DNA of 64,000 nt from a virus: the IMG/VR virus record IMGVR_UViG_3300032050_000036, positions 49,499 to 113,498 of that record. One strand, given 5' to 3'. Shown here in pieces: positions 1-64,000 of this stretch; the stretch's first letter is position 1; every line of letters starts with the position of its first letter. Under the pieces are notes generated by a model. It worked only from the letters and a program-made list of their open reading frames with translations. It was not told the origin of the DNA and did no database searches. The translations under genes and the position numbers were made by a program.

Positions 1-1
1 T

Positions 2-130
2 TGCGGACACCATTATAATAAGGCAATGGATAACGCAATTGGATATGACAGTATGATGAAGTTTGCCATAGAAATTGTAGACGAAAGAGAACGTCTAATA
101 GAAAATAAATTAGTAGGTAGTGAAAATTAA
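2..130 (+). CDS. Unknown protein, C-terminal fragment
   Basis: This is the last 42 codons of a gene that begins before the window. The open frame runs from base 2 to a TAA whose last A is also the A of the next ATG (TAATG), so the two genes are translationally coupled. The fragment is hydrophilic and charged near its end. No family is recognised from so short a piece. The tight overlap places it in the same rightward operon as the nuclease gene that follows. Confidence 0.6.
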   Translation, partial: CGHHYNKAMDNAIGYDSMMKFAIEIVDERERLIENKLVGSEN

Positions 131-549
131 TGTATGAGTATAGAGTAAAAAACTTAACAAAAATTGTTGATGGCGATACAATCGATGTTGATATAGATCT
201 TGGGTTTAACATATCATATTCTCAAAGAGTTCGTCTTGCTGGAATAGATACCCCAGAATCAAGAACGGCAGATAAAATTGAAAAAAATTTAGGTCTTGAG
301 TCAAAAGAATATCTCAAAAACAAACTAAAGGATGCCAAAACAATAATAATTAAAACAGAAAAGCCAGACTCTTCGGAAAAGTATGGTCGTATTTTAGGTT
401 GGATTTATGCTGATGGAGACACGATTTCTATCAATGACCATATGATTGAAGACGGGTATGCTTGGGGATACTTGGGTGATACTAAGGTAAAAGATTTTGC
501 TGCGCTTGCTGCACAAAGAGAAAAGGCTAAAAATGGAAGAAATAAGTGA
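130..549 (+). CDS. Staphylococcal-nuclease-like (thermonuclease) protein
   Basis: The 139-residue protein is a single SNase (OB-fold) domain. The signature is clear: IVDGDT at residues 12-17, RVRLAGIDTPE at 33-43 and YGR at 85-87. D16, R35, D40, T41, E43 and R87 stand where the calcium-binding and catalytic residues of micrococcal nuclease stand, so the active site looks complete. The family hydrolyses phosphodiester bonds of DNA and RNA with Ca2+. There is no signal peptide, so the enzyme should act in the cytoplasm, perhaps in degrading host DNA (inference). The start overlaps the upstream stop. Confidence 0.85.
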   Translation: MYEYRVKNLTKIVDGDTIDVDIDLGFNISYSQRVRLAGIDTPESRTADKIEKNLGLESKEYLKNKLKDAKTIIIKTEKPDSSEKYGRILGWIYADGDTISINDHMIEDGYAWGYLGDTKVKDFAALAAQREKAKNGRNK

Positions 550-856
550 TTTTGATAAACTTTTGTTATCTGGAGTAATTGAACCAGCAGCGCTTGATTC
601 AAATACTGGGGAAATGCTTTATACTTTTTCTAAAAATTTAGAAGAAACAAATCCAGCATTACATAAATTAGTTATTGATAATTTTTATAAAACTTCTATT
701 AAACTTTGGGAATTAGGATTTTTAAATATGGATATAACAAATAGCAATCCATTAGTAGCATTAACGCCTTTTGCATTCAATGAAAATAAAATTAACCAAT
801 TGGATGAAGATTTACAGTTTGCCCTATCAGAAATCAAAAGAGGTTTAAATCAATAG
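533..856 (+). CDS. Hypothetical protein, 107 aa
   Basis: The ATG at 533 lies 17 nt inside the end of the nuclease gene and is preceded by a purine-rich AAGAGAAAAGG stretch. A longer reading from 497 is possible but would overlap the nuclease more. The product is acidic, rich in Leu and Asn, with no Cys and no membrane segment. No family is recognised. It belongs to the rightward operon. Confidence 0.6.
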   Translation: MEEISDFDKLLLSGVIEPAALDSNTGEMLYTFSKNLEETNPALHKLVIDNFYKTSIKLWELGFLNMDITNSNPLVALTPFAFNENKINQLDEDLQFALSEIKRGLNQ

Positions 857-869
857 GGGAGTATAATTA

Positions 870-1304
870 GTGGTTATGGACTATCTAATTGGATTTTTTA
901 TATGCATTTTTGTATTATATACTGTTGCAAAATTACAAATAAAATATAATATTTTAAAAGATCAAAAAGTTAAACCAATAAGGTATAGTCAAAGCCATGT
1001 GCACTCTCTTGTATTTCCTTTATTGCCAAAACCAGAAAAAATAAAAAAAATAATTAAAAGTCAGGCCTCTATTATTGATAAACAAAATCATATAAAAGTT
1101 ATAATAATGGATAATAAAGCGTATTGGATTAAAGATAATACATTTTATACAGCAGAAATGTCAATAGATGGAACTGTAGATAAGGATAGTACAACAAGAG
1201 TTGACACGGATAGTATGAGTAAGGTACAATTAGATAAGATGTTGTTCATTGTAGATAAACTTCGAGAAGGGACTTTTGATGATAGTGGGAGTGCAGGGGA
1301 CTAG
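870..1304 (+). CDS. Hypothetical membrane-anchored protein, 144 aa
   Basis: A GTG start at 870 is favoured because AGGGGAG (855-861) is 8 nt upstream; an ATG at 876 would be 14 nt away. Residues 3-22 form one hydrophobic segment, followed by a basic region and a soluble acidic C-terminal domain. This looks like a single-pass inner-membrane protein with a cytoplasmic tail. The end overlaps the next gene by 26 nt. The function is unknown. Confidence 0.6.
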   Translation: MVMDYLIGFFICIFVLYTVAKLQIKYNILKDQKVKPIRYSQSHVHSLVFPLLPKPEKIKKIIKSQASIIDKQNHIKVIIMDNKAYWIKDNTFYTAEMSIDGTVDKDSTTRVDTDSMSKVQLDKMLFIVDKLREGTFDDSGSAGD

Positions 1305-1629
1305 TAGTTTTGATGACTACCAGATCTTTCTTCGTGCTATTGGTGTTGCTCTTTCCAGTATAAGTAATCAGGATCCGTACTTTTATATATACACTGCTGG
1401 ACCAGCCAAGGTTAACTCTATGGTTATGGAGTTTGTAAACGTATCTGAGCGAAGCATGAAGTCACGTGGTCTTAAGATAAAGATGTATAAAGTTCCTCCA
1501 TCATGGATAGAGGAAAATATTTCTGACTTTAACTATTTAGCATTTCTTTCTAAACCGAAAGAGACAACATCTAGATTGGTTAAAGTGGCAGAAGAAAATA
1601 ATGTAGAAGTAGGAATATTTAGATACTAG
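1279..1629 (+). CDS. Possible Rossmann/SLOG-like protein, 116 aa
   Basis: The ATG at 1279 has GAAGGG (1266-1271) 7 nt upstream and sits inside the preceding gene. The N-terminus reads IVGVQGTSSF followed by a long helix, and residues near 40 read IYTAGPAKVNSM, a beta-strand-glycine-loop layout reminiscent of SLOG/YspA-type nucleotide-binding domains. That similarity is by pattern only. The C-terminus is strand-helix-strand. If the fold is right, it would bind a nucleotide or nucleotide-derived ligand. Structure prediction would decide. Confidence 0.5.
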   Translation: MIVGVQGTSSFDDYQIFLRAIGVALSSISNQDPYFYIYTAGPAKVNSMVMEFVNVSERSMKSRGLKIKMYKVPPSWIEENISDFNYLAFLSKPKETTSRLVKVAEENNVEVGIFRY

Positions 1630-1637
1630 GAGAAAAG

Positions 1638-1856
1638 ATGATAGTAAAAACATTAGAAGAGATGGAAAGCATAGTTTCAAATAATAAAAATTTATTTTGG
1701 GACGGATGGACCGTAGTAAGTAGACATCAATCAAATAAAGCAAAATCTTCTAAAGATGGAATATATCTAAATAATAAATGGTATATATCTAAAAGATTTG
1801 AACCGAATAGGGATGGATGGGACATACCAGAAAGACTTATCCATCAATATGCATAA
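1638..1856 (+). CDS. Hypothetical protein, 72 aa
   Basis: AGGAGAAAAG directly precedes the ATG at 1638. The product has several Trp and Asp residues (WDGW near residue 21, RDGWD near 58), a duplicated DGW pattern. There is no Cys and no membrane segment. The stop overlaps the WhiB-like gene by 8 nt. It is not recognised. Confidence 0.6.
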   Translation: MIVKTLEEMESIVSNNKNLFWDGWTVVSRHQSNKAKSSKDGIYLNNKWYISKRFEPNRDGWDIPERLIHQYA

Positions 1857-2130
1857 AAATAAATGGAAAGATAATGCGTTGTGTTTAGATTATGATACTA
1901 ATTTGTTTTTTGATAAATATGAAGAAGAGGTTTCATTTAGAGGTGCAATAGATAAGTTATGTCTTGAGTGTCCAGTTATAAAGACTTGCTTTGCAGTAGG
2001 AGTATCCGCTAAAGAGTGGGGTGTCTGGGGTGGTGTTTACTTGTCATCTGGAGAAGTCTCAAAAGAGTTTAATGAGCACAAAACAGAAGAAGTTTGGTCT
2101 GATATATGGAAAAAAATGGTGATAGACTAA
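1849..2130 (+). CDS. WhiB-like iron-sulfur transcription regulator
   Basis: The 93-residue protein carries the WhiB signature: C12, C38, C41 and C47 (C-x25-C-x2-C-x5-C) to hold a 4Fe-4S cluster, followed by GVWGG at 58-62, the turn that contacts the principal sigma factor. Wbl proteins are confined to actinobacteria and their phages; the mycobacteriophage TM4 version represses host whiB2. It therefore both indicates an actinobacterial host and suggests control of host or phage transcription. The start at 1849 is chosen because the Wbl domain begins just after it. The C-terminus after GVWGG is a short acidic helix without the basic DNA-binding tail of many host Wbl proteins. Confidence 0.85.
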   Translation: MHKNKWKDNALCLDYDTNLFFDKYEEEVSFRGAIDKLCLECPVIKTCFAVGVSAKEWGVWGGVYLSSGEVSKEFNEHKTEEVWSDIWKKMVID

Positions 2131-2134
2131 AAAT

Positions 2135-3499
2135 ATGGCAAAAATAATTATTTTTGATTTAGATGGGGTTTTAATAGATAGCAAAGATATTCACTATAAC
2201 GCACTAAATAAAGCATTATGTGATATTGATGCTAAATATAAAATATCTTTTGAGGATCATATTAAAATATATAATGGTTTGCCTACTAAAGAAAAACTAA
2301 AAATACTTTCAGAAAAAACTAATTTAGATAAAAGTACATTTGATATTATTAATAAAAATAAACAAAGTTATACATTCGACATGCTTAACGATGTTTCTGA
2401 AGATATAGAATTAATAGAGTTATTTAAATTAATTAAAAATAATAATATAAAAATATGTGTTGCTAGTAATAGTATAAGAAAAACAGTTGAACTAATTTTA
2501 ACTAAGTTAAATATTATTGATCTAGTAGATTATATTGTTAGTAATGAAGATGTAAAAAATCCAAAACCATCCCCCGAGATGTATTGGAAGTGCATGTCAG
2601 AATTCAATACAATACCAAAAGATGTTGTTATATTTGAAGATAGCATAATTGGTAAAATTGCCGTTCTAGATAGTGGTGCCAGCCTTGTTGAGATTAAAGA
2701 TAGAAAAGATCTAACCTTAGAAAAAATAAATAATGCTATAAATATTTTAAAATATTCCAAACATTCTGTCTTAAATAAAAAAATAAATATTGTAATACCA
2801 ATGGCTGGAAAAGGTAGCAGATTTTTAGATGCAGGTTTTTCATTTCCAAAACCATTAATAGATATAAATGGTATGCCAATGATAGAGTTAGTTGTAAATA
2901 ATATTGCACTAGAAGGAAACTATATATTTATAGTAAGAAAAGATCATTATGAAAAATATAATTTGCTTGAAATGTTAACAAGAATTGTTCCCGATTGCAA
3001 AATTATAACTGTTGACGAGGAGCAAAGCGGGGCAGCATCAACCTGCTTATATGCAAAAAATTACATAAATACAGAGGATCCGTTATTTATTATAAATTCT
3101 GATCAATATATAGATTGGAATCCTAAAGAATTTTTATACAATAATGTAATAAAAAATTTAGACGGATCAATATTGTTGTTTAAGTCTACTCATCCAAAAT
3201 GGTCTTATGCAAAATTAGATGAATTCGGCATGGTAGTAGAAGTTGCCGAAAAGGTAGTTATAAGTGACAATGCTACTGTCGGTGGATATTACTGGGGAAG
3301 TGGACACAATTTTGTTAAATACGCAGAACAAATGATAGAAAAAAATATTCGTGTAAATAATGAATTTTATGTGTGTCCAGTATACAATGAGGCAATAAAA
3401 GATAACAAAAAAATTGGATCATATTTTATTAATAAAATGTATGGATTGGGCACACCAGAAGATTTAGAAAAGTTTATGAGGTTTTATAATAATGATTAA
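2135..3499 (+). CDS. HAD hydrolase fused to sugar nucleotidyltransferase
   Basis: The 454-residue protein has two domains. Residues 1-205 are a beta-phosphoglucomutase-like HAD phosphatase, with FDLDGVLID (D8, D10), an ASNS motif II, KNPKPSPE with the conserved Lys, and IFEDS for motif IV. Residues ~217-454 are an NTP-transferase domain starting VIPMAGKGSRF, with the FPKPL loop and a metal-binding NSDQ motif. The reaction is presumably activation of a sugar 1-phosphate to NDP-sugar, with phosphate removal or isomerisation by the HAD part. Another gene of this window (12456-13556) has the same two domain types in the reverse order. The next gene starts within its last 8 nt. Confidence 0.8.
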   Translation: MAKIIIFDLDGVLIDSKDIHYNALNKALCDIDAKYKISFEDHIKIYNGLPTKEKLKILSEKTNLDKSTFDIINKNKQSYTFDMLNDVSEDIELIELFKLIKNNNIKICVASNSIRKTVELILTKLNIIDLVDYIVSNEDVKNPKPSPEMYWKCMSEFNTIPKDVVIFEDSIIGKIAVLDSGASLVEIKDRKDLTLEKINNAINILKYSKHSVLNKKINIVIPMAGKGSRFLDAGFSFPKPLIDINGMPMIELVVNNIALEGNYIFIVRKDHYEKYNLLEMLTRIVPDCKIITVDEEQSGAASTCLYAKNYINTEDPLFIINSDQYIDWNPKEFLYNNVIKNLDGSILLFKSTHPKWSYAKLDEFGMVVEVAEKVVISDNATVGGYYWGSGHNFVKYAEQMIEKNIRVNNEFYVCPVYNEAIKDNKKIGSYFINKMYGLGTPEDLEKFMRFYNND

Positions 3500-3932
3500 A
3501 ATATCACATAGAGGAAATCTTTATGGTAAAAACACATCAAGGGAAAATTCTCCAGAATATATTATTGAGGCCATAAATGCTGGATATGACGTTGAAATAG
3601 ATTTTTGGGTTATAAATAATAAAATGTATTTGGGACATGACGAGCCTACATATGAAGTAGATATGTATTTTATAAATTCTTATATTAAAAAGTTATGGCT
3701 TCATTGTAAAAATTTAGAAGCCTTAGACTTAGTTTTGTCAATGCCAAAATATTATAATGCGTTTTGGCATCAAGAAGATAATTTTACAATAACTACAAAT
3801 CATTTTATATGGACATATCCTGGAATGCCAGTTAAATCAAAAAGTATTTTAGTACACAAAGATATGCCGACCAAAAATATTCTAGATCAAGAGATGGCTG
3901 GCATTTGTAGTGATTTTATAGGTAGGATATAA
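3492..3932 (+). CDS. GDPD/PI-PLC-like phosphodiesterase-fold protein
   Basis: The first 45 residues match the start of glycerophosphodiester phosphodiesterases: SHRGN near residue 5, ENSPEYI near 19, and VEIDFW near 35, which supply the first catalytic His, the Arg, the Glu of ENS and the metal-binding E-x-D. A GHDEPTY segment near residue 50 corresponds to the second histidine region. At 146 residues it is well short of the usual ~240, so the distal barrel is missing. It may act on a phosphodiester-linked sugar or lipid head group; its place between sugar genes suggests surface modification (inference). Confidence 0.6.
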   Translation: MIKISHRGNLYGKNTSRENSPEYIIEAINAGYDVEIDFWVINNKMYLGHDEPTYEVDMYFINSYIKKLWLHCKNLEALDLVLSMPKYYNAFWHQEDNFTITTNHFIWTYPGMPVKSKSILVHKDMPTKNILDQEMAGICSDFIGRI

Positions 3933-3933
3933 A

Positions 3934-4524
3934 ATGGAAAATAGAATATTATATGGACATAAAACTCAGCCAAAATTATTAGAAAATTTTAATTTTAAAT
4001 ATATAAAAAATTTTGATATTTTTAAAATTAAAAACGAAATATTATTATTTGATAAAGAGTGGAATGAAGACTCCTCTAGACAAGAAAAATATGCTGCTCA
4101 TTCTAAAACATTTTCTTATTTTTGTTATGATTATTCAGAGTTTTCTCAACAAGATGAAGCATATACACTACAAACCAAAACAACAAATGATAAAGTATTG
4201 GAACTAGTAGAGCCTATCATTAAAGATTTGGAAGAAATTCATAAAGGTAAAAGAGGAAAAGTTCTTTTTATAAAATTGCCGTCTCGGTGCGAAATTAATA
4301 TACACAGAGATAGAGGATATTATTTAGGAATAATAAGAAGGCATCATATACCAATAATAACCAACAATGAATGTATTTTTGAGGTTAACTGTGATATGCT
4401 TAATATGTTGGAGGGAGAGTGTTGGGAAATAAATAATTCAAAATATCATTATGTTAACAATAATGGTGAAACAGATAGAGTTCATCTAATGATAGATATT
4501 ATTCCTAACAAATTTATAAAATGA
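3934..4524 (+). CDS. Aspartyl/asparaginyl beta-hydroxylase-like dioxygenase
   Basis: The C-terminal half has the Asp_Arg_Hydrox pattern: INIHRDRG near residue 125, RRHHIPIITN just after, GECWEINNS near 170, YHYVNNNG, then DRVHLMIDI. The first and last histidines are the likely Fe(II) ligands and the Arg the 2-oxoglutarate binder. The family hydroxylates Asp/Asn side chains or, in LpxO, lipid A fatty acids. The N-terminal 100 residues are unassigned. The gene starts 2 nt after the GDPD-like gene, and its TGA overlaps the next ATG (ATGA). The substrate is unknown. Confidence 0.7.
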   Translation: MENRILYGHKTQPKLLENFNFKYIKNFDIFKIKNEILLFDKEWNEDSSRQEKYAAHSKTFSYFCYDYSEFSQQDEAYTLQTKTTNDKVLELVEPIIKDLEEIHKGKRGKVLFIKLPSRCEINIHRDRGYYLGIIRRHHIPIITNNECIFEVNCDMLNMLEGECWEINNSKYHYVNNNGETDRVHLMIDIIPNKFIK

Positions 4525-5282
4525 TAATACAAATTATAGGGCTTCCTGGCTCTGGTAAAACAGAATTAGCAAAAGCATTAAAAGAACGTATAAATGCCAT
4601 CCATCTTAATGCAGATGAAGTTCGTGCTACAGTAAATTCTGATCTTGGATTTAGCCATGAAGATAGAATTGAACAAGCAAGACGAATGGGTGAAATGGCT
4701 CGCCTGATATCAAAACAGGGAGTTGCTCCCGTTGTTGTAGATTTTGTTTGCCCTACAGAATTAACTCGTGCAGCGTTTGGTAGACCAGACATTTTGATCT
4801 ACATGGAAACAATTGACGAAGGTAGATTTGAAGATACTAATAAAATGTTTGAAACCCCAAGTGATTTTGATATGGCTTTTATCAGTCATGAATGGAATGC
4901 AAACGAAAAAGCAACAGTAATAATTAAACAGTTTAACTTACATGATTGGTCTGCGCCCACAACACTAATGCTAGGCAGGTATCAACCATGGCACGAAGGT
5001 CACCATGCATTGTATAAAGAGGCGGGGAAGCGAACAGATCAGGTACTTCTTGGAGTACGTAATACATACAATACAAGCGAAAAAGACCCACTAACATTTG
5101 ATCAGGTAAAGAATTATATCTCAAAGGATGAATTCATGGATGGTGCGATGGTATTAAGGCTGCCTAATATTACAAACATTGTTTATGGTCGTGATGTTGG
5201 ATATAAGATTGAGCAAGTAGATTTGGGGGCAGAGATTCATGCTATATCGGCTACGCAAAAACGTAAAGAAATGGGTATCTAA
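4521..5282 (+). CDS. APS-kinase-like / nucleotidyltransferase-like fusion
   Basis: Residues 1-130 look like adenylylsulfate kinase: P-loop GLPGSGKT at 7-14, ADEVR at 31-35 and DLGFSHEDR at 41-49, the typical APS-binding segments. APS kinase makes PAPS from APS and ATP. Residues ~148-253 begin with GRYQPWHEGH at 152-161, a variant of the (H/T)xGH nucleotide-binding loop of the cytidylyltransferase/NMN-adenylyltransferase superfamily, followed by ISATQKRKE, close to the ISxTxxR motif. The fusion partner may be a sulfurylase-fold or another adenylyltransferase. A PAPS-dependent sulfotransferase lies at 53096. The start overlaps the preceding stop as ATGA. Confidence 0.75.
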   Translation: MIIQIIGLPGSGKTELAKALKERINAIHLNADEVRATVNSDLGFSHEDRIEQARRMGEMARLISKQGVAPVVVDFVCPTELTRAAFGRPDILIYMETIDEGRFEDTNKMFETPSDFDMAFISHEWNANEKATVIIKQFNLHDWSAPTTLMLGRYQPWHEGHHALYKEAGKRTDQVLLGVRNTYNTSEKDPLTFDQVKNYISKDEFMDGAMVLRLPNITNIVYGRDVGYKIEQVDLGAEIHAISATQKRKEMGI

Positions 5283-5327
5283 GTTGTGGGACTGGTTTAC
5301 TAAACCAAATAATATGGAGTGGCCATC

Positions 5328-5531
5328 ATGAATGTATCCAAACAAAGATCAGCACTAAAGGCCATTACTTGGCGGATTATTGGAACAGCAGATACTTTTT
5401 TATTGTCATGGCTAATAACAAAGGAACCAGTTACTGCTGGAGCAATCGCTAGTCTTGAAGTTATTACTAAGACTATTCTTTATTACTTGCATGAACGTGG
5501 ATGGAATAAAATACAGTGGGGTAGAAAATAA
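5328..5531 (+). CDS. DUF2061-like small membrane protein
   Basis: The 67-residue protein has the DUF2061 look: KAITWRIIGTADTF near residue 10, then two hydrophobic segments around a conserved Glu (IASLEVITKTILYYLHERGW). GGAG at 5316-5319 is 8 nt before the ATG at 5328; the GTG at 5319 overlaps this site and is less likely. The family is often encoded next to sulfate-activation genes, and here it follows the APS-kinase-like gene. The molecular role is unknown. Its TAA overlaps the next ATG. Confidence 0.7.
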   Translation: MNVSKQRSALKAITWRIIGTADTFLLSWLITKEPVTAGAIASLEVITKTILYYLHERGWNKIQWGRK

Positions 5532-5767
5532 TGTATACACAAGAGATGGCTCGTGCTTTCAGATCTTTAGATCATTTTTGCCCTAAAGGATTTAAATTAA
5601 CTATTATAGATAATGATAATTTTATTACAGTAAAGGCTGCTGAAAAAGATTTCGTTTCGCTACTTGACAGAGATAAGAGACTTGCTGTAGAATATATGAT
5701 AAGGGTTAAAAAGGCTTTAGAAGATAATGGAGCCATAGTTTTATTAACTAGGGAAGGTGGATCATAA
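5531..5767 (+). CDS. Hypothetical protein, 78 aa
   Basis: The start codon shares its A with the stop of the DUF2061-like gene (TAATG). The protein is a mix of short strands and helices with many charged residues and one Cys. No membrane segment or known motif is seen. Confidence 0.55.
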   Translation: MYTQEMARAFRSLDHFCPKGFKLTIIDNDNFITVKAAEKDFVSLLDRDKRLAVEYMIRVKKALEDNGAIVLLTREGGS

Positions 5768-5781
5768 AACCTAAACTTATA

Positions 5782-5898
5782 ATGCCTTTAATCGCATTTC
5801 TTGCGCTTGTGGCAACAATATCATTTTGGATTAAACAGTTGACAAAAATTGAAGACTTTGATATATTTGGAGATATAGAAGACGAGGAAGATCTATAA
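5782..5898 (+). CDS. Small membrane protein, 38 aa
   Basis: The ATG at 5782 opens a 38-codon frame whose first ~17 residues are hydrophobic (PLIAFLALVATISFW), followed by a strongly acidic tail ending IEDEEDL. Its TAA overlaps the next ATG as TAATG, the coupling used throughout this operon, which supports expression. It resembles no named family. Confidence 0.5.
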   Translation: MPLIAFLALVATISFWIKQLTKIEDFDIFGDIEDEEDL

Positions 5899-6395
5899 TG
5901 CAAACATTTTTACCACAATCGGATTATCGTGTATCTGCTGCTATTTTAGATAGTAAGCGTTTAAATAAGCAAATCTTAGAATGTTATCAAATTCTCAATG
6001 TGCTATCTGGTAAATCTCCTACTGGTGGTTGGCGTAATCATCCAGCAGTTCTGATGTGGAAAGGATTTGAGCGAGGACTTTGGAACTATGTTCAGGCTAT
6101 GATTTTAGAAGCCAAACGCCGTGGTATTAAAACAGAAAATAACGAAATTAATCTTAATAAATTAAAAGACTTATGCTGGGATAATTGGGGCAATCAAATA
6201 CCTAATTATTTTCAAGATGAAAATAAGTTAATTCGTATTATAACTACTCATCGTGCTAATTTATTTAATAAAGATCCACTGTATTACGCATCATTTCAAT
6301 ATGCTACAACTAGTTTAAACAATTTGCCATGCTGTCCTAATCGTAAAGAACCATGCAAGTATTATTGGCCAACACACGAGGCATCTTATGCTTGA
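5898..6395 (+). CDS. Pyrimidine-dimer glycosylase-like (Pyr_excise) protein
   Basis: The 165-residue protein matches the Pyr_excise/MSMEG_6728-type family: MQTFLP at the start, LDSKRLNKQ near residue 18, the GWRNHPAVLMWKG block near 43-55, a Tyr-rich helix with RRGI, and HRANLFNKDPLYY near 118. T4 DenV, in the same superfamily, is a pyrimidine-dimer DNA glycosylase/AP lyase. The conserved N-terminal R/K and H positions are present, but activity of this subfamily is not established. The C-terminus CCPNRKEPCKYYW could bind zinc. A role in UV-damage repair suits a phage of sunlit water (inference). Confidence 0.7.
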   Translation: MQTFLPQSDYRVSAAILDSKRLNKQILECYQILNVLSGKSPTGGWRNHPAVLMWKGFERGLWNYVQAMILEAKRRGIKTENNEINLNKLKDLCWDNWGNQIPNYFQDENKLIRIITTHRANLFNKDPLYYASFQYATTSLNNLPCCPNRKEPCKYYWPTHEASYA

Positions 6396-6795
6396 TTTGC
6401 TAATTTTTATATTGGTTGTTTTAGTAATTACTGGTATTTTAATAGAAAACATTAGGATAAAAAATAATAACAGAGAATTATTATTTTCATTGACACAATT
6501 AAGCCTAGACAATGATGCAATAAAGAAAAAAATAACATCATCAGAAGATGTTGAAAAGGATCATCTTATAAAGTTTTTATCTGAAACTAGAGAAGATTCA
6601 TATCAATTTATAGAAAAGTTTCAACAAGAACTTAAAAATTTTAAAAAAGAATTACATCCGCATGTTGCATACTATAATGAATTTGGAATTCTTTCGGAAC
6701 AGTATGATATTTATTCTAGCATGTCTAAAAAATTTGTTGAATATTATGAAAAATTATTAAAGTTTTTACCAGAAGAAAAAAATAATGGACGCTAG
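6388..6795 (+). CDS. Membrane-anchored coiled-coil protein, 135 aa
   Basis: Residues 3-22 are one hydrophobic helix, followed by ~100 residues rich in Lys, Glu, Leu and Gln with heptad-like spacing, suggesting a single-pass protein with a cytoplasmic coiled coil. The start lies 8 nt inside the previous gene. Position before zinc-ribbon, XapX-like and holin-like genes might suggest a lysis-accessory role, but nothing in the sequence demonstrates it. Confidence 0.55.
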   Translation: MLDLLIFILVVLVITGILIENIRIKNNNRELLFSLTQLSLDNDAIKKKITSSEDVEKDHLIKFLSETREDSYQFIEKFQQELKNFKKELHPHVAYYNEFGILSEQYDIYSSMSKKFVEYYEKLLKFLPEEKNNGR

Positions 6796-6970
6796 AGGAA
6801 TACCAACATGCTCTTGTCCTCAATGTGGTTGTCCATATTTTAAGGCTGTAATTCAGTTCGATCCTACAGATTATGAGATAGGATTATATTTTTTGGACGG
6901 GGAATGTAAAGATTGTGGAACATTGGTAACACTACCAACTCCAATAGACAAGATAAAGGAAAAGGAATAA
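6785..6970 (+). CDS. Small zinc-ribbon protein
   Basis: The 61-residue protein has two Cys pairs, CSCPQCGCP near residue 9 and CKDCG near 42, typical of a zinc ribbon. The start overlaps the preceding gene by 11 nt and its TAA overlaps the next ATG. The function is not recognised; such ribbons usually bind nucleic acid or another protein. Confidence 0.65.
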   Translation: MDARGIPTCSCPQCGCPYFKAVIQFDPTDYEIGLYFLDGECKDCGTLVTLPTPIDKIKEKE

Positions 6971-7128
6971 TGAAAGAAATATTGTTGTCAATTATTACTG
7001 GTTTTGGATGCGGTGTAATTTTTGCAGCATTTAAATTGCCAGTCCCAGCGCCACCAGTATTTGCTGGAGTTGCTGGTATAATAGGGTTATGGCTTGGCTA
7101 TGATGTCATAACCAAAGTCATATCCTAG
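6970..7128 (+). CDS. XapX-like small membrane protein
   Basis: The 52-residue protein is two hydrophobic helices around a central Pro-rich turn: FGCGVIFAAF, LPVPAPP, then FAGVAGIIGLWLGYDVI. This is the pattern of the XapX (DUF1427) family of two-helix membrane proteins of unknown function. The ATG at 6970 is set by the TAATG overlap with the zinc-ribbon gene. It lies directly before a holin-like gene, so it may be part of the lysis region. Confidence 0.7.
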   Translation: MKEILLSIITGFGCGVIFAAFKLPVPAPPVFAGVAGIIGLWLGYDVITKVIS

Positions 7129-7137
7129 GAGGAAAAA

Positions 7138-7431
7138 ATGAACATGTTAAAAGAAGAGCACAAAAAGATGCTCGCATCGTACGGACGCTCTGTCCTTGCT
7201 GGTGTTGCAGCACTGTATGTTGCTGGAGTAACTGATCCAAAAGAACTTTGGGCAGCACTTGTAGCAGCGATTGCCCCAGTGGCACTAAGAGCGTTGAATC
7301 CAAACGATTCAGCATTTGGCCGTATGCCTGCAGCAAAGGCTGTAGATGAAGCACTGAAGGCAATTAAGAAGCCAGTAAAGAAATCTGCAAAAAAGTCTTC
7401 TGGTGGCGGATCTACACACAATATGCTATAA
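7138..7431 (+). CDS. Probable holin-like membrane protein
   Basis: AGGAGG with a 6-nt spacer precedes the ATG at 7138. The 97-residue product has a charged N-terminus, a hydrophobic segment (residues ~18-32), a second around 37-50 (LWAALVAAIAPVALRAL) and a Lys-rich C-terminus, a layout shared with small actinophage holins. Holins form membrane lesions that time lysis. No lysin gene is adjacent; the lysozyme-like gene of this window is at 42474. A terminator follows directly. Confidence 0.55.
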   Translation: MNMLKEEHKKMLASYGRSVLAGVAALYVAGVTDPKELWAALVAAIAPVALRALNPNDSAFGRMPAAKAVDEALKAIKKPVKKSAKKSSGGGSTHNML

Positions 7432-7451
7432 AGCATTAAGTATAAGATTAG

Positions 7452-7480
7452 GCGGTTGTTATATTTGACAGCCGCTTTTT
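7452..7480 (+). terminator. Rho-independent terminator after holin-like gene
   Basis: GCGGTTGT (7452-7459) pairs with ACAGCCGC (7468-7475) across an 8-nt loop with one G-T pair, followed by TTTTT. It ends the 1-7.4 kb operon and overlaps the hsp20 promoter. Confidence 0.75.
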
Positions 7481-7493
7481 CTTATGCTATAAT
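7465..7493 (+). promoter_or_regulatory. Perfect sigma70-type promoter for hsp20
   Basis: TTGACA (7465-7470), a 17-nt spacer and TATAAT (7488-7493) give an exact match to the bacterial consensus. The -35 box lies in the loop and 3-prime arm of the upstream terminator. Confidence 0.85.
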
Positions 7494-7550
7494 AAAAACA
7501 TACCTGCCCGAAGGGGGGTATACATTGAACTCGCTTAACAAGGAGGAAAC

Positions 7551-7970
7551 ATGGTAAGTTCATTTGCATTGGATCTTTTTAAGGATCCATTTTTTATTGG
7601 TTTCAACAGAGAGTTGGACCGTTTTTCTAATATCCATCGTGAGGCAACTCGTCAATCTTATCCACCATATGATGTGGTAAAACTTGATGAGGACACTTAC
7701 AAGTTATCTTTGGCCATTGCTGGTTTCAGCAAGGACGAAGTTGAGGTTTCTGTGGATAATGGAAGTTTAATTATCAAGGGTGAGAAAACCGAAGAAGAGA
7801 ACACTAATGTTCTACATAAGGGTATCGCAACTCGCAAATTCACACGCACCTTTGCTCTTGGAGAGTATATGGAGGTTGATCGTGCTGAAATGGCAGACGG
7901 TATTCTTAGCGTCTTTGTGGAAAGAAACATCCCCGAAGAAAAGAAACCAAAAACTATTAAAATCAAGTAA
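7551..7970 (+). CDS. hsp20: Small heat-shock protein (Hsp20/alpha-crystallin)
   Basis: The 139-residue protein is an IbpA-like small heat-shock protein. An N-terminal region with FDRFSN-like sequence leads into an alpha-crystallin domain: PPYDVV near residue 42, DTYKLSLAIAGFSKDEVEVSV near 50-70, GSLIIKGEK, then FALGEYMEVDRAEMADGILSVFV and the C-terminal IKIK (IxI/V-type) tail. It should hold unfolding proteins in the cytoplasm. AAGGAGG is 4 nt from the ATG. Hsp20 is a recurrent auxiliary gene in aquatic phages. It has its own consensus promoter, and a CCCGAAGGGG hairpin lies at the expected 5-prime end of the transcript. Confidence 0.9.
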   Translation: MVSSFALDLFKDPFFIGFNRELDRFSNIHREATRQSYPPYDVVKLDEDTYKLSLAIAGFSKDEVEVSVDNGSLIIKGEKTEEENTNVLHKGIATRKFTRTFALGEYMEVDRAEMADGILSVFVERNIPEEKKPKTIKIK

Positions 7971-8069
7971 ATAAAAGTATTGTCATACTGCCACCTGAGC
8001 ATGTGGATAAAAGGCTCATTATTCATTTATAATTTGCTTTAAATTAATATACATTTTAAAAACATAAGA

Positions 8070-8075
8070 TACTCT
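8070..8075 (+). promoter_or_regulatory. Candidate leaderless -10 box of pstS
   Basis: TACTCT ends 6 nt before the ATG at 8082, and no Shine-Dalgarno sequence is present. This weaker match follows the pattern of the better leaderless promoters in the window. Confidence 0.4.
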
Positions 8076-8081
8076 TATAAC

Positions 8082-9095
8082 ATGAAACTTAAAGTCTTTA
8101 TTATTTCTTTAGTGCTTTTATTAGGCACTTTTACTAATTCAGCAGCACAAGCAACAGATTTAAAAGGTGCTGGATCTACCTTCTCTGCAAACTTTATAGA
8201 TAAGTGCAGAGTAATGTATGGACAACAAACAGGAAAAGTTTTAAACTATACACCAAATGGTTCTGGAGCAGGAAGAAATTTTTTTAATAATAAACTTGTA
8301 GATTTTGCTGTATCAGATACACCATACTCAAGTCTGGATAGAAAACCTTCTGAAAACTTTGTATATGTTCCATTGGTTGCTGGTCCAGTAGCAGTTGTTT
8401 ATAATCTAAAAGACTATAGAATAACTCTCAAACTAACCAAGCAAGTAGTAGCAAAAATATTTGCTGGAGAAATTACAATGTGGAACGATCCAGAAATTCA
8501 AAAACTTAATGTTGGAAAATTACCAAAGACAAAAATAACAGTATTGTATAGAATAGATGGATCTGGCACTTCTGAAGTGTTTACATCTTACCTAAATTCA
8601 GTTGCTCCAAACATTTGGACTAAACCAGGAAACAAAACTTTCTCAACAGCATTTCCAGGTAATATAAATAATTATGTTGGAGCGTTTCAATCTGCAAGCG
8701 GATCAACTCAGATTGCATTTTTGCAGTCTACACTTAATGGATCTATTTCATATAATGAAGTTTCTTATGCTAAAGGATTTAAGTCTGCTTCAATTGAAAA
8801 TGAGGCTGGTAGATTTACTAATCCTACCCCTTCTGCAGCAGCATCATTTTTATCTAACTTTAAATTTAACCAAGATGGGTCTGCCGTATTAGATTATAAA
8901 AATACTAATAAACTTGCATATAACATATCAACTTTTGCATATGGTGTTGCCTATACTAATAGTGGATCAAATGCTGCAACAGTTAGAGAGTTTTTGACAT
9001 TTGCTATAACAAAATGTAATAAAATAGAAGGATATGCTCCAATTACTGGAAATGCCCTTAAAGTTGCAAAAGCACAAATAGCAAAGATAAAGTAG
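8082..9095 (+). CDS. pstS: Phosphate ABC transporter substrate-binding protein PstS
   Basis: The 337-residue protein starts with a classic signal peptide (MKLKVF, a hydrophobic core, then cleavage after AQA around residue 25). The mature part begins LKGAGSTFSANF, with GSGAG near residue 62 and FAVSDTPYS near 79, the phosphate-binding loops of PstS, then RIDGSGTSEVFTSYL near 163. It captures phosphate for the host PstCAB transporter outside the membrane. No lipobox Cys is visible, so it may be free or exported. PstS is a known auxiliary gene in marine phages and would help P-limited infection. No clear Pho box is seen; initiation looks leaderless. Confidence 0.92.
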   Translation: MKLKVFIISLVLLLGTFTNSAAQATDLKGAGSTFSANFIDKCRVMYGQQTGKVLNYTPNGSGAGRNFFNNKLVDFAVSDTPYSSLDRKPSENFVYVPLVAGPVAVVYNLKDYRITLKLTKQVVAKIFAGEITMWNDPEIQKLNVGKLPKTKITVLYRIDGSGTSEVFTSYLNSVAPNIWTKPGNKTFSTAFPGNINNYVGAFQSASGSTQIAFLQSTLNGSISYNEVSYAKGFKSASIENEAGRFTNPTPSAAASFLSNFKFNQDGSAVLDYKNTNKLAYNISTFAYGVAYTNSGSNAATVREFLTFAITKCNKIEGYAPITGNALKVAKAQIAKIK

Positions 9096-9200
9096 TATAA
9101 TTGTAATAGTCCTCCGTAGGACCTTGGGATGATTAGTTACCATCTTATTTAACCTGGCCATCGTGCCTGAATTTCCTGCGGGGGATTTATAATTCCCCTG
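9096..9200 (+). other. Structured intergenic segment after pstS
   Basis: The gap holds two hairpins: GTCCT-CCGT-AGGAC near 9109-9122 and GGGGA-TTTATAA-TTCCCC near 9181-9198. Neither has a good T-run. No small gene is seen. It may hold a weak terminator and an untranslated leader. Confidence 0.4.
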
Positions 9201-9206
9201 TATAAT
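9201..9206 (+). promoter_or_regulatory. -10 box for HNH gene, near-leaderless
   Basis: TATAAT ends 10 nt before the ATG at 9217; no Shine-Dalgarno sequence lies between, so the expected leader would be only a few nucleotides. Confidence 0.55.
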
Positions 9207-9216
9207 AATCTTATCT

Positions 9217-9480
9217 ATGACTGACAAAGAACTTCATAGGCAAAAACAGGCTTACAAGAAAAGACTGACAGAAATAAAACAGTCTAGCGGATGTGTAGAC
9301 TGCGGAGAAACAAATCCAATTGTTTTAGATTTTGATCATCTTAAAGACAAAAAATATAATGTTTCAAGAATGATTCACGATGGATTTTCCTGGAAGGCTA
9401 TCAAAAAAGAAATAGATAAGTGTGAAGTTGTTTGTGCTAATTGTCACAGGATAAGAACTCACTATAGGCTTATTAATTAA
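9217..9480 (+). CDS. HNH endonuclease-like protein
   Basis: The 87-residue protein shows a compact HNH fold: CVDCG near residue 26 and CANCHR near 74 form the zinc-binding pairs, and LDFDHL near 37 supplies the catalytic histidine region. A basic N-terminal helix could bind DNA. The same architecture recurs at 14807-15145 (minus strand, inside the tRNA cluster). Free-standing HNH genes in phages are commonly homing endonucleases; this one lies in an intergenic site between pstS and a capsid-type gene. Confidence 0.75.
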   Translation: MTDKELHRQKQAYKKRLTEIKQSSGCVDCGETNPIVLDFDHLKDKKYNVSRMIHDGFSWKAIKKEIDKCEVVCANCHRIRTHYRLIN

Positions 9481-9485
9481 TTATT

Positions 9486-9662
9486 TTAAGAATTTTTAAT
9501 ATCTGTAATTATTGCATCTGCAAGTTCTTTACTAAAATGTACGTGCCCCGAGGCCAATTTTTCAAATGCTGGTGATAATTTTACAATAATGTTATTTTTT
9601 GTAATTTCCATTATTTGGTGTACAAGAATTTCTGCCTGTTGCTGTGATGTTAGTTCTTCCAT
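9486..9662 (-). CDS. Hypothetical protein, 58 aa
   Basis: This leftward frame runs from the ATG at 9662 to a TAA at 9486. TATAAT ends 6 nt before the ATG, with no Shine-Dalgarno site, so it appears leaderless. The product is Gln/Glu-rich at its N-terminus and amphipathic throughout, with no Cys. It diverges from the gene at 9700 across a 37-nt shared promoter region. The function is unknown. Confidence 0.55.
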   Translation of the reverse strand: MEELTSQQQAEILVHQIMEITKNNIIVKLSPAFEKLASGHVHFSKELADAIITDIKNS

Positions 9663-9668
9663 CTCTCA

Positions 9669-9674
9669 ATTATA
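9669..9674 (-). promoter_or_regulatory. Leaderless -10 box (leftward, gene at 9662)
   Basis: TATAAT on the minus strand with TGAGAG between it and the ATG (6 nt). It is paired back-to-back with the rightward box at 9687. Confidence 0.65.
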
Positions 9675-9686
9675 TCATTAATATGG

Positions 9687-9692
9687 TATACT
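9687..9692 (+). promoter_or_regulatory. Leaderless -10 box (gene at 9700)
   Basis: TATACT ends 7 nt before the ATG at 9700, with no Shine-Dalgarno site. Confidence 0.65.
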
Positions 9693-9699
9693 ATTATCT

Positions 9700-10779
9700 A
9701 TGCCATATCGTATAGGTGCTAAGGGGTCATCGGGTTGCTCTGGATACCCTGCTGTAAAGGACACAGGAGAGGTTATGGGCTGCCATAAGACTCGTCGTGA
9801 GGCTGCAGCACAGATCTATGCTATAAACCGCTCTGAGGGCAATATAGGCAAGGCTATGGTCAAAGAGGGCGACATGGTAATGGCTCCACACGAAGAAGAA
9901 ATGTATGTTGGTCGTGTAGTTCATGTAATGACAGAGGGCATGCTTGGTATGCCAGGATCAGAATATTCTCTTGAGGCATCAGCAGAAGAGCCTGCTATTT
10001 TAATTCAACTATTTGAAATGGAAGAAGGAGAATTAGAAGAAACAGAATATTTTGTTGGAGCAATGGCAAAAGATGTAATGGTTTTACCATCAATTGATTC
10101 AGGAGAAAGCATGGATAAAGCATATACAGGATGCGGATGTCCAATGTGTAAAGAATTAGATGTAACATGTGAGCAATGTCCACAATGCCAATCTGGAGAA
10201 ATGAAATCAGATTGTTGTGCTAATGTAGTTAAGCAAGCACCATGTTGGGATGGATATGTACAAAGGGGAATGAAGCCAGGAGAAAATGGTAAACCAGTTC
10301 CTAATTGTGTTCCAGCAGAAAAGGCTGATGATCTTTGGGAAGATTCTGATGATGTAGTGTATGAAACTGATTCAATGTCAAAAGCGGAAGGCTATTCTCC
10401 ACCAGCAGGTGCAAGAGCAGCAGCACGTAAAGCAATTAAATTTAAGGAACAAGGCAAGGCAAAAGGTGCGGGTACATCAGTAGGATGGACTCGTGCAGGA
10501 CAGTTGGCAAGAGGAGAAACATTGTCTCTTAGCACTGTTAAAAGAATGTACTCTTATTTTTCTCGTCATGAGGTTGATAAAAAGGGGAAGGATTGGGCTA
10601 ATCAATCAAATCCGTCCAATGGGTACATAATGTGGTTGGCATGGGGTGGGGATGCTGGCTATTCTTGGTCACGTCGTATCGTGAATGCAGAAAAGGATAA
10701 GGCTTTATTTGCTGACACCTTTAACTCTATAGAAAAACAAAGCAAGAGAATTCGTGGTAGTGGTAATGGCTTCTGGTAA
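9700..10779 (+). CDS. Phage protein with Cys-rich middle and protease-associated C-terminal domain
   Basis: The 359-residue protein is modular. Residues 1-45 (SSGCSGYPAVK...GCHKTRREAAAQ) resemble short domains found in phage head-region proteins. Residues 50-125 are an acidic beta-rich segment. Residues ~143-210 are Cys-rich (GCGCPMCKEL, CEQCPQCQSG, DCCANVV) and may bind metal. Residues ~230-350 (YSPPAGARAAARKA, GWTRAGQLARGE, SYFSRHEVDK, MWLAWGGDAGYSWSRRI) match a domain often attached to prohead proteases and portal-adjacent proteins. The start is leaderless. A head-assembly role is likely, though the head genes lie near 61-64 kb. Confidence 0.55.
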   Translation: MPYRIGAKGSSGCSGYPAVKDTGEVMGCHKTRREAAAQIYAINRSEGNIGKAMVKEGDMVMAPHEEEMYVGRVVHVMTEGMLGMPGSEYSLEASAEEPAILIQLFEMEEGELEETEYFVGAMAKDVMVLPSIDSGESMDKAYTGCGCPMCKELDVTCEQCPQCQSGEMKSDCCANVVKQAPCWDGYVQRGMKPGENGKPVPNCVPAEKADDLWEDSDDVVYETDSMSKAEGYSPPAGARAAARKAIKFKEQGKAKGAGTSVGWTRAGQLARGETLSLSTVKRMYSYFSRHEVDKKGKDWANQSNPSNGYIMWLAWGGDAGYSWSRRIVNAEKDKALFADTFNSIEKQSKRIRGSGNGFW

Positions 10780-10921
10780 ATCTTCTGGAAAATACAGAAC
10801 AAAACATCCGTTTAACCCTATTCAAATTAAAGACGGAATGATAGTTCGTCTAAGAAAAGATGGTACCATAAAAGCCGTGCTTGGCAAGTATGGCGAATAT
10901 GGCAAAAAAAATAAAAATTAA
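10766..10921 (+). CDS. Small basic protein, 51 aa
   Basis: The ATG at 10766 lies 14 nt inside the previous gene; the 51-residue product is strongly basic (MASGKSSGKYRTKH...KYGKKNKN), suggesting nucleic-acid or capsid binding. Its TAA overlaps the stop of the leftward gene at 10918 in a shared TTAA, so the two genes are convergent. Confidence 0.5.
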   Translation: MASGKSSGKYRTKHPFNPIQIKDGMIVRLRKDGTIKAVLGKYGEYGKKNKN

Positions 10922-11073
10922 TTATTTTGCTCTTTGTTAATTAAGTCTACTATTTCTTTTGCATATTTGTCATAATCTATTTCAATAATAAAATTTCCGT
11001 CAATTAATTTATGAATTTTAATTTCTTTTCCTATTTCAAATAAAATATTTTTAATTTTATCTTCTATATTCAT
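10918..11073 (-). CDS. Hypothetical protein, 51 aa
   Basis: A leftward frame from the ATG at 11073, which overlaps the TGA of the GT61-like gene as ATGA, to the TAA at 10918. The product is rich in Ile, Lys, Asp and Glu with alternating hydrophobic residues. The stop-start overlap supports translation. No family is recognised. Confidence 0.5.
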   Translation of the reverse strand: MNIEDKIKNILFEIGKEIKIHKLIDGNFIIEIDYDKYAKEIVDLINKEQNN

Positions 11074-12134
11074 AATAAGTTTTTGTTTTTTTCTAATTCC
11101 GAAAGAATTTCATCAATATGTACTGCCCCTAAGCCATACTGTTTTCTGTCTGGAATAATGTAAACATTTTCAGTTGCTACATTTTTAATTAATGAATCAA
11201 AAAACCAATAGAAGTCCCTATTCGTTGTTATCATAAATACTTTTGTATCTGGATGTGCAAATATAGCATTATAACATCCAGTGCCATCTATTGATGCTAT
11301 ATGTGTTGCAGAAGAATATATATAAACCTGTTCTTCTAAAGTTAAGTCTTCATTATAGACTAATTCATAGCCCATATCAATAAAAAAGTTATCTATTTTA
11401 ATATTATCTGAGTGTATTCTATTTTGAAAATTTTGAGTAAATGCCTCTTCACCAACACGCATAACATATTCCCAAAATCTGTCTCCCTCTTCTTTACTCA
11501 TTTCATTATTTTTATATCTATAATAATTTTCTTTCCATTTTATATAAATTTGATCTGATTTTGATCTCGATATAAAAATTTTTTTATTAGGTGTTTGATT
11601 TTTATATTTTTTTAATTTATCTATGACACAATTACTGAGGTCAAACTGATGAGAAAAATCTTCATGACTAGTGTTATGAATTGGACCATTAGAAGGAACT
11701 ACATTTCTTAAACAGGGAATGAAAAAATTATAAAGATAATATACATTTTCAAATATAATTTTTTGATCAGAAATTATAACTATTTCATCCATCGAAGGAT
11801 TATAAATATTTACTAAACTTTTAAAAAGTCCAGAAAGGTCATTCAAAAATACTTCTTTGTTAATATCATCTTCTCGTTCTACAGTAAAAATTAACTTTAA
11901 ATCTTTTATATATTTTTTTAAGAATTCATATTGTCCTAGGCACTCTTGAACTATATGAAAGTATTGCCAATTTGATAATGATATAATAAAAACATTACCA
12001 TTAACAACTACTGGATCCTTTTTGGAATCATAATTTACTAAAACGTTGTTGACTTTATAAATTTTACTTTTTATACCTGGAACATCTATATATTCTATAG
12101 AATCCCACTTAGTCTTAAAAATCTTATCAGACAT
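11070..12134 (-). CDS. Glycosyltransferase-61-like protein (1)
   Basis: The 354-residue protein has the layout of the DUF563/GT61 family: an N-terminal domain with FHIVQECLGQYEFL, a central KKIFISRSKSD motif (near residue 187) typical of this family, then a C-terminal segment LTLEEQVYIYSSATHIASIDGTGCYNAIFAHP, which corresponds to the conserved region containing the sugar-nucleotide contact. A second member is at 13590. No membrane segment is present. It should transfer a sugar in the cytoplasm; the acceptor is unknown. It is in a leftward operon with a cupin and a nucleotidyltransferase-HAD fusion. Confidence 0.6.
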   Translation of the reverse strand: MSDKIFKTKWDSIEYIDVPGIKSKIYKVNNVLVNYDSKKDPVVVNGNVFIISLSNWQYFHIVQECLGQYEFLKKYIKDLKLIFTVEREDDINKEVFLNDLSGLFKSLVNIYNPSMDEIVIISDQKIIFENVYYLYNFFIPCLRNVVPSNGPIHNTSHEDFSHQFDLSNCVIDKLKKYKNQTPNKKIFISRSKSDQIYIKWKENYYRYKNNEMSKEEGDRFWEYVMRVGEEAFTQNFQNRIHSDNIKIDNFFIDMGYELVYNEDLTLEEQVYIYSSATHIASIDGTGCYNAIFAHPDTKVFMITTNRDFYWFFDSLIKNVATENVYIIPDRKQYGLGAVHIDEILSELEKNKNLL

Positions 12135-12459
12135 TTTTTGTTACAACAACCTTATCATTAGGCAAACTTGGAGTTTTTACACAAACAACTGAACACTCTG
12201 TTATAAAATTTACATCCGTTATTTCGTACGGCTCCAATATAAAAACATCGCCAGATATTAATTTTTTACCATTTAGAATCATTTCTCCAGATATTAACAA
12301 GTTTATTTCATATGCTATCTCTTGATAATGAAGGTCCCAATTTTCTCCAGCAGTATGTATTCTCCATGAAACTTCAAAATCTTTTGACTGAAAGGCAGCC
12401 TTTTCAAAATCTCCAATAAACCATCCCTTTTCAGTATTTTCAATTCTGCTAATCTTCAT
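12127..12459 (-). CDS. Cupin-domain protein
   Basis: The 110-residue protein is a single small beta-barrel: HTAGENWDLHYQEIAYEINLLISGEMILNG followed by GDVFILEPYE fits the two cupin motifs (H..H....E, then G....P). Such cupins act as sugar-nucleotide isomerases/epimerases or as binding domains. Its start overlaps the end of the nucleotidyltransferase-HAD gene by 4 nt, and its end overlaps the GT61-like gene by 8 nt, so the three are translationally coupled. A role in sugar metabolism is inferred. Confidence 0.65.
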   Translation of the reverse strand: MKISRIENTEKGWFIGDFEKAAFQSKDFEVSWRIHTAGENWDLHYQEIAYEINLLISGEMILNGKKLISGDVFILEPYEITDVNFITECSVVCVKTPSLPNDKVVVTKNV

Positions 12460-13556
12460 AAACCTAATTTATCCCATTCAGTCTCTTCAAATCCTTGATC
12501 AGTTATAAGGTTTATAGAAGTAGCACGATCCCTATCTGACTCTAAATGTTTATCATTAATTAAAATTCTTTCGCCACTAGTTACTCCCATCACTAACTGA
12601 TCCCAGCAAAGACCTAGGTCTGTTAGTTGTTTTTCTGTTAGCATCCTTGCAGATTCTTTCCTAGCAGTCGTTAGAATTATCTTATGACCCTTAGAGTCCC
12701 ATTCATTAAACTTATCTATTACGCCTTTTAATGCTATGGCTGGTTCAAATCCGACATAACTAAATCTATGGACATGTTTAATTATTGTTCCATCTATATC
12801 ACAAAAAATAGTTTTAGGTTTTTCAGTATAGTATTCTCTTAGTTTACTGGAATATACTTCTAAATCTTGCGGGGTTCCAAGAGATATATAACCATTTCTT
12901 GGCATTTTAAAGGGAAGTATGTTAAGACCTTCTTCTATTAAATAATTATAAGTGGAGGAAATATAACATTCGCTAAATCCTTTTAGTCTATACTCTGAAA
13001 TTAATTTTTTTGCTGATCTTATAAAATCAGAACCACGCCTCCAATAATGTATACCTACAAGCGCATCCTCACTTATAACCTTTTTTTCTTCAATATTTAC
13101 AATCCTGTTGTTATCTATAACTGCAAAACTATTCTTAATGTCATTAGATTTAAAAATAGCAACTGACCCATCGCAATATGCAGATCTTGATAGTTCTAAA
13201 AATTTATCTGAATCCCACCTTAAAAGTTGATCACAGTTTGTTATTATTAATTCATCGTTGTTGTCTATATATTCTTTTGCATAAAGGGCTGCATCTGCAG
13301 CACCATATTGATCGTTATCTAAACATATTTCTATACAATCTGGCTTTAATTTTTTTAATATAGAAGACAGCCTATTGTTATGCTCAGGGTTTTCATATTT
13401 TCTTGTAATAAATATATATTGACCCACTATATTTAAAGAATCAACGGCATGCTCAATTAAATGTTTTTTATCTACCATGATTAATGGTTTTGGTTCTTGT
13501 ACCCCTGCATTTTTGAAGCGGGAACCCAGTCCAGCCATTGGTATAACTATATTCAA
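12456..13556 (-). CDS. Sugar nucleotidyltransferase fused to HAD phosphatase
   Basis: The 366-residue protein has an N-terminal NTP-transferase (MNIVIPMAGLGSRF, EPKPLIMV, a TNCDQ metal motif near residue 104, ending with LGTPQDLE), and from ~residue 245 a small HAD domain (TIFCDIDGTIIKH, then LTTARKE as motif II and LINDKHLES as motif IV). This is the reverse domain order of the 2135-3499 gene. The initiation codon is TTG at 13556, supported by AAGGAG 6 nt upstream; no ATG is available before the conserved MNIVIPMAG start. It heads the leftward cupin-GT61 operon. Confidence 0.8.
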   Translation of the reverse strand: MNIVIPMAGLGSRFKNAGVQEPKPLIMVDKKHLIEHAVDSLNIVGQYIFITRKYENPEHNNRLSSILKKLKPDCIEICLDNDQYGAADAALYAKEYIDNNDELIITNCDQLLRWDSDKFLELSRSAYCDGSVAIFKSNDIKNSFAVIDNNRIVNIEEKKVISEDALVGIHYWRRGSDFIRSAKKLISEYRLKGFSECYISSTYNYLIEEGLNILPFKMPRNGYISLGTPQDLEVYSSKLREYYTEKPKTIFCDIDGTIIKHVHRFSYVGFEPAIALKGVIDKFNEWDSKGHKIILTTARKESARMLTEKQLTDLGLCWDQLVMGVTSGERILINDKHLESDRDRATSINLITDQGFEETEWDKLGL

Positions 13557-13575
13557 GAAAAACTCCTTCTTCTGT

Positions 13576-13581
13576 TATAAT
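13576..13581 (+). promoter_or_regulatory. Leaderless -10 box (gene at 13590)
   Basis: TATAAT ends 8 nt before the ATG at 13590, with no Shine-Dalgarno site. It lies between two divergent sugar genes. Confidence 0.6.
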
Positions 13582-13589
13582 TGTATCAT

Positions 13590-14669
13590 ATGAAACTTCA
13601 GTATGGCAATCAAGATCCAGATATTTATTCTTTTGAAAGTGCTTCGCTAAAGGGCTTTCCATTATTTGAAATACCTTCAGTTCATATTAAAAATCTTAAA
13701 TTCAGCAATCAACCTGAAGAAGACTATGAGTATATTTCAGGAAAGGTATTTTTAGTTCCAGCAGCAAATGATTTTTATCATGCCCTAACAGATACTATGG
13801 CCCATTATGAATCTTTAAAAACAGTTTATCCAGATTTAAAAATAATTTTTTGTTCTAATGACAATATGTACACTATAGATAGATATATTGGCATAAACAG
13901 AAAATACATGCTAGAAATTTTAAAAATTTATAATATAGAATATAAAGATATTCTTGATATAAAAAACAAAAATTATATATTTGAAGAGGTAATACATTTG
14001 CCACATAGATCGCAATGGCACCAAGACAGGATTGTTCCTTTTGAAATACAACAAAATCTAAAAAATTTTACTCACGATGAGACTTGGTCTTATAGAAAAT
14101 TTATGATAAATTCTTTAAAACAAAAATTTTATAATCAAATAATTGATAAAGAACCTAAAAAAATATATGCATCACGTATGCCATATAAGACTAATCCTAT
14201 AGATTATTCAAAATTATCTGACGAAGATCAAAGATATTGGAATTTTAGATCACAAGAAATAAATAGACAATATAAAGATGAAGAAAAACTTATAGATTAT
14301 TTTTTAAATAAAGGCTATGAAGTGTTAAATTTTGGAAACATGTCATTAATAGATCAAATAAGTGAATGCTATTATTCGACTGAACTTGCTGGAATCAATG
14401 GATCTAATATTTTTAATTTTATATGGGCAAAGCCAGAAACAAGAACACACATTATTTATGTAACAAATGCATGGAATTATGGTTTTTGGAAATACTTTGA
14501 TTATTGCAAATTGAATTACAAGCAAATAGGATTAAAAGAAGTTCTTAAGGTTGAGTATTTAAATAGAGTTGATACTGGAAAAGCAGTCATTCATCCTCCA
14601 ATAGATTTTGATAAATTATATTTTGCAGACCATAAGGTTTTAATTGATGAACTTGAGAGCCTCCTGTAG
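13590..14669 (+). CDS. Glycosyltransferase-61-like protein (2)
   Basis: The 359-residue protein parallels the gene at 11070: FYHALTDTMAHYESLK near residue 70, KKIYASRMP near 190, then a closing segment with LIDQISECYYSTELAGINGSNIFNFIWAKPETRTHIIYV. Both genes look like divergent members of DUF563/GT61 and may be ancient duplicates flanking the nucleotidyltransferase. The ATG at 13590 fits a leaderless start; a TTG at 13581 is an alternative. The last 12 nt, including the TAG, overlap the opposite-strand tRNA-Thr gene. Confidence 0.6.
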   Translation: MKLQYGNQDPDIYSFESASLKGFPLFEIPSVHIKNLKFSNQPEEDYEYISGKVFLVPAANDFYHALTDTMAHYESLKTVYPDLKIIFCSNDNMYTIDRYIGINRKYMLEILKIYNIEYKDILDIKNKNYIFEEVIHLPHRSQWHQDRIVPFEIQQNLKNFTHDETWSYRKFMINSLKQKFYNQIIDKEPKKIYASRMPYKTNPIDYSKLSDEDQRYWNFRSQEINRQYKDEEKLIDYFLNKGYEVLNFGNMSLIDQISECYYSTELAGINGSNIFNFIWAKPETRTHIIYVTNAWNYGFWKYFDYCKLNYKQIGLKEVLKVEYLNRVDTGKAVIHPPIDFDKLYFADHKVLIDELESLL

Positions 14670-14729
14670 GATTTGAACCTACGACAATCCGCTTACAAGG
14701 CGGGTACTCTACCACTGAGTTAAGGAGGC
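14658..14729 (-). tRNA. tRNA-Thr (TGT)
   Basis: On the minus strand a 7-bp acceptor stem GCCTCCT/AGGAGGC, a D-arm AACTCAGTGGTAGAGT, the anticodon loop CTTGTAA and a T-loop GTTCAAATC are intact. The discriminator reads T and no CCA is encoded. The 3-prime half overlaps the end of the rightward gene ending at 14669. Confidence 0.9.
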
Positions 14730-14730
14730 G

Positions 14731-14802
14731 TAGCACTAACGGGAATCGAACCCGTCTTTCCGCCGTGAAAGGGCGATGTCCTAACCGATAGACGATAGTG
14801 CC
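14731..14802 (-). tRNA. tRNA-Glu (TTC)
   Basis: Anticodon loop CTTTCAC in a CCGCC/GGCGG stem, T-loop GTTCGATTC and D-arm GTCTATCGGTTAGGAC identify tRNA-Glu. The acceptor pairs GGCACTA with TAGTGCT, so the first pair is G-U. No CCA is encoded. Confidence 0.88.
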
Positions 14803-14806
14803 AATA

Positions 14807-15145
14807 TTATATTTTTAATGATCTCATATATGTCCTATGCCTATGGCAGTTAGCACATACTATTTCACATTTTGGTATTTCTTCTAACAATTGTTTCATT
14901 GTACCATTTCTTACAATAGCATTTATGTTAGCCTTTTTAATACCACGCACATGATCGAAATCTAATTGATGTGGAGGGTATGATATTTCACATTCTAAGC
15001 ATATTGAATTATTTAGTTTATAGTTTAAAACATATAGGTTTCTTTCATTTCTTTTATCTTTAGATCTTTTTATAGTTAAAGATTTGTTTCTTTCGTACCA
15101 GGCTTTTTTGGCAGCCTTTTGTTGTAAACTATCCTTATATGGCAT
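14807..15145 (-). CDS. HNH endonuclease-like protein inside tRNA cluster
   Basis: The 112-residue protein has a strongly basic N-terminal half and a C-terminal HNH-type zinc fold: CLECE near residue 50, HQLDFDHVRG near 60-69, and CANCHRHRT near 98. The start at 15145 has GGGAGAAGT before it. The gene splits the tRNA array between tRNA-Asp and tRNA-Glu, with the same orientation. A homing endonuclease that entered next to tRNA genes is the simplest reading. It is similar in layout to the HNH gene at 9217, but longer at the N-terminus. Confidence 0.75.
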   Translation of the reverse strand: MPYKDSLQQKAAKKAWYERNKSLTIKRSKDKRNERNLYVLNYKLNNSICLECEISYPPHQLDFDHVRGIKKANINAIVRNGTMKQLLEEIPKCEIVCANCHRHRTYMRSLKI

Positions 15146-15160
15146 ACTTCTCCCTTCAAG

Positions 15161-15234
15161 CGATGCGTACGAGACTTGAACTCGTGACCTCCACCGTGAC
15201 AGGGTGGCGTTCTAACCAACTGAACTAACGCACC
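15161..15234 (-). tRNA. tRNA-Asp (GTC)
   Basis: Anticodon loop CTGTCAC within CCACC/GGTGG, T-loop GTTCAAGTC, discriminator G as expected for Asp, acceptor GGTGCGT/ACGCATC with one G-U pair. No CCA is encoded. Confidence 0.9.
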
Positions 15235-15238
15235 TTCG

Positions 15239-15311
15239 CTGGTCTGGCAGGTCTCGATCCTGCGACATCTCGATTAACAGTCGAGTGTTCTACCAACTGA
15301 ACTACAGACCA
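15239..15311 (-). tRNA. tRNA-Asn (GTT)
   Basis: Anticodon loop CTGTTAA, D-arm TAGTTCAGTTGGTAGAAC and acceptor TGGTCTG/CAGACCA with discriminator G match bacterial tRNA-Asn. It begins 4 nt from tRNA-Asp. Confidence 0.9.
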
Positions 15312-15326
15312 ATTATTATATTGTAG

Positions 15327-15399
15327 CACCCTCGATTGGATTCGAACCAACGACAAACGGATTAGAAGTCCGCTACTCTATCCACTGAGTTACAAGGGT
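15327..15399 (-). tRNA. tRNA-Arg (TCT)
   Basis: Anticodon loop CTTCTAA in CGGA/TCCG, T-loop GTTCGAATC and acceptor ACCCTTG/CGAGGGT with one internal U-G pair; discriminator G. It would read AGA/AGG codons, which are common in these AT-rich genes. Confidence 0.88.
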
Positions 15400-15406
15400 A
15401 TATTTG

Positions 15407-15480
15407 TAGAGCAGGTAGGACTTGAACCTACGATAGCCGAATTATGAGTTCGGGGCCTTGACCAACTTGGCTACTGCTCC
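15407..15480 (-). tRNA. tRNA with CAT anticodon (Met or Ile2)
   Basis: CCGAA-CTCATAA-TTCGG places CAT as the anticodon. The acceptor GGAGCAG pairs with CTGCTCT, giving G1-U72; it lacks the C1-A72 mismatch of initiator tRNA. It is an elongator Met tRNA or, if TilS-modified, an Ile tRNA; sequence alone cannot tell them apart. Confidence 0.85.
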
Positions 15481-15492
15481 TTGAATATTTAA

Positions 15493-15735
15493 TTATATGT
15501 TATGACCTGACTCATTGTCAAGTTTTGGCGGTATAGAATATTTATCATTCTTCGTAATACTATTAAGAAGATTCATTATTCTTAAACAATCATCATGTCT
15601 CCACCATGTATAACAGTATAGTCTTTCATCATCCTCAATCATATTAGGACAAGACTTATACTCTTCAATGATCTGGTCTATAATGACTTTCTGTGCCTTT
15701 TTACAGCCATTACAGGGACAGGCCCAATTAGACAC
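15493..15735 (-). CDS. Hypothetical Cys-rich protein, 80 aa
   Basis: A GTG at 15735, overlapping the CDGSH-like gene by 8 nt, is preceded by AAAAAGG and gives a product starting VSNWACPCNGCKKAQ. The CPCNGC motif plus two later Cys residues suggest a metal site. Upstream ATGs at 15756 and 15765 are alternatives. It is the last gene of a leftward operon. The function is unknown. Confidence 0.5.
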   Translation of the reverse strand: MSNWACPCNGCKKAQKVIIDQIIEEYKSCPNMIEDDERLYCYTWWRHDDCLRIMNLLNSITKNDKYSIPPKLDNESGHNI

Positions 15736-15919
15736 CTTTAACCTTTTTAATAGCATCAACAGCAAGCATTTTCATTCCTACAGCATTCAATTGAGCACCG
15801 TTGTTTTCGGTAGGAATGTTTTTAATTGCTTCAATAATCTTATCTTTAACGGCCTTAACTATTTTATGTGTTCCATTACATTCAGGATAATCTGTTGAAA
15901 ATCCACAACCACATGGCAT
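15728..15919 (-). CDS. CDGSH-type iron-sulfur protein
   Basis: The 63-residue protein starts MPCGCGFSTDYPECNGTHK. This fits C-x-C-x2-S-x3-P-x-C-(D/N)-G-T-H, the motif that binds a 2Fe-2S cluster through three Cys and one His in mitoNEET-like proteins; only the Asp of CDG is replaced by Asn. The remainder is a helix rich in Lys and Ile, then a Met/Ala helix. AAAGGAGAAATAAT precedes the ATG. It might carry electrons or a labile cluster; a link to the WhiB 4Fe-4S protein is speculative. Confidence 0.65.
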   Translation of the reverse strand: MPCGCGFSTDYPECNGTHKIVKAVKDKIIEAIKNIPTENNGAQLNAVGMKMLAVDAIKKVKGV

Positions 15920-15920
15920 A

Positions 15921-16286
15921 TTATTTCTCCTTTTTCATTAGTCTAAAGGCATCGCCTGTTTCTTCATCTTCGTAATCCCATATAAAAGCATTGATAAAAT
16001 CTGGTTTTTCCCAATAAGGCACACCTTCAGAATCGTAATCGTTCCATCCATCTCCGCTCATATCAAAACTAAATTCATAGAATGTGCCAAACCTATAGTA
16101 TATTGGCCAAGTCATCTTCCAGATAGTCGAATGTAGTTTATAACCCCAACCAAAATTTTCTAACTCGTCGTAATATGAAATACGTAAAATAGCCCAACCA
16201 GATATATCTCCGCATAAGTTAGCAAGCCAGCGTAATGGTGGGCGGGATTTGTCAATTCTTAAACTATTGTCTATGTGGTCCGCCAC
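15921..16286 (-). CDS. Hypothetical protein, 121 aa
   Basis: A GTG at 16286 with GGGAG 8 nt upstream starts a product rich in Trp, Tyr and Asp, with repeated aromatic clusters (YYRFGTFYEFSFD, GDGWNDYD). It overlaps the preceding gene by 23 nt. No Cys pair except one, and no membrane segment. It is not recognised. Confidence 0.55.
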   Translation of the reverse strand: MADHIDNSLRIDKSRPPLRWLANLCGDISGWAILRISYYDELENFGWGYKLHSTIWKMTWPIYYRFGTFYEFSFDMSGDGWNDYDSEGVPYWEKPDFINAFIWDYEDEETGDAFRLMKKEK

Positions 16287-16431
16287 GAACTAACTCCCAT
16301 TCTCCAGTTTCTTTTGCAACAAAAACATCTCCAGTTTCCCTATCTACAAGCATATATTTTTCAGGACACTTTGTTTTTAATGTTACCACAACTGATTTTT
16401 CTAATTCTTGAAATTCTATACGGTTTCTCAT
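16264..16431 (-). CDS. Hypothetical protein, 55 aa
   Basis: The ATG at 16431 shares ATGA with the preceding stop, which fixes the start. The product is a small strand-rich protein (VVVTLKTK, YMLVDRETGDVFVAKETGEWEL) that may form a beta-hairpin fold. No family is recognised. Confidence 0.55.
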   Translation of the reverse strand: MRNRIEFQELEKSVVVTLKTKCPEKYMLVDRETGDVFVAKETGEWELVRGGPHRQ

Positions 16432-16595
16432 TTTGCCAAAACTCCTAATAAAAATCCAACAAGGGCAGAGAGTATTCCAACGGTCCAATAATAAGTTTTT
16501 GTTAGATATCCCAAAACTATGTCTTTAACAACATCTTTTGGCACCTCTATTTGATAGCCTTCATAATCTGGATCGTCAAACTTATATGATTTCAC
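16428..16595 (-). CDS. Small tail-anchored membrane protein, 55 aa
   Basis: A GTG at 16595 overlaps the TGA of the upstream zinc-finger gene (GTGA), with AAGGAG 6 nt before it. The first ~30 residues are soluble and acidic; the last ~22 (YYWTVGILSALVGFLLGVLAK) are one hydrophobic segment with a closing Lys, a tail-anchor topology. It is too short for most family calls. Confidence 0.55.
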   Translation of the reverse strand: MKSYKFDDPDYEGYQIEVPKDVVKDIVLGYLTKTYYWTVGILSALVGFLLGVLAK

Positions 16596-16699
16596 TTATG
16601 CTCCTTCATGTGTCTATTAAGTGTATCATGGGCAAATATGCCTGAGCGCACTTCGATTTCTTTTTTACAAATATCGCATATTACAAATTTACCTGGCAT
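16592..16699 (-). CDS. C2H2-type zinc-finger microprotein, 35 aa
   Basis: The product has CDIC near residue 8 and RHMKEH at the end, giving C-x2-C...H-x3-H, a single treble or C2H2-like finger. The ATG has a TATAAT box 6 nt upstream on the minus strand and no ribosome binding site, so it is the leaderless first gene of the 16.7-15.5 kb operon. It could bind DNA or protein. Confidence 0.6.
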   Translation of the reverse strand: MPGKFVICDICKKEIEVRSGIFAHDTLNRHMKEHK

Positions 16700-16705
16700 A
16701 TGTCC

Positions 16706-16711
16706 ATTATA
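16706..16711 (-). promoter_or_regulatory. Leaderless -10 box for 16.7-15.5 kb operon
   Basis: TATAAT on the minus strand, followed by GGACAT and the ATG at 16699. Confidence 0.7.
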
Positions 16712-16802
16712 TCTAAAAGTCGGTAGTTTGTAAAGTTCGGCGGAAAATAGAAGTAATAAACCTATCTATGACCTAGACGGTCAATATGGTTTAGTAACTA
16801 TT

Positions 16803-16907
16803 CTATCCGACTATTCCAAAGAATAAGATAGCCCCTATAATAACGATAGCAGACAATAAAATCTTAATTTTTGTTTCTTTAGGCCATTCTTCTGTATTCA
16901 TTCCCAT
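16803..16907 (-). CDS. Single-pass membrane microprotein, 34 aa
   Basis: GGAGAAACC precedes the ATG. A short charged start (MGMNTEEWPKETKIK) leads to a hydrophobic helix through the end (ILLSAIVIIGAILFFGIVG). It is the last gene of a leftward four-gene micro-operon. Confidence 0.5.
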   Translation of the reverse strand: MGMNTEEWPKETKIKILLSAIVIIGAILFFGIVG

Positions 16908-16915
16908 GGTTTCTC

Positions 16916-17026
16916 CTATCCAGCATGCATCCAAGTAAAATGTTTTTTACATACATCTATGACAATACCAGTATCTTTTTCTGGCTGAGTAAACTCTGCT
17001 TTATTGTTGCAATAAAAACATTTCAT
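16916..17026 (-). CDS. Zinc-finger microprotein, 36 aa
   Basis: CFYC near residue 3 and CKKHFTWMH near 26 provide C-x2-C and C-x2-H pairs, likely one zinc site. The ATG immediately follows the TAG of the preceding zinc-ribbon gene. The function is unknown. Confidence 0.5.
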   Translation of the reverse strand: MKCFYCNNKAEFTQPEKDTGIVIDVCKKHFTWMHAG

Positions 17027-17137
17027 CTATTTATTATAACATATTGGACAATTTAATATATTGGGAGTTCCTGATGTTGCGTAAAATGTTACGCCACAAT
17101 TATGGCAGAGAACCTTAATCTTTAATTTATTCATCAT
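17027..17137 (-). CDS. Zinc-ribbon microprotein, 36 aa
   Basis: CHNCG near residue 11 and CPIC near 30 form a minimal zinc ribbon (C-x2-C, 15 residues, C-x2-C). The start overlaps the preceding gene by 11 nt. Such ribbons occur in many small phage proteins that bind RNA polymerase or nucleic acid; that role is not shown here. Confidence 0.55.
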   Translation of the reverse strand: MMNKLKIKVLCHNCGVTFYATSGTPNILNCPICYNK

Positions 17138-17261
17138 ACTCTCCCAACTCTTTTAATATTTGTTCTGCCAAATCTTTGGCGATCTTGTCTTTATGTTTGC
17201 CCTTTATGTAGTCATAAATAATATCAGAAATAATATCAACCTTAGATTCTTTAGATAACAT
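17127..17261 (-). CDS. Hypothetical protein, 44 aa
   Basis: The product is an all-helical charged peptide (SKESKVDIISDIIYDYI, KDKIAKDLAEQILKEL). GGAGAAACC precedes the ATG, and TATAAT is 9 nt upstream. It starts the leftward four-gene micro-operon and diverges from the GIY-YIG-like gene. Confidence 0.5.
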   Translation of the reverse strand: MLSKESKVDIISDIIYDYIKGKHKDKIAKDLAEQILKELGEYDE

Positions 17262-17270
17262 GGTTTCTCC

Positions 17271-17276
17271 ATTATA
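17271..17276 (-). promoter_or_regulatory. -10 box of micro-operon (gene at 17261)
   Basis: TATAAT on the minus strand, 9 nt before the ATG; the interval is itself GGAGAAACC, so the transcript would begin at or inside the ribosome binding site. Confidence 0.6.
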
Positions 17277-17293
17277 CGGGTATTTTGCGAGGG

Positions 17294-17299
17294 TATAAT
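17294..17299 (+). promoter_or_regulatory. Leaderless -10 box (gene at 17306)
   Basis: TATAAT with GAGGCC before the ATG at 17306 (6 nt). It diverges from the box at 17271. Confidence 0.65.
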
Positions 17300-17305
17300 G
17301 AGGCC

Positions 17306-17623
17306 ATGGACCCTACTATCCTATATATAGTATATCACCAAGGATATAATGCCATTAAGGTGGGTATAGGGGATATTGCTGGTAAAAGGTTTAAAGCCCA
17401 TAGGACCAAAGGGTGGGAACTGGTTTGTTATTGGTATTTTCAAAATAGGCGGGATGCAAAAAGAGTCGAATCTATAGTACTACAAACCCTAAGAGAGAGA
17501 TATGGACATTATCTGGATAAGGGGGATATGCCATATGGGGGATATACGGAGACATTTAATGCCAAGAAAATAACCAAGAGAAGGTTAATTGGTTTGGTCA
17601 ATAGGGCTATAAGGGGATCTTGA
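17306..17623 (+). CDS. GIY-YIG/T5orf172-like nuclease
   Basis: The 105-residue protein begins ILYIVYHQGYNAIKVGIG, which resembles the paired strands of the GIY-YIG/T5orf172 fold, followed by a conserved-type Arg/His segment (GKRFKAHRTKGWELV), a WYF strand and an RVESIVLQTL helix carrying a candidate catalytic Glu. A basic C-terminus follows. Family members cut DNA as homing or restriction-type nucleases. The call is by pattern and moderate. The start at 17306 is leaderless, and a terminator lies over the stop codon. Confidence 0.55.
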   Translation: MDPTILYIVYHQGYNAIKVGIGDIAGKRFKAHRTKGWELVCYWYFQNRRDAKRVESIVLQTLRERYGHYLDKGDMPYGGYTETFNAKKITKRRLIGLVNRAIRGS

Positions 17624-17639
17624 TATCCCCGCTTTTTTA
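17613..17639 (+). terminator. Terminator overlapping stop of GIY-YIG-like gene
   Basis: GGGGAT (17613-17618) pairs with ATCCCC (17625-17630), with the TGA in the loop, then GCTTTTTT. Confidence 0.7.
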
Positions 17640-17646
17640 TACCCTA

Positions 17647-17754
17647 TTATCCCCAAGATCTCATTACAGAAATTAATACAAGAAGATAGGCCACCCATCC
17701 TGTGATAAATCCGTATATGAATATTGCTGGTTTGCTAATTAAAAGTTTCTTCAT
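17647..17754 (-). CDS. Small membrane protein, 35 aa
   Basis: A leaderless ATG at 17754 with TATAAT 6 nt upstream opens a 35-codon frame. The product is basic at the N-terminus (MKKLLISKP) and hydrophobic from residue 10 to 31. It is convergent with the GIY-YIG-like gene and is the last gene before the origin-like region. Confidence 0.5.
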   Translation of the reverse strand: MKKLLISKPAIFIYGFITGWVAYLLVLISVMRSWG

Positions 17755-17760
17755 TTAACC

Positions 17761-17766
17761 ATTATA
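17761..17766 (-). promoter_or_regulatory. Leaderless -10 box (gene at 17754)
   Basis: TATAAT on the minus strand, GGTTAA, then ATG. It lies 9 nt from the first DnaA-type box. Confidence 0.6.
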
Positions 17767-17774
17767 CATGGAAG

Positions 17775-17795
17775 TTATCCACAGGTTTATCCACA
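17775..17795 (+). other. Pair of DnaA-type boxes
   Basis: TTATCCACA at 17775-17783 and 17787-17795, separated by GGT, both exact to the TTATNCACA consensus and in the same orientation. They stand at the edge of the repeat-rich non-coding region. Confidence 0.65.
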
Positions 17796-18132
17796 GAAAT
17801 ATCTTACTGATTATATTATTGGATAGGGTTAAAGTGGAGTAAAGTGGAGGATAGTGGAGCATGGAGCGCTTTTTAAGGCGGGGATCGTAATGTCAAACCA
17901 TAAACCCTATATCCCAAACCATATATCCTTCAAACCCTTATACCATATATGCCCCATATCTGTCAAACCATGTATAAAAGGTTTGGCATTATACATTCAA
18001 AACCATGGTTTGTCAAGTATCTTCGTAAAGGAATTTGAATGAAAAATTGCCAAAAGTCTGGGAAAATTCTGATAATTTCGTAATATGTTTTATTATGCCA
18101 AAAAATGTTTTAAAACCAGGAAATATGGTTTG

Positions 18133-18327
18133 TTATTGGTTATTAGGGGGATTGGAGTTGGTATCTTTTTCTATACCGTCCTTAAGAACGGGCGGTACAA
18201 AAGAAAAGTAATTAGACAAACCAATCTTATGGGTAATAGAAACAAATGTATTCCAAACCTGGTCTTGTCCTTTATTGTATGCTACTGGATCTGATTTTCT
18301 AAGGTTTGAAAAGTGTCTTGGACTCAT
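18133..18327 (-). CDS. Hypothetical protein, 64 aa, inside repeat region
   Basis: A leftward ATG at 18327 has TACAAT 6 nt upstream. The product starts MSPRHFSNLRKSDPVAYN and ends with a low-complexity NSNPPNNQ tail. It is basic at the start and might bind the surrounding repeats, but no DNA-binding motif can be named. Frames on the opposite strand are less protein-like. Confidence 0.45.
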   Translation of the reverse strand: MSPRHFSNLRKSDPVAYNKGQDQVWNTFVSITHKIGLSNYFSFVPPVLKDGIEKDTNSNPPNNQ

Positions 18328-18333
18328 ATATTA

Positions 18334-18339
18334 ATTGTA
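18334..18339 (-). promoter_or_regulatory. Leaderless -10 box (gene at 18327)
   Basis: TACAAT on the minus strand, 6 nt before the ATG. Confidence 0.5.
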
Positions 18340-18621
18340 ACACTCTTTATACCGCCCAAACTTTCAGCGATTTTTTGGACGGCGTTCGTAATGTCTTTTT
18401 ATCCTGTGTTTTGCGCTGGGCGCCCCAAATTTGGCGGGGGATAAAAAGATACCGTAATACTACCTATATAAGTATACATAGATACAATGGTTTGACAAAC
18501 AAAATATATTATGCTACATGGTTTGGGAAAAATATGGTTTGATCGTAATCTGGGAAAAATGGTTTGGTATCGTAATGGTTTGTTAACAAAGAAAAATGCA
18601 CCGACCCGTTTTCAGGGCTTT

Positions 18622-18897
18622 TTACGAATTGTCAAATCCTAAAAGCAATTCATCAAGACTAGAGTATCCTGTATCTTTGACACCAAGTGACTCTAAAAAT
18701 AAGTCCCATGTTTCATTTACATATCGTGTAGCCATTTCAGAAGCAGGAATAATTTCTTGTGAAATAGAAAACGCTAATGGCAAACCAATGTCGTTGTATT
18801 CGATAAAATCTTCAAACTCAGACTCACCTTTATAATTTAACCACAAGTCTGCCAAAATATTACATCTGCTAGAAAAGTCTGTATTGGTGTTGCTCAT
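18622..18897 (-). CDS. Hypothetical protein, 91 aa
   Basis: GAGGAGAAATACA precedes the ATG at 18897. The acidic product is mostly helical with many Asn, Ser and Glu residues and one Cys. It overlaps the preceding gene (18869-19081) and ends the leftward early cassette next to the origin-like region. It is not recognised. Confidence 0.55.
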   Translation of the reverse strand: MSNTNTDFSSRCNILADLWLNYKGESEFEDFIEYNDIGLPLAFSISQEIIPASEMATRYVNETWDLFLESLGVKDTGYSSLDELLLGFDNS

Positions 18898-19081
18898 TGT
18901 ATTTCTCCTCTTTGTGGTATTGTGCGCTTTCTGCGATAGTGATAAGTCTGTTGTAGGAAACTGTTGGTGCGATTACTGCTAAATACTCGCCTACCTGCTC
19001 AATGTCAAGGCGAAGGTCAGATACGATAGCGGAAATACGCATGGCAACTTTCTCCTCGTCAGTTAGTCTGTGTTTTCTCAT
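18869..19081 (-). CDS. Hypothetical helical protein, 70 aa
   Basis: AAGGAG lies 4 nt from the ATG at 19081, so this start is preferred to an upstream one at 19126. The product begins MRKHRLTDEEKVAMRI, followed by helices and a His/Gln/Tyr-rich tail. It might be a small DNA-associated protein, but no motif proves it. Confidence 0.55.
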   Translation of the reverse strand: MRKHRLTDEEKVAMRISAIVSDLRLDIEQVGEYLAVIAPTVSYNRLITIAESAQYHKEEKYNEQHQYRLF

Positions 19082-19097
19082 AGTTCTCCTTATAGTC

Positions 19098-19126
19098 ATT
19101 GTATCAAATAAGATGTGGGGGCGCAA
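19098..19126 (-). promoter_or_regulatory. Sigma70-like promoter (gene at 19081)
   Basis: TTGCGC, 17 nt ending in TGA, TACAAT on the minus strand. Confidence 0.55.
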
Positions 19127-19179
19127 GTAGAAGAAAGGTGCTACCTACGCCCCCTTATTACGGAGGGGACCCAACCCTC

Positions 19180-19536
19180 CTAGGATGTGACCGTCGTCAC
19201 AAGACTGTGATAGTTAATAAAATCTTGTATAGTATGTATACCAGTGTCATCAGTTACAGTCTTATTAATTAAATCAATTAGCACGGGATGGTCCATGAAT
19301 CCCAGGTCGTTAGGATTGCAGGCATAAATTCCATACCCCGTCTCGTCCATAATATTATCCTTGATTAGATAACTAACAGCCATACGTACATAGTATGACT
19401 CATCACCTAGGCGTGGTGCTGCATGCTGCAGGGCTGCTGCCAGGTCTGTATACATAGAGTATTCACCCCAATGGCTGTATAAGGCCACTGCCTGGTCTTC
19501 TGACTGCTTAAAAACGAATGTACAACGTGCTCCCAT
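19180..19536 (-). CDS. Hypothetical protein, 118 aa
   Basis: GAAAGGACCCACC precedes the ATG at 19536. The protein begins with two strands (CTFVFKQSEDQAVALYSHWGEYSM) and continues as a helical domain containing DETGYGIYACNPND. Its alpha-beta layout is regular, but the family is unknown. It ends with VTTVTS. Confidence 0.55.
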   Translation of the reverse strand: MGARCTFVFKQSEDQAVALYSHWGEYSMYTDLAAALQHAAPRLGDESYYVRMAVSYLIKDNIMDETGYGIYACNPNDLGFMDHPVLIDLINKTVTDDTGIHTIQDFINYHSLVTTVTS

Positions 19537-19568
19537 GGTGGGTCCTTTCGATAGTTGGGTTTTCTTCT

Positions 19569-19597
19569 AGTGTATCAAATTTTAGGTCTAATGTCAA
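19569..19597 (-). promoter_or_regulatory. Sigma70-like promoter (gene at 19536)
   Basis: TTGACA, 17 nt ending in TGA, TACACT on the minus strand. Confidence 0.65.
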
Positions 19598-19608
19598 TTG
19601 CTCGTACA

Positions 19609-19749
19609 TCATGCCTCCTCAAAAGCAACTACAGATAGATCTGAAAGTACTTCGCTCCAGATCTCTCCCTCTCCAGCCTCTGATTCAACCACAAATTTCA
19701 TATAGGTCCCAGAAGGCTCGTGTATTACTTCAATATTATACTGTGGCAT
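19609..19749 (-). CDS. Hypothetical acidic protein, 46 aa
   Basis: The ATG at 19749 lies inside the end of the preceding gene. The product has strand-rich N-terminal sequence (YNIEVIHEPSGTYMKFVVE) and an acidic tail ending FEEA. Its overlap with the preceding gene is the usual coupling here. No family is recognised. Confidence 0.5.
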   Translation of the reverse strand: MPQYNIEVIHEPSGTYMKFVVESEAGEGEIWSEVLSDLSVVAFEEA

Positions 19750-20032
19750 TGTCTTCCCTTTCTGCTATAGCAAATGATAATTGATAAGTTAATTGATAAA
19801 CTGCAGCAAGAGCGTCACATTGTCCCTCCCAGTACTTACGTTCCATAGATTCTAAAGCGTCGCTATAGTCATTGGCTTCCTCTATACGCTGCGCTTCTTC
19901 TAGTTCTAGTTGAGCCTCATACATCCAGTTCTTCATCTCACCATGAATGATATCCAAGGCTGAAATATTTTCATCTACCATATGCTGCAGGTGCTCATCT
20001 AGATTGTAATCTGGATTAAAGTTTGTTTGCAT
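19736..20032 (-). CDS. Hypothetical helical protein, 98 aa
   Basis: TTGGAGAAGAGC precedes the ATG at 20032. The acidic product is helical throughout (QLELEEAQRIEEAND) with Met and Trp, and probably forms coiled coils. It overlaps both neighbours by a few bases. Confidence 0.55.
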   Translation of the reverse strand: MQTNFNPDYNLDEHLQHMVDENISALDIIHGEMKNWMYEAQLELEEAQRIEEANDYSDALESMERKYWEGQCDALAAVYQLTYQLSFAIAEREDNATV

Positions 20033-20222
20033 GCTCTTCTCCAATCTGTATAAAATGGCGGGTAGCAATAGCCTGCCCACCCAACCAGTTAAATTCAAAA
20101 TCTAACTCTAGGAACTCTTTAGAATTCATATCTAAATCTTCCATTTGTTTTTCTATCTCTTCTTTGTCTTGCTCAATAGAAATGAGATGTGCTTTCATGT
20201 ATTCAATTAGGTAATTAGACAT
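20016..20222 (-). CDS. Hypothetical coiled-coil protein, 68 aa
   Basis: The ATG overlaps the stop of the YubB-like gene by 8 nt. The product is Glu/Lys-rich with heptad character (SIEQDKEEIEKQMEDLDM). No other signal is seen. Confidence 0.55.
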   Translation of the reverse strand: MSNYLIEYMKAHLISIEQDKEEIEKQMEDLDMNSKEFLELDFEFNWLGGQAIATRHFIQIGEEHANKL

Positions 20223-20955
20223 CGACTTGGTCCATTCTATAGTTGGGTATATATTCCTCAGTTAAGTATACTTTATGGATGTCGCAATCTGCAACTGCTT
20301 CTAAGTCTGCCTCGCCTAGATAGTGACAAGAATCACAGATTTCTCCACAATCGTTATCACAGTATTCTAATGTATTAATTTCATCACAATCTCTACATTT
20401 GTTTTCATAGTTAGAATCTTGAATGATAACTCCAGCAAGATATTCTGTCTCACCACCCCAACCTGTTTCTTCCTCATAAGACAAGGTAATGTTTAGGTTT
20501 GGATAATCAAAAGATAGTCTTTGTATAGCAGGATGTGGCGGAGACCAAGCGGTATTAAACTTATACTGTAAAGAGGTTTCGTCTTCTTCGTATAACTCAG
20601 TCTCAGGATAATCTTCTCCGTCACGAACTGATACATCCCACTTAGTTCCCCACTCACGAACATTAAAGTCATACCAGCATTTACCCTTAAACTGTAATTG
20701 CTCTGCCATGGGCAGGGTATGGTCAGGTTGCTTCATATAATCTTCATCACTAATACCTGCTTGTATATGATTATAGATATTATGGAAAGCAAATATAGGG
20801 TTAGAGTATGAAGTCTCAGTTAACTCCATTTGTCTTGTTTCCATATTAAACTGGTCATGCATTTTAGTAAATGGTTGGTTAAGTTGTGCCTTAACCTTAG
20901 CAATGTCTTGTTCATTGCCTTCGATAGTTAGATAGTTGTAACACCAATTTGGCAT
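20215..20955 (-). CDS. YubB/DUF1281-like (Api92/Eae-type) protein with zinc ribbon
   Basis: The 246-residue protein begins MPNWCYNYLTIEGNEQDI, the hallmark of the ferredoxin-like DUF1281/Api92 family widespread in phages and plasmids. A central region contains WYDFNVREWGTKWD, then WGGETEYLAGV. The C-terminus is Cys-rich (CRDCDEINTLEYCDNDCG, CDSCH) and should bind one or two zinc ions. The family has no proven function. AAAGG precedes the ATG. Confidence 0.75.
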   Translation of the reverse strand: MPNWCYNYLTIEGNEQDIAKVKAQLNQPFTKMHDQFNMETRQMELTETSYSNPIFAFHNIYNHIQAGISDEDYMKQPDHTLPMAEQLQFKGKCWYDFNVREWGTKWDVSVRDGEDYPETELYEEDETSLQYKFNTAWSPPHPAIQRLSFDYPNLNITLSYEEETGWGGETEYLAGVIIQDSNYENKCRDCDEINTLEYCDNDCGEICDSCHYLGEADLEAVADCDIHKVYLTEEYIPNYRMDQVDV

Positions 20956-20984
20956 TATGGGTCCTTTCTGTGGGTTCTTGTATT

Positions 20985-21013
20985 ATTCTAGCAAATTAGG
21001 TAGGGTATGTCAA
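20985..21013 (-). promoter_or_regulatory. Sigma70-like promoter (gene at 20955)
   Basis: TTGACA, 17 nt ending in TGC (extended -10), TAGAAT on the minus strand. The -35 box overlaps the stop of the upstream gene. Confidence 0.7.
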
Positions 21014-21171
21014 ACACGTCCCTCTGCCAATAGTCCTAGTAAGAAGTCCTCTAGATCTCTAAGTACTGATACATCTTCCTCTGCAAACTTAGTATCCTTA
21101 ATATGGTGATGGATAGAATAATTTAATATCATAGCCATATTTTCTACCTGCTCTGTTGTATATCCTAGCAT
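21010..21171 (-). CDS. Hypothetical protein, 53 aa
   Basis: The ATG overlaps the TAA of the preceding gene (TAATG). The product is helical (TTEQVENMAMIL, HHHIKD, VLRDLEDFLLGLLAEG). It is probably translated by coupling. Not recognised. Confidence 0.5.
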   Translation of the reverse strand: MLGYTTEQVENMAMILNYSIHHHIKDTKFAEEDVSVLRDLEDFLLGLLAEGRV

Positions 21172-21401
21172 TATGCATTCTCCTTTTCCATAAGAATATT
21201 ATAGGCGGCAAGGCTGGTTATGTCAATATTTATTTCTCTACCAGGGTATTTATTAATTAGGAAATTAACTGCATCTCCTGCTGATTTAAAGTCACTATAG
21301 TTTTCTGAATATCCATATCCTTGTATAGTTATTTCCCAGCAATCAATCCCACCAGGTGAGACAGAGTATTCCATTTCATATATTTGTGCATTTAGGGTCA
21401 T
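21171..21401 (-). CDS. Hypothetical protein, 76 aa
   Basis: The ATG at 21401 stands 6 nt after TATGAT, so it looks leaderless. The product has an N-terminal beta region (QIYEMEYSVSPGGIDCWEITIQGYGYS) followed by a helix (SAGDAVNFLINKYPG). Unknown function. Confidence 0.5.
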   Translation of the reverse strand: MTLNAQIYEMEYSVSPGGIDCWEITIQGYGYSENYSDFKSAGDAVNFLINKYPGREINIDITSLAAYNILMEKENA

Positions 21402-21407
21402 GGTTTA

Positions 21408-21436
21408 ATCATATCAAAATCTAGGGGAAAAATCAA
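21408..21436 (-). promoter_or_regulatory. Sigma70-like leaderless promoter (gene at 21401)
   Basis: TTGATT, 17 nt ending in TGA, TATGAT, then TAAACC and ATG on the minus strand. Confidence 0.65.
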
Positions 21437-21538
21437 GTTCTACGTAATAAAAAAAATTCATGACATTTTTAGTCGGTTACGTAATAAAAGTTTTTGATGA
21501 TATTTTTAGTCGGCCACTTTTTTGATCTTTTGTCAAAT

Positions 21539-21568
21539 AAAAAATTGAGCAGTTTATACTCATGCTCA
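21539..21568 (-). terminator. Terminator of DUF932 gene; copy 1 of TGAGCA hairpin
   Basis: On the minus strand CCTGAGCA and TGCTCA close an 11-nt loop and are followed by ATTTTTTATTTG. It is the only member of the TGAGCA hairpin family with a T-run. Confidence 0.7.
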
Positions 21569-21582
21569 GGAGTTGAATTAGA

Positions 21583-22590
21583 TTAAACTAATTCTAAAGT
21601 GTTGCGAACAACATTTAGCAAACGATTTTTTTCTGCTGTGATAGCAGGGTCAAAACCACTTGAACCCATTAGGATTGATTCAGTAAGACCACGCTTACCA
21701 CCACGATACCAATCGATTCTTTCTGTGAGTGCGTTCCAAGCACCCCAAGCAGTATTGGCAATCATGCCATTGAATTCGCCTGTGTAAATATCATTGATTA
21801 AATCAACTTTATTTGTCCACTTAGAAAGTGCGCCTTTCTTAGTTTCATCAGGCTTAGGATACGCAGCCAAAACAATATCATTGAATTGTTGCGCTGTGAT
21901 TTCTTTTTCAATCATGAGTTGCGCCATGATAGAAAATTCGTCCATGTAAGCATTAGCAACAGCAAGAGCCTCACGAGCCTGTTGAACTTTACCCTCAGCA
22001 GATTGTGTGTGACGAATCTTGAATGATTGCTTTACGCCATTGTTTTTCTTAGTGCGACCAAGAGCAACAGCGAGAGTGTTAGCGCATACAACACGAACAG
22101 GTGTCACGCTTGCTTGAATAGCAACAGAACCATCGTGTGATGTATTAACAAGAAGATAAGTCTTAACCTTATCCGCTACACCATTAGGGTCAAGAACAGT
22201 CTCACGCTCAAGAGCAAGAGAACCGAAAACAACACGACCACTACGCAATGAGCCAGCAGTCTCCCAACGACCTCCGCCATCAAGAATTGCATCACCAAAA
22301 GTGAATAGTTCTTCATTTTGTAGTGGGACATAGCGTTCACCAACAACGCCTAAGACATCAACTTGATTTGCGGTGAATGGATTATCACGCACAACATATT
22401 GATAAGATTTATCAGATGTAAGAGTAGATGGGATTTCTACATCTTCAAGACGAACATTCCAACCATCAAGGTTAGCGAGTTCCAACATTTTTTCAGTAGT
22501 GACTTCCTCCTGAAAAACAGTTCCTAAACCATGCCAAGCAGGTTCACGGAATGAAGCGAAAGAATTAGCAGATTCTAATTCATGAGCCAT
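21583..22590 (-). CDS. DUF932 / phage-plasmid-like protein
   Basis: The 335-residue protein matches the DUF932 (TIGR03299-type) family: SFASFREPAWHGLGTVF near residue 12, VDVLGVVGERYVPLQNEELF near 80, ETAGSLRSGRVVFGSLAL near 110, and TPVRVVCANTLAVALG near 165. The family is common in actinophages and plasmids and its function is unknown. The ATG at 22590 has AAAGG upstream and is chosen over 22650. A TGTCAG-type promoter precedes it and a hairpin terminator follows. Confidence 0.85.
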   Translation of the reverse strand: MAHELESANSFASFREPAWHGLGTVFQEEVTTEKMLELANLDGWNVRLEDVEIPSTLTSDKSYQYVVRDNPFTANQVDVLGVVGERYVPLQNEELFTFGDAILDGGGRWETAGSLRSGRVVFGSLALERETVLDPNGVADKVKTYLLVNTSHDGSVAIQASVTPVRVVCANTLAVALGRTKKNNGVKQSFKIRHTQSAEGKVQQAREALAVANAYMDEFSIMAQLMIEKEITAQQFNDIVLAAYPKPDETKKGALSKWTNKVDLINDIYTGEFNGMIANTAWGAWNALTERIDWYRGGKRGLTESILMGSSGFDPAITAEKNRLLNVVRNTLELV

Positions 22591-22621
22591 ATTTATTTCC
22601 TTTCTATTTTTAGTTATTCTT

Positions 22622-22643
22622 ATCTTAGCACAACGGGCTGACA
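22622..22643 (-). promoter_or_regulatory. TGTCAG-N10-TANNNT promoter (gene at 22590)
   Basis: TGTCAG (22638-22643), 10 nt, TAAGAT (22622-22627) on the minus strand; no good TTGACA at the 17-nt position. Confidence 0.6.
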
Positions 22644-22679
22644 AAAGCAAATCCTGGAATTTGGGCGTTTTGATCGTAA

Positions 22680-22698
22680 CTACGTAAAACGGACATTT
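22680..22698 (+). repeat. CTACGTAAAACGGACATTT intergenic repeat, copy 1
   Basis: This 19-bp word is identical to 25848-25866. Shorter AAAACGGACAT cores occur at four further intergenic places. Confidence 0.65.
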
Positions 22699-22733
22699 TA
22701 GGACAAAACGGGCCGACCACTTTTTTGAGGAAG

Positions 22734-22758
22734 TGAGCAGTTTACGTGGACGTGCTCA
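22734..22758 (-). repeat. TGAGCA hairpin, copy 2
   Basis: TGAGCA (22734-22739) and TGCTCA (22753-22758) around 13 nt, downstream of the gene ending at 22844. No T-run follows. Confidence 0.5.
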
Positions 22759-22810
22759 GGTCCCTCACGGTCTCTTTGAAAGAAAGGATGAAAGAAGAGA
22801 TCCGTGCACA

Positions 22811-22837
22811 TTGCGTGGCCTTTCATGAACCACGCAA
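22811..22837 (-). terminator. Hairpin after gene 22844-23254
   Basis: TTGCGTGG (22811-22818) pairs with CCACGCAA (22830-22837), 8 bp with an 11-nt loop, 6 nt after the stop. There is no T-run, so it may be an mRNA-end hairpin and not an intrinsic terminator. Confidence 0.45.
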
Positions 22838-22843
22838 ATTTAT

Positions 22844-23254
22844 TTAGATGTCGATGTTGTCGACGCTTGCAGAAACATGTGTTACATGATTCATATCATA
22901 TGTGATTGCTTCAAAATCAATATCATTAATTATTGATTCTGCGTCTTCACCTGCAGGAACTTCAATTGTTAAATAGTAAGTTACGGTAACCTCTGCTTCA
23001 ACTTCCTTGGTAAGTTCGAATGCACCAATCTCAGAAAGTTCAACAGCCTGCTCTTCAGTGATGTTGCCATTCTCTAGATTCTCCATGGTCCATTCATGTA
23101 GACCAGTTGACATTGCATTTAGTGCAGCAGCAGTGCTAAAGTCACGCTGTACAACACGAGCATGAGACTCTTCTACAGTCTTTACTCGCTCCTCTAGTTG
23201 CTTGATTGTATTACGAAGATATTCCTCCGTAGCATTAATTACATTAGTTTCCAT
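22844..23254 (-). CDS. Hypothetical coiled-coil protein, 136 aa
   Basis: GGAAAGGATATCACAG precedes the ATG at 23254, which overlaps the previous gene by 11 nt. Residues 8-35 (EYLRNTIKQLEERVKTVEES) look like a coiled coil; the C-terminal half is a beta-rich acidic domain (VEAEVTVTYYLTIEVPAGED). It is not recognised. Confidence 0.55.
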   Translation of the reverse strand: METNVINATEEYLRNTIKQLEERVKTVEESHARVVQRDFSTAAALNAMSTGLHEWTMENLENGNITEEQAVELSEIGAFELTKEVEAEVTVTYYLTIEVPAGEDAESIINDIDFEAITYDMNHVTHVSASVDNIDI

Positions 23255-23516
23255 CTGTGATATCCTTTCCTAGACTATCAAATTCGTTTATTTCATTAAT
23301 CATAGCATCCATTTCACTTTCTGTCAATAAAACATTAGTGACCAATGTTGCTGTAAGAGATGAGAGTAGCGCAGAATATTTAAATAACATCTGTGCGAAA
23401 TCATTATCTGACATTTCATTTCTTGCGTGTAGTAGTTGTGAAGCAATAGCCATTGACATATCGTCATGGACTGCGTCTTTAGTTGCTTCTTGTATTGCTA
23501 TAGCGGTTGCTATCAT
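23244..23516 (-). CDS. Hypothetical helical protein, 90 aa
   Basis: AAAGAAAGGAAACTAAG precedes the ATG at 23516. The acidic, Met- and Ala-rich product is probably all-helical. It pairs with the coiled-coil gene it overlaps. Unknown function. Confidence 0.55.
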   Translation of the reverse strand: MIATAIAIQEATKDAVHDDMSMAIASQLLHARNEMSDNDFAQMLFKYSALLSSLTATLVTNVLLTESEMDAMINEINEFDSLGKDITDGN

Positions 23517-23542
23517 CTTAGTTTCCTTTCTTTCTAATACTA

Positions 23543-23572
23543 AGTTTAGCATTGGGTTCTGACATTTGTCAA
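23543..23572 (-). promoter_or_regulatory. Sigma70-like promoter with TGTCAG (gene at 23516)
   Basis: TTGACA, 18 nt ending in TGC, TAAACT (23543-23548) on the minus strand; TGTCAG (23559-23564) lies 10 nt before the -10. Confidence 0.65.
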
Positions 23573-23580
23573 GTTGGAGG

Positions 23581-23604
23581 TGGGGCAGTTTTACATCATA
23601 CCCA
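23581..23604 (-). repeat. Variant of TGAGCA hairpin (GGG/CCC stem)
   Basis: On the minus strand CCTGGGTATGATGTAAAACTGCCC keeps the loop sequence of the TGAGCA hairpins, while both stem arms are changed to GGG/CCC, a compensatory substitution. Confidence 0.45.
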
Positions 23605-23681
23605 GGATGATCCCTCTAGGAATACCCGCAAGGACTTTCGTCACTTCATTTGTTAGCGGGGCTTATCAAGAGAGAAACCTG

Positions 23682-23726
23682 TTGTGGCGGGGGTAATTAC
23701 GATTACACACCCGAAACCCGCCACAA
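23682..23726 (-). terminator. Ten-base-pair hairpin after gene 23736-24158
   Basis: TTGTGGCGGG (23682-23691) pairs with CCCGCCACAA (23717-23726) 9 nt past the stop at 23736. A strong stem with a 25-nt loop and no T-run; it likely marks the mRNA end. Confidence 0.5.
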
Positions 23727-23735
23727 TTATTTAGA

Positions 23736-24158
23736 TTACAAGTATCTTGCGATAGCGTTGTAAGTAGAAGTAGAAACTACTTCCTCATCTGTCATCTTGA
23801 GAATACGAATTGCGTTCTCAATTTCATCTTTTTGCTCACGATACTGCCACTCATGAATAGACACATAGTCTTTCTTGGGTTCATCAGGTAGCGTGATAGT
23901 TCCAGCAGGTAGAGAGAAAGATACTTGGATTTCGTTATTGTATCTCTTATGAGCAGATAAGTCCTCTGCCTTAGCAATTTTATCAAGTGCTAATTTAGCG
24001 ACTTCCTTGTTCCAAGCCTTTACTGCCTTGTCGTGCTTTGCTTCGTTCGCCTCTTGTGAAGCGAAGTCTTTATTTAGTTTATCAAGTGCGCTTTCTAGTG
24101 CCTTGATAACCTTAGTTGTAGCGATTTTTACATTTATCGCTTTGCCATTTCTAGCCAT
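23736..24158 (-). CDS. Hypothetical protein, 140 aa
   Basis: AGAAAGGATAAATAA precedes the ATG at 24158. The N-terminal 75 residues are a Lys/Ala/Asp-rich helix (ALESALDKLNKDFASQEANE); then a strand pair (EIQVSFSLPAGTITLPDEPKKD) and helices. It could be a small DNA-associated protein, but no motif allows a name. Confidence 0.55.
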   Translation of the reverse strand: MARNGKAINVKIATTKVIKALESALDKLNKDFASQEANEAKHDKAVKAWNKEVAKLALDKIAKAEDLSAHKRYNNEIQVSFSLPAGTITLPDEPKKDYVSIHEWQYREQKDEIENAIRILKMTDEEVVSTSTYNAIARYL

Positions 24159-24191
24159 TTATTTATCCTTTCTTAGTGGGTTGTTATTTAT

Positions 24192-24220
24192 AGTCTAGCA
24201 TTTTTACTGCTAGAAATCAA
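24192..24220 (-). promoter_or_regulatory. Sigma70-like promoter (gene at 24158)
   Basis: TTGATT, 17 nt ending in TGC, TAGACT on the minus strand, directly downstream of a TGAGCA hairpin. Confidence 0.65.
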
Positions 24221-24221
24221 G

Positions 24222-24246
24222 TGAGCAGTTTTAGTAGCCATGCTCA
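24222..24246 (-). repeat. TGAGCA hairpin, copy 3
   Basis: TGAGCA (24222-24227) and TGCTCA (24241-24246) around 13 nt; it sits between the stop at 24268 and the -35 box of the next gene. Confidence 0.5.
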
Positions 24247-24267
24247 GGGCTTTTCCTGTATTAGGAA

Positions 24268-24435
24268 TTACTTTGCTGTCCAAGTTGTCCAGCGAGGTGA
24301 GCCATTGACATCAAGTTTTACACGAACGCTTGTTCCGTCTTGATTTGGCTTGATTTCGGTAATAACGCCTGTCACCTTTGACTTCTGTGAGGTGTAGGTG
24401 TCGCCTACCTTGTAAGTTGCTGTTGCTACTGCCAT
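24268..24435 (-). CDS. Small beta-barrel protein, 55 aa (paralogue A)
   Basis: AAAGGAGAAAGAA precedes the ATG at 24435. The protein reads YKVGDTYTSQKSKVTGVITE, then VRVKLDVNG and RWTTWTAK: five predicted strands of an SH3-like barrel. It is a clear paralogue of the next gene upstream (24535-24702): YxVGDxxTxxKxxVTGxI is shared. Such barrels may bind nucleic acid or protein. Confidence 0.6.
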   Translation of the reverse strand: MAVATATYKVGDTYTSQKSKVTGVITEIKPNQDGTSVRVKLDVNGSPRWTTWTAK

Positions 24436-24474
24436 TTCTTTCTCCTTTGTTAGTTGGTTGTTATTACTTGTATT

Positions 24475-24503
24475 ATTATGACATTTTTGAGAGATAATGT
24501 CAA
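24475..24503 (-). promoter_or_regulatory. Sigma70-like promoter (gene at 24435)
   Basis: TTGACA, 17 nt, CATAAT on the minus strand. Confidence 0.55.
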
Positions 24504-24534
24504 GCCGAAACCTGACATTTCTCACATTTTGAGA

Positions 24535-24702
24535 TTAGTGTGTTTTTACCATAGCAAATCTAGTTTGATTATTTGCCAAGCGAAGCATGACCTTAGTTAC
24601 ATTTTGACGCATTGGAACGAACTTCTCAATACGACCTGTAACACCTGTCTTGCTGGTAGTAAATAAATCTCCTACCTGATAAGTGTATCCGCCTAGTGTC
24701 AT
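24535..24702 (-). CDS. Small beta-barrel protein, 55 aa (paralogue B)
   Basis: The ATG at 24702 has AAAGGAAAAACGCAA upstream. YQVGDLFTTSKTGVTGRIEK followed by VTKVMLRLANNQTRFAMV aligns without gaps over most of its length to the downstream neighbour, so the two are tandem duplicates, each with its own promoter. Function unknown. Confidence 0.6.
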   Translation of the reverse strand: MTLGGYTYQVGDLFTTSKTGVTGRIEKFVPMRQNVTKVMLRLANNQTRFAMVKTH

Positions 24703-24736
24703 TTGCGTTTTTCCTTTCTGTTTGGGTCTTAGTATT

Positions 24737-24765
24737 AGTTTAGCATAAAAATACAAGAAATACAA
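24737..24765 (-). promoter_or_regulatory. Sigma70-like promoter (gene at 24702)
   Basis: TTGTAT, 17 nt ending in TGC, TAAACT on the minus strand. Confidence 0.6.
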
Positions 24766-24863
24766 TTCGGGGAGCGTTTTGGGGGTCTTTTTAATGTGAT
24801 CTTAATTACAGGGTCGTAACTTGACAAATTGGGTTTTGCGGGCCGACCACTTTTGCGGGGGAT

Positions 24864-24923
24864 TTATTGAGAAATAAAAAAGTAAAGTATTAACCATGCT
24901 ATGAATAAATACTCTACACGCAT
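24864..24923 (-). CDS. Possible hydrophobic micropeptide, 19 aa
   Basis: An ATG 2 nt after the stop of the Gp88-like gene opens a 19-codon frame that is almost all hydrophobic (YLFIAWLILYFFIS). No ribosome binding site of its own; it could be expressed by re-initiation. Weak evidence. Confidence 0.25.
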   Translation of the reverse strand: MRVEYLFIAWLILYFFISQ

Positions 24924-24924
24924 T

Positions 24925-25644
24925 TTATTTTTTACTCGCACTAAATACAATATCTGCTTTATTGTGAACACACAATCCACATGTCACACAAGCAGAGCCA
25001 TTAGTAGAAATAAGCGGTATACGTTTTGCATTTTCAGGACACTTAGCGCCAGGTTTCGAAATTAATTCTTTCATAGTTTCTTGACCTACCGCAAAATTTT
25101 GTGCAAGGTATGCCATACGTACACCGTGTTGTTGTTTTAACTCTACGGCTGTTTTGATATTCTCACTATCTGCAGAGAAATATAAACTAAGGTTATCAAT
25201 ATTCTTTAGCATTTCTGCAGCAATCTTTACACGGGTGTATACCCAAAATTGTACGTCAGGATTATTTAAGATTACGTGTTTCCATGCGAATGCGTATTCC
25301 TTACTAAAGAAATCGCCATCCCAGTGAATGCGAAATAACTTAGGAGCCTCTCGCTTATCACAATCTTTCTTGAAATCATTAATCATATCTTGCAGCAGAT
25401 TTTCCATAGTATCATGGTCTGCGTCTTTTAATAAATTCCAGTTATGGAGTAGAGTTTCTCTTACTCCCTTATAGACTTTTTCAAGTTTTCCTGCGTAGCA
25501 TACCTTAGAGCATACAGAGGTCTCACCAGGACAGGAGTAAGCCTTGCCACTAGGCAATCCAAAAGTGTTGGCAATTGTTGGGGTCTTTCCGTTTCTTGAG
25601 ACAGCATTGGCCACCTTCCTATCATTAGAGCGTTTTAATTTCAT
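24925..25644 (-). CDS. Gp88-like phage protein
   Basis: The 239-residue protein has the layout of the mycobacteriophage Gp88-like family: NTFGLPSGKAYSCPG near residue 27, then CSKVCYAGK (CPG-x4-C-x3-CYA), FRIHWDGDFFSKEYAFAW near 104, FWVYTR near 132, and a closing Cys cluster (KCPENAKRIPL, CVTCGLCVH). The Cys sets suggest a metal or iron-sulfur site. Its function is not known to me. The ATG overlaps the stop of the 49-residue gene upstream, with AAAGG before it. Confidence 0.7.
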   Translation of the reverse strand: MKLKRSNDRKVANAVSRNGKTPTIANTFGLPSGKAYSCPGETSVCSKVCYAGKLEKVYKGVRETLLHNWNLLKDADHDTMENLLQDMINDFKKDCDKREAPKLFRIHWDGDFFSKEYAFAWKHVILNNPDVQFWVYTRVKIAAEMLKNIDNLSLYFSADSENIKTAVELKQQHGVRMAYLAQNFAVGQETMKELISKPGAKCPENAKRIPLISTNGSACVTCGLCVHNKADIVFSASKK

Positions 25645-25790
25645 TGCTCATCCCTTTCTTTCATTGATAATTCTATCATTTTTTTATTGCTTTGTCTAGT
25701 ATAAACACGCTTGCTATTTACGGCAGAGGCTGCGTTAGATCTACGCAATTCTTGAATGCGCCTTAATTCTTCTTTACTCTTCCTAAACAT
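25641..25790 (-). CDS. Small basic helical protein, 49 aa
   Basis: MFRKSKEELRRIQELRRS starts a basic helix, followed by SKRVYTRQSNKKM. The ATG at 25790 is 6 nt after TATTAT with a TTGTGA -35, so it is leaderless. The TGA overlaps the next ATG. It may bind nucleic acid. Confidence 0.55.
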   Translation of the reverse strand: MFRKSKEELRRIQELRRSNAASAVNSKRVYTRQSNKKMIELSMKERDEQ

Positions 25791-25796
25791 AATTTA

Positions 25797-25825
25797 ATAA
25801 TATCATAAACAAACAAAAATCACAA
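25797..25825 (-). promoter_or_regulatory. Leaderless sigma70-like promoter (gene at 25790)
   Basis: TTGTGA, 17 nt ending in TGA, TATTAT, then TAAATT and ATG on the minus strand. Confidence 0.65.
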
Positions 25826-25847
25826 ATTTAGGGAGGTTCTACTTAAT

Positions 25848-25866
25848 CTACGTAAAACGGACATTT
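25848..25866 (+). repeat. CTACGTAAAACGGACATTT intergenic repeat, copy 2
   Basis: Identical over 19 bp to 22680-22698, about 3.2 kb away, in a gap between two leftward genes. Confidence 0.65.
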
Positions 25867-25889
25867 GGTGCAAATTGGTCGGGCGGTTT

Positions 25890-26117
25890 TTACTCTACAA
25901 AAACATACCATTCAATTTTTGTATCATCAAGAACAAAGTATTCTTCTTCATCATCAAAGTCATCTGCTAAAACTAAATTAAATCCTTCTTTAGTTTCGCT
26001 AATTTCTTTTACAGTTAAATACTGATCTTCAATTTTAATTAGATCACCTTCCGCCAATTGGTTTGGCAGAAGATAATCAGCAAAGACAAGTTCCATACTC
26101 ATCATTGTAGCAGACAT
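25890..26117 (-). CDS. Hypothetical beta-rich protein, 75 aa
   Basis: The ATG directly follows the TAA of the preceding gene. The product is acidic and strand-rich: GDLIKIEDQYLTVKEI, FNLVLADDF, a DDEEEYFVLDD turn and IEWYVFVE. It resembles a small barrel. Unknown. Confidence 0.55.
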   Translation of the reverse strand: MSATMMSMELVFADYLLPNQLAEGDLIKIEDQYLTVKEISETKEGFNLVLADDFDDEEEYFVLDDTKIEWYVFVE

Positions 26118-26327
26118 TTAGCGAATGCTCACCTCTCCACTACGATAAAAAGTTTTTGTATACATTTTTCCTGTTGGGTCTGATAAGTTATAAGTTGCGT
26201 ATTCTTTAGCATCACCAAAGTCTACGCATTTAGTCCAAGCATCTACCGCTTCAAGCATATCTGATACTCGCAGGGTATTTACCAATTCTCCGTCATACAA
26301 AGTAGTAACTGAGTAAGTGTATTCCAT
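26118..26327 (-). CDS. Hypothetical protein, 69 aa
   Basis: The ATG at 26327 (GAAAGAGAGGAATACTAAA upstream) gives a product YTYSVTTLYDGELVNTLRVS, a Trp-bearing helix and TGKMYTKTFYRSGEVSIR. Alternating strands; no recognised family. Confidence 0.55.
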   Translation of the reverse strand: MEYTYSVTTLYDGELVNTLRVSDMLEAVDAWTKCVDFGDAKEYATYNLSDPTGKMYTKTFYRSGEVSIR

Positions 26328-26328
26328 T

Positions 26329-26628
26329 TTAGTATTCCTCTCTTTCAATAATCCACGCATCTAGGTGGTGTGCTTCAATAATAGCATGAGCAGGGGCTAA
26401 ATCGCTACCCTTCCAAGATATGCCTTCAGGAAGTTTTATGGGTAAATCCCAAAGTCCAGCATCATTTACCGCATCTATAGCCTCAATACAAGGTCTAATC
26501 ATAGTTTTAGGAACGGGCGGGTAGTGATTAGCAGATAAGTGTATTCCTATCTGAGTTTCAATATCTAAGTGTATTCCCATATCCTCTAATACACCACTAG
26601 CCATTTCGTTAGCCATATTACTTCCCAT
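26329..26628 (-). CDS. Hypothetical protein, 99 aa
   Basis: The ATG overlaps the TAA of the zinc-knuckle gene (TAATG). The product is helical with several His and Pro (HLSANHYPPVPKTM, APAHAIIEAHHLD). Histidine clustering may bind metal, but there is no known motif. Confidence 0.55.
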   Translation of the reverse strand: MGSNMANEMASGVLEDMGIHLDIETQIGIHLSANHYPPVPKTMIRPCIEAIDAVNDAGLWDLPIKLPEGISWKGSDLAPAHAIIEAHHLDAWIIEREEY

Positions 26629-26840
26629 TATCGTGCTTCTCCGCTCATTAGTAGTTCAGGCTCACTTATCAAGCCATTATCAAAAATAACATCTCCGTCA
26701 TCATCTAGGATTAGTCCATAAGGATTACAAATACAATCCTCAAAATCGTAGTCCTCGCCATTACCAAAGTAATCAACGCCTCTACCATTACAAAAATCGC
26801 AGTTTCTAATCTGCCTTAGTGCGTATTCCAATTTATCCAT
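26628..26840 (-). CDS. DnaJ-type zinc-knuckle protein, 70 aa
   Basis: The product has CDFCNGRGVDYFGNGEDYDF followed by DCICNPYG, a C-x2-C-x-G-x-G...C-x-C motif. A paralogue (30507-30623) on the opposite strand has the same pattern: G-x-G-V, GN, EDYD and C-x-C. The acidic C-terminal tail is unique to this copy. It is preceded by a TGTCAG promoter. It probably binds one zinc ion; role unknown. Confidence 0.6.
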   Translation of the reverse strand: MDKLEYALRQIRNCDFCNGRGVDYFGNGEDYDFEDCICNPYGLILDDDGDVIFDNGLISEPELLMSGEAR

Positions 26841-26868
26841 TTTTTATTTCCTTTCTTTCAATACTGAA

Positions 26869-26897
26869 ATCCTATCAGATAGGGCTGACAAAATCAA
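26869..26897 (-). promoter_or_regulatory. Sigma70-like promoter with TGTCAG (gene at 26840)
   Basis: TTGATT, 17 nt ending in TGA, TAGGAT (26869-26874) on the minus strand; TGTCAG (26885-26890) ends 10 nt before the -10. Confidence 0.7.
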
Positions 26898-26918
26898 ATC
26901 TGACACGCCCTGTCCGAT

Positions 26919-26929
26919 ATGTCCGTTTT
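26919..26929 (-). repeat. AAAACGGACAT core repeat
   Basis: The core word on the minus strand, in the gap between genes 26840 and 27430, next to a CGACACGCC-type word at 26902. Confidence 0.45.
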
Positions 26930-26932
26930 GTC

Positions 26933-27430
26933 CTACCATGAGGACTGATAATAGAATGATAGATTTTCAAAGTCAGGTCTATCAATAAGAGGCTGTAATT
27001 GATTAATGGTATCCATTAGGTCTTTCCAATACCATTCGTCAATATCAGTACCGCCAAAGAAAAATCCTTCTCTAGGTGGCAGGATATTAGGGTCTTTATT
27101 GGTAATCGCTAGAGTACAGTCATTTACCAATTGTTTTAGGTGCTTATGCGCTACATAGTACTCACCGCAGTCATCTTCGCCACGCTGTACAGTATTAACA
27201 AACCAATTGTGTATCTGATTACACTTGCGCCAATAGGCTACATTTACAGATACATCTACGCCATAGATACTTTCTTCATCTACAAGCGTATCAACACCAG
27301 CAGCATTTACTACATCATTCCATTGTGGAATGGTAGCCTCTGAATATTTAGTATCGCTATCTCGATCTAATTTACTCCAGTCAATTTTATTAATGTGCTT
27401 ACGAGCACTTAAATACATATCTAATCCCAT
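26933..27430 (-). CDS. Conserved phage protein of MGLDMYL type, 165 aa
   Basis: The protein begins MGLDMYLSAR and contains VAYWRKCNQIHNWFV near residue 65, CGEYYVAHKHLKQLV near 90, and FFFGGTDIDEWYWKDL near 124. I recognise this pattern as a common hypothetical family in phages; its function is not known. The ATG at 27430 has GAAAGG upstream. Confidence 0.65.
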   Translation of the reverse strand: MGLDMYLSARKHINKIDWSKLDRDSDTKYSEATIPQWNDVVNAAGVDTLVDEESIYGVDVSVNVAYWRKCNQIHNWFVNTVQRGEDDCGEYYVAHKHLKQLVNDCTLAITNKDPNILPPREGFFFGGTDIDEWYWKDLMDTINQLQPLIDRPDFENLSFYYQSSW

Positions 27431-27448
27431 TTTATTTATTTTCCTTTC

Positions 27449-27649
27449 TTATAGGTCTGATACTTTTACAGCAATAGTAGCCCATTTAGAGCCATTGAAA
27501 CGAATTGAATAGGCTTGATAATCTGTACCTACCCATACATCATCACGCTTTTCAGCAAAGTTTATTTCTCCACCCTGATATTTACGGGCAAAAGAAGTAG
27601 GTCTATAATACTGGCCTACAAGTAAATCTTCAATTGAATAACTTCTCAT
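27449..27649 (-). CDS. Hypothetical protein, 66 aa (YSI-LLVG paralogue A)
   Basis: MRSYSIEDLLVGQYYRPTSF, then INFAEKRDDVWV, AYSIRF and WATIAVKV. A paralogue at 28553-28753 shares YSI..LLVG..YR, AE, W, AY.VR and TVAV. Both look like small barrels. GAAAGGAAATTCA precedes the ATG. Confidence 0.55.
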   Translation of the reverse strand: MRSYSIEDLLVGQYYRPTSFARKYQGGEINFAEKRDDVWVGTDYQAYSIRFNGSKWATIAVKVSDL

Positions 27650-27679
27650 TGAATTTCCTTTCTTTATTTTCAGGCTTCT

Positions 27680-27708
27680 AGCCTATCATTTTTATCTTAT
27701 AAAATCAA
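27680..27708 (-). promoter_or_regulatory. Sigma70-like promoter (gene at 27649)
   Basis: TTGATT, 17 nt ending in TGA, TAGGCT on the minus strand. Confidence 0.6.
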
Positions 27709-27768
27709 ATCGACACGCCGTAATTTAAGAAAAAATTCGGGTGTGTTTTTAATCACATCTTAACAGCC

Positions 27769-27789
27769 TGTGGATAACTCTGTGGATAA
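27769..27789 (-). other. Second pair of DnaA-type boxes
   Basis: TGTGGATAA at 27769-27777 and 27781-27789, separated by CTC: two exact TTATCCACA boxes on the minus strand with the same 3-nt gap as the pair at 17775. Confidence 0.6.
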
Positions 27790-27792
27790 GTG

Positions 27793-27814
27793 GCCGACGC
27801 TGTCGGGCGTGTCG
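27793..27814 (+). repeat. 22-bp GC-rich intergenic repeat, copy 1
   Basis: Identical over 22 bp to 29653-29674; starts GCCGACGCTGTCGG and ends GGGCGTGTCG. It contains the near-palindrome CCGACGCTGTCGG and starts 3 nt after the DnaA-type boxes. Confidence 0.65.
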
Positions 27815-27833
27815 GAATTAGTTGAAAGTTGAA

Positions 27834-27929
27834 CTATTGTTTAGCAGCGCAAGCAAAACATTTTAGATCTGCGACAAAAATTCTACCGCAGACCTCGCAT
27901 GTTTTAAATTTAGTTTTCTTTTGTCGCAA
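27834..27929 (-). CDS. Possible zinc-ribbon microprotein, 31 aa
   Basis: A TTG at 27929 would start a basic peptide with CEVCG and CFAC, a minimal zinc ribbon. It overlaps the end of the 28-residue gene upstream. An in-frame stop just before limits alternatives, and the ribosome binding site is poor, but the two Cys pairs are unlikely by chance. Confidence 0.4.
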   Translation of the reverse strand: MRQKKTKFKTCEVCGRIFVADLKCFACAAKQ

Positions 27930-27996
27930 GTTTTATCGTGTAATAAATAGAAGCGATAAGAAAAATTTGAACAAGTGTAGTTAGAAATCTAGTCAT
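27910..27996 (-). CDS. Small membrane peptide, 28 aa
   Basis: The ATG overlaps the stop of the gene ending at 27993. The peptide is one hydrophobic helix (FLTTLVQIFLIASIYYTI) and a basic end. Overlap coupling is the only support. Confidence 0.4.
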   Translation of the reverse strand: MTRFLTTLVQIFLIASIYYTIKLATKEN

Positions 27997-28184
27997 GCGA
28001 TAATTCCTAACTCATCAACACCGCAAGCCTTTTCAAATCTTGCTTTATCGAATAATTCATTTTTGGTTCCAAAATAAGTTGAGAAACCTTCCACCAAATC
28101 CTCATAGACCTGCGGATGAATTTCATCTTTTACATCCGCAAGAATTGAAGCGATAGCCTTGAAGTGTGTTTTAGTTAGCGACAT
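27993..28184 (-). CDS. Hypothetical protein, 63 aa
   Basis: MSLTKTHFKAIASILADVK starts a compact helical protein with an acidic middle. The pattern LTxxHFxAIA is common in small actinophage proteins of unknown function. ACAGGAATAAAAA precedes the ATG. Confidence 0.6.
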   Translation of the reverse strand: MSLTKTHFKAIASILADVKDEIHPQVYEDLVEGFSTYFGTKNELFDKARFEKACGVDELGIIA

Positions 28185-28187
28185 TTT

Positions 28188-28439
28188 TTATTCCTGTTCT
28201 GCTAGTAGAATATAAGAATGAGTTGCGCCTTCATTTATTCTTTCAAGTTCAGCAAGCAATTCATCACGAGTAAAGAGTGAAGCGTCTCCAATTAAATCTC
28301 TAACTGCTTCAATATTCATCTGAGTAAATACTGGAGCAGGCACATTTTTAAGCATGCCTACGAATGGCGAATGGTCAGCGATACGAGAAACGAAATTTAC
28401 TCCGTTTGCGGTAAATGGGTAGTCTGTATAGTTTTTCAT
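28188..28439 (-). CDS. Hypothetical protein, 83 aa
   Basis: AAAGGAAAATAAATAA precedes the ATG at 28439. The protein is alpha-beta with an Asn/Phe-rich start and a C-terminal helix (RDELLAELERINEG). It may be driven both from the promoter inside the upstream 37-codon frame and by read-through. Confidence 0.55.
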   Translation of the reverse strand: MKNYTDYPFTANGVNFVSRIADHSPFVGMLKNVPAPVFTQMNIEAVRDLIGDASLFTRDELLAELERINEGATHSYILLAEQE

Positions 28440-28553
28440 TTATTTATTTTCCTTTTCTTTCGTTTTTACTATTGTAGCGATTTTCTCTAAGTTTGTCAAT
28501 TGTTGCGCTTTGCGCTGGCTCTCAACAAGAGCCTTGAATTCATCTAATTTCAT
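28440..28553 (-). CDS. Small charged protein, 37 aa, containing a promoter
   Basis: The ATG overlaps the TAA of the preceding gene (TAATG) and the frame ends directly before the next ATG. The product is a charged helix (MKLDEFKALVESQRKAQQ). The promoter for the next gene (28471-28499) lies inside it, so it may be genuine or only an open frame. Confidence 0.45.
   Translation of the reverse strand: MKLDEFKALVESQRKAQQLTNLEKIATIVKTKEKENK
28471..28499 (-). promoter_or_regulatory. Sigma70-like promoter (gene at 28439)
   Basis: TTGACA, 17 nt, TACAAT on the minus strand, within the small gene 28440-28553. Confidence 0.65.
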
Positions 28554-28753
28554 TAGTCATTATTCCTAACTGCTACTGTGCGGTAGGTATAACGACCAAC
28601 CTCACTACGAACACGAACAAGATACGCTTCAGCGTTTTCATACCATACGCAAGCAGGGTGTTTTTCTGCTTCTACAATTTCTCCAACAAGAGAATTGGAA
28701 CGATAAGTTTTGCCTACTAATAGGCTTGGGATTGAGTATAAATTAGCACTCAT
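28553..28753 (-). CDS. Hypothetical protein, 66 aa (YSI-LLVG paralogue B)
   Basis: The ATG at 28753 (GAAGGTAAAAAA upstream) gives YSIPSLLVGKTYRSNSLVG, EIVEAEKHPACVWY, EAYLVRV and YRTVAVRN. It is a paralogue of 27449-27649. Function unknown. Confidence 0.55.
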   Translation of the reverse strand: MSANLYSIPSLLVGKTYRSNSLVGEIVEAEKHPACVWYENAEAYLVRVRSEVGRYTYRTVAVRNND

Positions 28754-28785
28754 TTTTTTACCTTCTTTCATTTTCTTACCCTGTA

Positions 28786-28814
28786 AGTTTAGCATTTTTA
28801 TCTGACAAAATCAA
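28786..28814 (-). promoter_or_regulatory. Sigma70-like promoter with TGTCAG (gene at 28753)
   Basis: TTGATT, 17 nt ending in TGC, TAAACT (28786-28791) on the minus strand; TGTCAG (28802-28807) ends 10 nt before the -10. Confidence 0.7.
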
Positions 28815-28952
28815 ATCCAAAATGCGGATAAATCGGACATTTTTTAAATTATTTTTGTGGGAAAAATCACATCCCACGTAACACGACACGCCCGAGTACG
28901 GGGGTCGGCGAGTTTTATCAGCATGTCAAGATCAACATACCGCTTTTTATTT

Positions 28953-29084
28953 TTATTTATCAAACTCAAACTTTATTTTTACATTGTCTACCATGAATGG
29001 CAAAGTGTTATCAAGCAACGCCTGAATATTTTCAGTTAGATAGTCGTTATCTGTTTGATAAGTTATTGTGATTTTATAGTCCAT
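28953..29084 (-). CDS. Hypothetical protein, 43 aa
   Basis: CTAAGGAAAATAAATA precedes the ATG at 29084. The product is strand-helix-strand (YKITITYQTDND, LTENIQALLDNTL, VKIKFEF). Not recognised. Confidence 0.5.
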   Translation of the reverse strand: MDYKITITYQTDNDYLTENIQALLDNTLPFMVDNVKIKFEFDK

Positions 29085-29096
29085 TATTTATTTTCC

Positions 29097-29306
29097 TTAG
29101 TCTAAGAAAACTGCGCCTTTAGCAGTTTTATGATTAGCACATACATTACCACGAGGAATCTCTACATGGCAAACAAAGCAAAGCATTTTTACTTTTGCTT
29201 TATTTATGATTGCCCATTCAAGGTCAATCTTAGTTTCAACACTAGCATTTTCTAGCGATACCCAACCAGCACCGCTTTTATTCATTTCAAATATTTCAAT
29301 AGACAT
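29097..29306 (-). CDS. Small zinc-binding protein, 69 aa
   Basis: The C-terminal part has CFVCHVEIPRGNVCANH, a C-x2-C...C-x2-H zinc site like those of small HNH or treble-clef proteins. The ATG at 29306 is preferred to a TTG at 29321, which would overlap the previous gene. Unknown role. Confidence 0.5.
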   Translation of the reverse strand: MSIEIFEMNKSGAGWVSLENASVETKIDLEWAIINKAKVKMLCFVCHVEIPRGNVCANHKTAKGAVFLD

Positions 29307-29308
29307 TA

Positions 29309-29503
29309 TTACAACACCCAACTTTCATTTGTATAAGATAACCACTCTCCGAGTGTCATCAAACCTTTATACTCATTACACTTTCCGCAGAAAGTATTTC
29401 CTGCGTAGTCATCACAAAAAACGCAAACGATTTGATTTGCTTCCTCATCGGAAACATTTGCGAGAGTAATCTCTCGGATTTCATATTTATTTATTGTAGT
29501 CAT
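29309..29503 (-). CDS. Small zinc-ribbon protein, 64 aa
   Basis: CVFCDD near residue 27 and CGKCNEY near 39 form a zinc ribbon. AAGAAAGGTGGTCTAAA precedes the ATG at 29503. It is co-transcribed with the following zinc-binding gene. Confidence 0.55.
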   Translation of the reverse strand: MTTINKYEIREITLANVSDEEANQIVCVFCDDYAGNTFCGKCNEYKGLMTLGEWLSYTNESWVL

Positions 29504-29504
29504 T

Positions 29505-29708
29505 TTAGACCACCTTTCTTTTTTTATCTAATACGAGTATTCTAGCAGGGGGGTCTGACATTTTTGGGGGTATAAAACGGACATTTTGGACTTTGTGAGG
29601 CACATCACATGTGACGTAAGCCACACGTAAAAAGGTACAAAACGGACATTTAGCCGACGCTGTCGGGCGTGTCGCAGCGAGGTAGAAAATGTGTCCTAAT
29701 TCACACAC
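29505..29708 (-). CDS. Doubtful zinc-ribbon-like frame, 67 aa
   Basis: A GTG frame that begins CELGHIFYLAATRPTASAKC, then PFC, recalling the C-x-x-GH...CP-x-C zinc-ribbon pattern. However, it is built across the intergenic repeats (22-bp GC-rich repeat and two AAAACGGACATTT words) and the promoter of the next gene, and has no ribosome binding site. It may be a decayed gene or chance. Confidence 0.25.
   Translation of the reverse strand: MCELGHIFYLAATRPTASAKCPFCTFLRVAYVTCDVPHKVQNVRFIPPKMSDPPARILVLDKKRKVV
29539..29560 (-). promoter_or_regulatory. TGTCAG-N10-TANNNT promoter (gene at 29503)
   Basis: TGTCAG (29555-29560), 10 nt ending in TGC, TAGAAT (29539-29544) on the minus strand; weak -35. 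Confidence 0.6.
29574..29586 (+). repeat. AAAACGGACATTT repeat
   Basis: One of two copies in this gap (the other at 29639-29651). Confidence 0.55.
29639..29651 (+). repeat. AAAACGGACATTT repeat
   Basis: Second copy in the gap, directly followed by the 22-bp GC-rich repeat. Confidence 0.55.
29653..29674 (+). repeat. 22-bp GC-rich intergenic repeat, copy 2
   Basis: Identical to 27793-27814. It lies between the leftward and rightward halves of the early cassette. Confidence 0.65.
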
Positions 29709-29726
29709 GACACGCCGTGTTAGGAC

Positions 29727-29755
29727 TTGACTTTTTGAGATTTATGTGATAGGAT
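29727..29755 (+). promoter_or_regulatory. Sigma70-like promoter (gene at 29787)
   Basis: TTGACT, 17 nt ending in TGA, TAGGAT; it starts the rightward part of the cassette. Confidence 0.65.
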
Positions 29756-29786
29756 ACTATTGTATTTTTAGAAAGGATATGTAGTT

Positions 29787-29954
29787 ATGTTATCAGATAA
29801 AACAATAGAAAAAATCGTTTATGAGTATCAGCATGGAGGCGTTCAGGCATATCACCCTGAAATCTCACTATCTGAGAGAAAGGCTCTCCTCAAGTACCTA
29901 TGGAGCCTACCATCTAAGTGTGCTCCAGAGTGTGAGGTAACTCACAAAAATTGA
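29787..29954 (+). CDS. Hypothetical protein, 55 aa
   Basis: AGAAAGGATATGTAGTT precedes the ATG. The product is helical (SDKTIEKIVYEYQHGG, SERKALLKYLWSLP) with two Cys near the end (KCAPECEV). It has its own promoter. Unknown. Confidence 0.55.
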   Translation: MLSDKTIEKIVYEYQHGGVQAYHPEISLSERKALLKYLWSLPSKCAPECEVTHKN

Positions 29955-29984
29955 TGGACGACACGCCCGAAAAACAGGGCAAAA

Positions 29985-30006
29985 TGTCAGTGGTAGGGTA
30001 TAGCAT
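29985..30006 (+). promoter_or_regulatory. TGTCAG-N10-TANNNT promoter (gene at 30043)
   Basis: TGTCAG (29985-29990), 10 nt, TAGCAT (30001-30006). Confidence 0.6.
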
Positions 30007-30042
30007 ACAGGTATTAGATAGAAAAAAAGAAAGGAAGTCAAA

Positions 30043-30195
30043 ATGACTAACACATACGAAAAACTTCACCCAATCTGCTCTACATGCGGACATGTCAATT
30101 CTTTTGAAAGTTGGGAAATGATTTGCCCAACAGATAAGACATACAAGACACGAGAGGTCTTGACCTTCACAGAGTCAGGCTACTATGTGAAGTAA
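30043..30195 (+). CDS. Small zinc-binding protein, 50 aa
   Basis: AAAGGAAGTCAAA precedes the ATG. CSTCGHVNSFESWEMIC gives three Cys and one His for a possible zinc site; the rest is a strand pair. Unknown function. Confidence 0.55.
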   Translation: MTNTYEKLHPICSTCGHVNSFESWEMICPTDKTYKTREVLTFTESGYYVK

Positions 30196-30229
30196 ATCAC
30201 ACAAAAGGGGTAGCCACAGACCCCCAAAA

Positions 30230-30251
30230 TGTCAGTGGCAGGGGATAGAAT
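30230..30251 (+). promoter_or_regulatory. TGTCAG-N10-TANNNT promoter (gene at 30280)
   Basis: TGTCAG (30230-30235), TGGCAGGGGA, TAGAAT (30246-30251); nearly the same sequence as the promoter at 29985. Confidence 0.65.
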
Positions 30252-30279
30252 AAGATTACTAAATAGAAAGGATAACTAA

Positions 30280-30456
30280 ATGAAAACACTTAGTTACACA
30301 GCAGAAAAAGATAACACTCTTGTTTCTGTATCAAATCGCCTTATGGTTAGCGAGTATCAAATAAATAACCTACTAGATAGCCTAGTAGCAAATGGCTACA
30401 CTATCCTCACCACAGAGGTGAATGACGGAGATTACTCCCCACATTGGCAAGGCTAA
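30280..30456 (+). CDS. Hypothetical protein, 58 aa
   Basis: AGAAAGGATAACTAA precedes the ATG. A beta-alpha-beta arrangement (SYTAEKDNTLVSVS, SEYQINNLLDSLVANG, YTILTTEV) resembles a small regulatory fold. Not recognised. Confidence 0.55.
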   Translation: MKTLSYTAEKDNTLVSVSNRLMVSEYQINNLLDSLVANGYTILTTEVNDGDYSPHWQG

Positions 30457-30460
30457 CCCT

Positions 30461-30482
30461 TGTCAGTGCTACCTGATACACT
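30461..30482 (+). promoter_or_regulatory. TGTCAG-N10-TANNNT promoter (gene at 30507)
   Basis: TGTCAG (30461-30466), 10 nt ending in TGA, TACACT (30477-30482), starting 4 nt past the preceding stop. Confidence 0.6.
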
Positions 30483-30506
30483 TACATTATTAGAAAGGAT
30501 AAATAA

Positions 30507-30623
30507 ATGATAAACACACTAACTAGAATAAACTGCGATGAGTGCCACGGGCACGGAGTTATCTTTTGGGGTAACGATGAGGATTATGATGTAGAACCTT
30601 GCGAGTGTGTGGCTAATGGCTAA
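30507..30623 (+). CDS. DnaJ-type zinc-knuckle microprotein, 38 aa
   Basis: CDECHGHGVIFWGNDEDYDV followed by PCECVANG; a shorter paralogue of the protein encoded at 26628-26840 on the other strand, lacking its acidic tail. It should bind one zinc ion. AGAAAGGATAAATAA precedes the ATG. Confidence 0.6.
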   Translation: MINTLTRINCDECHGHGVIFWGNDEDYDVEPCECVANG

Positions 30624-30759
30624 CTACTCAGCAGAACAACTACGCAGAAAGGCTCACCTTGCTAGAGGTGGAACACTTGCCAACTATGACCGCTCACATT
30701 ATGATAAAATAACAATAGGAGAAAATAAAAATGATACCAATCAGACTAACAACAACTAA
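30616..30759 (+). CDS. Hypothetical basic protein, 47 aa
   Basis: The ATG overlaps the end of the zinc-knuckle gene by 8 nt, and the end overlaps the next gene by 29 nt. SAEQLRRKAHLARGG is a basic helix; the tail is Asn/Thr-rich. Coupling supports it moderately. Confidence 0.4.
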   Translation: MANYSAEQLRRKAHLARGGTLANYDRSHYDKITIGENKNDTNQTNNN

Positions 30760-30928
30760 CGGAGAGAGTAAGACAATGAACCTTCCAAATAGAGAAACAG
30801 TAGAAACTTTTATTACTACTTTCTCTAGTTCATTACCATTAGGCTATGCTGTATGTATAGACGCACCTCTCATTGGAATACACAATGGGTGGTTATTTGG
30901 AAAAAAGGAGCCAGCAGTACAAAAGTAA
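30731..30928 (+). CDS. Hypothetical protein, 65 aa
   Basis: AGGAGAAAATAAAA precedes the ATG at 30731. The product has a strand-turn-strand start (IRLTTTNGESKTMNLPN), a helix and a closing strand with WLFGKKEP. It is the last gene before a strong terminator. Unknown. Confidence 0.55.
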   Translation: MIPIRLTTTNGESKTMNLPNRETVETFITTFSSSLPLGYAVCIDAPLIGIHNGWLFGKKEPAVQK

Positions 30929-30941
30929 ATCCTCCCCCTAG

Positions 30942-30991
30942 TAGTGAGCACAGAAAATAGATCCTTCAAAGTTGTGCTCACTATTTTTTTT
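30942..30991 (+). terminator. Strong terminator ending the early cassette
   Basis: TAGTGAGCACA (30942-30952) pairs perfectly with TGTGCTCACTA (30973-30983), 11 bp, followed by eight T. Confidence 0.85.
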
Positions 30992-31069
30992 GTTTTATTT
31001 TTATTATTTCTGTATCATACATATTAGCAAAAAATTCAGATTTTTGTCATTTTGGTTTTGGGTATGCTG

Positions 31070-31075
31070 TATAAT
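31070..31075 (+). promoter_or_regulatory. Leaderless -10 box (speD)
   Basis: TATAAT, AAATAC, ATG at 31082: 6-nt spacing and no Shine-Dalgarno site. Confidence 0.65.
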
Positions 31076-31081
31076 AAATAC

Positions 31082-31471
31082 ATGATATTCCATAAGCACA
31101 TGCTAGTAAACGCAAAAGTGTCTAATCCCATACGATCAGAAGATGAGGCGGTAGAGTTTCTAAAAGACTTAGTTCGCAGGGTAGACATGAAGATCATTAA
31201 AGGACCATTTGCTTCATATGTAGATGCTCCTGGCAACAAAGGTTTAACAGCAATCGTTATGATTGAAACAAGTCACATAGCATTTCACATCTGGGACGAG
31301 GTAGATCCAGGATTACTACAATTCGACCTATACACATGCGGTAGCCTAGATAAATTCACGGTACTTAATGCATTAAATCAAAGATTTGACATTAAGGCCA
31401 TTGACTGGGTTATCTATGACAGAGAGAATGGTTTCGTAGTTGAAGACATCTATATGTCGGAGAATCGCTAA
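31082..31471 (+). CDS. speD: S-adenosylmethionine decarboxylase proenzyme (SpeD)
   Basis: The 129-residue protein fits the short bacterial SpeD class. ETSHIAFHIWDE at 62-73 holds S64, the residue expected to become the pyruvoyl group, and H69; LYTCGS near 83-87 supplies C86. GPFASYVDAPGNKG and a C-terminal RxNG strand are also family-like. The residue before S64 is Thr where most bacterial enzymes have Glu. SpeD makes decarboxylated SAM for spermidine synthesis; polyamines help pack DNA. It is a known auxiliary gene in aquatic phages. The start is leaderless. Confidence 0.88.
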   Translation: MIFHKHMLVNAKVSNPIRSEDEAVEFLKDLVRRVDMKIIKGPFASYVDAPGNKGLTAIVMIETSHIAFHIWDEVDPGLLQFDLYTCGSLDKFTVLNALNQRFDIKAIDWVIYDRENGFVVEDIYMSENR

Positions 31472-31617
31472 TGTCAGAATCGCAAAAAATTTCAGAAATT
31501 GATAATATGGGTCGTGAAAAGTTTTGGGAAGATTTAGGAAGACCAGAAAACGATGGTTTGGCACTTAAGATATTTAAAGAAGAATGTTGCGAAAACTGTT
31601 CTTGTAAAAATAATTAA
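31471..31617 (+). CDS. Small Cys-tailed protein, 48 aa
   Basis: The ATG overlaps the speD TAA (TAATG). A charged helical protein (EIDNMGREKFWEDLGRPEN) ends ECCENCSCKNN, a four-Cys tail that could bind metal. Its last 4 nt overlap the end of the leftward oxygenase gene. Coupled to speD; role unknown. Confidence 0.5.
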   Translation: MSESQKISEIDNMGREKFWEDLGRPENDGLALKIFKEECCENCSCKNN

Positions 31618-32294
31618 TTTACTTTAGTTTTCTTAATAAGGTCTACAATACTTAGACTGTCATTTTCTGCTAGAAGTTCTCTTAATCCAAATGAAACTTT
31701 TCTATGTTCTAATTCAAACCAATGAAACATAGGCATAGTATGTCTACGTGTTGGGCCATTAGGATTTTCTAAAACCTTTAATACCTCATGCTTAAAGTGA
31801 CAGGGAAAAAATACACATGTTCCCTTTTTAGGTTTGATAGTAATGTTGTAATCTGGAAAACGAATCTCTCCTCCAAGGTATTCATCGTTTAGGTACATAA
31901 GGCAGCCTATATCTAAAAATGGCCAATCTGGAGGGGTATCAAGACCATCTGCATGCTCTCCTAAAGCAGCATCTACTTGCCACCTAATAAGTTCATATCC
32001 ACTATGCCCCCTATAGCCTTTGATATCTAATCCTCGATCAAATATAAATCTTTTTGCTGCTTCTAGCATAGAGAGTCTTTCGTATTTATACATTATCTCT
32101 ATAACTTCTTTATCGTCAATTATGGTTTTATATTCTGTAGATTGTCCACCATATATTGGCTCAACATATGCAACATCTTTAAGAGATGTCACTGGAACTT
32201 TTGAGTAGAAAGAGTTAAGAACCTTTAAATCTTCTTCTTTAATAAAATTAGGAGCAACCTGTATCATATGATCATAGTGATATATGTCGTTCAT
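31614..32294 (-). CDS. Prolyl-4-hydroxylase-like 2OG-Fe(II) oxygenase
   Basis: The C-terminal domain has the double-stranded beta-helix signature: ALGEHADG near residue 110 (H-x-D metal ligands), IGCLMYLND, GGEIRFPDYN, KKGTCVFFPCHFKHEVLKV with the distal His, and RRHTMPMFHW with the 2-oxoglutarate Arg. The 226-residue length fits P4H-type enzymes. They hydroxylate prolines; the collagen-like fibre proteins of this phage contain GxP/GPxG tracts, which makes fibre hydroxylation a testable idea (inference). Confidence 0.8.
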   Translation of the reverse strand: MNDIYHYDHMIQVAPNFIKEEDLKVLNSFYSKVPVTSLKDVAYVEPIYGGQSTEYKTIIDDKEVIEIMYKYERLSMLEAAKRFIFDRGLDIKGYRGHSGYELIRWQVDAALGEHADGLDTPPDWPFLDIGCLMYLNDEYLGGEIRFPDYNITIKPKKGTCVFFPCHFKHEVLKVLENPNGPTRRHTMPMFHWFELEHRKVSFGLRELLAENDSLSIVDLIKKTKVN

Positions 32295-32295
32295 T

Positions 32296-32496
32296 TTACC
32301 ACTTCCCTATTGGACATGTTGCTAACTTTAAGGTTGTCTTAAGTTTCATAAAACAACCACATTTCTTACATTTTACCATACGCTTATTAAACCATTCGCA
32401 TGAGTTACATATTTTAAGGCGGGATTCAATTAATTCTCTATCGCTTCTTGGTTGAGAAGGATCAAATAAATCAGAGAATCTAACCTCTTCACTCAT
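32296..32496 (-). CDS. Zinc-ribbon protein ending CPIGKW
   Basis: The 66-residue protein has CNSCEWFNKRMVKCKKCGCFM followed by ATCPIGKW, a zinc site of C-x2-C...C-x2-C type. The same domain ends the protein at 52391 (CKQC...CKKCGCIM...CPIGKW). It begins 1 nt before the end of the methyltransferase gene. Confidence 0.65.
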   Translation of the reverse strand: MSEEVRFSDLFDPSQPRSDRELIESRLKICNSCEWFNKRMVKCKKCGCFMKLKTTLKLATCPIGKW

Positions 32497-33497
32497 TACA
32501 AGATATAACCATTATCCTTTAATGTATTATATATCTTATCGCTAATTGCTTCCATCATTGGTCTTTGTTGCTTATGCCACTCTTCAAGTTGAGTTAGATC
32601 TTGGTTTGCAGCCTTAGCCATATCTGTATTTTCTTTTTCAACAGCAGCAACCATTAGTTTAATCGCCTTTGATCTTTTTTCTTTTTCTTCATTGCTTTCT
32701 AGAACTGGGTCTGTAGGCTTAAATTGTCCTACAACTAAATTACCCATTTCTTCTTCTGAAAAATTTCCAGCCATTTCTGTCTCCTTTTTATTTAGTCTAT
32801 CTATTGTATCACTTATTCGTTTTTGTGCAATGCTGTATTGCTCTATAGAAATATCATTATATACATATTTACGATTAAGTTTTATAGATGAAACAGCAGC
32901 AGTGCCTGTTCCACCAAATATATCTGCTACAACATCTCCTGGTTTAGAGTAGTTATCTATTAAAATAGAAGACAGAGATTCTGGGAAACAGTCATAGACA
33001 AATCCTAGGTTATTATATTTTTCTAAATCTTCTTTGTCTGTGTTCCAGGGTAACTGTATGATAAAGTTATTCAACTTTTCATAGTTAGATGATTGTTGAT
33101 TAATTTTATTTAATATAATAATTAATGCAAACTCATCTCCATTTATAACTCTTCCATCATTAATAAAAGAACTGTCTCTATAATCCCAAATTATTGTTTT
33201 ATTAATATATAAATCGGTCTCTTTTATTTTTGCAATAATGTCAAATGAACTGCTATTATTTTTTAATATTATTAATATATTTCCATTATCTTTCAATGCA
33301 TAAGACATATGCTTTAAAGAATTCACAAATAGTTGAAGGTATTCGTCATATTCATTATTTTGTATTTGTCTAGTTAGATCTCCACCATAATGAACTTTAT
33401 TTGACACAAAATAGGGCGGGTGACTTAAAAATAAATCAACACTCTTTGGCTCTAAAAAAAAATCTGTAGCATCTTTATTATATATCAGATTACTCAT
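32496..33497 (-). CDS. DNA methyltransferase with C-terminal extension
   Basis: Residues 1-235 are an N6-adenine/N4-cytosine methyltransferase: VDLFLSHPPYF near residue 22 (catalytic SPPY/DPPY-type loop, here HPPY), and near the domain end DIFGGTGTAAVSSIKLNRKYVYNDI, the SAM-binding FxGxGT motif followed by the ribose-binding acid. The catalytic loop precedes the SAM motif, as in beta-class enzymes. Residues ~243-333 are a separate helical charged region with an internal ATG at 32774 behind AAAGGAGA. It may protect phage DNA from host restriction. The ATG at 33497 is chosen. Confidence 0.8.
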   Translation of the reverse strand: MSNLIYNKDATDFFLEPKSVDLFLSHPPYFVSNKVHYGGDLTRQIQNNEYDEYLQLFVNSLKHMSYALKDNGNILIILKNNSSSFDIIAKIKETDLYINKTIIWDYRDSSFINDGRVINGDEFALIIILNKINQQSSNYEKLNNFIIQLPWNTDKEDLEKYNNLGFVYDCFPESLSSILIDNYSKPGDVVADIFGGTGTAAVSSIKLNRKYVYNDISIEQYSIAQKRISDTIDRLNKKETEMAGNFSEEEMGNLVVGQFKPTDPVLESNEEKEKRSKAIKLMVAAVEKENTDMAKAANQDLTQLEEWHKQQRPMMEAISDKIYNTLKDNGYIL

Positions 33498-33499
33498 AC

Positions 33500-34267
33500 T
33501 CACCAATCCATTTTATCATAATACGTAACAGAGTATTCTCCACCAAACACTTCAGCATATGAGAAAATATCACACATATATTTCCTGGTTGTTGTCAAAC
33601 CAACTTTATCGGTTTGATATTTATATCCCCTATTCAATGTTTCATGTGAAACCTTCTCTTGAACGAAAGCCTCATTAAGGGTTTGTATATACCGATCTTT
33701 GCCATACCGCTTTGACGTAAAGGATTGGTTTGGATATTTGATTCGTATACCGTCGTCAATTTGTCTGGCATCTTCGGTTTCATAAATAACATATTCCACT
33801 GCAGGACAAACCATCCTATCAGACCATGTTCGCATGTTATCGCTGTAATTATCCATATTGCGTAGGGTTGAATCAGCGTATGCCATGCGTATCATCTCTG
33901 TCGCCGATGTTTTAATTCCTGTTGCGAACGCAATTAAATAAGCGGTTGCGAATGGAAATTTGTCGCTGTACTTAGTTATGCCGAAATGAATATTGGGGTT
34001 AAAACTTTTCGACGACATATTGTCATTTTGTAAACGCATATGATTGCCGATTGAAACATAATCTGGGTGATTCATATCGCAGTCAACAAACAAACAATCT
34101 CTGGGACTAATTCCATCCGAAAGACAAAGAATATTCTTGTCATACGTGCCAACAACTTTTGCTCCGTTATAACGATTTAATAACTGCGCCGAAACAAAAC
34201 CGTCCATATCTGGGGAAATTATTAAATTTGTAGAATACTCCAGTGTGCGTAGTATCTCAGTTTTCAT
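33500..34267 (-). CDS. DHH-phosphoesterase-like protein
   Basis: The 255-residue protein has ISPDMDGFVSAQLL near residue 17 (D-x-D-G), FVDCDMNH near 60, and an IGNHM stretch near 73 in the place of the DHH/GNH motif, suggesting the DHH phosphoesterase fold (RecJ, nanoRNase, pyrophosphatase). The last third is unassigned. Its codon choice is less AT-biased than its neighbours, which hints at separate acquisition. The stop overlaps the vicinity of the methyltransferase start. Activity is unproven. Confidence 0.5.
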   Translation of the reverse strand: MKTEILRTLEYSTNLIISPDMDGFVSAQLLNRYNGAKVVGTYDKNILCLSDGISPRDCLFVDCDMNHPDYVSIGNHMRLQNDNMSSKSFNPNIHFGITKYSDKFPFATAYLIAFATGIKTSATEMIRMAYADSTLRNMDNYSDNMRTWSDRMVCPAVEYVIYETEDARQIDDGIRIKYPNQSFTSKRYGKDRYIQTLNEAFVQEKVSHETLNRGYKYQTDKVGLTTTRKYMCDIFSYAEVFGGEYSVTYYDKMDW

Positions 34268-34284
34268 TTTTTTAAAATTCCCCT

Positions 34285-34290
34285 TATAAT
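34285..34290 (+). promoter_or_regulatory. -10 box (gene at 34301), bidirectional
   Basis: TATAAT ends 10 nt before the ATG at 34301. The overlapping complement reads TATTAT in the other direction toward the gene at 34267, which has AAGGGG downstream. Confidence 0.5.
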
Positions 34291-34300
34291 ATGTTTTGTT

Positions 34301-34555
34301 ATGTCAATCGAATCTTGGGCAGCGTTAATTGTTTCGATATGTACCATTGTAGCATTTGCTGCAGGAAGTATCAAGTGGATGGTAAAACATTATTTAGATG
34401 AACTTAAGCCCAATTCTGGATCTTCAATAAAAGATCAAATTACACGTTTAGAACAAACATCAAAATTAGCAGAAGAAGATAGAAAAGAACTTCACAGAAA
34501 AATAGATAAGATGTTTGATGTTTTGCTAGATCATATATCTAAAACTACCAAATAG
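34301..34555 (+). CDS. Holin-like or tail-region membrane protein, 84 aa
   Basis: Residues 5-27 form one hydrophobic helix (AALIVSICTIVAFAAGSI); the rest is a charged coiled coil (DQITRLEQTSKLAEEDRKELHRKIDKM). This layout occurs in one-helix phage holins or anti-holins and in DUF2746-like actinophage proteins. It stands at the start of the tail-fibre region. The lysis role is an inference. Confidence 0.5.
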   Translation: MSIESWAALIVSICTIVAFAAGSIKWMVKHYLDELKPNSGSSIKDQITRLEQTSKLAEEDRKELHRKIDKMFDVLLDHISKTTK

Positions 34556-34846
34556 TTAATATATATTATATATAAAGAGATTTTATCTCTGAGGGAAAGT
34601 CCCCCCCTCCCCCCATAGATTTTTTATTACATCTACTGGCGAGAAGTGAGTTTTATCTCTAGTGCAAAGTCCCCCACAAACCCTATAAACACTATACCAC
34701 AAACTTTTATCTACTACAAACATTGTAAAGCAATATGTCCGTTTTATACCTTTATGATATACTTTTAATTGCTTGCCCCTTCGGTCTGTCTCTCATACCC
34801 ACCGACCTGGGGGCAAGTCCATATTTCGTGGTATAATCTTTCTATT
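34556..34846 (+). other. Intergenic region with duplicated hairpin unit and long stem
   Basis: No gene is seen. Two related ~28-nt units, at 34577-34605 and 34648-34675, share TTTTATCTCT and AAAGTCCCCC. Then AAAACGGACAT lies on the minus strand (34735-34745), and CTTGCCCC (34772-34779) pairs with GGGGCAAG (34810-34817), with an inner GGTC/GACC. A leaderless promoter follows. Confidence 0.5.
34832..34837 (+). promoter_or_regulatory. -10 box (gene at 34847)
   Basis: TATAAT ends 9 nt before the ATG, with no Shine-Dalgarno site. Confidence 0.6.
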
Positions 34847-35245
34847 ATGGCAAATCTCTGTGCTCCCGAAATTTTTGGTGCTGATCCAGTTACCATTCAG
34901 TGGAGAGCAGTTCGTGGAGATACAGCAACATTAAGAGTAGAATTTTATGAAGACGATGAAGTAACTTACTATAATACAGAGGGTTGGATTTATCGTTGTA
35001 CCGCCTATGATCAGTCAGGAAATGTTTTAGATGCCCTCGATTGTGAGCCAGGAGAAGGTTTTGTAGATATTACTGCCTTTGCCTCTGTTACAAAAAACTG
35101 GGGTAGTGGATATTTAGCAAATGTTGCAGAATTACCATTTGACGTGCAGGTAATTATTCCAGAAGAAATAGAAGACATTGTTTGGACACCAGTTGTTGGA
35201 ACAATTTATGTTATTGGTGATGTTACACCAGGAGGTACTTTATAA
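34847..35245 (+). CDS. Tail/baseplate beta-sandwich protein
   Basis: The 132-residue protein contains VTIQWRAVRGDTATLRVEFYEDDE near residue 14, a pattern shared with the product of 45717-46106 (IRWTIVRGDSAAFRVYVTDDE). This RGD(T/S)A pattern recalls N-terminal domains of baseplate upper proteins and pilin-like phage domains. The rest is strand-rich. It starts the fibre operon and ends in a 1-nt overlap with the collagen-like fibre gene. Likely an attachment domain protein for fibres. Confidence 0.55.
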   Translation: MANLCAPEIFGADPVTIQWRAVRGDTATLRVEFYEDDEVTYYNTEGWIYRCTAYDQSGNVLDALDCEPGEGFVDITAFASVTKNWGSGYLANVAELPFDVQVIIPEEIEDIVWTPVVGTIYVIGDVTPGGTL

Positions 35246-36129
35246 TGGCAGTTATTAAGATTGTTCCTATGCCAGGCGCAAAAGGAGATCAGGGAGATGC
35301 AGGCTCTGTAGGTCCACAAGGTCCTCAAGGAGAAACTGGTGCAACAGGTTCAGCAGGTGCCGATGCTGTATGGTATTACAATGGTGCTTATAATCCAGGT
35401 GCAGCATATGCAGTTGGCGATATAGTTACATATGAAGGACAAACCTGGTATCGCAAAAATGCAAATGGTGGAAATGTTGGAGATACACCATCTGAAGGAT
35501 TGTTTTGGGATTTAATTGCAGCAAAAGGCGAACCTGGCTTAAATGGTCTTGAAGGAGAAACTGGTCCACAAGGAGAACAGGGAATTCAAGGTGAACAAGG
35601 ACCACAAGGTTTACAGGGAGAGCAAGGATTGCAAGGAATTCCAGGACCTCAAGGAGAACCTGGATCAATTACAAATTTAAAATTTGGATCATTTTTTGAT
35701 ACAACAGTTCAAACTGGCGGATCAATAAAACCATTTGAATTAAACTCAACAGATGTAAGTAATGGAGTTTCTATTGTAGATGGTTCACATATTACAATGA
35801 CAACACTTGGAATTTATAATATTGCATTCTCTGCACAATTACAAAAAACAGGTGGATCTTCTGCAGATATTTATATTTGGTTAAGACATAATGGAGTAGA
35901 TGTTCCAGACACTGCAACAATAATTCATATGGCAAACAATAATACATTTAATGTTGCTGCATGGAACTTCTTTGTTGATTGCAATACACTTCCACAAGAT
36001 TTTCAGTTAATGTGGTATACAGAATCTACAAGCGTTTCTATTGGGGCAATTAGCGATGCTGTTACTCCAGTTGGAGTTCCTTCTATACCGTCGATTATTT
36101 TGACAGTAAACAAAGTCGGAGACCTATAA
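35245..36129 (+). CDS. Collagen-like tail fibre with carbohydrate-binding module
   Basis: The 294-residue protein has two collagen-like Gly-X-Y tracts (residues ~12-36 with GPQGPQGETG, and ~92-146 with GETGPQGEQGIQGEQGPQG), separated by a small ChiC/CBM5-12-type domain (WYYNGAYNPGAAYAVGDIVT...GQTWYRK). The C-terminal ~150 residues look like a C1q/TNF-type jelly roll (GIYNIAFSAQLQKTGG). Trimeric collagen stalks with a globular tip are typical receptor-binding fibres. The prolyl-hydroxylase-like protein (31614) is a possible modifier. Confidence 0.75.
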   Translation: MAVIKIVPMPGAKGDQGDAGSVGPQGPQGETGATGSAGADAVWYYNGAYNPGAAYAVGDIVTYEGQTWYRKNANGGNVGDTPSEGLFWDLIAAKGEPGLNGLEGETGPQGEQGIQGEQGPQGLQGEQGLQGIPGPQGEPGSITNLKFGSFFDTTVQTGGSIKPFELNSTDVSNGVSIVDGSHITMTTLGIYNIAFSAQLQKTGGSSADIYIWLRHNGVDVPDTATIIHMANNNTFNVAAWNFFVDCNTLPQDFQLMWYTESTSVSIGAISDAVTPVGVPSIPSIILTVNKVGDL

Positions 36130-36138
36130 GGTTAATCC

Positions 36139-36858
36139 ATGGCTGTTTCAAAATCCATGGACTTTCCATCAAGTAAAAAATCAAGTTATGCTGCACAAGT
36201 TGTAGAAACTCAAAATACTAATACTGATGTTTTAATTAATTATGTTCCTGTCCCTGGCCCAATGGGACCACAAGGACCTGCTGGGGTACCTGGACCTCAA
36301 GGACCTGCAGGAAAAGACGGGATTCAGGGACCCAAGGGCGAAAGAGGCATACCTGGTAAAGACGGTCTAAGTTCTTTATCTGTATCTGGACAACAGGCAG
36401 GCTGGGGATCATATTTTAATCAAAACAGAAAAGAAATAAGATTAGGAGCAAATCAGGGAGAAGATGGCTGGGTCAGTGTTTGGGTAGATTCAAAGGGTAT
36501 CAATACAAATGAAAAATATTTACCAGAAGGATGCACCAGCCTTTGGAATGAGCATCAAAGAATGCTTAATTTTCATGGCCTTAAAATAGGATGTCAGGTG
36601 TTTGTAACATATAATTTTGAACTTACTACACATAGCAATAATACAGAGGTTTGGCTTAGAACCTTTTTCCCTAAATCTACCACAGAAATTTCACAATATG
36701 TAGCGTCGTTAAAATATCAATATGTTTATAATATGTATGTTACTCAACAATTTTTTATAGAAGATAGTGCAATGTGGTCTTCTGGAGCGATACCTCAAAT
36801 TAGAACTGACTACGACTCCTCATTATTAATGAATTCCATCTACGTTAGCGTGGTATAA
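36139..36858 (+). CDS. Collagen-like tail fibre protein
   Basis: The 239-residue protein has a collagen tract (GPMGPQGPAGVPGPQGPAGK through GERGIPGKDG, residues ~36-76), preceded by a 35-residue N-terminal arm and followed by a beta-rich C-terminal domain with several Trp and Tyr. It is probably a trimeric fibre. It follows the other collagen-like fibre directly. Confidence 0.7.
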   Translation: MAVSKSMDFPSSKKSSYAAQVVETQNTNTDVLINYVPVPGPMGPQGPAGVPGPQGPAGKDGIQGPKGERGIPGKDGLSSLSVSGQQAGWGSYFNQNRKEIRLGANQGEDGWVSVWVDSKGINTNEKYLPEGCTSLWNEHQRMLNFHGLKIGCQVFVTYNFELTTHSNNTEVWLRTFFPKSTTEISQYVASLKYQYVYNMYVTQQFFIEDSAMWSSGAIPQIRTDYDSSLLMNSIYVSVV

Positions 36859-36859
36859 T
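36854..36859 (+). promoter_or_regulatory. Leaderless -10 box (gene at 36866)
   Basis: TATAAT, AATTGC, ATG: 6-nt spacing; it overlaps the stop of the preceding fibre gene. Confidence 0.65.
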
Positions 36860-36865
36860 AATTGC

Positions 36866-37300
36866 ATGGCATTTCCTGGAACATACAATATTTCATACTA
36901 CATGGGGGACACTTACGAGTTTAGGGTATATCCCAAAACAGCAAGTGGAGATGTTTATTCTTTATCTCCATTTGTTTATGATGATGATAACAATCCAGCA
37001 ACTGCTGATTTTGATAGTGCCATTTTTGCTTTTGCAGAAGAAAAAGCAGTAGGAGGTTCAAATCCTCCAGAACCATCGGGCTATCATAAATGTTATGCTA
37101 AAATTTCTGATGATAAGTCATACATAACTTGTGCAATAAGACCAGAAGATGCAGCATATTTAGATCCTACAAAAACATATGTTTATGATGTACAGGTAAG
37201 TAAGCCAGCAGGTGGTGGAGACTATAAAACAGTTATAACTTTAATGACTGGAAGCATAAGTGTTACAGGTCAGGTTATTATTGCTGAGAATATAGGATAA
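36866..37300 (+). CDS. Tail/baseplate beta-sandwich protein
   Basis: The 144-residue protein begins TYNISYYMGDTYEFRVYP, the MGDTYEFRV part being similar to the RGD(T/S)A-F/L-RV pattern of the other baseplate-type proteins. A Cys-containing middle (YHKCYAKISDDKSYITCAI) and DVQVSKPAGGGDYKTV lead to a closing strand. Probably an Ig- or BppU-like domain that attaches fibres. Confidence 0.5.
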   Translation: MAFPGTYNISYYMGDTYEFRVYPKTASGDVYSLSPFVYDDDNNPATADFDSAIFAFAEEKAVGGSNPPEPSGYHKCYAKISDDKSYITCAIRPEDAAYLDPTKTYVYDVQVSKPAGGGDYKTVITLMTGSISVTGQVIIAENIG

Positions 37301-37301
37301 A

Positions 37302-37874
37302 ATGGCAGAAGTTGTATTAAGTACAGAAGATTTGGTTGTTTTAGGTGGGCCAGATACCATCAATGTTGAAGTAGACTTCGGGCCACAAGGTGATCGTGGT
37401 AGTTTAATATTTGTAGGAAATGGAAAGCCAGATTTAATAGATATTGGGCAAGACCCCAATGTATTTGATCTTTATATAAACCTTCTTAAAACTGATGACG
37501 AATATTTAATGATTTATCAATATGTAGAATCTTTAGGATCGTTACAGTGGCAAACTTTAACAAAGTTAATTCCTAATACATATGTAACAAATCAAAGCAT
37601 TAATTTTGATACCGTCAATTATTGCTATGTTCCAATTGCATCAATCGTAGATCCTTCATATGTAGGAAATACAGATGCATCTAATTTTAGCGTACAGGTA
37701 ACATTTGGAACTTCGGCAGGGTATCCAATTGTAAGTTCAATCAAAACAGAAGTTGTCACAGTTAGTGGTATAGAAAATTTAAAAATAACATTTTATGCTA
37801 AGGAATTTGACGGAGCCAATTGGATTGACATAACTGGATCTAGAACGGCTAACCTTCACATTTCGGTGGTATAA
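37302..37874 (+). CDS. Fibre-region structural protein, 190 aa
   Basis: It starts 1 nt after the previous stop. An N-terminal part (LVVLGGPDTINVEVDFGPQGDRGSLIF) contains a single collagen-like GPQGDRG turn; the rest is beta-rich without Cys except one. Similar N-termini occur in phage tail proteins. Function inferred from position. Confidence 0.5.
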   Translation: MAEVVLSTEDLVVLGGPDTINVEVDFGPQGDRGSLIFVGNGKPDLIDIGQDPNVFDLYINLLKTDDEYLMIYQYVESLGSLQWQTLTKLIPNTYVTNQSINFDTVNYCYVPIASIVDPSYVGNTDASNFSVQVTFGTSAGYPIVSSIKTEVVTVSGIENLKITFYAKEFDGANWIDITGSRTANLHISVV

Positions 37875-37891
37875 TCTAGGGGGTGATGTAA

Positions 37892-39244
37892 GTGGCAGTT
37901 GAAGATATAGGTAATTTATGGAATACCAAGCAGCCAGGTTATGATGATACGGCTGATATTCAGGCAGCCCTAAAAGCATTTCTGTATGGAAGTTATACTT
38001 ATGACCCTACAAATACAGATCCTACACAACTTCCAAATCCATCATTAGCAAAGCATTTACAAGGTTTGAGTGATAGGTTAACAGACCAGGAAGAACTTGG
38101 AATAGGTTCTGATTATCTTACACTTGCACAGATTGCAGCATTGTCATCTCCAGAAGACGGATATATTGCTATGGCATCTGACTCTAATGGTGGAGCAGTT
38201 GAATCTTTATATGCCTCCGCATTTTACACAAATGAGGCACCTACAACAGACATTGTAGATGGAGTTCTCTGGGTAGATAAAGATTCTGATGCACTTGATA
38301 CTTATGTTTATAATGAAACAGATGATGAGTGGGTAAGAATAAACGATTTAAAAAATATTATTGCAGCAAAGGGAGATTTGCTTGTTGGAACAGCAGCAGA
38401 AGGTCTAGATAATCTTACAGTTGGTGCAAATGGAACAGTCTTAACTGCAGACAACACTCAGCCACTCGGCATTAAATGGGAAGCACCTTCAGTTTATTCA
38501 CAGCCAACACTTGGAACAACAGTAATTGCTTCTGGTGCAACAGTAACTAATGTTAATGGTTTAACAATTAACTCAACAACAATTCCAACATCTAAAACTT
38601 TAGTTGCAACTGATTCAACAGCATATGTTGTGCCACCAATGTCAGGTAATGCAGGAAAATATTTAACAAATGACGGATCAACACCATCATGGGCAACAGT
38701 ATCTTCTTCAAGTGGATTAACTTTAATTACATCTCAAAGTTTTACTAACAGTACATCTGTACAAATTAATAACTGTTTTTCATCAACCTATAGAAATTAT
38801 AGAGTTATGTTATCAATAACAGGAATTTCTGCTCAATCAACAAACGTATACTTTAGATATAGTTCTGGAGGAACTCCAAATAGCAGTGCTATTTATTCAT
38901 TTACCGCATTAGATGGCGGACCAACATCATCTCCAACAGCATCTGCTGGAAGAAATCTTACCGCTACACAATTTGAATGCGGATACTATGATCCAGGATA
39001 CAGCCCAAACAATCAAATGCCATATTACGCAACTATGGATATTTTTGCTCCGTATATTGGACAATATGAAAAAGGCATGCTTGGATTTAGTTGTTCTACA
39101 TATGCTACTGCCCCAATAAATACCTATGTTAAGTTCTGGTCTGGTTGGTGTTTATCTAATGCATCATTTGATGGATTCCAGATAAGGCCACAAGGCGCAG
39201 ATGGAATTACTGGTATTATTAGGGTCTACGGGTACCAGGATTAG
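37892..39244 (+). CDS. Tail fibre protein, 450 aa
   Basis: A GTG at 37892 has AGGGGGTGAT upstream; TATAAT lies 16 nt before, so here a normal leader is used. Residues 150-185 (AAKGDLLVGTAAEGLDNLTVGANGTV) are a repeat common in phage tail fibres. The middle is Thr/Ser-rich, and the C-terminal ~160 residues form a Tyr-rich beta domain ending GIIRVYGYQD, probably the receptor-binding tip. Confidence 0.65.
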   Translation: MAVEDIGNLWNTKQPGYDDTADIQAALKAFLYGSYTYDPTNTDPTQLPNPSLAKHLQGLSDRLTDQEELGIGSDYLTLAQIAALSSPEDGYIAMASDSNGGAVESLYASAFYTNEAPTTDIVDGVLWVDKDSDALDTYVYNETDDEWVRINDLKNIIAAKGDLLVGTAAEGLDNLTVGANGTVLTADNTQPLGIKWEAPSVYSQPTLGTTVIASGATVTNVNGLTINSTTIPTSKTLVATDSTAYVVPPMSGNAGKYLTNDGSTPSWATVSSSSGLTLITSQSFTNSTSVQINNCFSSTYRNYRVMLSITGISAQSTNVYFRYSSGGTPNSSAIYSFTALDGGPTSSPTASAGRNLTATQFECGYYDPGYSPNNQMPYYATMDIFAPYIGQYEKGMLGFSCSTYATAPINTYVKFWSGWCLSNASFDGFQIRPQGADGITGIIRVYGYQD

Positions 39245-39252
39245 GAGATAAC

Positions 39253-39471
39253 ATGACAAATTTAAATGAAACTATTGTTGATGTTGCGAATAATACAGTT
39301 ACTGTTAATGATATATCTGCACAAAAAATTGCAGAACTTGCTTCTGAAGGTGCAAGAATAGAAGAAGAAAGACTTGCAGCAATAGAGGCTAGAAAAAATG
39401 CTAGGGCAGCATTAATTACTAAACTAGGTATTACTGAAGAAGAAGCACAACTTTTATGGGGTGATAATTAA
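39253..39471 (+). CDS. Small fibre-associated helical protein, 72 aa
   Basis: AGGAGATAAC precedes the ATG. The protein starts with a short beta stretch and continues as a charged helix (EGARIEEERLAAIEARKNARAAL) ending EEEAQLLWGDN. This recalls small fibre-assembly proteins, but the match is only in size and place. Its stop overlaps the next ATG. Confidence 0.45.
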   Translation: MTNLNETIVDVANNTVTVNDISAQKIAELASEGARIEEERLAAIEARKNARAALITKLGITEEEAQLLWGDN

Positions 39472-40100
39472 TGTCAACAGTTAGTTCAACTAGTAAAGTA
39501 GCATACATGTATGATCAAACATCAGATACTTGGTATGCAGTTGCTGGTACGGCCAATACAAATGTTGCATATAACTGGCAGGCTGCACATACTTTTGGCT
39601 CTGTTGTAACTGTTAATGATGTTATTCGTGCTAAGGCTGGAGTAAATAGATTTCAAAACTATACCGCCAGAGATGCAGTGATTACTTCTCCAGCAAAAGG
39701 GACTGTATGCTTTGTTGAGCAAACAAATGGCGGTACTGATATAAACCAACTTCAAATTTATAATGGTACATCATGGGTAGGAATGCTTGATACTGCAACT
39801 CTAAGCACTAAAACTGCTGATTATAACTTAGGTCTTGCAGATGCAGGACAAACATTATTAATTGATTCTACTAGCGATAGAACTGTTACTGTTCCACTCA
39901 ATTCTGCTGTACCGTTCGCAAATGGACAAAGAATAGATGTTGTAAGATTAAATACTGGCAATGTAACATTTGCTGGAGCAGTTGGTGTAACAATTAATAG
40001 CAAAAATTCAAACAAGAAAATTGCTGCAAGGTATTCTGGCGCAACTCTTATCAAATATGATACAGATACCTGGGTACTTATTGGCGATTTGACGGCGTAG
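39471..40100 (+). CDS. Tail fibre protein with shared C-terminal domain
   Basis: The 209-residue protein ends with a domain (GRTVTVPLN-like core, GVTINSKNSNKKIAARYSGATLIKYDTDTWVLIGDL) that recurs at the end of the 651-residue fibre at 49211 (RTQYSGATLIKRDTNTWILTGDL). The N-terminal half is beta-rich (YMYDQTSDTWYAVAG). The shared tip suggests modular exchange among fibres. Confidence 0.6.
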   Translation: MSTVSSTSKVAYMYDQTSDTWYAVAGTANTNVAYNWQAAHTFGSVVTVNDVIRAKAGVNRFQNYTARDAVITSPAKGTVCFVEQTNGGTDINQLQIYNGTSWVGMLDTATLSTKTADYNLGLADAGQTLLIDSTSDRTVTVPLNSAVPFANGQRIDVVRLNTGNVTFAGAVGVTINSKNSNKKIAARYSGATLIKYDTDTWVLIGDLTA

Positions 40101-40108
40101 GTGATCCA

Positions 40109-42217
40109 ATGCTTGGCTGGCTTGGTAAATGGGCGGGATCCAAAGGAATGGGAAAAATCCCAAACCTTATCGGTTTAACAAAACAACAAGCAAGAGAAAC
40201 TTTACAAAACGCTGGATTTAATTATGGACTAGAGAGTGAAGAAGTTCAAGGCAATGAGTCTTTAACAAATAAAGTTAAATCACAAGGCAAAGCACATAAT
40301 GATCTTGTTGATTATGAAACATCAGTAGATTATGTTATTCATACATTTACTTTTACCCCATATTCATTTACACCTACATATTCATTTACCCCTATGACAT
40401 ATTCTTTTACACCAGTTTCATATTCGTTTACTCCACAAGTATATTCTTTTACCCCACAAGTATATTCGTTTACACCACAGGTATATTCGTTTACACCACA
40501 GGTATATTCGTTTACACCAATGACTGTAACTTGTGAACCATGTGAAAATTATGGAAATGTATTGGTAATTCCAACATGTAATGGAGAAGATTCTTATGAG
40601 GGATACTGGCAACCTCAAAGACAAAACTGCTCAGATGGATCAACCGTCGACTGTCCAAATATATTTGTTGGATACGGCAATATTCTTGAGGCTAATTCTA
40701 CATCTTGTGGAGGATCTGGAACTTACTCCTTTACCCCACAAACTTATTCCTTTACACCTTACTCCTTTACGCCTACGCCTTACACATTTACACCTACCTC
40801 TAACAACTGTCCTTCGCCAGGAGCATGGGGCGATTGGGGTCCTTGCGTAGATGGAGTCCAGAAGAGAACACGTACCAACTATGACGATGTTCCAGGCTGT
40901 CCTCCATTTATTGAAGAAGAGACGCAGTCTTGTACTGGAACTTACTCCTTTACGCCTTACTCATTTACACCTTACTCCTTTACGCCTTACACATTTACAC
41001 CTACCTCTAACAACTGTCCTTCGCCAGGAGCATGGGGCGATTGGGGTCCTTGCGTAGATGGAGTCCAGAAGAGAACACGTACTAACTACGATGATGTTAC
41101 AGGATGCCCTCCATTTATCGAAGAAGAGACGCAGTCTTGTGTTGTAGCATACTCCTTTACACCTTACACATTTACACCTACCTCTAACAACTGTCCTGCA
41201 CCAGGAGCATGGAGTGCGTGGGGTCCTTGCATAGATGGAGTCCAGAAGAGAACACGTACTAACTACGATGATGTTACAGGATGCCCTCCATTTATCGAAG
41301 AAGAGACTCAGTCTTGTACTGGAACTTACTCCTTTACACCTTACTCATTTACTCCTTATTCCTTTACTCCTTATTCCTTTACACCAACAGCATATTCCTT
41401 TACTCCTTATTCCTTTACACCAGTTTCTAATGGCTGTCCTGCACCAGGAGCATGGAGTGCGTGGGGTCCTTGCGTAGATGGAGTTCAAACAAGAACACGT
41501 ACTAACTATGATGATCTTCCAGGCTGTCCTCCATTTATCGAAGAAGAGACTCAGTCTTGTGTTGTAGCATACTCCTTTACACCTTACTCCTTTACACCTT
41601 ACTCCTTTACACCTTACTCATTTACTCCTTATTCCTTTACACCAATGACATATTCGTTCACACCTTATTCATTCACGCCTTATTCATTCACGCCTTATTC
41701 ATTCACGCCTTATTCATTCACGCCTTATTCATTCACGCCTACATATGCATTTACACCAGTTTCTAATGGCTGTCCTGCACCAGGAGCATGGAGTGCGTGG
41801 GGTCCTTGCGTAGGTGGAGTGCAGACAAGAACACGTACTAACTACGACGATCTTCCAGGATGTCCTTCATTTATTGAAGAAGAAACACAGTCTTGTGTTG
41901 TAGCATATTCCTTTACTCCTTATTCCTTCACACCTTATGCCTTTACACCTACATATGCATTTACACCAATGACATATTCATTTACACCTTATTCCTTTAC
42001 ACCAGTAGCATATTCATTCACACCTTATTCCTTTACACCAATGACATATTCATTTACACCTTATTCCTTTACACCAACAGCATACTCATTCACGCCTACA
42101 TATGCATTTACACCAACAAGTTCGGGCTGTGCTTGTGCTGGACTAGATAATTGTACTGGCGCATGCTGTGTAGAATGCGGTGGTTTCCTAAGTGGAGGGG
42201 AATGTGTAGGATGCTAA
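40109..42217 (+). CDS. Giant repeat adhesin: PASTA-like, YSFTP and thrombospondin-type repeats
   Basis: The 702-residue protein has a PASTA-like start (IPNLIGLTKQQARETLQNAGF, residues ~17-80). From residue ~80 it consists of about 49 pentapeptides of the form Y(S/A/T)FTP, often spaced by MT, VA, TA or QV. Five ~46-residue modules are set among them, each reading C-P-x-PGAWxxWGPCxxGVQxRTRTNYDD, GCPxFIEEETQSC; the W-x2-WGPC...G-Q-x-R-x-R core with four Cys is thrombospondin type-1-like. A further Cys domain (CEPCENYGNVLVI) lies near residue 138, and a Cys-rich tail (GCACAGLDNCTGACC) ends it. No signal peptide; probably a virion adhesin. Function unknown. Confidence 0.75.
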   Translation: MLGWLGKWAGSKGMGKIPNLIGLTKQQARETLQNAGFNYGLESEEVQGNESLTNKVKSQGKAHNDLVDYETSVDYVIHTFTFTPYSFTPTYSFTPMTYSFTPVSYSFTPQVYSFTPQVYSFTPQVYSFTPQVYSFTPMTVTCEPCENYGNVLVIPTCNGEDSYEGYWQPQRQNCSDGSTVDCPNIFVGYGNILEANSTSCGGSGTYSFTPQTYSFTPYSFTPTPYTFTPTSNNCPSPGAWGDWGPCVDGVQKRTRTNYDDVPGCPPFIEEETQSCTGTYSFTPYSFTPYSFTPYTFTPTSNNCPSPGAWGDWGPCVDGVQKRTRTNYDDVTGCPPFIEEETQSCVVAYSFTPYTFTPTSNNCPAPGAWSAWGPCIDGVQKRTRTNYDDVTGCPPFIEEETQSCTGTYSFTPYSFTPYSFTPYSFTPTAYSFTPYSFTPVSNGCPAPGAWSAWGPCVDGVQTRTRTNYDDLPGCPPFIEEETQSCVVAYSFTPYSFTPYSFTPYSFTPYSFTPMTYSFTPYSFTPYSFTPYSFTPYSFTPYSFTPTYAFTPVSNGCPAPGAWSAWGPCVGGVQTRTRTNYDDLPGCPSFIEEETQSCVVAYSFTPYSFTPYAFTPTYAFTPMTYSFTPYSFTPVAYSFTPYSFTPMTYSFTPYSFTPTAYSFTPTYAFTPTSSGCACAGLDNCTGACCVECGGFLSGGECVGC

Positions 42218-42236
42218 AATATAAAAAGGAGAAAAA

Positions 42237-42431
42237 ATGACAATTCGTAAATATGTTTTTATTATTGATGGAGAGGTAGGGCCAGACTTGCAATTTGATG
42301 ATTCTAAAAGTGAAACAAATGCAGCACTTGCTGCAGCAATGTCTTCTGATCCAAAAGTAATAGAAATACCATTAGACTCGCCAGTAACAATTGGATGGAG
42401 ATGGAATGGTACAGAATTTGTACAAGAATAA
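42237..42431 (+). CDS. Small fibre-region protein, 64 aa
   Basis: AAAAAGGAGAAAAA precedes the ATG. The protein MTIRKYVFIIDGEVGPDLQF...WRWNGTEFVQE resembles small phage proteins that follow fibre genes; W-x-W-N-G-x-x-F is a common closing motif there. It may be a fibre assembly or decoration protein. Confidence 0.5.
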   Translation: MTIRKYVFIIDGEVGPDLQFDDSKSETNAALAAAMSSDPKVIEIPLDSPVTIGWRWNGTEFVQE

Positions 42432-42441
42432 TTTAAATGAT

Positions 42442-42466
42442 GGGAGAGAGTTTTTTACCCTCTCCC
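42442..42466. terminator. Hairpin between convergent fibre and lysozyme genes
   Basis: GGGAGAG (42442-42448) pairs with CTCTCCC (42460-42466) with a T-rich loop. It could end transcripts from both sides, though no clear external T-run exists. Confidence 0.45.
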
Positions 42467-42473
42467 AATCATA

Positions 42474-43037
42474 TTAGTTTGGAAAGTTTAACATTAACTC
42501 TTTAGTTCTTGGTGTAATGCCTTTCCAGGCAATCCAATTTTCACCGCCGTTTGACATGTGAAATGCAACCTGAGCATTTAATACTGGATTAAACAACTCA
42601 TAGTTTGACTCTAAATTAAACTTATCTCTACGTTCAGGACCTAGGTCACCAATCATATTTATTTGAAATAAGCCATAAGAACTATCTTTAGTTCTTTTGC
42701 TAAGGTTTAGCGCCATTGGTCTACCGCCAGATTCTTTCTTGGCAATAGCCCAAGCCTCCCTTAGTTTTTGACCTTCAAAGCCTACTAGGCGTAGTAGATT
42801 TTTTAGGTCTTTGTCAGATAGATTTACAGCATTTTTGTATTTTTCTAACTGATCTTCTTTAGCCTCAGAAACACTTTTGGCCACTTTCGTGGCCTCTATT
42901 GTTTCTTGCAGCACGACAGGCGTACTGTCGTTTAATCGGTTTTCAGAAGCATTAGCCAAGTTTGACCAAACGGAAAACATAGCCAATATGCTGAGTGTTC
43001 CAATGATGTTCCTATTATTATACATAAAGTTAATCAT
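42474..43037 (-). CDS. Lysozyme/transglycosylase-like endolysin
   Basis: The 187-residue protein has an N-terminal hydrophobic segment (residues ~10-30, signal-like), a coiled region, and a C-terminal lysozyme-like domain: AWAIAKKESGGRPMALN near residue 95, where the Glu of KESGG is the catalytic acid, SSYGLFQINMIGDLGPERR, then NAQVAFHMSNGGENWIAWKG. It should cut the peptidoglycan glycan chain for lysis or as a virion-associated lysin. It is antisense to the surrounding fibre genes, with its own promoter and AAGGAGGAAACT before the ATG. Confidence 0.75.
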   Translation of the reverse strand: MINFMYNNRNIIGTLSILAMFSVWSNLANASENRLNDSTPVVLQETIEATKVAKSVSEAKEDQLEKYKNAVNLSDKDLKNLLRLVGFEGQKLREAWAIAKKESGGRPMALNLSKRTKDSSYGLFQINMIGDLGPERRDKFNLESNYELFNPVLNAQVAFHMSNGGENWIAWKGITPRTKELMLNFPN

Positions 43038-43093
43038 AGTTTCCTCCTTAGAAACGTAATGACACCTTGTTAAAGGGTGTCATATTACTTCTT

Positions 43094-43123
43094 AGTATAA
43101 CACAATTTAAAGACCATAGTCAA
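43094..43123 (-). promoter_or_regulatory. Sigma70-like promoter of the lysozyme-like gene
   Basis: TTGACT, 18 nt, TATACT on the minus strand. An 8-bp hairpin, ATGACACC/GGTGTCAT (43059-43083), lies in the leader. Confidence 0.6.
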
Positions 43124-43130
43124 ATAATGC

Positions 43131-43136
43131 TATAAT
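43131..43136 (+). promoter_or_regulatory. Leaderless -10 box (gene at 43145)
   Basis: TATAAT ends 8 nt before the ATG; no Shine-Dalgarno site. Confidence 0.6.
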
Positions 43137-43144
43137 TGATTTCT

Positions 43145-43660
43145 ATGGCCGAAATAACTAATAATTATGGACTCACATATCCAGAATCTTCTGATCCTGT
43201 AAATGTACATAATGATATTAAAAAATTAGCAGATGATGTTGATGATGCTATTTCTTCTCTTGATGCCTCAAATGTGCGGGTAAAAGTAATAAATAACTCA
43301 GGATCAACTATAGGTGCAGCAAAACCAGTATATGCAGTCGGACATGAGAACAATAAAACAGAAATTGAATTATTTACATCATCATTATCTGATAACTACC
43401 CTTTACTTGGTTTAACAAAAACATCTTTAATAAATGGAGCAAGTGGAGAAGTTGTTGTTGCTGGAGTTTTAACAAATGTAAATACAAGCAGTTTTTCAGA
43501 CGGAGAACTATTATATGTAGACTCTTCTGGCGTTCTTACAACCACTATAACAGGTGGTGCAGTAGGAATAGTCGCAGTATCAAGTACAACAAATGGAGTA
43601 ATTGTTGTTCAGGCAAAAGGCAACGGTACTTGGGGAGCACTAAAGAAAGGACTATCATAG
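43145..43660 (+). CDS. Fibre-region structural protein, 171 aa
   Basis: The N-terminus (AEITNNYGLTYPESSDPVNV, then a helix DIKKLADDVDDAI) is typical of phage fibre attachment ends; the rest is Ser/Thr/Val-rich beta sequence ending GNGTWGALKKG. It starts at 43145 behind a leaderless promoter. Its last base overlaps the first of the epimerase GTG. Confidence 0.55.
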   Translation: MAEITNNYGLTYPESSDPVNVHNDIKKLADDVDDAISSLDASNVRVKVINNSGSTIGAAKPVYAVGHENNKTEIELFTSSLSDNYPLLGLTKTSLINGASGEVVVAGVLTNVNTSSFSDGELLYVDSSGVLTTTITGGAVGIVAVSSTTNGVIVVQAKGNGTWGALKKGLS

Positions 43661-44691
43661 TGAAAAAAAAGACAGCACTTGTTTTTGGAGCAGGCGGTTT
43701 TATAGGATCACATATGGTCAAAAGACTAAAACAAGAAAATTATTGGGTTCGTGGTGTTGATCTAAAATATCCAGAATTTGAAAAGTCACATGCAGATGAA
43801 TTTATAGTTAGAGATCTCTCTGATTATGAAAATGTAGAAAAGGTTATTCAATTTAAAGGATATGCAGGTAATTTTTATTATAATGTTTTTCCAAAATTTA
43901 TAGATTCTTTTGATGAAATTTATCAATTTGCAGCAGATATGGGCGGAGCAGGATATATCTTTACTGGAGATAATGATGCAAATATTATGGAAAATTCTGG
44001 ATTAATAAATTTAAATCTTTTAAGAGCACAGAATAAATTAAATATTAAAAAAAATATTAATAAAACAAAAATTTTTTATAGTAGTTCTGCATGCATTTAT
44101 CCATCTCACATTCAAGAATCAGAAAATAATAATGGATTAAAAGAAGCAGATGCATATCCAGCCAACCCTGATAGCGAATACGGCTGGGAAAAACTTTTTA
44201 GTGAAAGACTATTTTTATCATTTAATAAAAATTATAATATACCAATAGCAATAGCACGATACCATAATATTTATGGTCCAGGCGGTACTTGGCAGGGGGG
44301 TAAAGAAAAGGCCCCTGCTGCAATATGTAGAAAAGTTATACAAGCAAAAGATACAGTAGAAGTTTGGGGAAATGGAAAGCAGACCAGATCATTTTTATAT
44401 ATTGATGATTGTATAGATGCTACAAGGAAATTAATGCAGTCTAACTTTACTGGCCCTATTAACATTGGCTCTGAAGAGATGGTTAGTATTAATGAGTTAG
44501 TTGACATAGCATGTTCTATAGAAAATAAAAAAATTATTAAAAAACATGTAGTTGGTCCAGTGGGAGTTCGTGGAAGAAATTCTAACAATGACTTAATTAG
44601 ATCTGAATTAAATTGGGACTATAAAACTTCTTTAAGGGATGGAATTAAAAAAACATATGACTGGATCAAACAACAAAACCAAATATTCTAA
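43660..44691 (+). CDS. GDP-mannose 3,5-epimerase-like extended SDR
   Basis: The 343-residue protein starts with a Rossmann loop (ALVFGAGGFIGSHMVKRL), then YQFAADMGGAGYI, SSSACIYPSH, DSEYGWEKLFSERL (catalytic Y-x3-K) and RYHNIYGPGGTWQGGKEKAPAAICRK. These blocks correspond closely to plant and bacterial GDP-mannose 3,5-epimerase. The reaction would yield GDP-L-galactose or GDP-gulose. Initiation is a GTG at 43660. It sits inside the fibre operon followed by a transferase, so it may supply a sugar for fibre or host-glycan modification. Confidence 0.8.
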   Translation: MKKKTALVFGAGGFIGSHMVKRLKQENYWVRGVDLKYPEFEKSHADEFIVRDLSDYENVEKVIQFKGYAGNFYYNVFPKFIDSFDEIYQFAADMGGAGYIFTGDNDANIMENSGLINLNLLRAQNKLNIKKNINKTKIFYSSSACIYPSHIQESENNNGLKEADAYPANPDSEYGWEKLFSERLFLSFNKNYNIPIAIARYHNIYGPGGTWQGGKEKAPAAICRKVIQAKDTVEVWGNGKQTRSFLYIDDCIDATRKLMQSNFTGPINIGSEEMVSINELVDIACSIENKKIIKKHVVGPVGVRGRNSNNDLIRSELNWDYKTSLRDGIKKTYDWIKQQNQIF

Positions 44692-45709
44692 TTTTATATT
44701 CTATAAACTACATCACGCTGGTTTAATAAACAGGTTATATAGTTTACAATGTGCAATTGGAATATCACATATAATGAATAGGCAATTAGTTTTATATAAC
44801 CTTAAAGACAGAAATGGAAAATATTTAGATGATCCATCTGTACACTATATAAAAAATTATAATTTATCTTATGGAGCAAAAAGTAATATTATTAATAATA
44901 TTGAATATACAAAATTTTTTGATTTAATAGATTATGATGAAGAAAAAATTTTTGATAAAATTAACTATTACACAATTTCAAAATTTTATGATAATGAATA
45001 TACCTATACACATCCACTACATAATTCTTTTATAACTGTTTCAGAAACCTCTGAAGATAAAAATTTATTTAACGCTTTTGAAATTGATTTAACAAAAGAT
45101 GAACCATATCATTTTAAAGGCGACAACTTATCCAACTATTCTACATTATTTTTAAATAGAACAAAAGAATTAGACATTGCTTTGTCTAGTACAATGTTTA
45201 AAAAAGAATACCATGAATTTGCAGAATTGGTTAGTAAAAGTTTGGGTAAATATAACTGTATCCATGTTAGGCTTACTGATCATAAACATAACTTTAATGT
45301 TACAGAAAATAATTTAATTGATGCAATAGAAAATTTAAACAATTTACCAATTATAGTTTGTACAGATGAGCCAGAACACGAAATGTTTAAAAATAAAAAT
45401 ATTAAACTTATAGATGATATTATTGTAAACAATTTTTCAAAAGAGTTCAAAGATTTATCTATCAACTCAGAGATAGTTTTTGGATTGGTATCACTTTTAA
45501 TTGCATCAAAATCTCAAGATTTTATAGGAACATATTTTAGTACATTCACATCATATATTCATAGGCAACACTACCAAAGAGACATAATCAAGCCTGCAAA
45601 ATTTTTAGGAAGGTCTGATTTATCTGAGTCAGGATCACCATGGTCTTGGGTAGGCATAGGAAAGCAAGGAATAGCAAGAGACTGGCCAGAGTCAAGACTT
45701 ATGATATAA
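44657..45709 (+). CDS. Fucosyltransferase-like protein
   Basis: The ~350-residue protein begins FIFYKLHHAGLINRLYSLQCAIGISHIMNR, a glycine/Asn start like that of O-fucosyltransferase folds, and has CIHVRLTDH near residue 200, the H-x-R-x-x-D/N motif of the GT11/GT65/GT68 group that binds GDP-sugar. DFIGTYFSTFTSYIHRQHY near the end matches the conserved C-terminal SxxSxF/xxHR region. A GDP-sugar donor made by the adjacent epimerase is plausible. The start is uncertain (44639 or 44657); both overlap the epimerase gene. Confidence 0.5.
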   Translation: MTGSNNKTKYSNFIFYKLHHAGLINRLYSLQCAIGISHIMNRQLVLYNLKDRNGKYLDDPSVHYIKNYNLSYGAKSNIINNIEYTKFFDLIDYDEEKIFDKINYYTISKFYDNEYTYTHPLHNSFITVSETSEDKNLFNAFEIDLTKDEPYHFKGDNLSNYSTLFLNRTKELDIALSSTMFKKEYHEFAELVSKSLGKYNCIHVRLTDHKHNFNVTENNLIDAIENLNNLPIIVCTDEPEHEMFKNKNIKLIDDIIVNNFSKEFKDLSINSEIVFGLVSLLIASKSQDFIGTYFSTFTSYIHRQHYQRDIIKPAKFLGRSDLSESGSPWSWVGIGKQGIARDWPESRLMI

Positions 45710-45710
45710 T
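45705..45710 (+). promoter_or_regulatory. Leaderless -10 box (gene at 45717)
   Basis: TATAAT, TCCATT, ATG: 6-nt spacing; overlaps the previous stop. Confidence 0.65.
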
Positions 45711-45716
45711 TCCATT

Positions 45717-46106
45717 ATGGCTACCTTTCGAAATCAAACTACAGATAGTTATGCACTAGGCTCAACTCCACCAGAAATAAGATGGACTATAGTTAGAGGA
45801 GACTCTGCAGCATTTAGAGTTTATGTTACAGATGACGAAAGAAATCCACTACTCATGGAAGATTGGCAAGTTGATATGGACATATATCGTCCATCTACAG
45901 ATGAGGTTGTTTTATCCTTAGAACCACAACCAATTGAATTTCAAGATAGTGAAGGTAGTTTTACTGTTTCTCTGACATCAGTGCAGTCTGAAATTTTAGA
46001 AACAGGAGATGTTTTTGATATACAACTTACAGAACTTAATTCTGGCACCAGAGTTTGGACGGTAGCCAAAGGTTCAATGGTTATTATTGAAGACATAACA
46101 GATTAA
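45717..46106 (+). CDS. Tail/baseplate beta-sandwich protein
   Basis: The 129-residue protein has PPEIRWTIVRGDSAAFRVYVTDDERN, the same attachment-type pattern as the gene at 34847, followed by an Ig-like series of strands ending GSMVIIEDITD. It starts the second fibre block. Likely a structural component that carries fibres. Confidence 0.55.
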   Translation: MATFRNQTTDSYALGSTPPEIRWTIVRGDSAAFRVYVTDDERNPLLMEDWQVDMDIYRPSTDEVVLSLEPQPIEFQDSEGSFTVSLTSVQSEILETGDVFDIQLTELNSGTRVWTVAKGSMVIIEDITD

Positions 46107-46351
46107 TGACAGCAAGTTTAAAACCAATATCTGATCAAGTATATAGAACAACACATCGTATAGCACATGCTCAAATAAAACCACTTGAAGAGCGGTATGT
46201 AAAAATAAATGACATAACATCTAAGGTAATAGTAGAAGAAATAGTCCCATTCAAAGTACAGTTTATAAATGTTGGAGTTTTTGGTTTTTCTAAAGACAAT
46301 CCAGCAGGAGTTGGAGTTGCAGTTATTGGTTACAGTAACTACATTCTTTAA
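46106..46351 (+). CDS. Hypothetical fibre-region protein, 81 aa
   Basis: The ATG overlaps the TAA of the preceding gene. It has a basic N-terminal helix and a hydrophobic strand-rich end (VGVFGFSKDNPAGVGVAVIG). Probably structural; not recognised. Confidence 0.45.
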   Translation: MTASLKPISDQVYRTTHRIAHAQIKPLEERYVKINDITSKVIVEEIVPFKVQFINVGVFGFSKDNPAGVGVAVIGYSNYIL

Positions 46352-46370
46352 TAAATAATAAAAAAGGAGT

Positions 46371-46376
46371 TATAAT
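46371..46376 (+). promoter_or_regulatory. Leaderless -10 box (gene at 46383)
   Basis: TATAAT, AAGGCC, ATG: 6-nt spacing. AAGGAG lies just upstream of the box, so transcripts from further upstream could use it. Confidence 0.6.
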
Positions 46377-46382
46377 AAGGCC

Positions 46383-46829
46383 ATGGCAAAAATATCAATC
46401 CCCAATTTGAAGACTAAGTTTGAGACTGGAGATCGTCCATCTCAACAAGATTATGAAGATTTAATTGACTCAGCCTCTGCTCGTTCCACAGATCTTGGAT
46501 CTATGGGGAACAATGAAAATACAATTTATGGACTTGAGAATCCAACAGTAGTTGATAATTTTGATGCCACAGAGTGGCGTATGGTTAAGTACATTGTTTC
46601 AATCGCTAAAACAACAGCAGGAGACAATAAATTTTATGCAACAGAATTGACCATACTTGTAGACGGTACAAATGTAAACGTCTCTGAGTATGGAACAATA
46701 GACAATGATGGGAATATTGGCACCATTAGCGTCTCCAGGGCTGGAAATACAGTATCCTTAACGGTTACTCCAGACCCTGCAATTAAGCCAGTCACAGTTC
46801 GTTACGCACGAATTGGACTTAAGGCATAA
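46383..46829 (+). CDS. Fibre-region structural protein with shared beta domain
   Basis: The 148-residue protein ends with a ~95-residue beta domain (MVKYIVSIAKTTAGDNKFYA, then ELTILVDGTNVNVSEYGTI and VSRAGNTVSLTVTPD) that also forms the C-terminus of the following 606-residue fibre (EFLVKIAQGTHTEVSKVILT). The N-terminus (IPNLKTKFETGDRPSQQDY) is a fibre-type attachment end. Confidence 0.6.
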   Translation: MAKISIPNLKTKFETGDRPSQQDYEDLIDSASARSTDLGSMGNNENTIYGLENPTVVDNFDATEWRMVKYIVSIAKTTAGDNKFYATELTILVDGTNVNVSEYGTIDNDGNIGTISVSRAGNTVSLTVTPDPAIKPVTVRYARIGLKA

Positions 46830-46845
46830 CTAAGGAGATAAAAAA

Positions 46846-48666
46846 ATGGCAACAGTCACAAAAGACTTTAAGGTAAAGAATGGTCTGATTGTTGAAGGCA
46901 CAACAGGTACCATCAACAACCACGATATTCTTACTAAAAAGACAGACGATCAAAATTATATCGTCAACTTAATTGGTGGAACAGCCACCTCAGCAAATGA
47001 AGCAAATAAGGTTGTAAAGCGTGATGCTTCAGGCAACTTTGCTGCTGGAACAGTAACAGCAGACCTTGTTGGTGATGTAACTGGTAACGCAGACACAGCA
47101 ACAGCATTGGAAACTTCTCGTACAATTGAACTTACTGGAGATGTAACAGGTTCTGTATCTTTTAATGGTACAGCAAATGTTCAAATCTCAACAACACTAA
47201 ATGGATCATTTGCAACAGATGCAGAAGTTGCTACCGCAAAAGGCGAAGCAATTGATGCAGCAGCAGAATATACAGATGATGAAATTTCAGCACTTGATCT
47301 TTCACTTAAGGCTTATGCTGATCAAGCAGAAGCAGATGCAATCTCAACAGCAGCAGCAGATGCCACAACAAAGGCTAACAATGCCAAGTCTGGCGCAGAA
47401 GCAACCGCAGCAGCAGCACTTGCAAGTGCAGTTTCTGATTTAGAAGATTATGCAGATGCTGCAGAAGCAGATGCTAAGGCATATACAGATACTCGTGAAG
47501 GACTAATCACAACTGCTTATCAGGCATATGCTGATCAGGCAGAGTCAGACGCTGTAACAACAGCAAACGCTTATGCTGATCAAAAAGTTGCAGACCTTGT
47601 AGATTCTGCTCCAGCACTTCTCGACACACTTAATGAACTTGCAGCAGCAATCGGAGACGATGCTAACTTTGCAACTAACCTCGCTACATCGGTAGGAGAA
47701 AAGGTTGCTAAATCTGGCGACACAATGTCTGGCGATCTTAATATGGGAAGCAACAAGGTTACAAGCCTTGCAGCACCAACAGCAAATGGCGATGCAGCAA
47801 ACAAGTTATATGTAGATAATGCTCAGTCAGCAGCAGAAGATTATGCAGATTCTCTTGCTCCAAACTATGATCCAGCAGGTTCAGCAGCAACAGCACAGTC
47901 AAACGCAGAATCATTTGCTACAACTGCAGCAAATAACGCTCAGGATGCAGCAGAAGATTATGCAGATAGCCTTGCTGTAAATTATGACGCAGCAGGATCT
48001 GCTTCGGCAGCACAAACTGCAGCACAGTCTTACGCAGATGGTCTTGATTCAACAACAAATACTCGTATTGATAATCTTGATACAGACGATGTTGTAGAAG
48101 GTTCAAACCTTTACTATACAACTGCTCGTGCAAAGACAGATGCAGCAGCACTTCTAACAAGTGCAACATTAACAAATATTCAGATTACTGGAAACGGATC
48201 TGGTCTAACAATTACTGCAGAAAACGGTGTTGCAGATTCTGATACAGATGATCTTGAAGAAGGTTCAACAAACCTTTACTTTACAGATGCTCGTGCAGTA
48301 TCTGCTCTTGAGGCAGTCACACCTGACTTCCCTGCAGTAGAAATTGCAAATGTTGCAAAGCAGGTAGCAGCATCTGCAACTGTAGCAACTGCAAGTACAA
48401 ATACAGCAGTCTCATGGGCTGTAGCAGATTATAAGTCTGCTGAGTTTCTTGTTAAGATTGCTCAGGGTACACATACAGAGGTTTCGAAGGTAATTCTTAC
48501 CCTTGATACATCAGACAACATTGCAATTACAGAATATGCGATGGTAGGAACAAATGGCTCACTTGGATCTGTTTCAGCAGATGTAAGTGGTTCAGATGTA
48601 CGCCTTCGTGTAACAACTGACCTCAACAACTCAGCAGTTGCTGTCGTCGGAACACTTTTAAAGTAA
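46846..48666 (+). CDS. Long tail fibre, 606 aa
   Basis: AAGGAGATAAAAA precedes the ATG. The N-terminus MATVTKDFKVKNGLIVEGTT is shared with the next gene. It contains a typical fibre motif (VVKRDASGNFAAGTVTADL, TGDVTGSVSFNGTANVQIS), then long Ala/Asp-rich helices with repeated YADxAE units (coiled-coil stalk, residues ~130-400), and the beta domain common to the preceding gene at the tip. Probably a trimeric side fibre. Confidence 0.75.
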   Translation: MATVTKDFKVKNGLIVEGTTGTINNHDILTKKTDDQNYIVNLIGGTATSANEANKVVKRDASGNFAAGTVTADLVGDVTGNADTATALETSRTIELTGDVTGSVSFNGTANVQISTTLNGSFATDAEVATAKGEAIDAAAEYTDDEISALDLSLKAYADQAEADAISTAAADATTKANNAKSGAEATAAAALASAVSDLEDYADAAEADAKAYTDTREGLITTAYQAYADQAESDAVTTANAYADQKVADLVDSAPALLDTLNELAAAIGDDANFATNLATSVGEKVAKSGDTMSGDLNMGSNKVTSLAAPTANGDAANKLYVDNAQSAAEDYADSLAPNYDPAGSAATAQSNAESFATTAANNAQDAAEDYADSLAVNYDAAGSASAAQTAAQSYADGLDSTTNTRIDNLDTDDVVEGSNLYYTTARAKTDAAALLTSATLTNIQITGNGSGLTITAENGVADSDTDDLEEGSTNLYFTDARAVSALEAVTPDFPAVEIANVAKQVAASATVATASTNTAVSWAVADYKSAEFLVKIAQGTHTEVSKVILTLDTSDNIAITEYAMVGTNGSLGSVSADVSGSDVRLRVTTDLNNSAVAVVGTLLK

Positions 48667-48696
48667 TAAAATAAATAAAAAGAGGGAGTGGTAATC

Positions 48697-49152
48697 TTGG
48701 CAACAGTCAATAAGGACTTCAAGGTTAAAAATGGACTTATCGTCACTGGTGGCGGTTCGTTTGGAGGAACGGTAGTTGTAGGAACTCCTACAGATTCTAC
48801 CCACGCTGCTACTAAGGCATATGTTGACTCAGTAGTTGGCGGTATGGAAGTTGGGGCTACCGCTCCCTCTACACCAGATAATGGTGATTTATGGTTTGAC
48901 ACATTAACATCAAGAGTTAATGTTTATTATTCTGGCTCATGGTTAACTATGGCCACAATAGATGATACATTAAATCTTCCACAACATATACACGATACAG
49001 CAATTGACGGTACTGGTTTTATAGTATCTCAGTTTGTAAGTGGTGGCAGTTTTAATGACCCACAGGGTTCTTCTATAGATGGAGGATCTTATAATACCAA
49101 CTCATGGACTTTGGTTTATGATGGTGGTACTGCAACAGATAACTTCAATTAA
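48697..49152 (+). CDS. Short tail fibre, 151 aa
   Basis: The TTG at 48697 is chosen because it aligns the product (xATVNKDFKVKNGLIVTGGG) with the start of the 606-residue fibre and has AGAGGGAG 9 nt upstream; the GTG at 48688 touches the ribosome site. The middle (ATKAYVDSVVGGMEVGATAPSTP and GDLWFDTLTSRVNVYY) is common in fibre proteins. Confidence 0.65.
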   Translation: MATVNKDFKVKNGLIVTGGGSFGGTVVVGTPTDSTHAATKAYVDSVVGGMEVGATAPSTPDNGDLWFDTLTSRVNVYYSGSWLTMATIDDTLNLPQHIHDTAIDGTGFIVSQFVSGGSFNDPQGSSIDGGSYNTNSWTLVYDGGTATDNFN

Positions 49153-49210
49153 AATTGATGTTATAATACAATCATAAAACTGGTAGAAATACCATAAGGA
49201 GAGAAAAAAT

Positions 49211-51166
49211 ATGGCAACAAGAATGCAACAAAGAAGAGGAACCGCAGCACAATGGACTGCTGCAGACCCAATTTTGGCAGCAGGAGAAATCGGATTTGAG
49301 ACTGACACTGGTAAGTTTAAGATTGGTAATGGTTCGTCTATTTGGTCTGCTCTCTCCTATTTTGCAGATTCACAAGATTTTAGTTCAGCAAACGTAGTAA
49401 TGAACTCAGAAAAGGGTTCAGCAAACGGAGTTGCTCCACTAAATGCTGATGGATTAATTCCTTTGGCATACATGGCAAAACTTATTGAAGGAACATCCGT
49501 TAACCTAGATACATTTGCAGAAGTTGCAACAGCAATTGAAGCATTACAAGAACATGAAGCAGCAACAACACAAATTCATGGCATTACAGACACATCAGAT
49601 TTGGTGATTAGTTCACAACTTTCTTCAGCAATATCAGTTCATAACTTACTTACAGAAAATATACATGGAATTGAAGATACTGCTGAACTTGCTACAAAGG
49701 ATTATGCTGATACAGCAGCAGCAACAGCAGCATCATCTGCACAATCAACAGCACAATCATTTGCTACAACTGCAGCAAATAATGCACAATCTGCAGCAGA
49801 AGATTATGCAGATTCTGTGTCTTCAACTGGAATAACTGCACACAATGCAGTTACAACTAACGTACACGGAATTCTAGATACAGCAGACTTGGCACTTTTG
49901 TCAGATGTTTCTGACGCACAATCTGCAGCAGAAGATTATGCAGATTCTGTGTCTTCAACTGGAATAACTGCACACAATGCAGTTACAACTAACGTACACG
50001 GAATTCTAGATACTACTCAACTTGCTACAAAAGCATACGCTGATGCAGCAGCGTCTGCTGTTTCTGACGATCTAGACTCTCACGCTAATGATACTACAGG
50101 AATTCATGGAATTACTGATACCTCATTACTTGTGACAACAGATGGGTCTCAAACATTAACAAATAAAACTCTTACGTCTCCAGTAATAAATACACCAACA
50201 GGAATTACTAAAAGTGATGTTGGTCTTGAAAATGTAAACAATACCTCAGATGCAGACAAGCCCATATCAACTGCTACACAAACAGCACTTGACTTAAAGG
50301 CTGCCATAGCATCACCAGCACTTACTGGAACACCAACTGCGCCAACTGCAACAGCAGGAACAAATACAACTCAGATTGCTACTACTGCATATGCAGATAC
50401 TGCTGTGTCTAGTGCTATCACAAATCATAACTCTGATACAGAAAACGTACATGGAATTGCAGATACAGCAGATTTAGTTCTTACAAATGATGCTCGTTTG
50501 TCTGATGAAAGAACACCAGTAGATGGATCTGTTACAACAGCAAAGATTGCAACAGGTGGAATTGCACAGTCAGCAGTTACAAATCTTACAACAGACTTGG
50601 CTGCAAAGGCTACTTTGGTATCACCAGCACTTACTGGAACACCAACTGCGCCAACTGCAACACTTGGAACCAATACAACACAAATTGCTACTACTGCGTT
50701 TGTTAAGGCTGAAGTTGATGCATTAGTTGCTGCAGCCCCAGGAGCATTAAATACTCTTGATGAACTTGCAGCAGCATTGGGAGATGATGCTAACTTTGCA
50801 AGTACAGTTACAGCATCCTTGGCTACAAAAGCAAGTACAACAGACCTAAATAATGCTCTTTTGTATTCATTTAATAATGAAACTGCAAGTTATACTCTTG
50901 CACTATCAGATGCAACAAACATGGTAGAGATGGAATCTTCTTCTTCTACCACAGTAACAGTGCCACCTAATGCATCTGTAGCATTTTCAATTGGAGCAAC
51001 AATTGATATTTTCCAAAAAGGCACAGGACAAGTAACAATCGCAGAAGGATCTGGTGTTACAATTTATGCAACTCCAGGTAAAAAACTTCGTACACAATAT
51101 TCAGGCGCAACTCTAATAAAAAGAGATACGAACACTTGGATATTGACAGGCGATCTTTCAGCATAA
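49211..51166 (+). CDS. Long tail fibre, 651 aa
   Basis: AAGGAGAGAAAAAAT precedes the ATG. The start MATRMQQRRGTAAQWTAADP, LAAGEIGFETDTGKFKIGNG is the widespread N-terminal domain of fibre/tropism proteins. Repeats of the form (V/I)HGIxDTxxL occur about eight times in the shaft, with nearly identical copies at 49791-49898 and 49923-50021. The C-terminal tip (RTQYSGATLIKRDTNTWIL) is shared with the 39471 protein. Confidence 0.75.
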   Translation: MATRMQQRRGTAAQWTAADPILAAGEIGFETDTGKFKIGNGSSIWSALSYFADSQDFSSANVVMNSEKGSANGVAPLNADGLIPLAYMAKLIEGTSVNLDTFAEVATAIEALQEHEAATTQIHGITDTSDLVISSQLSSAISVHNLLTENIHGIEDTAELATKDYADTAAATAASSAQSTAQSFATTAANNAQSAAEDYADSVSSTGITAHNAVTTNVHGILDTADLALLSDVSDAQSAAEDYADSVSSTGITAHNAVTTNVHGILDTTQLATKAYADAAASAVSDDLDSHANDTTGIHGITDTSLLVTTDGSQTLTNKTLTSPVINTPTGITKSDVGLENVNNTSDADKPISTATQTALDLKAAIASPALTGTPTAPTATAGTNTTQIATTAYADTAVSSAITNHNSDTENVHGIADTADLVLTNDARLSDERTPVDGSVTTAKIATGGIAQSAVTNLTTDLAAKATLVSPALTGTPTAPTATLGTNTTQIATTAFVKAEVDALVAAAPGALNTLDELAAALGDDANFASTVTASLATKASTTDLNNALLYSFNNETASYTLALSDATNMVEMESSSSTTVTVPPNASVAFSIGATIDIFQKGTGQVTIAEGSGVTIYATPGKKLRTQYSGATLIKRDTNTWILTGDLSA

Positions 51167-51193
51167 ATAATTTAAATATAAAAGGAGAATAAT

Positions 51194-52342
51194 ATGCCAA
51201 TTAGAGGTAGAGGTAAGAGCAGGGGTGGAAGTTCAAAGACACGTCTAAATGGAACTATCCCTTGTACTCCAAAAAACATTACTGTTCAGGATGTTGGAAC
51301 AGGTCGTGCATTCAATAATGGTGCTATTCAAGTAACTTTTACTGTAGACAGTGAATGTACACCAGCAACATCCTTTACAGCAACAGCAAGTACTGGACAA
51401 TCAGTAACTGGCTCTTCTTCTCCTTTATTAATTACAGGAATAGCAACTGGCGCTACTCCTACGGTTACAGTAAAAGCAACCAATCAGTATGGAGACTCTT
51501 TGTCTTCATCAGCAACTGCAGCAGTAACAATTACTACTGTACCAGCAACGCCTTCTGCTCCATCCGCATCTTCTCCAACTCCATCTTCTGCTCCAAACGT
51601 TGCTGGATCAACAACAGATTCAGTATCTTGGGCAGCGCCAGCAAATGGTGGAAAAGCAATAACTAGTTACGACTGGTTATCTTCAGACTCTAAATCTGGA
51701 AATACGTCTTCAACATCAGTTTCTGTAAATCAAGAAGGTGGTACATCTCAAAGTTATCAGGTTAGAGCATGTAATGCAAATGGATGCGGCTCTTACTCTG
51801 CATCATCATCACCAGCAACCACTACATTTACATTTACACCATACTCATTCACTCCATACTCATTTACACCATATTCATTTACACCATACTCATTTACACC
51901 ATATTCGTTTACACCATACTCATTCACTCCATACTCATTTACACCATATTCATTTACACCGATTTATTCATTTACACCATATTCATTTACTCCATACTCA
52001 TTTACACCTGTATACTCATTTACACCTATGTATACATTTACTCCATATTCATTTACGCCATACTCGTTTACACCTACGTACTCATTTACACCTGTGTATT
52101 CATTTGTTCCTTATTCATTTACACCATATGCATTCACACCTATGGCCTACTCGTTTACACCTTTGTATACATTTACACCTACGTACGCATTTACACCTAT
52201 GACCTACACATTTACACCATATGCGTTCACACCTATGACCTACGCATTTACACCATATTCGTTCACACCTATGGCAGCAGCAGGATGTAACCCAGCATGC
52301 TATGCCCCTTATTTCTGCTATAACGGATCTTGTATATATTAA
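51194..52342 (+). CDS. YSFTP-repeat adhesin with FN3-like domains
   Basis: The 382-residue protein has a basic N-terminus (GRGKSRGGSSKTR), two Ig/FN3-like domains (residues ~25-110 and ~120-205; SVSWAAPANGGKAITSYDWL is FN3-like), then ~27 Y(S/A/T)FTP pentapeptides from residue ~210 to 360, and a small Cys-rich end (CNPACYAPYFCYNGSC). The repeat type is the same as in the 702-residue protein at 40109, but thrombospondin-like modules are absent. AAAAGGAGAATAAT precedes the ATG. Likely a virion adhesin. Confidence 0.75.
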   Translation: MPIRGRGKSRGGSSKTRLNGTIPCTPKNITVQDVGTGRAFNNGAIQVTFTVDSECTPATSFTATASTGQSVTGSSSPLLITGIATGATPTVTVKATNQYGDSLSSSATAAVTITTVPATPSAPSASSPTPSSAPNVAGSTTDSVSWAAPANGGKAITSYDWLSSDSKSGNTSSTSVSVNQEGGTSQSYQVRACNANGCGSYSASSSPATTTFTFTPYSFTPYSFTPYSFTPYSFTPYSFTPYSFTPYSFTPYSFTPIYSFTPYSFTPYSFTPVYSFTPMYTFTPYSFTPYSFTPTYSFTPVYSFVPYSFTPYAFTPMAYSFTPLYTFTPTYAFTPMTYTFTPYAFTPMTYAFTPYSFTPMAAAGCNPACYAPYFCYNGSCIY

Positions 52343-52351
52343 TTTAAAAAC

Positions 52352-52390
52352 AAAACCTCCTTATGATATACTGTTATAAGGAGGTTTTTT
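52352..52390 (+). promoter_or_regulatory. Overlapping terminator, promoter and ribosome binding site
   Basis: A 13-bp perfect stem (52352-52364 with 52376-52388) is followed by two more T, a terminator for the fibre operon. TATACT (52367-52372) lies in its loop, and the AAGGAGG of the next gene lies in its 3-prime arm. Transcripts starting from this box would begin near 52379 and leave the ribosome site unpaired. Confidence 0.65.
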
Positions 52391-53050
52391 ATGCAAAATA
52401 ATCTTGCTATTGCAATTTTAGCCGATGATGAAGTTTTTGATATATTAGATTTTGATTATGCACCAGAAGATCAAAAAAATAGAGTTATAAACGGGTTTAA
52501 TAATAACCCAACTGGCCTTGATATTACTGGACTAAAAGGTATTGGCTTAGGATCTAGATTAGTTTCTGGAGGTTTTGATAATTCTTTTTTAATATCACCG
52601 CCTCATATGAATAAAGATGATAAAAATGTTTATGCTTTTTTATCTGAAGATAAAGTTTTTTTAATAGTTGCCATAGCAAAAGACAATAAAGAAAAAGCAG
52701 AAGTTTGGGAAAATGCATTTAAAACAGAAGTTACTGGAATTATAATAAATAATCGTGATACTACCAAAATTGGAGATTTTTGGGACGGTACAAATTTTGT
52801 AAAAAGTACAAATACTAATAAAGAAACACCGTGGCAGACATGGAAGAAAAACTTAGGAACTACCAGGCCTTGGGATATAGTTAATCCTCAAAAAGAAAAG
52901 GTGTCTGAAGACGAATCAAATCGTAGACTAGATATATGCAAACAATGTCCAGAGTTAATACAGATAACAAATCAATGCAAAAAGTGTGGATGTATTATGC
53001 CAATAAAGGTTAAACTAAAAGAGGCGGTATGTCCAATTGGTAAGTGGTAG
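52391..53050 (+). CDS. Protein with C-terminal CPIGKW zinc ribbon, 219 aa
   Basis: The first ~150 residues are a soluble acidic domain (NLAIAILADDEVFDILDFDY, ...GSRLVSGGFDNSFLISPPH), ending in WDGTNFVK. Residues ~175-219 are a zinc ribbon (RRLDICKQCPELI, QCKKCGCIM, AVCPIGKW) homologous to the free-standing protein at 32296. AAGGAGG precedes the ATG. The function is unknown; both proteins may bind the same partner. Confidence 0.6.
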   Translation: MQNNLAIAILADDEVFDILDFDYAPEDQKNRVINGFNNNPTGLDITGLKGIGLGSRLVSGGFDNSFLISPPHMNKDDKNVYAFLSEDKVFLIVAIAKDNKEKAEVWENAFKTEVTGIIINNRDTTKIGDFWDGTNFVKSTNTNKETPWQTWKKNLGTTRPWDIVNPQKEKVSEDESNRRLDICKQCPELIQITNQCKKCGCIMPIKVKLKEAVCPIGKW

Positions 53051-53095
53051 TTTGTATATAAAAAATATAACTAAAATTAAATTAAGAGGAATAAA

Positions 53096-53881
53096 ATGAA
53101 AAACATTTATTTTTTACATATTCCAAAAACTGCGGGTACTTTTATAGATAGTGCAATTATAAAAGGCTTAGATAAGGAAAACATACCTCATTATGCAAAT
53201 AAAAGTTCTGAATTTCCACATAAAATAAATTTTGAAGAAGTAAGATATATTTCTGGTCACTTTGGAACATATCCTATTAAAAATAGTAGTTACTTAGATT
53301 TTTTTACAATATTGCGAAATCCGCTAGACCTATCTATTAGTTATTTTAATTTTGTATATAATATTAAGTATGATCATATATATAGTAATATTAAAGGATA
53401 CAAAAATAGATTAATAAAATATTTGTTAAATGACGAAAATACTAAAATATATAATAATATACAGTCTAGGTTTTTATCAAATTCAGCAGATAGTAGTATA
53501 TTTTATCCAAATAATAAAACCAGAGAAGAATTAGAGACAAATTCAGATTCTAATAACCCTATGTGGTTTGTTGATAATAAAAATACATCTTTTGATAATG
53601 CAGTAAAAACTATAGATGCTTGTTCTCTTGTTGGGTCAGTAGAAAACTTAGAAAGTTTTTGTGAAAAATTAAGTAAATATTTTTTATTTAACTTAGGCGT
53701 AAATATAGAATTTGAGACAAACAAAAAAGTAAACGAGTCATTTGCTATAGATAATGGTATTAGGTATACAACTGAAGATGCTATAAATTTATTGTCAAAG
53801 GAAGTAATTGAAGAGTTTATTTTAAACAATAAACTAGATTATTTAGTTTATTCTTATGCATTAAGGCACGATTTAATATGA
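53096..53881 (+). CDS. PAPS-dependent sulfotransferase
   Basis: The 261-residue protein carries the sulfotransferase signature: YFLHIPKTAGTFIDSAI at residues 4-20 (5-prime-phosphosulfate loop), a central ISGHFG strand, and FFTILRNPLDLSISYFNF near 70-85 (3-prime-phosphate motif with Arg and Ser). The HIPKTAGT form is that of Sulfotransfer_2-type carbohydrate sulfotransferases. PAPS could come from the APS-kinase-like gene at 4521. Acceptors may be fibre glycans or host cell-wall sugars. AAGAGGAATAAA precedes the ATG. Confidence 0.8.
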   Translation: MKNIYFLHIPKTAGTFIDSAIIKGLDKENIPHYANKSSEFPHKINFEEVRYISGHFGTYPIKNSSYLDFFTILRNPLDLSISYFNFVYNIKYDHIYSNIKGYKNRLIKYLLNDENTKIYNNIQSRFLSNSADSSIFYPNNKTREELETNSDSNNPMWFVDNKNTSFDNAVKTIDACSLVGSVENLESFCEKLSKYFLFNLGVNIEFETNKKVNESFAIDNGIRYTTEDAINLLSKEVIEEFILNNKLDYLVYSYALRHDLI

Positions 53882-53902
53882 TATACTTAATAGGAGGTAT
53901 AT

Positions 53903-54613
53903 ATGAATAAGATAACTTTTACACCAGCATTTCCAGAACTAAAAAATGTTGTTCCGTTACCAGAACCAGCAACAAAAAATGTTCCTAATTGGTATAAGGA
54001 GCAACCTGCAAAAATAGATAATGAAATACAAAATGGTGTCATGAAGTTGACCGTAAAGAAATGTCAGTCTTTTTTTGATGCCATGGCAATAGGATATACA
54101 CTAAAGATGCCAGTAGATATATATGTAGATACAACAGATGGAAAGCAAGAATTTCAAATACCAAAAGATTTAGATGCTCATAAAGCAAAAATTATTAGTT
54201 TCCACTCTAAAGAACAGGTAAGCCATTTGCCTATTGACACAGATATATACATAGATCATATATTTAGAGTGCATCCAAACTGGATGGCTTCAACTCCACA
54301 AGGATATAGTTGTTTTTTTATAAGTCCAATACATTCTGCAATATCTCCACTAAAAGCAGTAGAAGCAATAATAGACACGGATAATTTTTGGTCTGATGGA
54401 CACCTATCTTTTTTTGTAAAGAAAAACTTTAAAGGTATCCTTAAGCAAGGAACCCCACTAATTCAAGTTTTTCCTTTTAAGAGAGATGACTGGGAGATGT
54501 CTATTAATAAAGAAGTTAATTCTGAAGAGATTAGTGAACAAAGAATTATGCTAAGATCTACTTTTGAAAATGGATATAAGATGAAGTATTGGGTAAAAAA
54601 ACTTTTTAAGTAA
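53903..54613 (+). CDS. DUF6065-like protein
   Basis: The 236-residue protein has TVKKCQSFFDAMAIGYTLKMPVDIYV near residue 50, WMASTPQGYSCFFISPIH near 132 and KQGTPLIQVFPFKRDDW near 175, the pattern I associate with DUF6065 proteins common in marine phage and bacterial clusters. There is no known function. A TATACT box and TAGGAGG precede the ATG closely. It follows the sulfotransferase gene. Confidence 0.6.
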   Translation: MNKITFTPAFPELKNVVPLPEPATKNVPNWYKEQPAKIDNEIQNGVMKLTVKKCQSFFDAMAIGYTLKMPVDIYVDTTDGKQEFQIPKDLDAHKAKIISFHSKEQVSHLPIDTDIYIDHIFRVHPNWMASTPQGYSCFFISPIHSAISPLKAVEAIIDTDNFWSDGHLSFFVKKNFKGILKQGTPLIQVFPFKRDDWEMSINKEVNSEEISEQRIMLRSTFENGYKMKYWVKKLFK

Positions 54614-54636
54614 CACTCAATCTAAATAATAGCATT

Positions 54637-54669
54637 AGAGTTTGTGTAAATTAAAAACTCTGGTATACT
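54637..54669 (+). promoter_or_regulatory. Hairpin and -10 box upstream of nrdJ
   Basis: AGAGTTT (54637-54643) pairs with AAACTCT (54655-54661); TATACT (54664-54669) follows after 2 nt, then a ~33-nt leader with TTAGGAGAAATAC before the ATG. Confidence 0.5.
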
Positions 54670-54702
54670 TTATAAACAACAGTTTTCAATTAGGAGAAAT
54701 AC

Positions 54703-56733
54703 ATGTCTGATTTTTTTAGTTTTCGTTTATCTGAAGAGTTCATAAGTGAGTATAAAACAAAGGAACCTCCATTTGGTTTTACAGATGCAGGTGGTAATTC
54801 ATTAGGAGAGATTACTTTTATCCGTACCTACTCACGCATGAAGGAAGATGGAACTAAAGAAAGATGGCATGAGGTTTGTCGTAGAGTAATCGAGGGTATG
54901 TATTCAGCACAGAAAAATCATGCCAAAGAAAACAGGCTGCCCTGGAATGACTATAAGGCACAGTCATCTGCTAAGGAAGCATATCAACGTCTATTTGAAT
55001 TAAAATGGACTCCTCCAGGAAGAGGCCTTTGGTCTTTCGGAACTGCCTTAACTATGGAAAAGAAAAATTCTGCTGCATTGCAAAATTGCGCTATGGTATC
55101 TACAAAAGACATAGACCGTAATGATCCAGGACAATTATTTGGTTGGGTAATGGACGCATTGATGATGGGCGTTGGAGTTGGATTTGATACTTTGGGCGGG
55201 GAGAAAAATCTACCTATTTATGACCCTACAGAACCACCACAAGTATATGAAATACCAGATACCCGTGAAGGTTGGGTAGAGTCTGTTAGATTACTCATTA
55301 ACTCATATTTAAAGCCTAATATGTATATTCAAGAGTTTAACTATGACCTTATTAGGCCATTAGGTGCCCCTATAAAGGGTTTTGGAGGCACTGCAAGCGG
55401 TCCTGCACCACTTATACAGTTGCACAAGCAGATAAGGTCTGTAATCGGCGGTAGAGCAGGAGAAACCCTTGACTCAAGAGCAATAGTAGATATTGTAAAT
55501 CTCATTGGTACCTGTGTTGTATCAGGAAATGTTAGAAGATCTGCCACATTGGCTTTAGGTGCAGCAGAAGATAAAGATTTTATGAATTTGAAGAACGCTG
55601 AGGTTTTTCCAGAGCGTAATTCATTTGATCCAGAAAATCCAGGTTGGGCATGGATGTCTAATAACTCTATTGCTGCGACGGTAGGGACAAGGTACGAAGA
55701 CTACGTAGACCTAATCGTTAATAACGGAGAACCAGGATTTATCTGGCTTGATGTAGCACGTAACTATGGTCGTTTAGCAGATCCAAAGGATGGCAAAGAC
55801 TATCGTGTTATGGGCTTCAATCCGTGTGCGGAGCAGCCATTGGAATCATACGAATTGTGCACCTTGGTCGAGGTACATTTAAATCGTCATGAATCTAAGG
55901 AGGATTTCCTACGGACACTCAAGTTTGCATATTTGTATGGAAAGACAGTTACATTAATTCCAACACACTGGCAACAGACAAACGGAATTATGCAACGAAA
56001 TCGTCGTATTGGTACTTCCCTTACAGGTATTGCATCCTTCTCAGACAAATTTGGCTTGCCTGTTGTGCGTGAATGGATGGACGAAGGATATAAGACTATT
56101 CGTAAATATGATCATTCTTATTCTGAATGGTTATGTGTTCGTGAATCCATTAGAGTCACAACTGTTAAGCCATCAGGGTCTGTATCAATTCTTTCTGGCG
56201 CAACTCCAGGAGTTCACTGGGCACCAGGAGGAGATTATTTCTTAAGAGCAATTCGATTTGGGAATACCGACCCAATGATTCACTTGTTCAAGGCTGCTGG
56301 ATATTTGATGGAGGCTGACCTTGTTTCTGCGAATACAACTGTCGTATATTTCCCAGTTCACTCTGGACATCCAAGATCTGAAAAAGATGTTACATTGTTT
56401 GAGAAGATTGCGCTTGCTGCTACTGCTCAGAAATATTGGTCAGATAACGGCGTGTCTGTAACGCTTTCATTTGACAAAGAAACTGAAGCAAAGCATGTTG
56501 CGCCTGCGCTCCATATGTACGAGGGACAATTAAAAGCAGTTTCATTCCTTCCAATGGGGAATCACACATATCCTCAACAACCATATACTCAGATAACCGA
56601 AGAAGAATATAATGCTTATATTGGTCAAATCAAAAAGATAGACTGGTCTGCTATTTACGACGGTGTAGAGAATTTAGAGGCACAAGGCGAAATGTACTGT
56701 ACAACTGACGCTTGTGAAATAAAAATATCTTAG
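54703..56733 (+). CDS. nrdJ: Adenosylcobalamin-dependent ribonucleotide reductase (class II)
   Basis: The 676-residue protein fits the monomeric class II ribonucleoside-triphosphate reductase. TPPGRGLWSFG near residue 104, NCAMVST near 126, GVGVGFDTLGG near 152, RRSATLALG near 282, and the active-site loop NPCAEQPLE near 373 with the catalytic Cys and Glu are visible; the C-terminus YCTTDACEI carries the redox Cys pair. It reduces NTPs to dNTPs using coenzyme B12 and needs no oxygen. It supplies building blocks for phage DNA. The length is close to the ~700 of the family. Confidence 0.9.
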   Translation: MSDFFSFRLSEEFISEYKTKEPPFGFTDAGGNSLGEITFIRTYSRMKEDGTKERWHEVCRRVIEGMYSAQKNHAKENRLPWNDYKAQSSAKEAYQRLFELKWTPPGRGLWSFGTALTMEKKNSAALQNCAMVSTKDIDRNDPGQLFGWVMDALMMGVGVGFDTLGGEKNLPIYDPTEPPQVYEIPDTREGWVESVRLLINSYLKPNMYIQEFNYDLIRPLGAPIKGFGGTASGPAPLIQLHKQIRSVIGGRAGETLDSRAIVDIVNLIGTCVVSGNVRRSATLALGAAEDKDFMNLKNAEVFPERNSFDPENPGWAWMSNNSIAATVGTRYEDYVDLIVNNGEPGFIWLDVARNYGRLADPKDGKDYRVMGFNPCAEQPLESYELCTLVEVHLNRHESKEDFLRTLKFAYLYGKTVTLIPTHWQQTNGIMQRNRRIGTSLTGIASFSDKFGLPVVREWMDEGYKTIRKYDHSYSEWLCVRESIRVTTVKPSGSVSILSGATPGVHWAPGGDYFLRAIRFGNTDPMIHLFKAAGYLMEADLVSANTTVVYFPVHSGHPRSEKDVTLFEKIALAATAQKYWSDNGVSVTLSFDKETEAKHVAPALHMYEGQLKAVSFLPMGNHTYPQQPYTQITEEEYNAYIGQIKKIDWSAIYDGVENLEAQGEMYCTTDACEIKIS

Positions 56734-56738
56734 TATGA

Positions 56739-56744
56739 TAAAAT
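56739..56744 (+). promoter_or_regulatory. -10 box (gene at 56754)
   Basis: TAAAAT ends 9 nt before the ATG; no Shine-Dalgarno site. Confidence 0.5.
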
Positions 56745-56753
56745 AGACTCATA

Positions 56754-59700
56754 ATGTCTAGCCCATCTAATTTATACGCAGAGAAAATATATGCAGAGCA
56801 TCCACAGTTTTTATGGGCGCTTGATGATCAGGCTGACTATGTTTCTATAATTTCAGAAGCACAAAGAAATACTTCCATATGGACAATAGAAAATGGGTCT
56901 TCTATATCAACAGAAGAATTAATAGATGCTCCATTTGCAGATAGCATAATTAATAAAATTACTCCAACTGCTGTTTTAGGAGAAACATTTTCTACAACAT
57001 TGATTAGTCCAGAAATAGTAAGTGTTGATGAACTTAATCAAATACTCAAAACATTTTCTGTAGGATCTTACTTTTATACAGCAAGTCCGTATGGACTCAG
57101 TGTAGAAATTGGATATCGGTATTATGACGATGCACTAGAATCTTTTGTTGATGTTTTAAAAAGTTATGATGCATCAATACAGAATAAATGGTATTTTCTT
57201 TCAGAAACTTTTAGTCCAGAATTTAGTGAATCTACAATCAAATTAGTTATAAAAATTAACTATATAGGAAACTCTCAAGAATTAACAGATTATAGTTTTT
57301 ATATCAATGGAATAACTTTTGGTCAATGGGCAGAAGAATTTCAGTCAAGTTCTCTGGGGGTTTCTCCGATATCTTTGCCATCAACAATAGCGCTTCCATC
57401 CTCAAATGTCGTTGAGGCATCAGCCTACGGTCTTTTAGAGTATAGCGGGTATTACTTTGTAAACAATAATTCTTTAGTTGCTAAAAATTTTGGAATTCCA
57501 ATGGTATTTGGATCTCAAAATGTAACTAAGTTATACGAAAATGAAAATAGTCCAAGCGTAATTATTCCATCAAATGGCATGCTATCGAATGGCGGTAGAT
57601 ATAAAGAATTTACTTTAGAGTTTTGGATAAGAACTAATAATTCATCATCAGTATCAAGAAGGATAGTTGGCCCAATTGCTTCAGATGATGGTATATATTT
57701 AGATGGACCATTTTTGGTATTAAAGATAAACAATGAATACGCTTCCTATTATATCGGTCAGTGGGAAAGACCAATGCTTATCGATTGGAGATATTCTACA
57801 AATAATTCAGCAGTTTTGTTAAATGGAGAAGAAGTAATATCTTTATCCTTAAATAGTCAAACTTTAACATTGCCAGACAAATTAAATAATGACAACAAAG
57901 ATCAGGATTGGATTGGTTTTTATGCATACACAGATATACAGCCAATAGAAATAGATTGTGTTGCAATATATCCATATCTAGTCCCATCTTTAGTTGCCAA
58001 AAGAAGATTTGTTTATGGACAAGGGGTGCAATATCCAGAGAACCTTAATGCTTCTTATGGAGGAAGTACCGTTCTGTTCGACTACTCTTTTGCTGACTAT
58101 ACTAAAAATTATAATTATCCAGACTTAGGATCATGGAGTCAGGCATCAATTGATAACGTTCTAATAGAAAATAATTACCTTACATCAATAAATTTTGAAA
58201 CGCCTAAAATTTTTACAGACTCTTCTATAAAAACAGAATCTAATCTTTTAGCAGATTGTGCAGTTATACAAAATGAAGATTCTTTATTTTTAGATTTAAA
58301 ACCAACAGAAGAATGGAACAATATAAATTCATATTTATACTTTAATAATTTTTCTTTAAATGGAGAATTAGCACACGCATTTTACGGAATATTTAAAAAA
58401 CCATCTGGATTTTCTGGAACACAGGTTTTAATAAGATTAGAAGATCAGTATTCAAATTATTTTTCAATAGAATGCGTAAATGACGACGTCAGGTATATAT
58501 TAAAGTATGGAGATAGTAATCCAGAAACAATATATGAATCTTTGTCTGTTGCAAATGGAGAAATTTTTACTGTTGGTTTAGAAATAGATATATTTAGAGA
58601 CTACTTTGGCAATAATGTAACATCATTTTTTACAAATTCAAACTTGTCTATGTATGTGGGAGGAACTAAAAACTTTAATAATACATTTACAGGAAATATA
58701 TATAAGGTGGCTATTTGTTCAGAAAAAAATGTAAAAGATATTTCAAATTTATTCAATATAATTGGTGTCCCTAAAGACTATGAAAATATATTTAGCCTGT
58801 ACGCCCCTGGAGTACAATATGACGGAGGAGATGCAGATCAAGACTTTTGGAATTATTATTTAGGATCAAATCCTGAAGACTTTTCTCCATCTTCTTTTAT
58901 TAACACTAAACTTTCAGAGCATATTCCAAGTTGTGGAATCGTTCCCAAAAATTATTTTGATAATTTTTATATAGACATAGATACAAAGGGTTCTTGGAAA
59001 GATTATGTACCACTATCTTATTTTGGACAATATATAACAGATGAATATGGCAACAGTAAATTTGGATTAGATTTTATTCAGTTTAATGTTAATTATCCAG
59101 CACCAACTAAATTTAAAGAAACAGAAACTATAGACGAAGACGGATGGCCATATTCAGAACTTTCACAGCAATATTCATACCCAATACAAAGATCATATGA
59201 ATCGTTAGATAATTACTTATACACAGGCTATGTAGATTATCAAGATTTATCAGAAAAGTCAATTAAAACATATTCTTATGACACATCTAATGCAATTTTA
59301 AAAACATATATAACTTTTGAATATTTGGAAACTGGCGCAAATTCTTCAGATGGATTTTTTTTAAAAACAGAAGACGTTCCTAAAAATGGTGTGATTGCTC
59401 CAGGCTCAGATTGGGTTAATACTAGATATGAGGTTGTTGATAATGTAATCATATATCCTCCAAATGGAGTAGACTTTAATAAGATAGCAATAGTAATTAC
59501 TTTAGATTTTGAAATAAATGGAGTTTCCTACAAACCAATAAAAATTAAAAATCTACAACTTGCCTCTCAGGCATTTAACTATAATACCGCAAATAATGTT
59601 GGCACTAGATTTGGAACTAAAGTTTATCCATATCTGAATACTGGATATTATTATAATTATAAGTCTAAAAATCCCTTCACTATATATAAGGGGTCATCTC

Positions 59701-60455
59701 CATACCTGTATTTAACAAGACACTCTGGCCTAGAAATGAGGGGAGACTATGATCCATTAGTCAACAGGGGGGTAGCAATTCCAATAAATACGAATAAAAC
59801 TCAAGATTATGAAGTTATGGCCATGCAGTCTTTAATTAGATTTAATGGTGATTTTTTCCCTTATGCTCCAACTCAAATAATGCAAATAAATGCAAAGGGG
59901 AAAACAATTAAACTTTATATGGTTGCAAATCATCCAACAGGGAAAAGAGCAAAGATATATGCCATAGATGCAAATACTGGAGCATTGTATAACGGAATAG
60001 TTTTTTATATTAATGGAAAAGTTGTTAAAGAGCCAATTTTAAATATAAATGAATGGATTATGCTAGGAATAGGATTCCCAAGCATTCTTAATTTTAAATC
60101 TTATTCTGGATCTATAATGATTAATGGACCTATTATTTTTAATAGCCTTTCGTATTATCAAACTACAAATTTACAAGCAATTCAAACAGTTACAAAAAGA
60201 CCTTGGGCAAGGGTAAAATTTGCTGTAGACGGAGTTTTTGATTGGGAGTACTGGAATGACTATTTTGTATGGCAAGGAGTATTGGTTCAGTCTTCGGTTA
60301 GTTATTATGGAGTAAATCCAGCAGATCTATATAAAGCATATACTGGAACTAATAAGATTATTGTGGATGATAGTCGTGTTTTTAGTATAGAGGCATACGA
60401 ATATTCTATGCTTAAGGATATTTCTTGGCAATCGCAAATATCTGACGCAGTATAA
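56754..60455 (+). CDS. Large tail protein with LamG-like domain, 1233 aa
   Basis: The protein begins NLYAEKIYAEHPQFLWALDD, typical of phage structural proteins that start with a lectin-like element. Around residues 280-420 a LamG/concanavalin-like domain is visible (EFTLEFWIRTNNSS, ...MLIDWRYSTNNSAVLLNGEEV, CVAIYPYLV). The rest is Asn/Tyr/Ser-rich beta sequence with few charged repeats, ending near ISWQSQISDAV. It probably forms a large baseplate or tail-tip protein that binds surface glycans. It precedes the portal gene set. Leaderless start. Confidence 0.6.
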   Translation: MSSPSNLYAEKIYAEHPQFLWALDDQADYVSIISEAQRNTSIWTIENGSSISTEELIDAPFADSIINKITPTAVLGETFSTTLISPEIVSVDELNQILKTFSVGSYFYTASPYGLSVEIGYRYYDDALESFVDVLKSYDASIQNKWYFLSETFSPEFSESTIKLVIKINYIGNSQELTDYSFYINGITFGQWAEEFQSSSLGVSPISLPSTIALPSSNVVEASAYGLLEYSGYYFVNNNSLVAKNFGIPMVFGSQNVTKLYENENSPSVIIPSNGMLSNGGRYKEFTLEFWIRTNNSSSVSRRIVGPIASDDGIYLDGPFLVLKINNEYASYYIGQWERPMLIDWRYSTNNSAVLLNGEEVISLSLNSQTLTLPDKLNNDNKDQDWIGFYAYTDIQPIEIDCVAIYPYLVPSLVAKRRFVYGQGVQYPENLNASYGGSTVLFDYSFADYTKNYNYPDLGSWSQASIDNVLIENNYLTSINFETPKIFTDSSIKTESNLLADCAVIQNEDSLFLDLKPTEEWNNINSYLYFNNFSLNGELAHAFYGIFKKPSGFSGTQVLIRLEDQYSNYFSIECVNDDVRYILKYGDSNPETIYESLSVANGEIFTVGLEIDIFRDYFGNNVTSFFTNSNLSMYVGGTKNFNNTFTGNIYKVAICSEKNVKDISNLFNIIGVPKDYENIFSLYAPGVQYDGGDADQDFWNYYLGSNPEDFSPSSFINTKLSEHIPSCGIVPKNYFDNFYIDIDTKGSWKDYVPLSYFGQYITDEYGNSKFGLDFIQFNVNYPAPTKFKETETIDEDGWPYSELSQQYSYPIQRSYESLDNYLYTGYVDYQDLSEKSIKTYSYDTSNAILKTYITFEYLETGANSSDGFFLKTEDVPKNGVIAPGSDWVNTRYEVVDNVIIYPPNGVDFNKIAIVITLDFEINGVSYKPIKIKNLQLASQAFNYNTANNVGTRFGTKVYPYLNTGYYYNYKSKNPFTIYKGSSPYLYLTRHSGLEMRGDYDPLVNRGVAIPINTNKTQDYEVMAMQSLIRFNGDFFPYAPTQIMQINAKGKTIKLYMVANHPTGKRAKIYAIDANTGALYNGIVFYINGKVVKEPILNINEWIMLGIGFPSILNFKSYSGSIMINGPIIFNSLSYYQTTNLQAIQTVTKRPWARVKFAVDGVFDWEYWNDYFVWQGVLVQSSVSYYGVNPADLYKAYTGTNKIIVDDSRVFSIEAYEYSMLKDISWQSQISDAV

Positions 60456-60460
60456 TATGG

Positions 60461-60466
60461 TATACT
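60461..60466 (+). promoter_or_regulatory. Leaderless -10 box (gene at 60474)
   Basis: TATACT, TTTGGTT, ATG: 7-nt spacing. Another TATAAT stands at 60451-60456. Confidence 0.6.
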
Positions 60467-60473
60467 TTTGGTT

Positions 60474-60878
60474 ATGAAAAAGAATAATCAGCCTCTTTTT
60501 GGTAAAGACGGGAAACCACGTATGCCTGGGCAGATTGGTGAAACCAAGGTTACAGTAATTGATAAAAAATATGACTGGGGCATTTATGTTTGGAAAAAGT
60601 CAAATGGAAGATGGTTTACTGATGGAAATGGTAATATTTTAAATATTCCATCAATGAAAGGTGACCTAGCAAGAATAGCAGAATTAAAACAGGCAGCAGC
60701 ATACTATGGAGAGCCAGACGGGGAGCCATATTTTTTTGCTGGTATGGGAAGAGTAACTGATGAAGAGTACAGTGAGCAAGTAGATAGAATGAAGGCAGGT
60801 TTAATTCCTAACCTCAATGACCTTGGGGCGGTACAGGCAGCAAAAGATACAATTGCAAAATATGGGGATGAAGAGTGA
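60474..60878 (+). CDS. Conserved protein before portal, 134 aa
   Basis: The protein begins MKKNNQPLFGKDGKPRMPGQ and has YDWGIYVWKKSNGRWFTDGNG near residue 32. It is basic at the N-terminus and acidic at the end. Its stop overlaps the portal ATG (TGATG). It may be a small packaging or head protein. Not recognised by family. Confidence 0.5.
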   Translation: MKKNNQPLFGKDGKPRMPGQIGETKVTVIDKKYDWGIYVWKKSNGRWFTDGNGNILNIPSMKGDLARIAELKQAAAYYGEPDGEPYFFAGMGRVTDEEYSEQVDRMKAGLIPNLNDLGAVQAAKDTIAKYGDEE

Positions 60879-62467
60879 TGTCAGAAGAAAAAGAATATCT
60901 TATAGGCGCTAGGATTGATAATTTAGTTAATCCACTAGATCAGTTTAAGTCAGAAGATCCATTTAACAAGGCATGGTCTGAACTAAAGTCCTACAATGGT
61001 TTAGATAATAATTTTAGAAGAAGAACTTCTAGGCTTATAGATAAAGCAGACAAAATGAATCCTACACAAGGATATCTTGATAGCGCAAGAGCAGAACAAT
61101 CAGGAATTGACGGAGCAAAGTCAAAAGAGATAAACCCAGGAACAGTTTATCGCAATGGATACGGATTGTTTGATGTAATAACACCGCCATGGAATGTTTA
61201 CGAACTTGCTAACTACTATGACACATCTTTTGCAAACCATGCAGCAATTGATGCTAAGGTCGAAAACATTGTAGGGCTTGGTTATGATTTTGAAGTTTCG
61301 CAAAGCACAATGTTAAGATTAGAATCAAACAAAGACAAAGATCAAGTATCAAGAGCAAGAAATAGAATTGAACGTGCAAAAATTGAAATGCACGAGTGGA
61401 TAGAGTCACTTAACGATGATGATTCTTTTACAACAACAATGATGAAGGTTTATACAGATGTTCAAGCAGTTGGAAACGGTTATCTAGAAGTTGGTCGCAC
61501 TACTCGTGGTGAAATAGGATATATCGGACATATACCAGCAACAACAATGCGTGTTCGTAGATTACGTGATGGCTTTGTCCAAATTATTGGACAGAAGGTT
61601 GTTTACTTTAGAAACTTTGGCGCTAAGAACGCTAACCCCGTTACTTCAGATCCAAGGCCTAATGAAATCATACACTTTAAACAGTACTCGCCTTTAAATA
61701 CTTTTTATGGTGTACCAGATATAATGTCGGCAATAAACTCGCTCCATGGAGACCAGTTAGCGTCACAATATAACATCGACTACTTTAGCAATAAGGCTGT
61801 TCCTCGTTATGTTGTGACACTAAAGGGTGCCAGACTTTCTGCAGATGCCGAAGATAAAATGTTTAGATTTTTACAAACAAGTCTAAAGGGTCAATCTCAC
61901 AGAACTTTATACATACCACTTCCTGGAGACAGTGATACTAATAAGGTTGAATTTAAAATGGAGCCTATTGAAAATGGTGTACAAGAAGGATCATTTGAGA
62001 GATACAGAAATCAAAACCGTGATGACATTTTAGTTGCACATCAGGTTCCTTTATCTAAAATAGGCGGAGGAGATTCTGGTTCTATAGCAGCAGCCTTAGC
62101 CCAAGATCGTACATTTAAAGAGCAAGTTGCTAGACCAGCACAAAAAGAATTAGAAAAAACATTAAATAAAATTATTAAAGAGAAGACAGATGTCTTAGTT
62201 CTTAAGTTTAAAGAACTTACCTTAACTGATGAAATTGCTCAGTCTCAGATATTGGAAAGATATGTAAAAGCACAGGTTATGCTACCAAATGAAGCAAGAT
62301 CTGCTCTAGGATTACCACAAAGGGAAGGAGGGGATGAGCCTTTCCAGCCTAAGCCTCAAGATACAACAGATAGGGCACGGGATGGAGAAAGACTTAATAA
62401 TCAGTCTGATGGAGATGCTACTTTAAGTGGTAGAAATCCAAAAGGTGAGGGTAGATCTACTCCGTAG
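60878..62467 (+). CDS. Phage portal protein
   Basis: The 529-residue protein has portal features: FANHAAIDAKVENIVGLGY near residue 108, IESLNDDDSFTTTMMKVYTDV, a DGDxxxN-type wing, LHGDQLASQYNIDYFSNKA near 289 and FERYRNQNRDDILVAHQVP near 371, followed by a helical barrel-like end with IGGGDSGSIAAALAQDRTF. The C-terminal 40 residues are disordered and charged. Portals form a dodecameric ring for DNA entry and exit at the capsid vertex. Confidence 0.85.
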   Translation: MSEEKEYLIGARIDNLVNPLDQFKSEDPFNKAWSELKSYNGLDNNFRRRTSRLIDKADKMNPTQGYLDSARAEQSGIDGAKSKEINPGTVYRNGYGLFDVITPPWNVYELANYYDTSFANHAAIDAKVENIVGLGYDFEVSQSTMLRLESNKDKDQVSRARNRIERAKIEMHEWIESLNDDDSFTTTMMKVYTDVQAVGNGYLEVGRTTRGEIGYIGHIPATTMRVRRLRDGFVQIIGQKVVYFRNFGAKNANPVTSDPRPNEIIHFKQYSPLNTFYGVPDIMSAINSLHGDQLASQYNIDYFSNKAVPRYVVTLKGARLSADAEDKMFRFLQTSLKGQSHRTLYIPLPGDSDTNKVEFKMEPIENGVQEGSFERYRNQNRDDILVAHQVPLSKIGGGDSGSIAAALAQDRTFKEQVARPAQKELEKTLNKIIKEKTDVLVLKFKELTLTDEIAQSQILERYVKAQVMLPNEARSALGLPQREGGDEPFQPKPQDTTDRARDGERLNNQSDGDATLSGRNPKGEGRSTP

Positions 62468-62468
62468 T

Positions 62469-62489
62469 TTATCCACAAGTTTATTCACA
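62469..62489 (+). other. Third pair of DnaA-type boxes
   Basis: TTATCCACA (62469-62477), AGT, TTATTCACA (62481-62489): same spacing and orientation as the 17775 pair; both fit TTATNCACA. It stands in the gap between portal and protease. Confidence 0.55.
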
Positions 62490-62517
62490 ATTTATTAATA
62501 TTTGTGTAAAAAGGCTC

Positions 62518-62523
62518 TATAAT
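62518..62523 (+). promoter_or_regulatory. -10 box (protease gene at 62534)
   Basis: TATAAT ends 10 nt before the ATG, with no Shine-Dalgarno site. A TATACT at 62525 is 3 nt from the ATG and less likely. Confidence 0.5.
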
Positions 62524-62533
62524 ATATACTAGT

Positions 62534-63871
62534 ATGACTATATCTAAAGCCCATTGGGACACCATTGGCGACTCAGTAAGACTTTCCCTTCCATTTGCGA
62601 AGGTTGATAAGGAGAGACGTATTGTCTCTGGCTTTGCTTCACTCGATAACCTTGATAAGCAAGGAGATATAGTTACAGCAGAAGCGTCAATGAAAGCATT
62701 TTCAAAGTTTCGTGGAAACATTCGTGAAATGCATCAGCCATTAGCAGTTGGCAAAATGGTTAACTTTAAAGAGGATAGATATTTTGATCCAGAATCTAAA
62801 AAGTTTTATTCTGGAGTTTTTGTATCAGCATATGTTTCTAAAGGTGCACAAGATACATGGGAAAAGGTTTTGGACGGTACACTAACAGGATTCTCCATCG
62901 GTGGAAGAATGAATAAGTGGGATGACGGCTATGATGAGAAATCAGATTCTACAATTAGAATTATTAAAGATTATGATCTTGTTGAGTTAAGTCTTGTTGA
63001 TTCACCAGCAAATCAATTTGCTAACATTATGTCAGTTGAAAAAGTTGATGGCATTGAGGTTGTTAAAGGTGCAGATGTTGCACTTGAGAATGTTTTTTAT
63101 GATGAAGAATCTGGGATAGTAATGGTTTCAGATCAAGAAACAGTAAAAAGCCCAATTACTGGAAATGAAATGAAGAATATAGGTTTCGTTGAAAAAGAAG
63201 ACAACGAAAAAATGGATATAGTCAAATTCTTAGTAGATAGTGCTAAAGGCATTGATGCTAAGATTTCAAAGGAGGAAAATCCTATGGCAAAAACAAAAAA
63301 GGTTGCTGAAGAAGTAACCGAAATTGAAAAGTCAGAAGAGATCGCTCCAGAGGCAGTTGCTGAAACTCCAGTAGTTGAAACTGAAAACGTAGACGAAGTT
63401 GTTGTAGAAACAACTGAAGTTGTTGAAACAGAAAAGGCTGCAGCATCATCCTCATCATCAAAAGAAGAAGAAGATTCTTCAGCAGATGCTAAGGAAGATG
63501 AAGAAGAGATGAAGGCAAAGAAATCAGATGATGTTATTGTTGAATCAATAGCAGAATTAAAGAATACAATCACATCAGCCTTTAGCGATTTAACTGAAAC
63601 CGTCAAGTCTTTGCAGGCAGAAGTAGAAATGCTTAAGTCTTCAAAAGTTGACACAGAAGCAGTAAAGAGTTCACTAGATGCAGTCGCCAAAGACATTGCT
63701 GCAACAGTAGAACAAGTTAGTAAGTTTGGTAAGCGAGTAGACGCAGTAGAAGCAGATACCGCTTTCCGAAAGTCTGGCGATCTAGGCGAGATCGTACAGG
63801 AACAACCAGAAATGGTTGAAAAATCCCTATGGGGCGGACGTTTCCTCAAAACAGCCGACTTATTTAATTAA
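62534..63871 (+). CDS. HK97-type prohead protease with C-terminal scaffold region
   Basis: Residues 1-175 are a S78-type prohead protease: VSGFASLDNLDKQGDIV near residue 33, IREMHQPLAVGKM near 58 (His) and GTLTGFSIGGRM near 118 (Ser), with LVELSLVDSPAN after. Residues ~250-445 are acidic, Ala/Glu/Val-rich and coiled-coil, like a capsid scaffold. A strong internal start at 63284 could give the scaffold separately. The protease should cut the scaffold during head maturation. The next gene is probably the capsid. Confidence 0.85.
   Translation: MTISKAHWDTIGDSVRLSLPFAKVDKERRIVSGFASLDNLDKQGDIVTAEASMKAFSKFRGNIREMHQPLAVGKMVNFKEDRYFDPESKKFYSGVFVSAYVSKGAQDTWEKVLDGTLTGFSIGGRMNKWDDGYDEKSDSTIRIIKDYDLVELSLVDSPANQFANIMSVEKVDGIEVVKGADVALENVFYDEESGIVMVSDQETVKSPITGNEMKNIGFVEKEDNEKMDIVKFLVDSAKGIDAKISKEENPMAKTKKVAEEVTEIEKSEEIAPEAVAETPVVETENVDEVVVETTEVVETEKAAASSSSSKEEEDSSADAKEDEEEMKAKKSDDVIVESIAELKNTITSAFSDLTETVKSLQAEVEMLKSSKVDTEAVKSSLDAVAKDIAATVEQVSKFGKRVDAVEADTAFRKSGDLGEIVQEQPEMVEKSLWGGRFLKTADLFN
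63284..63871 (+). CDS. Nested scaffold protein (in-frame internal start)
   Basis: AAAGGAGG (63268-63275) with an 8-nt spacer precedes the ATG at 63284, in frame with the protease gene. The 195-residue product begins MAKTKKVAEEVTEIEKSEE, is strongly acidic in the first half and has coiled-coil segments (SAFSDLTETVKSLQAEVEML). The arrangement equals that of lambda C/Nu3. It is inferred, not proven. Confidence 0.55.
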   Translation: MAKTKKVAEEVTEIEKSEEIAPEAVAETPVVETENVDEVVVETTEVVETEKAAASSSSSKEEEDSSADAKEDEEEMKAKKSDDVIVESIAELKNTITSAFSDLTETVKSLQAEVEMLKSSKVDTEAVKSSLDAVAKDIAATVEQVSKFGKRVDAVEADTAFRKSGDLGEIVQEQPEMVEKSLWGGRFLKTADLFN

Positions 63872-63894
63872 GTAATCACTTAGGAGGTGACAAT

Positions 63895-64000
63895 ATGTCG
63901 GAAGAGATTAAGAAAAACCAGCCAGGAGAAACTGGCGAACTAGGCGGAACAGCCCCTGGTCTTTATCAAGGTCAAGGTGCATTCGCTTCAGGTGGTGTTG
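63895..64000 (+). CDS. Probable major capsid protein, N-terminal fragment
   Basis: TTAGGAGGTGACAAT gives a near-ideal ribosome site before the ATG at 63895, consistent with a highly expressed gene. The visible 35 codons read MSEEIKKNQPGETGELGGTA and continue Gly-rich. Position directly after protease and scaffold is the usual place for the major capsid gene. The rest is outside the window. Confidence 0.55.
   Translation, partial: MSEEIKKNQPGETGELGGTAPGLYQGQGAFASGGV

Follow-up and report, generated by a model that had tools for sequence, protein, structure and literature searches.

A pair of stalk genes in an uncultured phage

The window analysed here, a stretch of 64,000 nucleotides from a viral record of 113,498 bases, encodes at 40109..42217 (+ strand) a protein of 702 aa, hereafter stalk A, which combines a PASTA domain, YSFTP linkers, a module that we call X, five modules resembling the thrombospondin type-1 repeat (TSP1), and a Cys-rich C-terminal cap. 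A previous sequence-only reading of this DNA had counted about 49 YSFTP-type pentapeptides and five near-identical modules in the ORF, and our recount agrees with it: the 49 units are 41 YSFTP, 4 YAFTP, 3 YTFTP, and 1 FTFTP. The PASTA domain, module X, and the cap (42116..42214, +; residues 670-702, delimited from the sequence) had been overlooked, as had a second YSFTP protein, stalk B (51194..52342, +; 382 aa), made of two FN3-like domains, 27 (Y/F)xFxP pentapeptides, and a small Cys cap. In the relatives of stalk A, the position of the cap is occupied by other caps or by a Hint domain. The host is likely to be found among actinobacteria because the portal protein shares 48% identity with the portals of Streptomyces phages and the ribonucleotide reductase is 63.5% identical to that of the Actinomycetia phage DSL-LC01, from lake water; a PASTA domain would fit such a host. 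The tape-measure protein has 2680 aa.

The array is not the product of chance, since the record contains 34 copies of its DNA pattern (TAYTCNTTYACNCCNTAY), all on a single strand, and a backwards control 0. Pairwise comparisons of the array units revealed 2634 synonymous against 392 non-synonymous codon differences, where single-base changes would lead one to expect 539:1666, and the TSP1-like modules have a dN of 0.01-0.09 for a dS of 0.14-0.46. The ORF of stalk A is under purifying selection, and it is therefore the peptide itself that is kept. The arrays of the two stalks have only 3 DNA units in common, among 23 and 19 distinct ones, and their longest shared run is 17 nt. This near absence of shared DNA rules out a recent gene conversion or copy between the arrays, and the sameness of the two peptides is not the result of one. 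In the AlphaFold models the YSFTP linker has a pLDDT of about 32-63 and no assigned structure, a low confidence on which the idea of a flexible stalk rests and which may equally mean that there are too few sequences. Stalk A does not match the pentapeptide-repeat profile PF00805 (A(D/N)LXX) at E<=1. A scan of a genome collection for YSFTP DNA returned five stretches, none of which is a plausible YSFTP gene (the single in-frame one lies inside an unrelated ORF), and thus no cellular source was found.

The FN3 identity of the stalk B family is indicated by a profile match to titin chains (E=1e-17) and by a PF00041 score of 28.2 (cut-off 25) in one relative (L027); stalk B of the window itself has no match to Pfam fn3. 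A scan identified at least 532 relatives of stalk B.

Fibre genes precede the stalks and are sometimes fused to them

Both stalk genes follow a fibre gene on the same strand. Stalk A is separated by a gap of 9 bp from a fibre/minor-tail-like gene (39471..40100, +), whose product ends in W..GDLTA and has a C-terminal part that shares 31-44% identity with minor tail proteins of phages, chiefly of Gordonia phages. Stalk B lies 28 bp behind a second fibre gene (49211..51166, +), whose product has an Mtd_N head (PF18454, 55.7 bits), ends in W..GDLSA, and also matches Gordonia phage minor tail proteins in its C-terminal part. An upstream fibre gene with a terminal W..GD[LIV] was found in all the FN3-type loci that have an upstream ORF (67/67) and in all the PASTA-type loci tested (16/16). 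Some proteins, a minority, have fibre and stalk fused. In L159 a single protein runs from a fibre, through YSFTP, PASTA, and again YSFTP, to Cys modules, and its N-terminus is 42% identical to the full-length product of 39471-40100 (E 7e-57); similar fusions are seen in L157 and L158, where the linkers are VTP and PTP/VAP. That fibre genes precede the stalks at every locus tested, and that fibre/stalk fusions exist, is the main reason to regard the stalks as extensions of fibres. Stalk A has the position with fibre genes, and in its relatives the fusion to them, that characterise tail fibres and adhesins. The extended adhesive stalk with knobs that had been proposed from the sequence is thereby strengthened as a prediction, by the fibre gene directly upstream and by the fused relative.

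The C-terminal domain of Gordonia phage minor tail or tail-fibre proteins (e.g., William gp32) is common to the upstream fibres of the window and to the N-terminus of the fused forms. The gene that comes next in William encodes a 143-aa protein that, unlike the products of the stalk genes, lacks a low-complexity linker. Searches with tblastn in a cultured-phage set of 50,697 records did not match the stalk, and gave no useful match for the whole stalk A protein or for the FN3 part. The same gene cluster encodes two collagen-like (GPQGPQG) fibre-type proteins (35245-36129 and 36139-36858). Collagen-like phage fibre proteins, as described in PMC3368898, resemble the stalks in using low-complexity repeats as fibre material, but the stalks are devoid of Gly-X-Y and their type of linker is exchangeable.

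A PASTA domain and a module X at the start of stalk A

The N-terminal domain of stalk A (40148..40345, +; residues about 14-79) is a PASTA domain by both sequence profile and fold. The Pfam profile PF03793 matches residues 16-59 with 26.0 bits (cut-off 23.2), and among 12 orthologues it is above the cut-off in seven, with a maximum of 41.5 bits, below it in three, and unmatched in two (L010 and L012). When modelled by AlphaFold with the orthologues, the region has a pLDDT of 77-91 per ten-residue block, and Foldseek retrieved the PASTA domains of PknB, PrkC, StkP, and PonA2 with a probability of 1.00 and TM-scores to the target of up to 0.80. Stalk A thus resembles PknB and PBP2x in the profile and fold of this domain (PF03793), but its single PASTA opens a stalk protein of a phage, whereas theirs are part of a membrane-bound kinase or of a penicillin-binding protein. 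The predicted structures of PASTA_pknB-domain proteins from uncultured Caudovirales phages (UniProt A0A6J5NY54, A0A6J5NCK4, and others) also match the stalk A PASTA (E 6e-8 to 1e-4); these proteins are named by their domain only, and the comparison covers the PASTA part alone. PASTA domains are normally extracytoplasmic, and the binding of peptidoglycan is not universal among them.

The domain is followed by module X (40532..40714, +; residues 142-202), which is Cys-rich, distinct from the TSP1-like modules, and modelled as three long strands with a pLDDT of about 81-91. It is common, in the alignment, to stalk A and to the orthologue of L009, which has a PTP/FFP linker.

Five four-cysteine modules with a likeness to TSP1

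The five modules of 42 aa (40808..40933, 41015..41140, 41192..41317, 41435..41560, and 41771..41896, all +) share the pattern CPxPGAW..WGPC..GVQxRTRTNYDD..GCPxFIEEETQSC. The W-x-x-W and R-T-R motifs described earlier, which would form a Trp/Arg ladder, are present in 5/5 modules; the two cysteines reported beyond WGPC are actually three, which makes four per module (in CPxPG, WGPC, GCP, and QSC). The TSP1 likeness survives in part. Pfam TSP_1 (PF00090) matches the whole of stalk A with 34.9 bits (1.7e-8, cut-off 21.6; best stretch at residues 560-591, in module 5), a score that is reached because five weak modules are summed. Single modules in a six-frame search of the record remain below the cut-off, with two matches at about 15 bits, one of them module 4. 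The thrombospondin type-1 repeat (TSR) has six cysteines in three disulfides. The modules of stalk A lack two of these six, and the pairing of their four would be an extrapolation; they also lack the C-x-x-S/T-C motif (CSxTC) of O-fucosylation, since WGPC is followed by V/I-D/G-GVQ without a second Cys. The AlphaFold model has two long strands per module (pLDDT about 70-78), a possible resemblance to the three-strand fold of the TSR. Foldseek placed the third TSR of BAI1 in third rank (probability 0.87, TM to target 0.58), with nothing at E<=0.001, and a profile of the modules searched against the PDB did not find a TSP1 chain. We thus refer to a TSP1-like four-Cys module, whose membership in the TSR family is borderline and not proven. 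Such modules are, as had been stated, rare in phages: tblastn gave no match below E 0.1 in the 50,697 phage records, and among 2.9 million viral contigs there is one other close locus, in L012, and a more distant look-alike in L150.

Linkers are exchanged among relatives and matched within a phage

The orthologues of stalk A keep the N-terminal region and differ in their linker. This is YSFTP in L014, L015, L017, L019, and L020, PTP plus PFFPPFF in L009, NTV/NTQ in L010, VTP in L012, NTQ/ATQ in L036-L039, APVAAPT in L040, FSPFGVF in L148 and L150, and TTP in L149. The relatives of stalk B have YSFTP, PFFPPFF, FSPFGVF, or FGAFGA. The initial observation that YSFTP matches no known fibre repeat was therefore an understatement, as the array belongs to a set of no fewer than eight linker types that can replace one another in this group of phages (YSFTP, PTP, VTP, NTQ, APT, PFFPPFF, FSPFGVF, and FGAFGA).

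In most cases, both stalks of a phage have linkers of the same type. In the 18 contigs with both, the 4-mer similarity between A and B linkers is 0.209 within a contig and 0.058 across contigs (permutation p=5e-5), and the result persists in a reduced set of 14 contigs (p=5e-5). For G003, the ORF entered as A in this test was incorrect; the actual A linker, VTP, does not resemble that of its B either, and the error brought no gain to the result. The matching could also be caused by shared assembly or modification, rather than by adhesion. This swapping of linkers across the family, together with their matching in the same phage, is of greater interest than the likeness to TSP1.

The C-terminal ends are also variable, and include Cys caps, short ends (e.g., FNFAPWG), and a Hint or bacterial-intein-like (BIL) domain, which is present in many sister stalks (L014, L017, L019, L026, L036, L040, L046, L052, L075, L149, and others) and in neither stalk of the window. 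These domains match the BIL 2lwy by profile (E=2e-6), as well as inteins, and have Cys1 and a terminal HN, often as VHN. In the copies from YSFTP phages, Glu or Gln takes the place of the block-B His, and splicing activity is doubtful for that reason. A stand-alone ORF that is weakly Hint-like adjoins the stalk gene of L010 (5695-6222). In L016 (11553-12269) a frameshift interrupts the YSFTP array, and the other frame runs into a Hint domain, which may reflect slippage, phase variation, or an assembly error.

A candidate accessory stalk of the tail fibre

We propose that the ORF at 40109-42217 is probably an accessory tail-fibre stalk, i.e., an adhesin, of an uncultured and probably actinobacterial phage. 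This role would involve 1) attachment of the stalk to the tip of the fibre, mediated by the W..GDL domain of the fibre and, on the side of the stalk, by its conserved N-terminal region; 2) an extension by the YSFTP array, which would be flexible, aromatic, and Pro-spaced, and would present the TSP1-like, X, and cap modules; 3) contacts of the PASTA domain with the stem peptides of the peptidoglycan in a wall of the Gram-positive type, as may be expected from the binding of muropeptides by the PASTA of PknB (PMC3145798); and 4) swaps of arrays and modules that might diversify surface binding or evade defence while attachment is retained. If this is true, then this group of phages diversifies its adhesins by keeping the attachment domain constant and exchanging whole low-complexity stalks and Cys modules behind it, with two stalks in step, and such a mode of receptor-binding diversification has no description that we could find in the open-licence literature. 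None of the papers found there combines PASTA, FN3, or TSP1 with low-complexity stalks of phages. Judging from the sequences, we would thus have a well-conserved adhesin-like stalk whose construction appears not to be described there.

Enzymes encoded near the stalks

The accessory stalk is compatible with a second explanation, which adds a layer to it and which we hold for a serious possibility short of an even chance. The stalks would be substrates of phage enzymes, with Pro hydroxylated, Thr, Ser, or Hyp glycosylated, and Tyr perhaps sulfated, resulting in a rigid or shielding hydroxyproline-rich glycoprotein whose linker type would correspond to the enzymes that the phage carries. An argument for it comes from B genes with a PFFPPFF linker. 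These are followed, on the same strand and within 10 kb, by 5-9 genes for 2OG-Fe(II) oxygenases of the prolyl-hydroxylase-like type (PF13640) in 12/12 contigs with room, and 76 of the 88 PF13640 hits in these contigs are in the downstream 10 kb, for a uniform expectation of 24.5. The downstream counts of PFFPPFF differ from those of other linker types with a Mann-Whitney p=8e-7, a value that overstates the independence of the counts because linker classes were assigned by hand and the contigs are related. The contigs with oxygenase arrays are L104, L105, L067, L062, and others (G001, G017, G018, G021, G022, G025, G027, G028, G033, G034, G037, and G039). The FSPFGVF and short-F types with room have one PF13640 copy behind the B gene (9/9). 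In contrast, none was found behind the FGA and YSFTP B genes with room (for YSFTP, 0/5 contigs), and G005, G013, and G019 have none at all. Prolyl hydroxylation of YSFTP stalks was set aside on account of these 0/5 contigs. Furthermore, belonging to the PF13640 family does not name the substrate. The window has a PF13640 gene away from the stalks (31614..32294, − strand; 39.8 bits, cut-off 27), one of three in the record.

Other enzymes are encoded near the PASTA stalks of relatives: PF13640 oxygenases in L010 and L012, GT61 in L012, and a PF11397 GlcNAc-transferase in L009 (7898-8824, 117 bits), a family that is nevertheless present in only 5/40 records. Close to the stalks of the window there are a nucleotide-sugar type NAD-dependent epimerase/dehydratase (43630..44691, +; PF01370, 129.6 bits), a possible O-fucosyltransferase-like protein (44639..45709, +; PF10250, 16.2 bits, under the cut-off of 31.5), and, downstream of stalk B, a marginal member of the sulfotransferase family (53096..53881, +; PF03567, 22.8 bits, cut-off 22). 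We do not claim fucosylation or sulfation because the last two have no match in the PDB. The sites of glycosylation suggested by the sequence-only reading fared no better. O-glycosylation, taken as O-fucosylation, would require a motif that the modules lack, and the neighbouring O-fucosyltransferase-like gene is below the cut-off; C-mannosylation is unsupported, even if W-x-x-W is present. The mannosylation of proteins in actinobacteria targets secreted ones (PMC12757957), which makes it a less than obvious way to modify a protein of the virion.

One may tentatively go further and imagine, as a generalisation that we think less likely than not, that these phages build fibres akin to hydroxyproline-rich glycoproteins, in which swappable stalks at the tail tip have each linker class modified by a phage-encoded enzyme set of its own (oxygenase arrays for PFFPPFF, other enzymes for YSFTP), stalks and enzymes being exchanged together. 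The association between linker and enzyme genes holds for PFFPPFF, with its oxygenase arrays, and not for the YSFTP stalks of the window. The link between PFFPPFF stalks and prolyl-hydroxylase-like arrays makes the prolyl hydroxylation of phage fibres directly testable.

Other explanations

Stalk A might instead be a non-virion protein, exported to the infected cell or displayed on it, where it would block superinfection or aid lysis. PASTA domains are usually outside of the cytoplasm, and a lysozyme-like gene (SLT_3) adjoins the stalk on the opposite strand, but the start of the protein (MLGWLGKWAGSKGMG) has no obvious signal peptide, as judged by eye, and both the constant place behind fibre genes and the natural fusion to a fibre make such an export improbable. 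We regard as quite unlikely that the modules are a TSP1 domain derived from eukaryotes and acting as a glycan-binding knob with C-mannose. The whole-protein Pfam score, the WxxW and RxR motifs, and the similarity to BAI1 TSR3 would be in its favour; the four cysteines instead of six, the missing CSxTC, the scores of about 15 bits for single modules, and the PDB profile search are against it, as is the placement by relatives of unrelated Cys modules at the same spot, which makes the TSP1-like module one of many. The least credible explanation, that the arrays are a functionless outcome of neutral tandem-repeat expansion, could invoke the frameshifted array of L016 and the differences in length between array-bearing proteins in 6/9 pairs of FN3-type proteins with N-termini at least 95% identical, but it conflicts with the strong synonymous excess, with the same peptide being encoded by different DNA in two genes, and with the matching of linkers in the same phage.

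Further genes accompany the stalks. Proteins with a conserved C-terminal C-x2-C...CKxCGC...CPxGKW are encoded after stalk genes in the window (52391-53050), in L009 (7115-7345), and in L012 (6273-6518). A protein without a Pfam match (53903-54613 in the window) has relatives that likewise follow the FN3 stalk in L030, L032, and L033.
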